Assembly (NCBI GenBank): GCA_031262805.1
Contig: JAISGX010000128.1
Coordinates: 1-34,811, forward strand
DNA: 34,811 nt
Origin: Verrucomicrobiota bacterium
Lineage (GTDB): Bacteria > Verrucomicrobiota > Kiritimatiellia > CAIQIC01 > Lenti-01
Direction: 5' to 3'
The notes under the pieces are model-generated. The model ran no database searches and was not told the origin of the DNA. It saw only the letters and a program-made list of their open reading frames with translations. This document shows positions 1-34,811 of this stretch, piece after piece; the first letter of the stretch is position 1; every line of letters starts with the position of its first letter. A program made the translations under genes and the position numbers.

Positions 1-70
1 GAATGCCTCGCGATATCTCTTCGTCTGCTCCTCATGCAAAGGGATAAGCAATTCCAGGACAAGACAAGAT

Positions 71-140
71 TTTCCATGCGTTGGAAAAAAAATTCCGGAA
101 TTTTCCACTCATTGGAAAAAAAGTTTCCACACCATGGAAA
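71..140. repeat. Three TTTCCA-N5-TGGAAA palindromes (71-87, 102-118, 124-140)
   Basis: Read directly: TTTCCAtgcgtTGGAAA, TTTCCActcatTGGAAA, TTTCCAcaccaTGGAAA; start-to-start spacing 31 and 22 bp. Confidence 0.85.
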
Positions 141-166
141 AACCCCGCCTTTCAGCGGGGTTTTGC
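138..166 (-). terminator. Intrinsic terminator downstream of the rubredoxin gene (probably bidirectional)
   Basis: aaaaaCCCCGCctttcaGCGGGGtttt: GC stem with flanking A and T tracts. Confidence 0.75.
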
Positions 167-180
167 TTCATGGGAGGGGA

Positions 181-339
181 TTATTCATCCACCACGAAGG
201 AATCCTTGCCGGCGCCGCATATCGGGCACACCCAGGTGTCCGGGATGTCTTCAAAGGCGGTTCCGGGCTCGATGCCGCCGTCGGGATCGCCGATGGCCGG
301 GTCATACACATGTCCACACACGGTGCATTTGTATTTCAT
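181..339 (-). CDS. Rubredoxin (52 aa)
   Basis: Translated by hand: [52 protein letters not shown]; two CxxC knuckles; SD AAAGGAGA upstream. Below the ORF-track length cutoff. Confidence 0.95.
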
Positions 340-358
340 GCTGTCTTCTCCTTTTGGG

Positions 359-1441
359 TTATACCACGGTTTTTCTGTTCTTTTGGGCGCGTAGTTTCAT
401 CACGAGAGTTTTGATCTCCTGGGATCGGGTCTTGTCGCAAACCAGTGTCACCCCTTCGGCTTGAACCACCACCAAATCCTTCACGCCGACCAGGGCGGTC
501 AGCCGACTTTCGCTCACCACGATATTGCTCGCGCTGTCGAGGAGCTCCACATCGCCCAAGACGGCATTGCCGGCCTCATCCTGTGGTAGGTGGGATTCTA
601 GGGCCGGCCAGGAGCCCACATCATCCCAAGCAAAGATTCCTTTGCAGACGATGATGTTGCGGGCTTTTTCCATCACGGCGTAATCAATGGAAATTTTTTC
701 CAAGGCAGGGAAGTCCCGTTCCAAGGCAGCCTGGAAGTCCTCCGGTGTGGAGCAGGCGGACCAAGCATCCATCCGTTCGGCCAGTACCGGGCGGAATTCG
801 GCAAATGCTTTCCGGATTTGCCGGATGGACCAGATGAACATGCCAGAGTTCCACGCATAACGGCCGGTGGCCAGATAGCCTTCAGCCGTCTTCCGGTCCG
901 GTTTTTCCACAAACCGAACCGCGTGAAAAAAATCAATCCCGTCCACCTGCTTCCAGCGATCGCCGGATTCGATATAGCCATAGGCGCTGCTGGGTTCAGA
1001 GGGTTGAATGCCGATGGTCATGAGAATGTCGTGGCTGGCGCACATGTCCAGCCCGGTGGCGATGGTCTTGTGGAAATCAGGCAGGTCGCCGATGAGATGG
1101 TCGGCGGTCAGTACCGCGCATACGGCTTCTGGATCCCGGTGTTGAATCCAAGCTCCTCCGGCGGCGATGGCGGCGGCGGTGTCCCGGGCGATGGGTTCTC
1201 CCAGCAGGCCGACCGGACTGTCCGGGCCAAGCAGTTCCCGGATGGCATCCACGAGGGAGGCGTTGGTGACGATCAAAATATGCTCCGGCGGCACAATGCC
1301 TGCCAGGCGCTCTACCGCCTGGACGATCAAGGGTTTTCCACCGGCCAGCGCCAGCAACTGCTTGGGCCTTTTTTCCGTGCTGAGCGGCCAAAAGCGCTCC
1401 CCTTTTCCGCCGGCCATGATGATGGCATAGGCATGTTCCAT
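359..1441 (-). CDS. Mannose-1-phosphate guanylyltransferase
   Basis: N-terminal nucleotidyltransferase motif [34 protein letters not shown]. Start set at MEHAYAI (track ORF extends to 1516). Confidence 0.88.
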
Positions 1442-1491
1442 TCCACCGTTCCTTTCAGTATTCATTGGCTTCGGGAAGGGGCCGCATGCGG

Positions 1492-4062
1492 CTAGAAGCG
1501 AACTGGCTGCATCCATTCGGGCAGCTCACCCTCTTCCATTCCTTCAATCTGGGCGGCGGCAGGCAAGTTCTTTTGCGCCGCACGCTGGCGCCGCTCTTCC
1601 GCCCGGCGGGCGGCGGCCTCCGCTTTTTCCTTTGCCCTAGCTTCGGCGGCGGCTTTCTTTTGGGCCTTCAAAGCTTCTTTTTCCAATGCCGCCGCCTGCC
1701 GTTTCGCCATCCATTCGGCTTTTTGTGCGGTGGCCTGTTGCGGCGCCTCATCCGTTCCGGTTGCTCCTATCTCAACGGTTCCCGCGGTTACGGCCGCAGG
1801 CAAGGCAACGGAGGAAGTGGCGGCTTGGCTTTCCAAAACATCCACTTCCTGCTGCAGGCGGCGTAGTTCCTCTTCGGCCTCCGCCTGGGCAGCCAACCCG
1901 GCTTCGAGACGAGCGGCGGTTTCTTCGGCGGCAGCCCGTTCATGGGCGGAGACAGCGGCGGCCATCTGCAACGCTTCCTGTTGGGCTGCCTGTTCGCGCA
2001 ACAAAGCGGCTTCGATTTCAGCGGCGCGGGCTTGTTTCTGCACGTGGGCGTCTTCTTGGGCACGTAGCCATGCGGCCTGACGTTGGGCTTCGGCGAGCTG
2101 GGCGGCGGCTTCCGCCGCTTTCCGGCGTGCCTGCAATTCGGCGATTTTTTGGTTGGTTTCCGCCTGCTGGCCGAGCATGGACTGCATTTGAGCCTGAACG
2201 ACTTCCACTTCCTGCATGGCGGCCAAGGCTCGCGCTTCCTCCTCAGCCACCTGTTGTGCGCTCATTTCCATTTCTCGGCGGGCGGCCGCTTCCAACAGCG
2301 CCAACTCCCGCTGGGCTTCTTCCTCGGCGGTTTTGCGTGCGGCGGCTTCCTCTTTGGCCAAAGCTTTCTCCGCCTTTTTGGCCGCGGCTTCCGCCGCACG
2401 GGCGTCTGCTAGGGCCTGTTTTTCTGCTTGGGCGATGCGGCGGGCTTCGCGTTTTGCTTCCTTCCGGCGTGCGGCTTCTTCTTTTGCCGCTTGGCGAGCG
2501 GCAACCTTCTGCTGTTTGGCAAGTTCCGCCTGCTGCTGCTTGGTCAATTCCAATTCCACCTTGGTGGGGGCCACGCTGACCATCGGGCGGATGGCAACAG
2601 GAACATCAGACAGTGGGGCCACATGCAGACTGGCCGAAGCGGGGGGGGGCGGAATCAAGGGCTCCTCCTCGAAAGCATAGATCGACCATGTTTCATCTTC
2701 GACCCTTTCCACGCTCCCCATGCCTTCCCCCTCTGCCGATGCCACCGGCATTTCGTCTTGCATCTCGGCGTGGAGCCATTCCGCAGGTTGGGAAAGACCG
2801 GATTCTTCCGCCGCGGCAACTTCCACTTCCAGGATATCCGCCGGCAGGGCGTCCCCACCCTGTTCTCCGCTTGCATCGGACATGGGCGGTGAAATCAGCA
2901 CATCCTCCCATTCCATCGTTTCCAGATTTTCGGGCACAGGCCATGTTTCCAGCGCCGAACTCCGCTCTGCTTCAGGCACACCGCCTTCTTCAAAAGAAAC
3001 CGTCTCCACACCATCCTGAAGACTTGCTTCCGCAACGGTCCACTCCACGTTCCCGTCAGGAGAAGGCACGGCGATTTCCATGACCTCCGCTTCCACACTG
3101 GCGCCACCGGATGGAGGAACATCGATTTCCGCTTCCGGCAAGGTGGTCTCACCAGCGGGGATGTCGTCGCCCGCCCATTCGGCCAAGGCCAGCATCCAGT
3201 CGTCTGGAATGACGCCTTCTTCGTTTTGATTCTGCAACACGGGGATTTCGGCTTCATCCGTTTCCGGAAACGCTTCGACAGGGAGCACTTCCACGGGGAC
3301 CGATGGTTCTGCCTCGACCCATTGGGCGGATGATTCTTCTTTCCCCACACGTGCGGATTCATCCAAGACGGCTTGCTTTTGCAACAGCGCGAGAACCGAT
3401 TCGATCATCACTTCTTCCGCCGTTTTATTCTGGCTACGTAGCTGGCCCTGCAGGGCATCGGCCACGATGGATTCGGCCATCCGCTGGCCGCCGTCGGTTT
3501 GGGCTTCAATCAATTGAGCCACACTCATGCCGTTGGCTTGGGCCATTTGGATGAGGACATTTTGGGCCTGCACGAGCATACCTTGCACGGCACTGTCGGA
3601 GAGGCCAGCCTGCTGTGTTAGGTCCGATTCTTCAGGATGGAGCATATCAATCCAATGTTCCTGCATGTTGGCGGCAGTCTGGATGGCATAGCAGGAGTCG
3701 ATGATCAGGTAATACCGCCGGGAAATCTGGTCCACGGTACCGCCGAAGGAATACGTTCCGCCGACATCCAAATTTTGAAATTGGGGGGCCAAGTCGCTAG
3801 GGATCCAGGCTTGACCGGCGGCTTTCAACTGCATGGGATAATAGTTCCGCCGGTCCAGACGCTGGGCACGGCCATCGGGCAATGAAACGATTTCGTCTGT
3901 GAACAGAATGGACCGGGCCCAGGCGGATTGGGGGCTTTTGACCAAGGATTCGGCATCCACCCGGCTATAGGAAGACGGTTCCACCGCACCCCATGCGGAA
4001 CCAGCCCAGATTCCCACGGCCAAGGTTATGCGTGAGATGGTAAGGATTTGATTATGCTTCAT
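1492..4062 (-). CDS. Predicted secreted protein: N-terminal orphan domain, acidic middle, long Ala/Glu/Lys/Arg coiled coil
   Basis: Signal-like N-terminus MKHNQILTISRITLAVGIWAGSAWGA; Glu/Pro-rich middle; TolA-like heptad-rich C-terminal half. Confidence 0.75.
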   Translation of the reverse strand: MKHNQILTISRITLAVGIWAGSAWGAVEPSSYSRVDAESLVKSPQSAWARSILFTDEIVSLPDGRAQRLDRRNYYPMQLKAAGQAWIPSDLAPQFQNLDVGGTYSFGGTVDQISRRYYLIIDSCYAIQTAANMQEHWIDMLHPEESDLTQQAGLSDSAVQGMLVQAQNVLIQMAQANGMSVAQLIEAQTDGGQRMAESIVADALQGQLRSQNKTAEEVMIESVLALLQKQAVLDESARVGKEESSAQWVEAEPSVPVEVLPVEAFPETDEAEIPVLQNQNEEGVIPDDWMLALAEWAGDDIPAGETTLPEAEIDVPPSGGASVEAEVMEIAVPSPDGNVEWTVAEASLQDGVETVSFEEGGVPEAERSSALETWPVPENLETMEWEDVLISPPMSDASGEQGGDALPADILEVEVAAAEESGLSQPAEWLHAEMQDEMPVASAEGEGMGSVERVEDETWSIYAFEEEPLIPPPPASASLHVAPLSDVPVAIRPMVSVAPTKVELELTKQQQAELAKQQKVAARQAAKEEAARRKEAKREARRIAQAEKQALADARAAEAAAKKAEKALAKEEAAARKTAEEEAQRELALLEAAARREMEMSAQQVAEEEARALAAMQEVEVVQAQMQSMLGQQAETNQKIAELQARRKAAEAAAQLAEAQRQAAWLRAQEDAHVQKQARAAEIEAALLREQAAQQEALQMAAAVSAHERAAAEETAARLEAGLAAQAEAEEELRRLQQEVDVLESQAATSSVALPAAVTAGTVEIGATGTDEAPQQATAQKAEWMAKRQAAALEKEALKAQKKAAAEARAKEKAEAAARRAEERRQRAAQKNLPAAAQIEGMEEGELPEWMQPVRF

Positions 4063-4126
4063 TCTGCCACCTTTTCAATTTGCCCATTTTCTATATATGG
4101 GCCGGAGCTTCAAAGCAAGCCTGGAC

Positions 4127-5500
4127 TTACCGTTGTTCGGGATCGGCAGGCGGGGTTTCCCCGGTTTTCCGGGGCTTACGGAGGCTGTTCCAATGGGCGA
4201 TACGTTTGCGGATGACTTCTTCGTAGCCTTCGGCGCTAGGCTCGTAATACACCTTGCTGGTGGGCACATACTCCTGATCCACAAAATGGCCGTCGAAATC
4301 ATGGACATATTGATAGCCTTGATGGCCAAATTCCCTAGCGGCTCGTTTGGAACCAGTGCTACGCAAATGTCGGGGAACGGGCAACGTCCGCCCTTCACGG
4401 ACATCCGCGGCGGCGGCTTCGAGCCCCCGGTAGGCGGCATTGCTCTTGGGGGCGGTGGCGAGGTAGGTGGTGGCCTGGGCCAAGGCGATGCGGGCTTCCG
4501 GCATACCGACAAAATCCACGGCGTGCAGAGCGGCCACGGCCACACTCAGTCCGCGGGGGTCCGCATTGCCGATGTCTTCGCTGGCGAGGATGACCAGCCG
4601 CCGGGCCACAAACCGCGGGTCCTCGCCGGCATAGAGCATCTTGGCGAGCCAATAGAGGGCGGCATTCGGATCGGAGCCGCGAACGCTTTTGATGAAAGCG
4701 GAAATGGTGTCGTAGTGGCCGTCTTCGTCGTGGTCGTAGAGCACGGCTTTTTTCTGGATGCTTTCCTCCGTCACCCGGCGGGTGATATGAATGCCCCCGT
4801 CCTCCCCTGCTGGCGTGGTTAGGGCGGCGATTTCTAGGGCATTGAGCGCCCGGCGGCCATCGCCTTCGCAAACGGCGGCCAAATGCACGACGGCGTCGGC
4901 ATCCATCCGAATGTTCCGGCCGCCGAGCCCTTGCGAGCTGGCTAGGGCGCGTTGCAACAGTTTGGCCACGGCGTCGGTGTTCAACGGCTCGAGCTGGAAA
5001 ATCTGACTACGCGAAGTGAGCGGATTATTGATGAAGAAAAACGGGTTGTGCGTAGTGGCGCCGATGAGGGTGACGGCCCCTTCCTCCACATACGGCAGGA
5101 GCACATCCTGCTGGGCCTTGTTGAATCGGTGGATTTCATCAATGAACAGAATGGTCTCGCGGCCGGAGACGACGCGGCGCTGTTTGGCGGCTTCCAGGGA
5201 TTGGCGAAGGCCGGCCACGTTGGACAAAACACCGCTGGAGCGGTCGAAGGCCCGTTTAGTGGTCAGCGCAATGACTTCCGCCAGGGATGTTTTGCCGCAA
5301 CCGGGCGGGCCGTAGAGGATGATGCTGGAGAGGCGGTCGGCTTCAATGGCGCGACGCAGTAGCTTGCCCTCGCCCAGGATATGGTCCTGGCCCACGATGT
5401 CCTCTAGGGTCCGGGGGCGCATGCGGGCGGCGAGCGGGCGTTTTTCCTGCCCGCGTTCGATGCTCTCGGGGTTGGCCGATTCTTCAAACAAACTGCTCAT
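4127..5500 (-). CDS. rarA: AAA+ ATPase RarA/MgsA (replication-associated recombination protein)
   Basis: LAARMRPRTLEDIVGQDHILGEGKLL, Walker A GPPGCGKTSLAE, Walker B ILFIDEIHRFNKAQQD, C-terminal GYQYVHDFDGHFVDQEYVP. Confidence 0.93.
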   Translation of the reverse strand: MSSLFEESANPESIERGQEKRPLAARMRPRTLEDIVGQDHILGEGKLLRRAIEADRLSSIILYGPPGCGKTSLAEVIALTTKRAFDRSSGVLSNVAGLRQSLEAAKQRRVVSGRETILFIDEIHRFNKAQQDVLLPYVEEGAVTLIGATTHNPFFFINNPLTSRSQIFQLEPLNTDAVAKLLQRALASSQGLGGRNIRMDADAVVHLAAVCEGDGRRALNALEIAALTTPAGEDGGIHITRRVTEESIQKKAVLYDHDEDGHYDTISAFIKSVRGSDPNAALYWLAKMLYAGEDPRFVARRLVILASEDIGNADPRGLSVAVAALHAVDFVGMPEARIALAQATTYLATAPKSNAAYRGLEAAAADVREGRTLPVPRHLRSTGSKRAAREFGHQGYQYVHDFDGHFVDQEYVPTSKVYYEPSAEGYEEVIRKRIAHWNSLRKPRKTGETPPADPEQR

Positions 5501-5582
5501 GACGTGTTTCCAGCCTACGGGATTCCCTTGGCGCTTTCCAATGCTTTCTTTCCTTTTCGGGCATATGGGGCGGTGGTTTCAT

Positions 5583-5621
5583 TTTCCACGGTGTGGAAAA
5601 ATAAGTTCCATGGAGTGGAAA
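5583..5621. repeat. Two further TTTCCA-N5-TGGAAA-type palindromes (5583-5599, 5605-5621)
   Basis: TTTCCAcggtgTGGAAA and gTTCCAtggagTGGAAA, 22 bp apart, in the gap upstream of rarA. Confidence 0.8.
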
Positions 5622-5646
5622 ATCTCCGGGGGAAATCCGCGTGTCT

Positions 5647-6789
5647 CTAGTAGGCGATCCATGCAGAGGCCTTTCTCGCCAAGGCGCCGCGCATGCCGAG
5701 GGCTTCCAGACTTCGAATGCGCAAACCGTTCCGCCGGGCGTCTTGGATTCGCTTGACGGCCACGGGGCCCAGGCCCGGGATTCGCAGCAACGCCTCCCTT
5801 CCGGCATGGTTGAGGTGAATGGGAAAGTGTTCGGGATGGGCGTGCGCCCAAGCTTCCTTGGGGTCCATGCCGAGGGGCAGGTTTCCGGCGGCATCAAAGC
5901 CGATTTCGGCAGCGCTGAAGCCGTATTTCCGGAGTAGGAAATCCGTTTGGTACAGCCGGTGTTCCCGCATAAGCAGATCCGCATTGGAGGCGGCGCTGGT
6001 TTCTCCGGGCAGGGAGGGATCGCCAAGGCCCCGCTGGTAGGCGCTGAAGTATAGGCGGTGGAGCCCCAGGCGCTCATACATGCCGCCCATGTAGCGGACA
6101 ACTTCGCGGTCGGTTTCGTCTGAGGCGCCGACAACGAATTGGGAGCTGGTTTTAACGCGGGCGCGGGGCATGCCTTTGGCGGTTAGGATGGCGATGCGCT
6201 TCAGAGGGGCGATGACGGACTGAAGGTAGTCCTTGCGGGCGGTGAGCTTGGCGAAATGGGAGGCGCCGGCGGTTTCAATGTTCAAGGAGACATGCGAGGC
6301 CAGCGCCACGGCACGGTCGATGGCGGCATCCGAGGCGCCCGGAATGATCTTGAGGTGCAAGATGCCGCGAAAGCGTTCCCGAAAGCGGAGCCGCTCGGCG
6401 GTGGCAATCAAACGAGACATGGCGGCATCCGGATTGCCGCATACGCCGCTGGTGAGAAAAATGCCGATGACCCGTCCGTCGCGCCAATACGGCATGAAGG
6501 CACGGATGATCTCCTCGGGCGAAAGGGAGCAACGACGGGTGCGGTCGAATCCTGCGCGGAGCGGACAGTATTTGCAATCGTTGGAACAGGTGTTGGAGAC
6601 CAGGGTCTTGAACATGAGGCTAGTTCCCCCACTCTGCAAGGTGACGGGATACAGCCAGTGGTCGTCCAGTCCCCGGCGGCGGCGGTCATCCTTTTGGGAG
6701 CCGCATGCGCACGACAGGTCGTATTGCGCATCCGACGACAAAATACTGAGCTTTTCCTCCAAATCCGGCGCTGTTTGAATCCCTAGCAT
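5647..6789 (-). CDS. Putative DNA modification/repair radical SAM protein with C-terminal helix-hairpin-helix
   Basis: CSNDCKYC (CX3CX2C) cluster, CACGSQKDDRRRRG N-terminal motif, HhH RIPGLGPVAVKRIQDARR. Resembles the family I know as TIGR03916. Confidence 0.85.
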   Translation of the reverse strand: MLGIQTAPDLEEKLSILSSDAQYDLSCACGSQKDDRRRRGLDDHWLYPVTLQSGGTSLMFKTLVSNTCSNDCKYCPLRAGFDRTRRCSLSPEEIIRAFMPYWRDGRVIGIFLTSGVCGNPDAAMSRLIATAERLRFRERFRGILHLKIIPGASDAAIDRAVALASHVSLNIETAGASHFAKLTARKDYLQSVIAPLKRIAILTAKGMPRARVKTSSQFVVGASDETDREVVRYMGGMYERLGLHRLYFSAYQRGLGDPSLPGETSAASNADLLMREHRLYQTDFLLRKYGFSAAEIGFDAAGNLPLGMDPKEAWAHAHPEHFPIHLNHAGREALLRIPGLGPVAVKRIQDARRNGLRIRSLEALGMRGALARKASAWIAY

Positions 6790-6890
6790 GCATGGAGCAT
6801 AACTGAACGATCGTTCCTATACAAGGGAAAAGAACTGTGTGCCATGTGTTTGCCGGTTTTTCTCCGGCCTCTGACCTTCATCCCACATGG

Positions 6891-6919
6891 TTGACATTTT
6901 GGGACAGGGCTCCTACCCT
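6891..6919 (+). promoter_or_regulatory. Candidate sigma70-type promoter for the HTH-EIIA gene
   Basis: TTGACA (6891-6896), 17-bp spacer, TACCCT (6914-6919), start codon at 6950. Confidence 0.5.
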
Positions 6920-6949
6920 ATTCATACGTAACCGGAAAGGTAACTGCTT

Positions 6950-7621
6950 ATGCAACTGACCGTCAAAGATGCGGCCCACTCTTTGAATGTAGCCGAAAAA
7001 ACCGTGTATCGCTGGATCCAGTCGGGGGGGCTTCCCGCCTACCGCGTGGCGGGGCAATACCGCATCAACCGGGCCATGCTGTTCGATTGGGCGACTTCCA
7101 AACGGATCAATTTTTCTGCAGATTCCGCGGTGGCGGAAAGCGAACCGAATGTCCTGCCCCTTTTATCCGATGCGCTACAGGAGGGCGGCATTCACTACCG
7201 CGTGGGCGGAAAGACAAAGGCGGAGGCATTGAAAGCGGCGGTGGAGCTGCTCAAGTTGCCGGACCACGTGAACCGCGAGTTCCTCCACCAGGCATTGATG
7301 ACGCGTGAGCAACTACAATCCACGGGCATCGGCGATGGTGTGGCGCTTCCGCATGTGCGCAACCCGGCTGTGTTTGAACTGCTACTGCCGCAGGTTTGCC
7401 TGTGCTTTCTGGAGGCGTCGATTCCCTTTGATGCCCTAGACGGCAAACCGGTCCATGTGATGTTCCTTCCCCTGGCGCCGAATGTGCGGAGCCATCTGCA
7501 CCTGCTCTCCCGCATTTCATTCGCGTTGCGCCAACCGTCCTTCAAGGCATTGGTGGAGGCCGAAGCGGGGCGGGAGCGGATTCTGAAAGCCCTGCGCCAA
7601 CTGGAGAGTCCGGCCGACTGA
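6950..7621 (+). CDS. Excisionase/MerR-like HTH domain fused to a PTS EIIA (PtsN/fructose-type) domain
   Basis: N-terminus LTVKDAAHSLNVAEKTVYRWIQSGGLPAYRVAGQYRINR; C-terminal EIIA with STGIGDGVALPHVRNP active-site His motif. Confidence 0.88.
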   Translation: MQLTVKDAAHSLNVAEKTVYRWIQSGGLPAYRVAGQYRINRAMLFDWATSKRINFSADSAVAESEPNVLPLLSDALQEGGIHYRVGGKTKAEALKAAVELLKLPDHVNREFLHQALMTREQLQSTGIGDGVALPHVRNPAVFELLLPQVCLCFLEASIPFDALDGKPVHVMFLPLAPNVRSHLHLLSRISFALRQPSFKALVEAEAGRERILKALRQLESPAD

Positions 7622-7622
7622 T

Positions 7623-9173
7623 TCACCAAAGCCGTGCGCGGCGGCACACGGAGGCCAGTTCCTCCACCACATCGCCCGCCCGCATGGCGTGGGGTGTATG
7701 CCGGAGGGCGGCTTGATCCCCAGCGCATCCATGTAGCCATACGGATAAGGCGGCGGCTTCCATGGGCTCCATCCCCTGCCCCAGCCAGCCGGTCAGCAAC
7801 CCGGCCAGCACATCCCCGCTTCCGCCGGTGGCCATTCCGGGGTTTCCATTCAGGTTCAGCCACGACCGGCAACCGGCTTTGGCAATGAGGGTTCCGGCGC
7901 CCTTGAGCACCACGACGGCCCGGGTTTCTTCCGTAGCCCTTTTGGCGGCGTCCAAACGGTCCTGCTGCACGGCGGCGGCCGATGTTCCCAGCAGGGATCC
8001 CAGTTCTCCGGGATGGGGCGTCAGCACAACCTGCCGGGAACACCGCCGGATGGGGGCCAAATTGTTTTCCATCAGGCGGAGGGCATCGGCATCTAGCACT
8101 AGGGGGCATGGGGTTTCCTGCAAAAACCGGGCGACAAGCCTCCGTGCCTCCGGCGAGCGGCCCAACCCAGGACCAATCAGGATGGCCTGGTATCCGGCGA
8201 GGGACACCGATGCATCCCACCCCCCCGCCTGCACCATGATGGCTTCGGGACAGCGGGTTCGAATGGCGGCGGCGGCCTCCGGGCTGGTCCACACATGGAT
8301 CCGGCCGGCCCCAGAGCGGGCAGCGGCTTCGGTTGCTAGGACCATGGCGCCGGCATATTCCGCAGAACCCCCCACCAGCAGAAGGCTTCCGAAGGTTCCT
8401 TTGTGCGTGTCTCGTTTGCGCCGCCGGACCCAGGTCCGGATCTCGCGTTCCGTCACCAGCTCCAAGTGGGGCGGATCGGGGGTGAACGCCCATTCCGACC
8501 TCTCGTTCAGATGGTCAAAGGGGTGCACCCATACCGTGCCCACAGCCTCGACAGCGTTCGGCTTTGCCATGCCGGTTTTGGGGTAGCCCATGGTTAGGGT
8601 GTAATCCGCCCATACGGTTCCGGGAGAACTTTCTCCCGTGGCGGCATTCCATCCGGTTGGCACATCCACAGCAACCACGATGCTTCGGCACCGATGGGTC
8701 TGCATATAGGCGGCGGCGTACGCAAGAGTTCCCCGGAGTGGGCCGGAGGCTCCGGTTCCCAGCAAGGCATCCACCAGGATGCCGGGGACCTCTTCATCAC
8801 TCGATGGCAGCGAGCGCCACTCCTCCTCCGTTGTCAGGAAACGGCAGTCCACTTGGTTTTCGCGGCGAAGGAGATCCCAGAAGAGCCGGGCGGAGCCTCT
8901 GATTTTTTCTTCAGGAAGCGGTAGCCAGACATCCACGGGAATGCGCTGGCGTGCCAGCCAAGCGGCCGCGGCAAAGGCGTCGCCGCCATTGTTGCCGGCT
9001 CCAGCCAGAAATCGAATCCGCGGCGTGGTGGCGGACGCGAAGGGCAAGAGGGAACGCAAGCGAGTAGCCAAGGCCTGCCCGGCCTGTTGCATCAGGGCGG
9101 GCCCCATTTCGGGGTGCCGGGAAAGGAGTTGTGCTTCCGCCTGGCGGATGCCCTCCACCGACACGAAGTTCAT
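7623..9173 (-). CDS. nnr: Bifunctional NAD(P)H-hydrate epimerase / ADP-dependent NAD(P)H-hydrate dehydratase
   Basis: N-terminal epimerase (GAGNNGGDAFAAAAWL), C-terminal dehydratase (LTPHPGELGSLLG, GNPGMATGGSGDVLAGLLTGWLGQG). Start at MNFVSVEGIRQAEAQ with ATGA overlap to pdxJ stop. Confidence 0.92.
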   Translation of the reverse strand: MNFVSVEGIRQAEAQLLSRHPEMGPALMQQAGQALATRLRSLLPFASATTPRIRFLAGAGNNGGDAFAAAAWLARQRIPVDVWLPLPEEKIRGSARLFWDLLRRENQVDCRFLTTEEEWRSLPSSDEEVPGILVDALLGTGASGPLRGTLAYAAAYMQTHRCRSIVVAVDVPTGWNAATGESSPGTVWADYTLTMGYPKTGMAKPNAVEAVGTVWVHPFDHLNERSEWAFTPDPPHLELVTEREIRTWVRRRKRDTHKGTFGSLLLVGGSAEYAGAMVLATEAAARSGAGRIHVWTSPEAAAAIRTRCPEAIMVQAGGWDASVSLAGYQAILIGPGLGRSPEARRLVARFLQETPCPLVLDADALRLMENNLAPIRRCSRQVVLTPHPGELGSLLGTSAAAVQQDRLDAAKRATEETRAVVVLKGAGTLIAKAGCRSWLNLNGNPGMATGGSGDVLAGLLTGWLGQGMEPMEAAALSVWLHGCAGDQAALRHTPHAMRAGDVVEELASVCRRARLW

Positions 9174-9886
9174 GGGGCGAGGAGTTCCTTCATTTCCCGG
9201 ACGGCTTGCACCATGCCCACCAAGACGGCACGGGCCACAATGCTGTGGCCGATATTGAGCGTGTCCAGCCAAGGAACGGCATTGAGAAACGCGGGGAGGT
9301 TTTCGTAGTTCAATCCATGACCGGCATTGATCTGCAATCCCGCCCGGCGTCCGAAGGCGGCGGCGGAGGCAATGCGGGCGAGTTCTTCCTCCCGGGCCGC
9401 CCCGATGAGATCACTGTATTTTCCCGTGTGCAGTTCCACAATGGGGACGCCAAGCTGCACGGCGGCTTCCAGCTGAGTGTCGGAGGGTTCAATGAATAAA
9501 CTCACGCGGATGCCTTCTTGCATCAGGCGGGCAATGGTGGGTTGCAGCGCCGTCCGCTGCCCGGCGGCATCCAAGCCGCCTTCGGTAGTGATTTCCCGAC
9601 GGCGTTCTGGAACCAGGCAGACTTCATCCGGCCGGGCCTTCAGGGCGATCTCCACGATCTCCGACGCGTTGGCCATTTCCAGATTAAGGGGAATATGGAC
9701 GGATTCTTTCAGGGCAAAGAGGTCGGCATCCTGGATATGGCGGCGGTCTTCCCGCAGGTGGATGGTCAACCCGTCCGCCCCACCCTGCTCGCAGAGGGCG
9801 GCGGCTTCCACCGGAGAAGGATAGACGGTTCCGCGCGCCTGGCGGAGGGTGGCGACATGATCAATATTGACGCCGAGCTTGCACAC
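9170..9886 (-). CDS. pdxJ: Pyridoxine 5'-phosphate synthase PdxJ
   Basis: MCKLGVNIDHVATLRQARGTVYPSPVEAAALCEQGGADGLTIHLREDRRHI; INAGHGLNYEN. Confidence 0.96.
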   Translation of the reverse strand: MCKLGVNIDHVATLRQARGTVYPSPVEAAALCEQGGADGLTIHLREDRRHIQDADLFALKESVHIPLNLEMANASEIVEIALKARPDEVCLVPERRREITTEGGLDAAGQRTALQPTIARLMQEGIRVSLFIEPSDTQLEAAVQLGVPIVELHTGKYSDLIGAAREEELARIASAAAFGRRAGLQINAGHGLNYENLPAFLNAVPWLDTLNIGHSIVARAVLVGMVQAVREMKELLAP

Positions 9887-9895
9887 GCCGTTGGC

Positions 9896-10018
9896 CTATG
9901 GGTTGGAGGTCCATGTGGCGGATTCCGCTTTGAAAAATAAGGCCAGCAGGGTCAATAGGACAAAGGCCGCAGCGGCAACGCCGACGGTTTGCAGGGTTTC
10001 CCGGATGACTTGACTCAT
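9896..10018 (-). CDS. Small single-TM protein (40 aa)
   Basis: Translated by hand: MSQVIRETLQTVGVAAAAFVLLTLLALFFKAESATWTSNP; SD GGAGG upstream; fills the gap between pdxJ and the ABC ATPase. Confidence 0.55.
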   Translation of the reverse strand: MSQVIRETLQTVGVAAAAFVLLTLLALFFKAESATWTSNP

Positions 10019-10027
10019 GGCGGCCTC

Positions 10028-11137
10028 CTACAGGATGGTTTTGGCGTCTTCGTCCACGCCGTCGAAGAAATGGATTTTTTCCACATTGAAGACCACTTCC
10101 ACCGGATCGCCGATTTGCTTGCGGCAGGCGGCGTCCACACGGGCGGTGAAACTGGCGCCGCCGGTGGAGGCATACAGATAGACTTCCGCGCCCATCATTT
10201 CGATGACGTCCACTTTGGCCTGGACGACATGGGCGGGATCGGCATCCGGGCGGGAGCCGCGGTCGTCGATGTTTTCCGGGCGGATTCCCATGAGGATTTC
10301 CCGACCTTCCAGCCGAGCGGTTTTTTCCGCCATGTGCGGCGGGATCGGCATACGGAAGCCGACAGCTTCAAACACCCAGCCCTTGGCCGCACGAACGATC
10401 CGGCCCGGGAAGAAGTTCATCGGCGGGCTACCGATGAAGCCAGCCACAAACTGATTGGCCGGATGATTATAAATGTTCAACGGCGTATCAACCTGTTGGA
10501 TCCAACCCTTGTTCATGACAACAATACGGTCGCCCATGGTCATGGCTTCAATCTGGTCGTGCGTCACATAAATCATGGTGCTCTTCAGGCTGGTATGGAG
10601 CTTACTGATTTCCGCACGCATCTGCACGCGCATCTTGGCATCCAGATTCGAAAGCGGCTCGTCGAACAGGAAGGCTTTGGGCTTGCGGACGATGGCGCGG
10701 CCCACGGCCACGCGCTGCCGCTGCCCGCCGGAGAGGGCCTTTGGTTTTCGGTCCAGATATTCGGTGATGCCCAGAATGTCGGAGGCTTCCATCACCCGCT
10801 GGTGAATCTCCGCCTTGGGATATTTCCGCAACTTCAAGCCGAACGCCATGTTGTTGTAGACGCTCATGTGCGGATAGAGGGCGTAGTTCTGAAAGACCAT
10901 GGCGATGTCGCGGTCCTTGGGCGGAATATCGTTGACCTTTTTGCCGTCGATATAGATGGAGCCTTTGGAGATATCCTCCAGCCCGGCGATCATGCGAAGC
11001 GTGGTGGATTTTCCACAACCGGAGGGACCCACCAGAACCACGAATTCCTGGTCCTGGATTTCCAGGTTGGCGTCATATACCGCCGTTACATCGCCGGGAT
11101 ATACCTTGTACACATTTTCTAAAACAACTTTTGCCAT
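10028..11137 (-). CDS. ABC transporter ATP-binding protein, MalK/UgpC/MsmK type
   Basis: MAKVVLENVYKVYPGDVTAVYDANLEIQDQEFVVLVGPSGCGKST; LSGGQRQRVAVGRAIVRKP; C-terminal TOBE-like region. Start chosen by SD AAGGAGA. Confidence 0.93.
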   Translation of the reverse strand: MAKVVLENVYKVYPGDVTAVYDANLEIQDQEFVVLVGPSGCGKSTTLRMIAGLEDISKGSIYIDGKKVNDIPPKDRDIAMVFQNYALYPHMSVYNNMAFGLKLRKYPKAEIHQRVMEASDILGITEYLDRKPKALSGGQRQRVAVGRAIVRKPKAFLFDEPLSNLDAKMRVQMRAEISKLHTSLKSTMIYVTHDQIEAMTMGDRIVVMNKGWIQQVDTPLNIYNHPANQFVAGFIGSPPMNFFPGRIVRAAKGWVFEAVGFRMPIPPHMAEKTARLEGREILMGIRPENIDDRGSRPDADPAHVVQAKVDVIEMMGAEVYLYASTGGASFTARVDAACRKQIGDPVEVVFNVEKIHFFDGVDEDAKTIL

Positions 11138-11300
11138 GACCGTCTCCTTCCGCGGGAAGCCCCTCGGGGCACCAGATTGCGGAAAGCCTATCATTTCGGT
11201 TCCCCGGCTGTCAAAGCGGAAACATGCGGACAGGCGCGGGATTCAGGAGGGTAAAACGATTCAACCGACCTTCCCCGCGTCCGCACCCCTTCAGGCACCC

Positions 11301-11591
11301 TCATTCGTCGTCAACAAATCGAAACACGGTTTCGCCGGGCTTGGCATAGCCCAATTCCTCCCGGGCGATTTTCTCGATGAAACGGGGATCTTCCTGCAGC
11401 TTTTCCTGCTTTGCTTTGAGGAGGCGTAGATATTCAGCGGTGCGCTGCACATCCTGCGCTTTGGCGTCCAACTCCGCACGCAACTTCCGCTGGCGTTCCA
11501 CCAAAGGCATGAACAGGCGCAGGACAATCAGGAAGGCCAACAGCACACAGGCAATCAGACACAGCCGCTGAATGAACTTCCACACATTCAT
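11301..11591 (-). CDS. FtsB/DivIC-like septum formation initiator
   Basis: Short protein, one TM, coiled coil, terminal DPRFIEKIAREELGYAKPGETVFRF motif. Confidence 0.85.
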   Translation of the reverse strand: MNVWKFIQRLCLIACVLLAFLIVLRLFMPLVERQRKLRAELDAKAQDVQRTAEYLRLLKAKQEKLQEDPRFIEKIAREELGYAKPGETVFRFVDDE

Positions 11592-11652
11592 AAGGGCCTC
11601 ATCCTAGCCCATGCGGGAGCGGCGCGCAAGCGGCCATGTTGCCGGAGCGGCC

Positions 11653-13101
11653 TCACGAACAAGCAATGGCCTGCTGCAGGCAACGTTCCACCATCTCTCG
11701 GGGAGGAAGCGGAATCAGGCCCGTCTGGACCAGAAGCTCCAAGGCTTTGTGTGCATCGGCAATGTCCCGGCGGGTGACGGCTTCCACCTCCTCCAACGGG
11801 AGGATCCGCCGGGCGACGCCTTCTTCCAATGCCCGGCGGGCCACGGCCACGGCGGTTTCCACGAACACCTCCGAGTCGGTCATCAACGGCATGATCCGCT
11901 CCGGGGAAAGCCCCTGCTTTTCCGCAAAAGCGGCGATGGTCCGGGCGGCGGCAACGGCCATAGCATCCGTGATTTTTCGTGCGCGGACCAGCAGGGCGCC
12001 TTTCAAAATGCCGGGAAAGCCGAGGGAATTGTTGACCTGATTGGGAAAATCCCCACGGCCGGTGGCGACGATCAAGGCTCCTGCGGCTTTGGCGGCGGCG
12101 GGATAAATTTCCGGCACGGGATTGGCGCAGGCAAATACAATGGCGTTGGGCGCCATGCGGCGGACCTCATCGGGGTGAATCACGTCGGGACCGGAGCGGG
12201 AGAGAGAGATGAGCACATCCGCCCCTTCAAGTGCTTCTGCCAGACTGTCCAACCGCTGCGGATTGGTGGTGCGGCAGAGTTCCCATTTCCGGTAAAATCG
12301 AGGATCGGCTTCAATGTCGGAACGCCCGGCATGGAGTCCGCCTTTGGAATCGAACATCGCCACTCGTTCGGGGTCCGCCCCCGATTGGAGAATCAGCCGG
12401 GCAATGGTGGTGTTGGAGGCTCCCGCCCCGTTGAAGATGATGCGGCAGGCAGCGAGGTCCTTGCCGACCACTTTCAAGGCATTGAGCAGGCCGGCTAACG
12501 TCACACATCCGGTGCCCTGTGCATCGTCGTGCCACACGGGGATGTCGCATGAATCGCGCAGGTCATCCAGCACGCGGTAGCAATTGGGCTGGCTGATGTC
12601 TTCGAGATTAACGGCGCCGAACGACGGGGCAAGCCGCCGGACAAAATCCACCATGATGCCGGGATCATTCCGCCCTCCTGCATCCCGGCTGTCCATGCAG
12701 ATGGGAACGGCATCCACGCCGCCGAGGATCTTCATCAGAAAGGCCTTTCCCTCCATGACGCCGAGGCCGCCGGGCGGAGAGACATCGCCATCCCCCAGCA
12801 CTCGGGTGGAGTCGCTGAGTACGGCCACCACATTGCCCCGCCAGGACAAGTCAAACGAGGCATCCGCTTGGTCGCGGATGGCGGTGGACACGGAGGACAC
12901 GCCGGGCGTATACCAAGCGTTGAGCCATGCATAGCCGGGAAGCGAAGCCCGGGGCAGGACCTGGATTTTGCCACCATAAAACCGGTGGGCTTCCAGCGCA
13001 AGGGCCTTGAAGAATGCCGTCTGCGCCTTGGCAACCCGTTCGCCATCCCACTCCGCTGGAAACTGCTTTGCCACGTTGTCCAATTGAATATCCATCGTCA
13101 T
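11653..13101 (-). CDS. Malic enzyme (NAD(P)-dependent)
   Basis: SDSTRVLGDGDVSPPGGLGVMEGKAFLMKILGGVDAVPICMDS; VWHDDAQGTGCVTLAGLLNALK; Rossmann IIFNGAGASNTTIARL. Confidence 0.92.
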   Translation of the reverse strand: MTMDIQLDNVAKQFPAEWDGERVAKAQTAFFKALALEAHRFYGGKIQVLPRASLPGYAWLNAWYTPGVSSVSTAIRDQADASFDLSWRGNVVAVLSDSTRVLGDGDVSPPGGLGVMEGKAFLMKILGGVDAVPICMDSRDAGGRNDPGIMVDFVRRLAPSFGAVNLEDISQPNCYRVLDDLRDSCDIPVWHDDAQGTGCVTLAGLLNALKVVGKDLAACRIIFNGAGASNTTIARLILQSGADPERVAMFDSKGGLHAGRSDIEADPRFYRKWELCRTTNPQRLDSLAEALEGADVLISLSRSGPDVIHPDEVRRMAPNAIVFACANPVPEIYPAAAKAAGALIVATGRGDFPNQVNNSLGFPGILKGALLVRARKITDAMAVAAARTIAAFAEKQGLSPERIMPLMTDSEVFVETAVAVARRALEEGVARRILPLEEVEAVTRRDIADAHKALELLVQTGLIPLPPREMVERCLQQAIACS

Positions 13102-13157
13102 CCTCCTGTTGCCCCCCTTCCTCTTTTTGGAAAATCCTCTTTCCTTGCGCCAGCAAA

Positions 13158-13185
13158 GAACCGGTTTTGTCTCCAAAACCGGTTC
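13158..13185 (-). terminator. Perfect 12-bp stem, 4-nt loop hairpin; possible terminator of the beta-barrel gene
   Basis: GAACCGGTTTTG-tctc-CAAAACCGGTTC; only a short T run follows on the minus strand. Confidence 0.5.
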
Positions 13186-13208
13186 CGGGCGATCAGGCTG
13201 GCGGGACG

Positions 13209-13976
13209 TTAGAACGAGAAAATCAAGCGTCCGGCGGCATAGTAATCGCTACGCTCTTCCGTAGAGGACCCCACATATGCGGCCAAGGTGAACATGTCGT
13301 TGAGCCGGAAGGCAAAACCGCCATGGCCCCGCACCACATAATCATCATCGGGATCCACGGGGTCGTCGCGGAGCTGGATTTCACCCAGCAGACTGGCGCG
13401 CTCATCCAGATCCCAAACCAAGGAAAGTGAACCAAAGGCGACATCGTCATCCGCCTTGGCGTTGGAGCCGTTGACGGCATAGCTGGCATCGGCGGCAAAA
13501 TGGAGCACATCATTGACGGTGGTACCGATGGAAACGCCAAAATGCGCTTGGGTTTCCCCACGGCCCAATCCTTTGTCTTCATTCCCAGAAGGGCAGATGA
13601 CGTTCACATAGGGAATGATCCATGCATAGTCGAAAATATCCTGAAATATGCGGAGTTCCGCGCCAACCAGAATGTCGCCCACGCCATTTTCCTTGTTGAT
13701 GCCGTCATCATATCCAACAAAGGGAACGCCCAACTTCACGGCGAAGCCTTCCGCCAGACCGAAACGAACGGTGGGCATGAGGCCATAGGCCCAGCCGTCG
13801 TCCACCGAGTCAGGATTCTTCATGTCGTCATACAGGCCGCCCACTTCGATTTCCCCCCGCATGGCTTCAGGAAATTTGTTTTCCTTTGTGAAGATCGTCC
13901 GCATGGGATCGGCCCAGGCCGCCCCGGCCACCACACTGCACGCCACCGCCATCCACACCACCTTACGAAGATTCAT
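13209..13976 (-). CDS. Predicted outer-membrane beta-barrel protein
   Basis: Signal peptide MNLRKVVWMAVACSVVAGAAWA, alternating-residue strands, C-terminal RLIFSF ending in aromatic residue. Confidence 0.7.
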   Translation of the reverse strand: MNLRKVVWMAVACSVVAGAAWADPMRTIFTKENKFPEAMRGEIEVGGLYDDMKNPDSVDDGWAYGLMPTVRFGLAEGFAVKLGVPFVGYDDGINKENGVGDILVGAELRIFQDIFDYAWIIPYVNVICPSGNEDKGLGRGETQAHFGVSIGTTVNDVLHFAADASYAVNGSNAKADDDVAFGSLSLVWDLDERASLLGEIQLRDDPVDPDDDYVVRGHGGFAFRLNDMFTLAAYVGSSTEERSDYYAAGRLIFSF

Positions 13977-14082
13977 TCTGCCACTCCTTCTGTTAACGGC
14001 GCAACCAAACGCCGGCTTATTCATTCTTGGGTTTCATCATATACATTCCCCCCATTTCACGCAACCAAACAATTACGGGTCC

Positions 14083-15255
14083 TTAGCGTGCGGCAATCCA
14101 TGGGATGGCCACAAATGTGCCGATGCTACTGCCTAGGTTGGCAAGCACCACCACCAGCAGAATCCGGGCGACCGGGTTCCGGATGAAGCTCCGAAAATGC
14201 TCCATGGCATGCGGAAGGGCTTCAAAATCCGCCACGGAAGGTGGGCGGAGCCAAGCTTCCATGAGGCCGGCCACCCATCCAGCGGCGACCATCGGGTTCA
14301 GGCTGGTGATCGGGGCGGCCACAAAGGCGGTCAAAATCGTGAGCGGATGGGCCAGGGCCAGGGCCGCGCCGAGGGCGGAGAGGGCGCCGTTGACCAGCAC
14401 CCAGATCAGGATGGAATCTATGCCCTGCTCGGGCCCGCCTTTCACAAAACCCCAGGCAATCAAGGCAATGACTACGGCTGGAATGAGCCATGGCCAGACT
14501 TTCGACCAGGTGGATGGAGGAGGCAGGCCGTCCAATTCCACCAGCGGCACATCGCTCCGGATGGAGGCAAGCATGCCAGGGACATGACCGGCCCCCACCA
14601 CGGCCACGATGCGCTCGCCGGGGGCCTGGCGCAGTTTCTGGGCAAGATAGACATCCCGTTCATCAATCAGCCGTTTTTTGATTTCGGGAAAGGCGGCGCC
14701 CATTTCGCCCAGCATGGTTTCCAGCTGGTCTTGGTTTTTGAGTTTTTCGATATCCTCTTTGCCGATCTCATCGGAGGAGAAGACCGACAGAATCAGCACG
14801 CCCATCAATTTGAGGCGCTGGAACAAGCTCAAATGCCGCCACACGCGTTTCAAGGTGATGTCGATCCGGCGGTCGATCAATTCCAGCCGGGCGCCGGTTT
14901 CCTCCGCACATTGCGCCCCCATCATCATTTCCGCACCGGGCTCCACCTCCAACTGCCTGCCAAGGCGGCGGTAAAAGGACTGCATGACCAACTGGGCCAG
15001 CAGGAACATGGCCTTCTTTTGGCGGATCACCTGCAGGATGTTGGTATTTTTCCATGCATCCTTTTTCACCATGCCCTGATAGCGTGGCTCGCAGAGTTCA
15101 ATGGCGATGGTGTCTGGATGAATGGCGGCCACGGTGTCGCGCACGTCTTGTACGCTTTGGGCCGACACATGGGCGGTGCCCACGATATAAAAAGTTTTGC
15201 CCTCCAAGGCCACCTCGGTGACGCTGGAGGGCCATGTCGCTGGCTCTTCCTGCAT
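14083..15255 (-). CDS. TraB/PrgY family membrane protein
   Basis: FYIVGTAHVSAQSVQDVRDTVAAIHPDTIAIELCEPRY, VVGAGHVPGM, C-terminal multi-TM region. Confidence 0.88.
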   Translation of the reverse strand: MQEEPATWPSSVTEVALEGKTFYIVGTAHVSAQSVQDVRDTVAAIHPDTIAIELCEPRYQGMVKKDAWKNTNILQVIRQKKAMFLLAQLVMQSFYRRLGRQLEVEPGAEMMMGAQCAEETGARLELIDRRIDITLKRVWRHLSLFQRLKLMGVLILSVFSSDEIGKEDIEKLKNQDQLETMLGEMGAAFPEIKKRLIDERDVYLAQKLRQAPGERIVAVVGAGHVPGMLASIRSDVPLVELDGLPPPSTWSKVWPWLIPAVVIALIAWGFVKGGPEQGIDSILIWVLVNGALSALGAALALAHPLTILTAFVAAPITSLNPMVAAGWVAGLMEAWLRPPSVADFEALPHAMEHFRSFIRNPVARILLVVVLANLGSSIGTFVAIPWIAAR

Positions 15256-15262
15256 GGAAAAA

Positions 15263-16537
15263 CTACTGCATCCCGCCTTTTCGGATGTAAATATCCGTGC
15301 GGCGATTGTGCTGCATGTTTTCTTCCGTGTCGTTTGGACGAACGGGGCGGTCGAAACCGTAACCCACGGCCGTGACGCGGTCAGCCGAGATTCCGCTGTT
15401 TTCGATCAAGTAATCCGCAACCGCCCGGGCGCGGCGCTCGCTGAGGCGCTGGTTATAGGCCCGGCTGGATTTGGCGCGTTTGTCGGCATGACCTTCCACG
15501 CGGACGGTGGCGTTGGGATCGCGGCGCAACACCTTCAGGACGGGTTCGAGGTCCTGATAATACTGCGGGCGGATGAAGGATTTATCATAATCGAATTCGA
15601 TCAGCAGGGTGAACTTCTGCAGGTCGTCGGCGGGATCCAACGGATTCGTGCCGTCCTCGATGACTTCATGACCGTCGCTGACGCCGCCGCCGTCCGTATC
15701 GGGGTTCAGCGGGTCGGTCTTATAGACCAGCACTTCCGCCCCGTCGGTCAGGCCGTCGAAGTCGCTGTCGGGGTTCAGCGGGTCGGTCTTGCGGGAATGG
15801 ACTTCTTCATAATCGGTCAGACCGTCGCCATCCGTATCCGGATTGAAAGGATCGGTGCCGTACACATTGATTTCCTCATGGTCGGTCAGACCCTCGCCAT
15901 CGCTATCGATGTCGCCCGGGCCGGCATCCACCAGAAATTCCGGCGGCACAAACCGCTCAGCGCCGAAGCGGTAGGTCACGCCCAACTCCACCAGGCCGGT
16001 GAATTCCCAGTCTTTGCCCTGAAGGCCAACGGACGCATCGCCGCGCAAGGCCCAAGAGTCGTTGAAGTGGTAGAACATGCCGCCGCCGCCGAACACGCCA
16101 AACTGCGTCTTGCCGTTCTCCATCTCATCGCCGTAGAAAGTGACGGAGGGGCCGGCCTTCAGAAACGGATCGAAGCGGCGGTCATGCGCCATGCGCAGGT
16201 GCAGGAGAGCATCCGCCCCCAAACGGAGGGCCCAAGTGCTGCCGTTGAACGGCTTGGCCGTGTGGTTCAATTTGTCGGCGTCCCGCCCATCCAGGGAGGG
16301 CATGTAATGGATGCTTCCCTCCACATCCCACCAAGCATTCAGGCTGTGGCCCAATTTGCCGAAGAGGCCGATGCCCGGTTTGGCTTCCACATCGCCTTCG
16401 AGGTGGTAGTAATTGACGCCCAAGGTGCCGAACCAGGGGGCACGCTGGAACAAATCCTCATCTGCGGCAAAGGTTGTGTTCGCCGACACGACCAGCATCA
16501 GAGCCGCCATCCAACCGTATTTCATCACTCTCATCAT
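15263..16537 (-). CDS. OmpA-family outer-membrane protein with thrombospondin type-3 Ca-binding repeats
   Basis: Signal peptide and barrel; repeats [48 protein letters not shown]; OmpA domain [33 protein letters not shown]. Confidence 0.95.
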
Positions 16538-16656
16538 TACACAACACTCCTATTCAAATTCAACTGTGTCGTGAGGATACCCGCCTCCCCTCCCTACGGC
16601 AATCAAAAACAAAACCGCCGCCGGGACGATGGCGACCCAGTTCTTTCACGGGTGGT

Positions 16657-19191
16657 TCAGGGAGGGACCGACGACGCACTTTTCTGGATATCGGAAAAAT
16701 AGGTCAAATTGTCAAAGGCATCCCGGCAATAGTACACCTTTCCCGAATAGACCGGTTGGCATTCCTTTTCCACAAATTCCGGAGTCAGGGCGGCGCCGCC
16801 GAGCATCACGGGAATCCGCATGCCCGCCGCCTCCATCACCTTGAGGTTTTCCCGCATGGTCTGCACGGATTTGACCAGCAGGCCGCTCATGCCCAGCACA
16901 TCCGCGTTGGCTTCCCGGACGGCTTCCATCATTTTCTCCACCGGAATTTTGACGCCTAGGTTGAGGACCCGGTAGCCGTTATTCGATAGAATGATGTCCA
17001 CGAGGTTCTTGCCGATGTCGTGCACGTCCCCCGCCACGGTGGCCAGCACCATGGTGCCGGAAGTGGTGCGGGCTCCGGCGGTGAAATGAGGCTTGATCAT
17101 GTCGACCGCCTTTTTCATGGTCTCGGCGGACTTCAAGACGAAAGGCAGTTGGAGGGTGCCTTCGTTGAAGAGCGTTCCTACTTCCTTCATGGCGGGCACC
17201 AAGTGATGGTTGAGGATATCTTCGGCCGAAACGGAAGCGAGCAGTTCCGGGATGGCCGACTCCAGCAGGGCGGCCTTCCCCTTGAGCAGGGCCATCCTGA
17301 TTTTTTCGGTTGCCGGGAGAACATCGGAGGCCACGGCCGTTTCGGCTGTTGCGACCGCCTGTTCGAAGTGCTCAATATACCGCTCCAGCGGATCCCCCTG
17401 TCGGGCATCGTTGTCCAACAGGGCCTCGGCGAGCAAACGGGCGGTTTCATCCAGATCCGTCAGCGGAAGCAGGGTGGAGGTGTTGATGATGCAAGCATCC
17501 ATGCCCGCTTTCACACAGCGATCCAGAAAGACGCTGTTCAGCACCTTCCGGGCCGGAGGCCGCAAGCCGAAGGAAATGTTGGAGAGCCCCAGCAGGGTCC
17601 GCACGTCCGGCATTTCCGTCTTAATCCGGCGGATGGCTTCCACGGTTTCGCGTGCGGCATTGCGCAGGCTTTCCTCCCCGCTACCGACCGTGAACGTCAG
17701 AGTGTCGATCAACAAATCGCCGGGGCGCAGGCCCCGTTTTTGGCAGAACGCCGCCAAGCGGCGCGCCACGGCCACCTTTCGGTCGGCCGTCATGGCCATG
17801 CCCTGTTCGTCAATCGTCAGCGCCACCAGCACGGCGCCATAGCGCCGGGCCAGCGCCACCATCCGTTCCGCTTTTTCCTCCCCGCCCTCAAAGTGGATGG
17901 AGTTGATGAGCATCCGTCCGCCATACCGTTTCAAGGCGGCTTCCACCACATCCAGTTGGGTGCTGTCCACCATCAATGGAAGGCGGCATTCCCGTGCCGC
18001 CCGTGCCGTCAGGGCGGTCATGTCCGCCATCTCGTCCCGGCCGGCATAGGCCACGCTCAAATCCAGCACGTGGGCCACCCCGGCGTCCTGTTCCACCAGC
18101 AGGTCGAAGGCCTGGTCCAGATCCTCGGACAGCAGAGCATCCCGAAATTTTTTGGAGCCGGTGGCATTGGCGCGCTCGCCCACATAAAGCGGCGGCGGAT
18201 GCTGGGTCAGCTCCATCGGAGCGAAGAGGCTTGCGACTTGATCCCGGGACCGGACTTCCCGCTCGCCCACCGTGGGCTCCGGGCCAAGGAATTTTCGCAG
18301 GGCGGCCATGTGCGCCGGTGTGGTGCCGCAACACCCCCCCGCCACAGCCAGCCCCATCGACTGGACCATCGGACCGAAGAGCGCGGCAAAGGCTTCCGGC
18401 GCCAGCGGATAGTGCACGGCGCCGTCCACCAGGGTCGGCAGGCCGGCGTTGGGCATACAGCCGATGGCCGTGCGCCAGCCGTGGTTCAGTTCCTGCAGAT
18501 GCGGAAGCATGGCATCCGGGCCGGTGGCGCAGTTCAGACCCAGCACATCCACAGCATAAGGTTCCAAGGCCGCCATGACGGCCCCGACGGAAGACCCGAG
18601 CAACAGCGTTCCGCTTGATTCCACCGTGACGGACACATAGAGCAATTTGTCCGCCGCCGCCTGCAACAGATCCTGCGCGGCCGCCACAGCCGCTTTGATC
18701 TGCAACAGGTCCTGGCAGGTTTCAATCAACAGACCGTCGGCGCCTCCTTCCAGCAGGCCGCCCATCTGCTCCAAATAACCAGCGTGCAGTTCATCGAAGG
18801 TGATCTGCCCCAACGTCGGCAGCCGCGTGCCCGGCCCCACCGAACCCAAAACAAAGCGCGGCCGCCCATCTTCGGCCTGGGCCTTGGCTGCGGCTTCCCG
18901 AGCAATCCGGGCGCCGGACCGGGAGAGGTCCCGGGCGCGCTGCGCCAATCCGTATTCGCCAAGCGTCGCCGGAGACGCTCCGAAGGTGTTGGTTTCCACC
19001 GCATCGCAACCCGCCCGGAAATACGCTAGGTGAATGTCGCGGATGATTTCCGGAGCGGAATGGTTCAGCCATTCGTTGCAACCTTCATAGGCGCCCCAGA
19101 CAGCGGCATCCGGCTGGCGCAGCTGGATCTGGGTGCCCATGGCGCCATCCATCAGCAGGACATGGTTACGGATGAATTCGGCAAGAGTCAT
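16657..19191 (-). CDS. metH: Cobalamin-dependent methionine synthase (Hcy, pterin and B12 domains; no AdoMet-activation domain)
   Basis: MDGAMGTQIQ, GGCCGTTPAHM zinc site, GERANATGSKKFRDAL, B12 motif DVHDIGKNLVDIILSNNGYRV; ends soon after the B12 domain. Confidence 0.93.
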   Translation of the reverse strand: MTLAEFIRNHVLLMDGAMGTQIQLRQPDAAVWGAYEGCNEWLNHSAPEIIRDIHLAYFRAGCDAVETNTFGASPATLGEYGLAQRARDLSRSGARIAREAAAKAQAEDGRPRFVLGSVGPGTRLPTLGQITFDELHAGYLEQMGGLLEGGADGLLIETCQDLLQIKAAVAAAQDLLQAAADKLLYVSVTVESSGTLLLGSSVGAVMAALEPYAVDVLGLNCATGPDAMLPHLQELNHGWRTAIGCMPNAGLPTLVDGAVHYPLAPEAFAALFGPMVQSMGLAVAGGCCGTTPAHMAALRKFLGPEPTVGEREVRSRDQVASLFAPMELTQHPPPLYVGERANATGSKKFRDALLSEDLDQAFDLLVEQDAGVAHVLDLSVAYAGRDEMADMTALTARAARECRLPLMVDSTQLDVVEAALKRYGGRMLINSIHFEGGEEKAERMVALARRYGAVLVALTIDEQGMAMTADRKVAVARRLAAFCQKRGLRPGDLLIDTLTFTVGSGEESLRNAARETVEAIRRIKTEMPDVRTLLGLSNISFGLRPPARKVLNSVFLDRCVKAGMDACIINTSTLLPLTDLDETARLLAEALLDNDARQGDPLERYIEHFEQAVATAETAVASDVLPATEKIRMALLKGKAALLESAIPELLASVSAEDILNHHLVPAMKEVGTLFNEGTLQLPFVLKSAETMKKAVDMIKPHFTAGARTTSGTMVLATVAGDVHDIGKNLVDIILSNNGYRVLNLGVKIPVEKMMEAVREANADVLGMSGLLVKSVQTMRENLKVMEAAGMRIPVMLGGAALTPEFVEKECQPVYSGKVYYCRDAFDNLTYFSDIQKSASSVPP

Positions 19192-19219
19192 ATCGATACA
19201 CTTATCTATGGAGAAGAAG

Positions 19220-19975
19220 TTACTTCAGGGGCGCCGCTGCCGCCAGTAGTTCTCCAAGGCTTGTCCGGCCCTCATAGAGGGCCTTGCCGACAATCGCTCC
19301 GGCAAGGTTGGGTTTCCCCAACGCACGGAGCCGCGCAATGTCCTCCGCAGTGGTGATGCCCCCGGAGGCAATGACCCGGCATGCCGGGCCGACGGCATCG
19401 CACAATTCGGCGTTTCCGGCAAAATTGGGGCCGCGTAGCATGCCGTCCGTGGCCGTGTCCGTATAAATCAGAGTTTGGACCCCCGCCTGAGCGGCTTGCA
19501 CGGCCAGGTCCACGGCGGTGGTCCGGGAGGTTTCCGTCCATCCCTTTGCCTGCACAAATCCGTCCCGGGCATCAATGCCCACCGCAAGCTGATCCCCATA
19601 GCGGGCCGCCAGCGCGGCCAGCTCGTCCATGCGCGCCAAGGCGCGCGTGCCGAGAATGGCCCGGCGCACGCCGCACGACAACAGGGCGTCGAGGTCCTCG
19701 TCCGTCCGGAGGCCGCCGCCGCATTCCACCGGAACCAATCCGGCGGCCTGCACCATGCGGGCAATCACATCCAAATGGACCGGCCTCCCTTCGAATGCGC
19801 CGTCGAGGTCCACCACGTGGAGCCAAGCGGCCCCCTGCCGAACCCATTCCAACGCCTGATCCACTGGGTCGTTCCCATAGACCGTGGCATCGTCGGCACG
19901 CCCCTGGCACAGGCGCACGCATTTTCCGCCTTTGAGATCCACGGCGGGCAGGATGCTGAAATCGCTCATACTCAT
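19220..19975 (-). CDS. hisA: Phosphoribosylformimino-AICAR ribotide isomerase
   Basis: ILPAVDLKGGKCVRLCQGRADDATVYGNDPVDQALEW; VECGGGLR; ASGGITTAEDI. ATGA overlap with hisH stop. Confidence 0.95.
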   Translation of the reverse strand: MSMSDFSILPAVDLKGGKCVRLCQGRADDATVYGNDPVDQALEWVRQGAAWLHVVDLDGAFEGRPVHLDVIARMVQAAGLVPVECGGGLRTDEDLDALLSCGVRRAILGTRALARMDELAALAARYGDQLAVGIDARDGFVQAKGWTETSRTTAVDLAVQAAQAGVQTLIYTDTATDGMLRGPNFAGNAELCDAVGPACRVIASGGITTAEDIARLRALGKPNLAGAIVGKALYEGRTSLGELLAAAAPLK

Positions 19976-20589
19976 TCTACACTCCACTCCACAAAGTTCT
20001 GCAGCAACTGCAAACCGGCCTGCTGACTTTTTTCCGGGTGGAACTGCACGGCCGCCACATGCCCCTGCCACACGGCGGAGGCATACTCCACGTCATACGT
20101 CGTCAGCCCGGCATTCCACCCTTCCACACCCGGCAGATAATAGGAATGCACAAAATAAAAATAGGTGCCGTCCGGAAGGCCGCGGAACAAAGGACACAAC
20201 TCCCGCCCCGGCGCCCGGCGGACGCGGTTCCAGCCGATCTGCGGCACCTTCAGACCGGTGGGCTGGAATTTGACGATGGGCGAGGGCAGCACGCCGAAAC
20301 CGGCCACACCTGGAGATTCCTCACTGCTTTCCCCCAGAACCTGTAGGCCCAAGCAAATGCCCAAAAAGGGACGATCGGCCCCGATCCACTCCCGGATGGG
20401 CTGGAGGTAGCCCCGGTGGTCCAAATTGGCCATGCAGTCGCCGAAGGCCCCCACCCCTGGCAGAATCACCGCCTGGCAGGCGGCCATTTCCTCCGGTCCC
20501 TTCAGGATGCGAGCGGGCACATTCAGAAAATCCAGCGCATTGGCCACGCTGCCCAGATTCCCCATTCCGTAATCCACCACCCCAATCAT
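19972..20589 (-). CDS. hisH: Imidazole glycerol phosphate synthase glutaminase subunit
   Basis: IGVVDYGMGNLGSVANAL; LPGVGAFGDCM; PFLGICLGLQVL; AVQFHPEKSQQAGL. Confidence 0.96.
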   Translation of the reverse strand: MIGVVDYGMGNLGSVANALDFLNVPARILKGPEEMAACQAVILPGVGAFGDCMANLDHRGYLQPIREWIGADRPFLGICLGLQVLGESSEESPGVAGFGVLPSPIVKFQPTGLKVPQIGWNRVRRAPGRELCPLFRGLPDGTYFYFVHSYYLPGVEGWNAGLTTYDVEYASAVWQGHVAAVQFHPEKSQQAGLQLLQNFVEWSVE

Positions 20590-21183
20590 CTACAAGACTC
20601 CCTTGCTGGAGGGCACGCCCTTCACCCGCGGATCGTGCAGGCACGCGGTCTTCATGGCGCGCGCCAGGCCCTTGAACACCGATTCATAGGCGTGGTGGGC
20701 ATCCGTGCCGTAGAGCTGGCAGATGTGCAGGTTCATCCGTGCCTGCGTCACAAACGCACGCAGAAATTCGCCAAGCAACGACAAGTCGAAATTCAGGATT
20801 TTTTTCTTTTTGTTCGCCATCTGCATCACGAGATAGGGCCGCCCGCCCAAATCCAGCGCCACGCGGCTGAGGGTTTCATCCATCGGCATCAGGCTGAAGC
20901 CATAGCGTTCGATCCCCCGGCGCTCGCCGAGGGCCTCATTCAACGCATCGCCCAGCGCCAGACCCACATCCTCCACCGTGTGGTGGTAATCCACCGCCAA
21001 GTCGCCGAGCGCCTCCAGCTTGAGGTCGAACAAGGAATGCTTGGCAAAAAGTTCCAGCATATGGTTGAAAAAGGGAATGCCCGTTTCAATTTCATATGTG
21101 CCGTTTCCATCCACATTCAGCTCCACCCGAATCTGGGTTTCGCGTGTGCTTCTCTCCACTAGAGATTTTCGCTTTTTCATCAT
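20590..21183 (-). CDS. hisB: Imidazoleglycerol-phosphate dehydratase
   Basis: RSTRETQIRVELNVDGNGTYEIETGIPFFNHMLELFAKHSLFDL; DYHHTVEDVGLALG; HAYESVFKGLARAM. Start approximate. Confidence 0.94.
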   Translation of the reverse strand: MMKKRKSLVERSTRETQIRVELNVDGNGTYEIETGIPFFNHMLELFAKHSLFDLKLEALGDLAVDYHHTVEDVGLALGDALNEALGERRGIERYGFSLMPMDETLSRVALDLGGRPYLVMQMANKKKKILNFDLSLLGEFLRAFVTQARMNLHICQLYGTDAHHAYESVFKGLARAMKTACLHDPRVKGVPSSKGVL

Positions 21184-21329
21184 TCCGTTAGTATATCCCG
21201 TTCTTTCCCGTCGGCGCAATGGTTTTCCCGGTCCGGGAGGCCGGGGAACCTTTTCCAGCCCTCCTATATGCCAATGCCAATGAAACACAAAGCGCTCCGA
21301 AGAAGCAGGGCGCAAAGGCGTGAAAAATG

Positions 21330-21536
21330 GACTCATCCGTGTCTCAAAATACGGCCTTGGGGAACGAGATGCCGGTGGTGGCTAGGCGGAGGCGCTACAC
21401 TCGCCGCGATAAACTGCGGATTCGCGTGGAAGCGAACCGGCGTGTCCGATACGAGGAATGGTCGGCTTTGGCTCACCGGGAGGAAGTGTATCCGTGCATC
21501 CTGAAGCGCTGGCAAGAGTGGAGGAAGCTCATGTAG
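21330..21536 (+). pseudogene. Solitary IS3-type OrfA helix-turn-helix fragment (transposase relic)
   Basis: RRRRYTRRDKLRIRVEANRRVRYEEWSALAHREEVYPCILKRWQEWR resembles the IS3 OrfA pattern RRRFTAEYKLRILREAD..EIGALLRREGLYSSHLTTWRRQR; no catalytic ORF follows. Confidence 0.55.
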
Positions 21537-21741
21537 CCAGAAAACATCCTGGCGGCACGAAAACCAAAGAAGTGTGGAACAACAAACCGGCAGACTTCTC
21601 GTCCGCCGGGTAGAAAAACGCCTCCTTGCCAACTAGCAGGGACGCCACAAGCCCCCCCAGAGGCTTAACAAAACCAAAATAATTCGATTGACGATTCCGA
21701 CAAACTCTGCCTTCGTATGAAAAATTCAAGGAAAGGTCCAT

Positions 21742-22707
21742 GTGATGAGCCGCATTTATCAGAACAACCCGGATTCCATCGGAAATACTCCACTGGTGAA
21801 GTTGAATCGGCTACCCCAGGGCGGCCATGCCACGGTGCTGGTGAAAGTGGAGGGCCGCAACCCCTCCTATTCCGTGAAATGCCGTGTGGGCGCCAATATG
21901 GTCTGGGAGGCGGAAAAGCAGGGCCTGTTGAAGCCAGAAATGGAACTGGTGGAACCCACCAGCGGCAACAGCGGAATCGCGCTGGCTTATGTGGCGGCCT
22001 CCCGCGGCTATAAGCTGACCCTGACCATGCCGGAGACCATGAGCGTGGAACGGCGCCGGGTGTTGCTGGCGTTCGGCGCCAACCTGGTCCTCACCCCTGG
22101 GGCGGACGGCATGAAGGGTAGCATCCAGCGGGCAGAAGAATTGGCGGCGGAACGACCGGAGCATTTTTTCATGCCGCACCAATTCGAAAACCCAGCCAAT
22201 CCGGCCATCCATGAACAGACCACGGGCCCGGAGATCTGGGACGACACGGGCGGAAACGTGGATGTTTTTGTGGCGGGCGTTGGAACCGGCGGCACGTTGA
22301 CCGGCGTGTCGCGTTATCTCAAGAATACCAGGCGCCGCCACCTGACATCCGTGGCGGTGGAGCCAACGGAAAGCCCTGTGATCTCCCAGAAGCTGGCCGG
22401 AAAGCCCCTTTCGCCCGGAAAGCACGGCATTCAAGGCATCGGAGCCGGATTCATTCCCGGGAATCTAGACCTCTCCCTACTGGATCAGGTGGAAACCGTC
22501 CGTACGGAGGAAGCCATAGAAACAGCCCGGCGCATGGCGAAGGAGGAAGGCATTCTGTGCGGAATCTCTTCTGGAGCCGCCACAGCAGTAGCCATCCGTT
22601 TGGCCAAGCAGGCGGAATACAAAGGCAAGGTCATCGTCGTGGTGTTGCCGGATGCCGGCGAGAGGTATCTATCTACGCCGCTCTTCCAGAACGAAACGGC
22701 GAGCTAG
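21742..22707 (+). CDS. cysK: Cysteine synthase A
   Basis: [28 protein letters not shown] (PLP Lys); [46 protein letters not shown]. Start could be ATG 21745. Confidence 0.95.
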
Positions 22708-24104
22708 GATTGCACATGCATGGAGGCGGCTCCGGCCAATGCCGCACGAAGAGGTTGAACCAGCTTCATCCAATCCCACGTTTGATCCAATCGGCGGCGG
22801 GCCGCTAGGCAAGCATCATCCAGTGCGGTCGGATTCTGTTTCAACTCCTCCAGCATCTGCTGCAAAACGGGGACCAAATCTTCCGCCACCCGGACAGATG
22901 AAAATACATTGAACTCGCCGTATCCACGCATTCCGGATGGCGCTCCGGCAATGGCTTTGCCATATGCCACGTATTCCGGAACCTTCAAGCTGGAGCCCGT
23001 TCCCGGGATGGGCGGCGCCACGGCTATTTCCGCTAGGGAGAATAGGTCCGTCTTCTGCTCTTCCGAAACCGAGCCAGTAAAAATCATATTGCTAGGGGGC
23101 GGCTGTTTACCACATGAAAGATAGTTTTCTTTGGACATTCCGACAATCATCCACTCCACATCCTGAATCCGTGGAACGGCTTCCCGGATCAGCCATTCCA
23201 CCGCGTCGTAATTTGGGCCATACGCCGTTCCCATGAAGAGGATGATGGGCTTCTCCCTCCCGGCCGCTCGTCGGTTTGCCATGGCGTGGGAGGGAGGGAT
23301 GAAGGGAATATCGGCGAGCGATACGCCGTTGGGGAGAACGAACCAGTGGCTATCTAGCCCGGAGGATGAACGCTTTTTGACGGCATCCAGGTCTTCCTGC
23401 GTACAAAAAAACACGCTTTCAGCGCAGGCCAATAAATCCCGTTCCCGGCAGGCCAATTCATTCACGGCATCTGGATCCCGGCAGGCCAAAACAGACGTCC
23501 AAAAATGGAGTGCATCATCATGCGCGTCATAGACAACCCGGGAACCTGCCAGCCCCAAGGTCTTTTCCATGAAACCCCAGTGCATCGGCGACACGTGCAC
23601 CCAGATGCGGGTATAGGAAGCCACGAGACGAAGAGTTTGCACCCACTCGGAAAGGGTCGATCCAAATTGCGACAAAGCGGCAAGGCCCGCAGAAGAAGCG
23701 GATGTTCTTTTGACTGCGGCTTCAAAGGCAAGGCTCTGCGGTACGGAGACCAGCCAGACCCGTTCACCAATCGCTCGAATGTGGAAGGGCACGGAGGATG
23801 GGGCTAGGGTCAAAATGAAAACCGCATACTCCCCTGCCAATCCTCCGGCCACGCCGACAATTCGTTTTCCGCCGCCCGTGCGAAGCCGGTGGATGTCATA
23901 AGGCACCACATATGTCAGCACCGGGGCATCGGCTTGTTCCAAGAGAGATTCCAGAGCCCGCTTTCCTTTTCGGAACATCGCTTTTTCCCATTGCGCCTGG
24001 CGCCGCCGGACGAGCCAGCGCCCCCATTCCGTTGTTCTCCATTTGGCTTTCCAGGTCATGGCTGGAAAAGAGGTTCCCGGAAATATGCGGGAGCCTTCCG
24101 CCAT
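22704..24104 (-). CDS. Glycosyltransferase, group 1 / GT4-like
   Basis: [75 protein letters not shown]. Confidence 0.85.
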
Positions 24105-24210
24105 TCATGCCGCCCCAGTGGAGCCGATAAACGGGAAGCGATCGAAGGAGGCTCAAGCATCCGGCGCCATCGTTTTTCTTCCCTTGCCATTGAAGAACCG
24201 CCGCCTTTCT

Positions 24211-25473
24211 TCATCCGATGCGCTCATCCGTCATTTTCCATTCCCCCCGCGAGCGCACCTGCCCATCGCCGCGCACAATGCTAGGCGGCGTCTGAGGCCC
24301 GGGCAGCACAAGCATCCGCATGGCTCCGGCAATGTAGTCGAAATAATGTTCTCCCGAGCGGAGGGCCACATCCAGCATATAGGAAGACGGTTGCAAATTC
24401 AGCGTGGGGACCCTCAACTCAATCACACAACGCCCCGGCCTGACATCAAAAACAATTCCCGACACATCACTATCCCAAGACAACAAACGGCTTCCATCCA
24501 TGTTGCATATCCCAATCCCACACGTGATTTCATGAACAGGTAAATCACTCTCCACATCCAAACGAATCACCAGGGGTTCGCCATGCGAAACCTCCCGGCC
24601 GGCATTGCATTGAATGCGCTGAACGCGGGTTGCACTTCCCATCCCCGGTTTTCTAGGCAAATTCGTGGTCTGAACTTCATGGGATGAATCCGCAGCGGCA
24701 CTCTCCAAATAGGCCTGGAGGACTTCGTTCTTCTCGCCGATCCGACATATTTCGCCATGATCCAGCCACACGGCTTTTTGGGTCAGCCCTTTCACCGCTC
24801 CCATGTTATGGCTCACAAACAATACGGTCCGTCCTTCATGGGCAACCGCGCTCATCTTGCCCAAGCATTTTTTCTGGAAAGCGGCATCCCCCACGGCCAA
24901 GACTTCATCCACCACTAGGATTTCCGGATCCAAATGAGCGGCAACGGCAAATGCCAGCCGGACATACATGCCGCTGGAATAGCGTTTGACGGGTGTATCG
25001 ATGAATTTTTCAATTTCCGAAAAGGCAATGATTTCGTCCAGCTTCCGCCGCACTTCCACCTTGGTCATGCCCAAGATGGCCCCATTGAGAAAAATGTTTT
25101 CGCGCCCTGTCAGCTCGGGATGAAACCCCGTGCCGACTTCCAGCAGACTGGCCACGCGGCCGCGGACCTTGATTTGCCCGGACGTGGGCGCCGTGACGCG
25201 GGAGAGGATTTTGAGCAAGGTGCTTTTTCCCGCGCCGTTGCGACCGATGATGCCCCATACTTCCCCCTGGCGGATATCCAACGATACATCCCGAAGAGCC
25301 CACAAGGTCTGGCCTTCAATCGCTTCATGCCGGCCGAGGGTGGAATTTGGATCGGTCTTCCCCCGCATCCTGGCCCACCAGCTTTGCACATCTTCGCGCA
25401 GGGTGCCGTTTCCAATCACGCCCAAGCGATAGGATTTCGAAACATGTTCAATGGAAACCGCGATATCCGACAT
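24211..25473 (-). CDS. Polysaccharide ABC exporter ATPase (Wzt/TagH-like) with C-terminal glycan-binding-like domain
   Basis: VSKSYRLG, GIIGRNGAGKSTLLKILSRVTAPTSG, RYSSGMYVRLAFAVAAHLDPEILVVDEVLAVGDAAFQKKC; about 140 aa beta-rich extension. Confidence 0.92.
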   Translation of the reverse strand: MSDIAVSIEHVSKSYRLGVIGNGTLREDVQSWWARMRGKTDPNSTLGRHEAIEGQTLWALRDVSLDIRQGEVWGIIGRNGAGKSTLLKILSRVTAPTSGQIKVRGRVASLLEVGTGFHPELTGRENIFLNGAILGMTKVEVRRKLDEIIAFSEIEKFIDTPVKRYSSGMYVRLAFAVAAHLDPEILVVDEVLAVGDAAFQKKCLGKMSAVAHEGRTVLFVSHNMGAVKGLTQKAVWLDHGEICRIGEKNEVLQAYLESAAADSSHEVQTTNLPRKPGMGSATRVQRIQCNAGREVSHGEPLVIRLDVESDLPVHEITCGIGICNMDGSRLLSWDSDVSGIVFDVRPGRCVIELRVPTLNLQPSSYMLDVALRSGEHYFDYIAGAMRMLVLPGPQTPPSIVRGDGQVRSRGEWKMTDERIG

Positions 25474-25474
25474 C

Positions 25475-26335
25475 TCACACCGTATCCATAAATGTGCGTT
25501 CCACACGGTTAAACACCATCGCCCCCAGCGCCAGAAGAATGACCGTAAAGAGGGTGGTATATCCCAACAAGGTCCAGGACAAAATGCCCGAGCCGAAAAA
25601 GCCATACCGAAAGGCTTCGATGATGGAGGTCATCGGATTGCACAGAAAAAGCCAGCGATAGTTTTTATCCATCATGCTGGACAGGGGGAAGATGACCGGA
25701 GTGGCGTACATCCACAACTGGACGCCAAACGCCACGAGCACCTGCAAATCCCTGTATTTCGTCGTCAGGGAGGAGATAATGATGCCGAAGCCCAGTCCAA
25801 GCCCCCCCATCAGCATCAATAGGAGCGGGAGAAGCAGAATCATCCGGTTGGGGTGAAGGGCGGCGCCCTTCAACCAGAAGAGGGCATACATAAAGAGGAA
25901 AAAGGCAAATTGGATGGCAAACGAAATCAGCTGGGAAATCACGACGGAGACAGGCACCGCCATGCGGGGAAAATACACCTTCCCAAACATGGAGGCATTT
26001 GCCGTGAACGTATTGGATGTGCGCGTCAGGCAGTTGGCGAAATAATTCCAGACCGTGGTCCCGGCCATATAGAACAAAAACTCGGGATTCCCATCGGTCG
26101 GCAGTCCGGCAATCTTGCCGAAAACGACGGTGAACATCAGCGTGGTCAGCAACGGCTGGATCACGTGCCACAACGGGCCTAGGATGGTCTGCTTGTACAC
26201 GGCCACGAAATCTCGGCGAACAAACAGCATGATCAAATCGCGATACCGCCATACATCATTCAGGCGGAGCTGAAACCATCCCCGGGGCGGCTCAATGACC
26301 AAATCCCACTTCTTTTCTGATTGCTGTTCGGACAT
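25475..26335 (-). CDS. Polysaccharide ABC exporter permease (Wzm/TagG-like)
   Basis: YRDLIMLFVRRDFVAVYKQTILGPLWHVIQPLLTTLMFTVVFGKIAGL; ABC-2 topology; directly upstream of the ATPase. Confidence 0.92.
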   Translation of the reverse strand: MSEQQSEKKWDLVIEPPRGWFQLRLNDVWRYRDLIMLFVRRDFVAVYKQTILGPLWHVIQPLLTTLMFTVVFGKIAGLPTDGNPEFLFYMAGTTVWNYFANCLTRTSNTFTANASMFGKVYFPRMAVPVSVVISQLISFAIQFAFFLFMYALFWLKGAALHPNRMILLLPLLLMLMGGLGLGFGIIISSLTTKYRDLQVLVAFGVQLWMYATPVIFPLSSMMDKNYRWLFLCNPMTSIIEAFRYGFFGSGILSWTLLGYTTLFTVILLALGAMVFNRVERTFMDTV

Positions 26336-26434
26336 TACAGGGAGACAAGTATTCCTGAAAAATGGCAAAAGTCAAGGTGGAGGCTCCCCTGCCGCCTTCC
26401 TGTTGGTGATTTTCCCGACGAAGGCTCCGAGCGC

Positions 26435-27061
26435 TCAGGGTGCGCCTTCCAGACGACCAGCCAACACGTCCACCATATCCTCGCCCATGAGGCGCACGGC
26501 ATCCCCGACGGCCTTCACGTAAGCTTCGTAGGTTTTGCCGGTGGCTTCCGCCGTATACGTTGCCTGACGGCGAAAGCTCCAGTCCCCCTGCGGGCTGACC
26601 TGGCGGAGCTCCCACTGGGCGACTAACTGCACAGGGCCGCCAAGGGCGCCATCTAGGCGAATGAGGATGACCTGGATGCTGTAGCCCTCCACCTTTCCCC
26701 GTGCGGGAATGGCATCCACATATGCATGGGGAAGCCGACGAGTGATCGTAGTGCCGAGCACTTCCGCTATGGCGGTGTCCAAGGGAAGCCCCCAGCGCTG
26801 CATTTCGTTGATTTGGATGCGCTCGTCCGCCACCCGAGTGACAATTTGCGGGCGGTCCAGGTAGGACGGCAGGACAATGGGGGTCAAATAGATGGGAATG
26901 GAATCGGCCTGCAGGTCATTTGGAGAGGCGGAGGCTTCGCCGCCCGCCGCCCCCAAGACATACCAGACGGGGGGTGGACTGGTCCGGCATCCGGCGGAAA
27001 CGGCCGCCAGACACAAGGCGCCGACAACGGTCTTCCAGTTGAAAAGGTGAGAAATCGTCAT
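26435..27061 (-). CDS. PqiC-like (DUF330) transport auxiliary lipoprotein
   Basis: Lipobox LAAVSAGC; YYVL-type PPPVWYVLG start; PIVLPSYLDRPQIVTRVADERIQINEMQRWGLPLDTAIAEVL. Confidence 0.85.
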   Translation of the reverse strand: MTISHLFNWKTVVGALCLAAVSAGCRTSPPPVWYVLGAAGGEASASPNDLQADSIPIYLTPIVLPSYLDRPQIVTRVADERIQINEMQRWGLPLDTAIAEVLGTTITRRLPHAYVDAIPARGKVEGYSIQVILIRLDGALGGPVQLVAQWELRQVSPQGDWSFRRQATYTAEATGKTYEAYVKAVGDAVRLMGEDMVDVLAGRLEGAP

Positions 27062-27075
27062 ATTCTGCCTCCTAC

Positions 27076-28029
27076 TCAATTTTGTTTCCCACGGATGATG
27101 GATTCGGGGTGCTGTTCCAGATAATCAATCAATAGACGAAGGGACTTGCTGGTTGCCTTCAAATCCATCATTAAATCCATCATCCCCGTCCGTTCAAACG
27201 AAGAGGGATCCAGAATGGTGCTGATCTGATCGGCGGTGACGGTCAAACTGGCCATGAACGGGGCCAGCCCGTCATTAACTTTTCCCAACACCTGCCGCAA
27301 GTCGTTCAATGTGTCGGCTGTGGACTGCATCACTTCCGTGGTGTTTTCACCCAAGGGGGCGATCTGGGCTTCCGCGGTGGTCAACAGGGCTTCCATGCGT
27401 TCAAACGTGGCATTCAGGTTGGAGACGGTCTTTCGGGTTTCCGGGGACTCGATGATGTCGGCCAATCCTTGAAGAGACCGGTGGATGTCACGCACAATGT
27501 CGGCGAGGGGCAGTTGCGTGACTTCCTTGGTGACCTGCTGGAGGGGGGATGGGATGGTCGGCATCTCCCATATACCGTCATCCCGGTTGACTCGTTTGCA
27601 GGGCTGGTCAGGAAAGTAGCCAAGTTCCACCTTCAGTTTGCCGGTCAGCATGCTTTGGTTGACCAGCCGGGCACGGAGGCCCCGCTTTGCCACCAGCATT
27701 TCAATCCCCTCTTCCAACCCGTCCCGTTTGCGCGAACCGATATATTGAATCCGCTTGTTTTCAATCTGCATATGGACAGGCCGGAAAAAGGTGTCGAGCG
27801 TTCGGTCGAATTCAAGCCAGACATCCGTCACCGTGCCGATGCGGACCCCTTGGAAATCCACCGGGGCGCCCACATCCAGTCCACTGATGGATTCATCGAA
27901 GTAGGCGACAAAATTGAAACTTTTTTCAAAAAAGGACACCCCACCGAGAAGGACCACTCCCAAAAACGCGAGGGCGAGAGCGCCGACGACAAAACCACCC
28001 ACCAACGCGGAATTCGCTTTTTTGCTCAT
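27076..28029 (-). CDS. MlaD/MCE-family substrate-binding protein
   Basis: One N-terminal TM; FVAYFDESISGLDVGAPVDFQGVRIGTVTDVWLE MCE motif. Confidence 0.92.
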   Translation of the reverse strand: MSKKANSALVGGFVVGALALAFLGVVLLGGVSFFEKSFNFVAYFDESISGLDVGAPVDFQGVRIGTVTDVWLEFDRTLDTFFRPVHMQIENKRIQYIGSRKRDGLEEGIEMLVAKRGLRARLVNQSMLTGKLKVELGYFPDQPCKRVNRDDGIWEMPTIPSPLQQVTKEVTQLPLADIVRDIHRSLQGLADIIESPETRKTVSNLNATFERMEALLTTAEAQIAPLGENTTEVMQSTADTLNDLRQVLGKVNDGLAPFMASLTVTADQISTILDPSSFERTGMMDLMMDLKATSKSLRLLIDYLEQHPESIIRGKQN

Positions 28030-28802
28030 ATTGACTTCTCCTTCTCCCCGATTTCCCCGCGACGTAAAAATTCCTGCACCCGCAGATTTCGATTATGCTC
28101 CAACAGCTCCTTCGGGGAGCCCTGGGCAATCAGAGTCCGGCTTACCGCATCCAAATAGATGGAATTGCTGGCAATGGCAAAAATGCTGGCCAGCTCATGC
28201 GTGACCACCACGATGGTGGCGCCCAGGCTATCGCGCAGTTCCAGAATCAAATCATCCAGCCGCTTGGCGCTCACCGGATCCAAGCCGGCCGAGGGCTCAT
28301 CGAAAAAGAGAATGTCGGGATCCAGAGCAATGGCCCGGGCAATGCCAGCGCGTTTGGCCATACCACCGCTGATTTCAGACGGATAATAGTCATCGAACCC
28401 ATCCAGCCCGACCAAAGCCAGCTTGAGGGAGGCCATTTCGGCGATCTCCTGCCGGGAGAGGTGGGTATAGGCTTCCAGCGGCACCGCAATGTTTTCCGCC
28501 AGCGTCATGGAGCTCCACAGGGCGCCGCCTTGATAAGACACGCCCATCCGCCGCTTAATCCAGGCGCGCTCCTCGGCAGAGACATTCCAGATGTTCTTTC
28601 CGTCATAGAAGATTTCCCCGGCGGCTGGCTTCATCAAGCCCACCATGTGGCGGAGCAGCGTGCTTTTTCCGCAACCGCTTGGACCCATGATGACCAAGAT
28701 GTCGCCACGGCGGACATCAAAGCTCAGATCATGCTGGATGACATTGTCTCCGTAGGCCATGGTCAACCGGCGAACGCTCATATGGGCCTGTGGTTCGTTC
28801 AT
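28026..28802 (-). CDS. MlaF-like ABC transporter ATPase
   Basis: IMGPSGCGKSTLLRHMVGL; EISGGMAKRAGIARAIALDPDILFFDEPSAGLDPVSAKRLDDLI; 4-nt overlap with mlaD-like gene. Confidence 0.93.
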   Translation of the reverse strand: MNEPQAHMSVRRLTMAYGDNVIQHDLSFDVRRGDILVIMGPSGCGKSTLLRHMVGLMKPAAGEIFYDGKNIWNVSAEERAWIKRRMGVSYQGGALWSSMTLAENIAVPLEAYTHLSRQEIAEMASLKLALVGLDGFDDYYPSEISGGMAKRAGIARAIALDPDILFFDEPSAGLDPVSAKRLDDLILELRDSLGATIVVVTHELASIFAIASNSIYLDAVSRTLIAQGSPKELLEHNRNLRVQEFLRRGEIGEKEKSI

Positions 28803-28803
28803 C

Positions 28804-29946
28804 TCACCACCCCATCAGCGTGTAAAACACCGAAATCACGGAATCGGCCACCACAAGGTATACAATGGCATGAACCACGGCGGCGGTGGTGGCTTCGCCG
28901 ACGGCGGCGGCGCTACGGCCGCTTTGCAAGCCTTGCATGCAGCCTGAAACCGCCACCACCACACCAAACACCACACTTTTGAGCACCCCGGAGGTGACCG
29001 ACCACAACGATAGGGAATGAAGGGATTCGTTGAGGTATTGCACGGGCGTGAGCCCAAGCATGAAAACACCGACCACGGAGCCCCCCAGCATGCCCATCGT
29101 CATGGAATAAATCGTGAGTAGCGGCATCATCAAAATCAGAGCCAAGGCCCGCGGAAGAACCAGAAATTCCATGGGGGAGAAACCGAGAGTCCGAAGGGCG
29201 TCGATTTCCTCGTTCACCTGCATGGTGCCCAAGTGGGCGGCAAACGCGGCCCCTGTTCGCCCAGCCATAATGATGCCGGTCATCAACCCGCCCATTTCCC
29301 GGGCCATTCCAACGGCCACAATATCGGCAATAAAAATTTCCGCCCCGAACATTTTCAACTGAATGGCTCCGATGAAGGCCAAGATCATTCCAACCAGGGT
29401 GCTGATCAAAGTGACGATGGGAAGGGCTTCGGGGCCGCATTCCTGCACGATCACCCAAAAATCCCCCCAGCGGAAATTCGATTTTTTCTGAAGCATGGTG
29501 ACGAACGAACGGAAAAGGTCTCCAAGAAACGCCGCCGATTTGCCCACATTGTCAAGAGCCCGGAGCGTATGGATTCCCACTTGGGCAATCCAAGACGGTT
29601 TCCCTACGCCGAGGTGGGGATCCTGATGCTCGGGCACGGCTTCGGCCAGCGCCATCAGACGGCGAACGCCTTCCGGCATGCCCGACAGATCGATCTGCCT
29701 ATTCGCTTCTTTGGCCCGCAGATACAAGGTGCGGACATAAATCACTAAGGAGCTGTCCCATGCTTGGATGCCGACATCCTTCAAAACCATCCGGTCGGCT
29801 TCCTGCTGCTGAAGACAGGCGGTGGCCTCCGTGCGGTCGCCATCCATGTGCCACACACCGGAAAAGCGCCACTCCACCCCCTCCTCCGTGGGTTGGCATT
29901 CCACCCGGGCCACCGCATTGACGGCATTTGTCGGTTGCTCCTTCAT
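28804..29946 (-). CDS. MlaE-like permease with N-terminal STAS-like domain
   Basis: GMAREMGGLMTGIIMAGRTGAAFAAHLGTMQVNEEIDALRTLGFSPMEFLVLPRALALILMMPLL; GTG start at 29967 possible. Confidence 0.92.
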   Translation of the reverse strand: MKEQPTNAVNAVARVECQPTEEGVEWRFSGVWHMDGDRTEATACLQQQEADRMVLKDVGIQAWDSSLVIYVRTLYLRAKEANRQIDLSGMPEGVRRLMALAEAVPEHQDPHLGVGKPSWIAQVGIHTLRALDNVGKSAAFLGDLFRSFVTMLQKKSNFRWGDFWVIVQECGPEALPIVTLISTLVGMILAFIGAIQLKMFGAEIFIADIVAVGMAREMGGLMTGIIMAGRTGAAFAAHLGTMQVNEEIDALRTLGFSPMEFLVLPRALALILMMPLLTIYSMTMGMLGGSVVGVFMLGLTPVQYLNESLHSLSLWSVTSGVLKSVVFGVVVAVSGCMQGLQSGRSAAAVGEATTAAVVHAIVYLVVADSVISVFYTLMGW

Positions 29947-29994
29947 ACCGGGGAAAGACCCTATCACAGCCTCTACGAAAACGGCAATGGCGGA

Positions 29995-30741
29995 CTATAC
30001 CCAGGATGAAATCAGCCCGGCTAGGTCGCCTGAAGATTCAATCAGGCACCCCTGGCGCAGGAAGGAATGCCATTTCCCGCCCTGCCGCTTCCGTAAACGG
30101 TAAAGGGTGGCATACGCCGCCGCCGGCGCTGCACTTCCGGCACCGCCGATCAATTCCGCGCCCCGGCGGACATTGTCCACCATCCATGCCGGAAGGCGGG
30201 CGGCATACTCGTTGCGGGCGACTTCCCCGACATGCTGGGCCAAAGCAGTCTGCAGGGTTTCCAGATTGCACGCATCTGCGGTGACCATCAGATTGGGATG
30301 CCGGAGCGGATGCCAGTATTCCGTCTCCACAACATAAAAGGCGCCGCCGGTGGCATCCATGGCCGCCACACCCATGCGGTGCGTCCACTGGTGAGTGACG
30401 TGCCCATCCAAGGCGTGGGGCAGAAACATCACATCGGGCCGGGCCGTCTGAAGGCGGCGGATCAAGGCGGAAGGTGCCGTCCGGCCTTCCGAATCCGTCT
30501 CCAACGCGGCCACCCGGAATCCCAGCACCCGGCAGGCAGCCTTCAGCTCCTTGCATCTGGCGAAACGCCGGTCTGGGCGGCTGCCGAGGGTGGCTGGCAG
30601 AACCTCCACGCGAAATCCGCCTTCTTCCCTCAACCGAAGGGGTAGCAGACCGGTGATGCTTTCGTCATCCGGATGGGGAGCGAGGATCAAAGCGGATTTT
30701 CTCATGCCCGCATCGTACCTCCACACCGTCTGTTCCGCCAT
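29995..30741 (-). CDS. PIG-L/LmbE family deacetylase
   Basis: ALILAPHPDDESITGLLPLRL zinc motif; FLPHALDGHVTHQWTH. Confidence 0.88.
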   Translation of the reverse strand: MAEQTVWRYDAGMRKSALILAPHPDDESITGLLPLRLREEGGFRVEVLPATLGSRPDRRFARCKELKAACRVLGFRVAALETDSEGRTAPSALIRRLQTARPDVMFLPHALDGHVTHQWTHRMGVAAMDATGGAFYVVETEYWHPLRHPNLMVTADACNLETLQTALAQHVGEVARNEYAARLPAWMVDNVRRGAELIGGAGSAAPAAAYATLYRLRKRQGGKWHSFLRQGCLIESSGDLAGLISSWV

Positions 30742-31164
30742 TTTATTTCGCCTCCGCTTCCACGAGCGGAAAGGGTGCGATTCGGCCTATACGTTTGCAT
30801 TCATCCGAATAGGTTCTTTGGTGAAGATATAGGCATGACCGAACAGAGAGAAGCATGGGTGATGCCGCCAAAGGCGGCGGTATCGTGCGGGTTATTTTCG
30901 GCCATTTGTGGAACACCTTGCCGCGCCGCCGACCTAACGGTGGAATCTCTCCTTCAAGCTGGTTTATTCTTTCCGCATGCTGCTACTTTTCTTTCTGACC
31001 TTTTTTCTGGAGGTCCCCCCGCTGGATGGGAAGGCACCTGAGGAATTGGTGATCAGCGGTTGGTTTCATTGAGGAACAAGGAAGCAAATCCTTGGACAAA
31101 TGAGGTGGATGCTTCCTCGAGTTGGAGCCCCCGACCTGAATGGAACCTTAAATTTGAGGATTTA

Positions 31165-31178
31165 TTAAAACGGTTTAA
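31165..31178. promoter_or_regulatory. Candidate LacI-type operator upstream of the BMC operon
   Basis: TTAAAACGGTTTAA: near-palindrome with central CG and one mismatched pair; about 58 bp before ATG 31236. Confidence 0.35.
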
Positions 31179-31235
31179 CAGTTTTGCAAGATAATGCTTG
31201 CCCTTCTGCGGATGCGAGTTGAATATTCCTCGCGT

Positions 31236-32504
31236 ATGTCAAACCGTCGTTGCAGAATTGTCGTGGGCTCGGACCATGGCGGCTATGAATTGAAAGAACA
31301 GCTGGCTGGGTGGCTGAAAGGCCTCGGCCACAATGTGACCGATGTGGGAACCCACTCCCGCGAGGCTGTGGATTATCCCGTGTTTGCCGCCGCCGTTGCC
31401 CGGGCCGTCGCATCGGGCAGATCGGACCTAGGCCTCATGGTGGACGCTGCGGGCATCGGCTCGGCCATGACGGCCAATAAAATCCCGGGGGTGCGGGCGG
31501 CGGCCTGCTATACCGTGGCACTGGCCGAAAATTCCCGAAAGCACAACGGCGCCAATGTCCTGACATTGGGCTCCGGACAAGTCGATAGTGAACAGGCGAA
31601 GGCCATTGTGGGTGCCTTTATCGCCACGGACTGCACCGAAGAGAGGCACCTGCGGCGCGTTCAGATGATCAAGGACCTCGAAAGCGGGCGGGCGGGAACC
31701 CCCATCATGACCGCCATTAAGGAGATGAAATTGGAACTCAGTCCTCAAGATGTCGCGCGCATTGCAGAGCGCGTGAAACAAATCGTAGGCGGCGGCACTT
31801 GTGCAGGCGGTGGCAATCTGTCCGCGAGCCAGCTGGCCCGGATGATCGACCACACGCTGCTGAAGCCGGAAGCCACCAAGGCGGATGTCAAACAACTGTG
31901 CGAAGAGGCCATGAAATACAACTTCTTCAGCTGTTGCGTGAACTCCTCCATGGTGAGCGTGGCCGCCCAAGCTCTTCGTGGTTCCTCCGTCAAGGTGTGC
32001 GCGGTGGTCGGCTTCCCGCTGGGCGCAGCCCCTTCGCAGATCAAGGCGTTGGAAGCCCGCCGGGCCATCCGGGAAGGCGCCAAGGAGATCGACATGGTCA
32101 TCAATGTCGGCATGGTCAAGGACGGCAATTGGGATGGGGTGACCAAGGACATCCGCACAGTGTCCGACTCCTGCAAGGATGGCGGCGCCCTCTTGAAGGT
32201 CATTCTGGAGACCTGCCTGCTGACCAAGGATGAAATCGTCAAAGCCTGCGAGGCCTCCATGCGTGCACGCGCCGATTATGTGAAGACCTCCACCGGGTTC
32301 AACAAAGGCGGCGCCACGGCCGAGGATATTGCGCTGATGGCCCGCACGGTGGCCCCTCGGCACCTCGGGGTGAAGGCCTCCGGCGGTGTCCGCACATATG
32401 CGGATGCCATGCTGATGATCCGAAACGGCGCCACGCGCATTGGATCGTCCAATAGTGTAAAAATGATGGAAGAAGCGGCCGCCGCCACCGGCAGCAAACG
32501 ATAA
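31236..32504 (+). CDS. RpiB/LacAB-family isomerase domain fused to deoxyribose-phosphate aldolase (DeoC) domain
   Basis: N-terminal RIVVGSDHGGYELKEQLAGWLKGLGHNVTDVGTHSREAVDYP..RKHNGANVLTLGSG; C-terminal ARMIDHTLLKPEATKADV..VVGFPLGA..ADYVKTSTGFNKGGAT..GVKASGGVRT. Alternative start 31194. Confidence 0.93.
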   Translation: MSNRRCRIVVGSDHGGYELKEQLAGWLKGLGHNVTDVGTHSREAVDYPVFAAAVARAVASGRSDLGLMVDAAGIGSAMTANKIPGVRAAACYTVALAENSRKHNGANVLTLGSGQVDSEQAKAIVGAFIATDCTEERHLRRVQMIKDLESGRAGTPIMTAIKEMKLELSPQDVARIAERVKQIVGGGTCAGGGNLSASQLARMIDHTLLKPEATKADVKQLCEEAMKYNFFSCCVNSSMVSVAAQALRGSSVKVCAVVGFPLGAAPSQIKALEARRAIREGAKEIDMVINVGMVKDGNWDGVTKDIRTVSDSCKDGGALLKVILETCLLTKDEIVKACEASMRARADYVKTSTGFNKGGATAEDIALMARTVAPRHLGVKASGGVRTYADAMLMIRNGATRIGSSNSVKMMEEAAAATGSKR

Positions 32505-32513
32505 GGAGTCGAT

Positions 32514-33134
32514 ATGGCAGAACTCAGAACATACGTATTCATTGACAGCCTGCAACCGCAGTTTGCCTCGTTTTTGGCCACCGTGGCCCGCGGCTTCCTC
32601 CCGATTGCCGGTCAGGCCGCGCTGTTCGTGGAAATCTCTCCGGGCATCGCCATCAACCAAGTCACGGATGTCGCCTTGAAATCCACCCGCGTCACCCCGG
32701 GCATGCAGATTGTCGAGCGCCTCTACGGCATGCTGGAAATCCACTCCTCCTCTCAGGCGGATGTCCGCCAAGCCGGAGCCGCCATCCTGAAGGATCTGGA
32801 TCTGGAAGAAGAGCAACGCATCAAGCCCAAGGTCTATTCCTCGCAGGTCATCCGGAACATCGACGACCACCAGACCATGCTGATCAACCGCATGCGCCAC
32901 GGCAACATGATCACCCCGGGCCAATCCCTCTATGTGATGGAAGTGGCTCCCGCCGGATATGCCGCACTGGCCGCCAACGAGGCGGAAAAGGCCGCCGATA
33001 TCAACATCTTGGAAGTGGTCACCTTCGGTAGCTTCGGACGAATCTATCTGGGTGGCGAAGAACGAGACATTGATGTCGCCTACCGTGCGGCGGAAGCCGC
33101 GCTCGAAGCCGTTACCGGACGTGCGGACGGCTGA
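32514..33134 (+). CDS. BMC-T shell protein (tandem, apparently circularly permuted BMC domains)
   Basis: Two EutS-like repeats: [50 protein letters not shown] and [50 protein letters not shown]. Confidence 0.85.
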
Positions 33135-33179
33135 TCTCCATCTTAAAAACAATAACCAACAACAACAAGAGGTACGAAA

Positions 33180-33473
33180 ATGGCAGATGCACTGGGAATG
33201 ATTGAAACCCGTTCCTTCCCCGCAACCGTGGAAGCCGCGGATGCAATGGTGAAGGCAGCGAAGGTCGAATTGGTCACGTACGAAAAAACCGGCGGTGGGT
33301 TCACCTCCGTCATCGTGCGTGGCGATGTGGCCGCCGTCAAAGCCGCCTGTGATGCCGGACAGATTGCCGCCGGCCGCGTCGGCGAAGTGGTCTCCGTCCA
33401 TGTCATCGCCCGCCCCCACGCCAACGTGGATGCGGTGCTCCCGCTCGGCCGTGCGCCGGCGAAGAGCAAGTAG
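33180..33473 (+). CDS. BMC-H hexameric shell protein (PduA/CcmK-like)
   Basis: [69 protein letters not shown]. Confidence 0.97.
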
Positions 33474-33486
33474 GACTTGTCCTGGC

Positions 33487-33536
33487 GGCGAAGCCCGCCC
33501 CGGCGCATGCCGAGGCGGCTTCGCCCCCCCCTTTTT
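33487..33536 (+). terminator. Strong intergenic hairpin followed by C6T5, between bmcH and bmcP
   Basis: GGCGAAGCCCGCCCCGGC-gcat-GCCGAGGCGGCTTCGCC-CCCCCCTTTTT; about 16 pairs with one bulge and one mismatch. Confidence 0.6.
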
Positions 33537-33576
33537 CTAAAACCAGTCTTTTTTCGCAAAGCCTACGGAGGCACGC

Positions 33577-33864
33577 ATGAATCTCGGTAAAGTCGTTGGA
33601 ACCGTTGTTTCCACTCGCAAGGAATCCGTCCTGGATGGAATCCGCTTTCTTCTTGTTCGGCTTGTGGATGCCGATGGCCGGGACACCTCCAGCTTTGTGG
33701 TCTCCGCCGATGCCATGGGCGCCGGTGTGGGTGAAATGGTGCTGACCGCCGCCGGATCCAGCGCTCGCCAGACCAGCATGACCCAAAACCGCCCGGTGGA
33801 CAACGTCATCATGGCCATTGTGGACACGTGGGAAGTCGGCGGTGAAACCAAGTACACCAAGTAA
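33577..33864 (+). CDS. BMC-P pentameric vertex protein (EutN/CcmL)
   Basis: [71 protein letters not shown]. Confidence 0.96.
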
Positions 33865-33915
33865 TTTTTGATGTGGCGGCTCTGGCCGCCCATCCAGCCC
33901 GGTGGAACCCCCAGT

Positions 33916-34811
33916 ATGAAATTAACCGATCAAGACATTGAAGCCATCGCCCAGCGGATCGCTGGAGATTTTCGTGCGCCGTCCTCCGTCCCCTCCGCCC
34001 TCGCCGCTTCGGCTGCAAGCCCTTCCGACGGCGGGTTCAGCGGTGAGATGGGTGTGTTCGCCACCGTGGATGAAGCGGTCAAGGCCGCCAACAAGGCCAA
34101 GCCGGTCTTCATAGGCCTTCCGCTGAATGCCCGTCGAGCCATCATCCAGAATATCCGCGATGTCATGAGGGAAAATGCCACCCTGCTGGCCAAAGCGGCA
34201 TATGAGGAAACCGGCTATGGTCGCTTTGAGGACAAAATCCAGAAGAACCTGCTGGTCATTGAAAAATCCCTAGGCACCGAGGCTCTCCAGCCCCACGCCT
34301 GCACCGGCGAACATGGCCTGACCCTCACCGAATACGCCCCCTTCGGTTGCCTAGGCGCCATCACCCCGACGACAAACCCCACCTCCACCATCATCTGCAA
34401 CGCCATCTGCATGTTGGCGGCCGGCAATGTGGTGGTCTTCAACGTCCATCCCTCCGCCCGGTTGTGCTCCATTCAAACCGTCGTACTATTGAACAAGGCC
34501 ATCACCGCCGTAGGTGGACCACCCAACGCCGTGGTCTGTGTCTCGCAGCCCACCATTGAGTCCGCAGGCGAGCTGATGAAACATCCCGGCATCCGTGTGA
34601 TTGTGGTGACGGGCGGCGGCGGCGTGGTCAAAGCCGCCATGTCCAGCGGCAAACGCGCCATTTGCGCAGGACCCGGAAACCCCCCCGTCGTGGTGGATGA
34701 AACGGCGGACATCGAAAAAGCCGGCGCCTCGATTGTGCAGGGCGCTTCTTTCGACAACAACATGATTTGCATTGAGGAAAAGGAGACCATCGTGGTCGCC
34801 TCGGTGGCCGA
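33916..34811 (+). CDS. CoA-acylating aldehyde dehydrogenase (PduP/EutE-like), 3' end beyond window
   Basis: MKLTDQDIEAIAQRIAGDF helix, GCLGAITPTTNPTSTIICNAICMLAAGN, VVTGGGGVVKAAMSSGKRAICAGPGNPPVVVD, catalytic-Cys motif NNMICIEEKE; no stop before 34811. Confidence 0.93.
   Translation, partial: MKLTDQDIEAIAQRIAGDFRAPSSVPSALAASAASPSDGGFSGEMGVFATVDEAVKAANKAKPVFIGLPLNARRAIIQNIRDVMRENATLLAKAAYEETGYGRFEDKIQKNLLVIEKSLGTEALQPHACTGEHGLTLTEYAPFGCLGAITPTTNPTSTIICNAICMLAAGNVVVFNVHPSARLCSIQTVVLLNKAITAVGGPPNAVVCVSQPTIESAGELMKHPGIRVIVVTGGGGVVKAAMSSGKRAICAGPGNPPVVVDETADIEKAGASIVQGASFDNNMICIEEKETIVVASVA

Follow-up and report, generated by a model that had tools for sequence, protein, structure and literature searches.

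Towards its end, the window (the whole stretch of DNA that was analysed, 34,811 nt) carries a gene in which an RpiB-type isomerase and a DeoC-type aldolase are joined through a putative encapsulation peptide (EP). The longest ORF of this RpiB-EP-DeoC fusion gene spans 31194-32504 (+), within which the conserved start is the ATG at 31236, where homologues begin MSNRRCRIAVGSDH; the full-length product (31236-32504, +) has 422 aa. Pfam matches place the RpiB domain at 31257-31670 (+; PF02502, E 6e-46) and the DeoC aldolase domain at 31842-32414 (+; PF01791, E 6e-17). Downstream, the operon continues on the same strand with a BMC-T-like shell protein (32514-33134; its PF00936 match is marginal, just under the cut-off), BMC-H and BMC-P shell proteins identified by Pfam matches (33180-33473 and 33577-33864), and an aldehyde dehydrogenase (ALDH, 33916-34809) with the N-terminal EP MKLTDQDIEAIAQRIAGDF, which reaches the contig end and is truncated there. 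The combination of pfam01791 aldolase, pfam02502 isomerase, BMC-H, BMC-T (the marginal match), BMC-P and ALDH fits the sugar phosphate utilization (SPU) microcompartment locus (PMC8217296).

Another contig of this genome (G000:C78, L004) has a BMC-T gene at its end, together with BMC-P and a PF01676 metalloenzyme (phosphopentomutase-like), and is probably the remainder of this SPU locus. As for a phosphotransacylase (PduL), the window's contig stops within the ALDH gene, and on C78 a 180-aa ORF beside the BMC-T and BMC-P genes gave no Pfam match.

The linker helix and its unfused relatives

Within the single ORF, with RpiB upstream and DeoC downstream, positions 31731-31815 (+) encode LELSPQDVARIAERVKQIVGGGTCAGGG. 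The sequence-only reading had likened this linker to the N-terminus of the ALDH; both sequences were recovered as it quoted them, the second at 33916, and both match the pattern that it proposed. Translation, alignment and predicted structure place the EP-like amphipathic helix, LSPQDVARIAERVKQIV, at 31737-31787 (+), followed at 31788-31814 (+) by a Gly-rich tether leading to DeoC. The hydrophobic moment of the helix, 0.63, ranks sixth among the 395 16-mers of the protein. Of the points on which the earlier claim had been made to depend, conservation among homologues is borne out, and the helix is predicted not to be buried in either domain. Across 53 aligned fusions, the core columns D, I, R and V are occupied by one residue at approximately 80-100%, whereas the Gly/Ala-rich flanking tethers reach only approximately 20-40%, and the window's own tether varies among relatives in length and composition. 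When a profile built from the linker helices only was run against all ORFs of the loci, its main non-fusion matches were ALDH N-termini (12 ALDH against 6 other non-fusion matches at ≥8 bits). In an AlphaFold2 model (pTM 0.59, from a shallow alignment of 56 rows) the RpiB and DeoC domains are confident, helix 170-184 is of moderate confidence, and the segments on either side have a pLDDT of about 50-66; the helix is thus predicted to stand isolated between low-confidence linkers and to belong to neither domain core. It probably loads the enzymes into a bacterial protein organelle. One published model has EPs occupying the hydrophobic grooves that form where shell tiles meet (PMC11157265); because that paper, in its accessible text, states no need for a free end, an internal EP could also bind the shell.

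Searches of relatives, the class, the phylum and two further phyla yielded 62 distinct fusions, which occur in Kiritimatiellae/Verrucomicrobiota (Kiritimatiellota), Acidobacteriota, Planctomycetota (Phycisphaerae), Gemmatimonadota and Myxococcota; the viral contigs searched held free RpiB relatives only. The EP-like helix is present in all of them except that of genome G051, flanked on either side by tethers that differ in length. Where the two genes are unfused, the motif is found at the N-terminus of DeoC, and RpiB lacks it: in tandem SPU loci RpiB mostly stops soon after its domain without an EP, and an amphipathic helix opens DeoC (in Bacillaceae, for example, MQIEALVEQITNQIMQQLTNK). The helix is missing from the DeoCs of loci that have neither shell genes nor rpiB nearby. 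Some Acidobacteriota loci (e.g., L085, L087, L101) combine rpiB, deoC and the N-terminal helix, with no shell gene within the stretch examined around the locus.

Three genomes (G033, G051 and G055, 93-96% complete) gave no matches to PF00936 or PF03319, the BMC-H/T and BMC-P families. The DeoCs of G033 and G055 have no EP, and G051 (L045) provides a natural control in which the fusion is retained and the helix has decayed to LSGDNIQRIANQDKPHVN. The helix, found on BMC-associated cargo and absent or decayed in these non-BMC homologues, therefore tracks the shell rather than the fusion.

In the DeoC tree the fusions fall into two distinct groups, one with 52 members and the other with 8. The smaller is nested among unfused DeoCs with N-terminal helices, and the direction of change in it is known for that reason. 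Just under half of the unfused rpiB-deoC pairs (24/53) are in frame, and in several the rpiB stop falls within the SD (Shine-Dalgarno) spacer of deoC and shares its frame (L199 and L201: AAGGACTGAGCCATG), where the loss of a single stop codon would be enough to yield the observed fusion. Because the helix is conserved in fusions, N-terminal when unfused and missing without shell genes, comparison of the loci identifies it as DeoC's own N-terminal EP, moved to the interior in no fewer than two independent fusions. The idea that the EP was copied separately from the ALDH was rejected, as unfused DeoCs carry the EP already. One fusion gene (L046:2100-2420, genome G024) is split: about 70 nt, including the EP, are deleted and the frame is shifted; given these defects and the short contig, we did not rely on it as a natural fission, and the split is either an assembly error or a real loss.

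A selected start signal inside the fusion gene

The sequence-only reading took the helix for a copy placed between the enzymes that would target or anchor the two together. Its EP-like character stands; that it is merely internal does not, given the conserved Shine-Dalgarno sequence and start codon directly upstream. What had been missed is that the fusions retain DeoC's own start. In the window the Shine-Dalgarno sequence AAGGAG (codons AAG GAG; 31719-31724, +) is conserved in relatives, and codon comparison predicts the start codon TTG at 31731-31733 (+), 6 nt past it and two codons before the helix. Because the conserved SD and start codon lie directly before the helix, a second, DeoC-only product with an N-terminal peptide is predicted: EP-DeoC, 257 aa (MELSPQDVARIAERVKQIV...), from 31731-32504 (+). 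It would start MELSPQDV, with the motif at the same distance from the start Met that it has in the ALDH's MKLTDQDI. We infer two products, RpiB-EP-DeoC and EP-DeoC, the latter with a terminal peptide; the EP is accordingly internal in the full-length ORF and N-terminal in unfused relatives and in the predicted short form. The ATG at 31725, immediately after AAGGAG, was rejected as the start, since nothing separates it from the SD and the more distant fusions do not conserve it.

A start codon two codons upstream of the helix is found in 39 fusions (18 TTG, 14 GTG, 7 ATG), mostly with an SD approximately 6 nt upstream; in Acidobacteriota L191-L193 a strong SD and GTG are placed slightly farther upstream. 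Among 20 close relatives the start column reads TTG in 17 and ATG in 3, in the other Leu columns TTG is in the minority, and the GAG of the SD is kept in 20/20. L or V residues at the start position are encoded by TTG or GTG in 32/34 cases (8.9 expected; P 0.0006 at <70% identity and 0.04 at <65%). Since the search region was picked post hoc, these single-column counts are outweighed by two tests that cover every start codon in it. In 38/62 fusions, against 8.5 expected (P 1e-18), no in-frame NTG codon has a better SD than the EP-proximal start, which ranks first in 15/28 at <70% identity (P 3e-7). Its SD is also stronger than in synonymous shuffles (combined P 2e-15; 8e-6 at <70% identity). 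The relatives are not independent, and significance drops under stricter clustering.

In strength the internal SD (-8.6) is on a par with shell-gene starts (-7.5 to -7.9) and far from other NTG codons (-2.7) and the full-length start (-1.7, median). Furthermore, the mRNA is more open at the internal start (0.50 versus 0.40, P 5e-9). Against initiation here, TTG is a weak start codon. Like a dual-product gene of the CcmM type, the gene contains an internal SD and start codon that are in frame and under selection.

The full-length start has no SD. In the Kiritimatiellae group it is preceded by CTTGCC, a gap of 16-18 nt, an A/T-rich hexamer and then about 9 nt to the ATG; in the window these promoter-like elements (31197-31235, +) are CTTGCC at 31197-31202 and AATATT at 31222-31227, ending 8-9 nt before the ATG. 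The pattern, common to the Kiritimatiellae relatives, suggests that in this group the full-length product is translated from a leaderless mRNA. Because a consensus scan upstream of the fusion gene found no sigma-70 site, it is the conservation of the pattern that argues for this.

Two predicted products and the alternatives

Setting out from what the sequences establish, namely where the EP came from, how it is conserved, that it goes with shell genes and that its internal start signal is under selection, we propose, with a probability of about 0.77, that the linker helix is the N-terminal EP of SPU DeoC, internalised by fusion to RpiB, and that the ribosome-binding site and start codon of deoC were kept, giving two predicted products. 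Loss of the rpiB stop codon would have joined RpiB ahead of the EP, which now lies between the enzymes, and the start signals of deoC would have been retained within the fused frame. Full-length RpiB-EP-DeoC would then be made from the SD-less, perhaps leaderless start, and initiation at the TTG at 31731 behind the internal SD would give the shorter EP-DeoC; the EP would be present in both. Lacking an EP itself, RpiB would reach the organelle solely as a passenger of the long form, and the short form would contribute additional DeoC and determine the RpiB:DeoC ratio. The production of both proteins, the binding of the EP to the shell and the purpose of the ratio are inferred.

The internal SD and start codon could instead be fossils of the old deoC start, with the full-length fusion as sole product and its internal EP anchoring both enzymes. 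A fossil is indeed to be expected initially in a fusion that came from adjacent genes, the reading frame guarantees the full-length product, and a strong internal start has been lost in some lineages: weak or displaced starts are seen mainly in Acidobacteriota L187, L188 and L194 and in the f15 family. Yet the fusions of clade A keep the SD and NTG unchanged while neighbouring synonymous sites vary, the residue changes between L, V and M with the codon remaining NTG, and the SD is as strong as those of functional shell-gene starts, so that we consider this explanation unlikely, if worth keeping in mind. In the younger clade the two-product step could nonetheless be a relic.

It is quite improbable that the helix is a mere structural interdomain linker or dimerisation element with no role in targeting. 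Helical linkers are common and the helix does lie between two enzymes, but in unfused SPU DeoCs it is N-terminal and links nothing; it resembles ALDH N-termini, its flanks are flexible in the AlphaFold2 model, and it is gone or decayed without shell genes, even in the still-fused gene of shell-less G051. The chance is slighter still that conservation of AAGGAG..NTG reflects an amino-acid constraint (KE-x-x-[LMV]) or coincidence rather than initiation: the KEMK residues are conserved too in the nearest relatives, but more distant fusions encode KENA, KELP, QETE, RGTD, KGGS, PGGS or EEAA and their DNA is still SD-like, and the signal vanishes in synonymous shuffles.

The two-product reading may be extended by analogy with CcmM to a two-isoform cargo device in a catabolic organelle, a possibility that we raise tentatively and think doubtful as it stands. 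Leaderless-made RpiB-EP-DeoC might cross-link RpiB and DeoC oligomers, SD-started EP-DeoC might dilute and cap the network, and the ratio of the two modes of initiation might set cargo nucleation and RpiB:DeoC stoichiometry.

Known systems and wider relevance

PduB/PduB' is a shell protein made in two forms by an internal start; it shares with the window's gene an internal start in a BMC gene, and differs in being a shell protein whose forms have a short N-terminal difference. In CcmM of the beta-carboxysome, an internal ribosome-binding site gives two products, M58 and M35, from one gene (PMC8580825). The window's gene would resemble it as a single BMC gene whose internal ribosome-binding site allows two products, each retaining the cargo-gathering module; unlike CcmM, the window's protein is an unrelated metabolosome enzyme fusion rather than a scaffold, and its isoforms are predicted. 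With the EPs of the PduP, PduD and PduL type it has in common an amphipathic helix of approximately 17 residues that adjoins a flexible tether and belongs to a BMC cargo enzyme, but here the helix is internal in the full-length ORF and tethered on both sides, becoming terminal in the predicted short form only.

An aldolase-isomerase (RpiB-DeoC) fusion was known earlier from Marinimicrobia (Axen 2014, PMC4207490), whereas those found here are in Verrucomicrobiota/Kiritimatiellota, Acidobacteriota, Planctomycetota, Gemmatimonadota and Myxococcota. The SPU loci of Axen 2014 and Sutter 2021 (PMC8217296) likewise group a DeoC-type aldolase, an RpiB-type isomerase, ALDH and BMC-H/T/P genes; the EP within the fusion and the internal translation start are features of the present analysis that the accessible text of those papers does not describe. 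Fusion and internal initiation (the latter in CcmM) are thus already known, and it is their combination that is without earlier report in the literature searched. That search found no report combining fusion, internal EP and internal start, and no internal or mid-protein encapsulation peptides; Axen 2014 alone combined microcompartment, ribose-5-phosphate isomerase and deoxyribose-phosphate aldolase.

Fusion ahead of a neighbour's peptide could be a natural route into an organelle for an enzyme without a targeting peptide, here RpiB. The one-gene-two-proteins arrangement is predicted for SPU metabolosomes, and gene finders that report a single bifunctional protein would overlook the second product. 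Designers of microcompartments could borrow the layout for loading two enzymes at a tuned ratio. SPU metabolosomes are a widespread type, and we know of no studies of their assembly.

Two further features were observed among the relatives. RpiB of the Wallbacteria type (L138:7992-8690, L120:3683-4372) has an EP-like helix on its C-terminal side, ISQQQLIAAVIERVLAALGG, and beyond it an unannotated tail of approximately 60 residues; against Pfam, the protein matched for the RpiB domain alone. Between the EP and the DeoC domain of L084, L088, L089, L091 and L134 there is a Cys-rich segment (several CxxC-like pairs, then AGAxRIS), present also in many unfused SPU DeoCs (L095, L100, L109), which is possibly a metal or Fe-S site.
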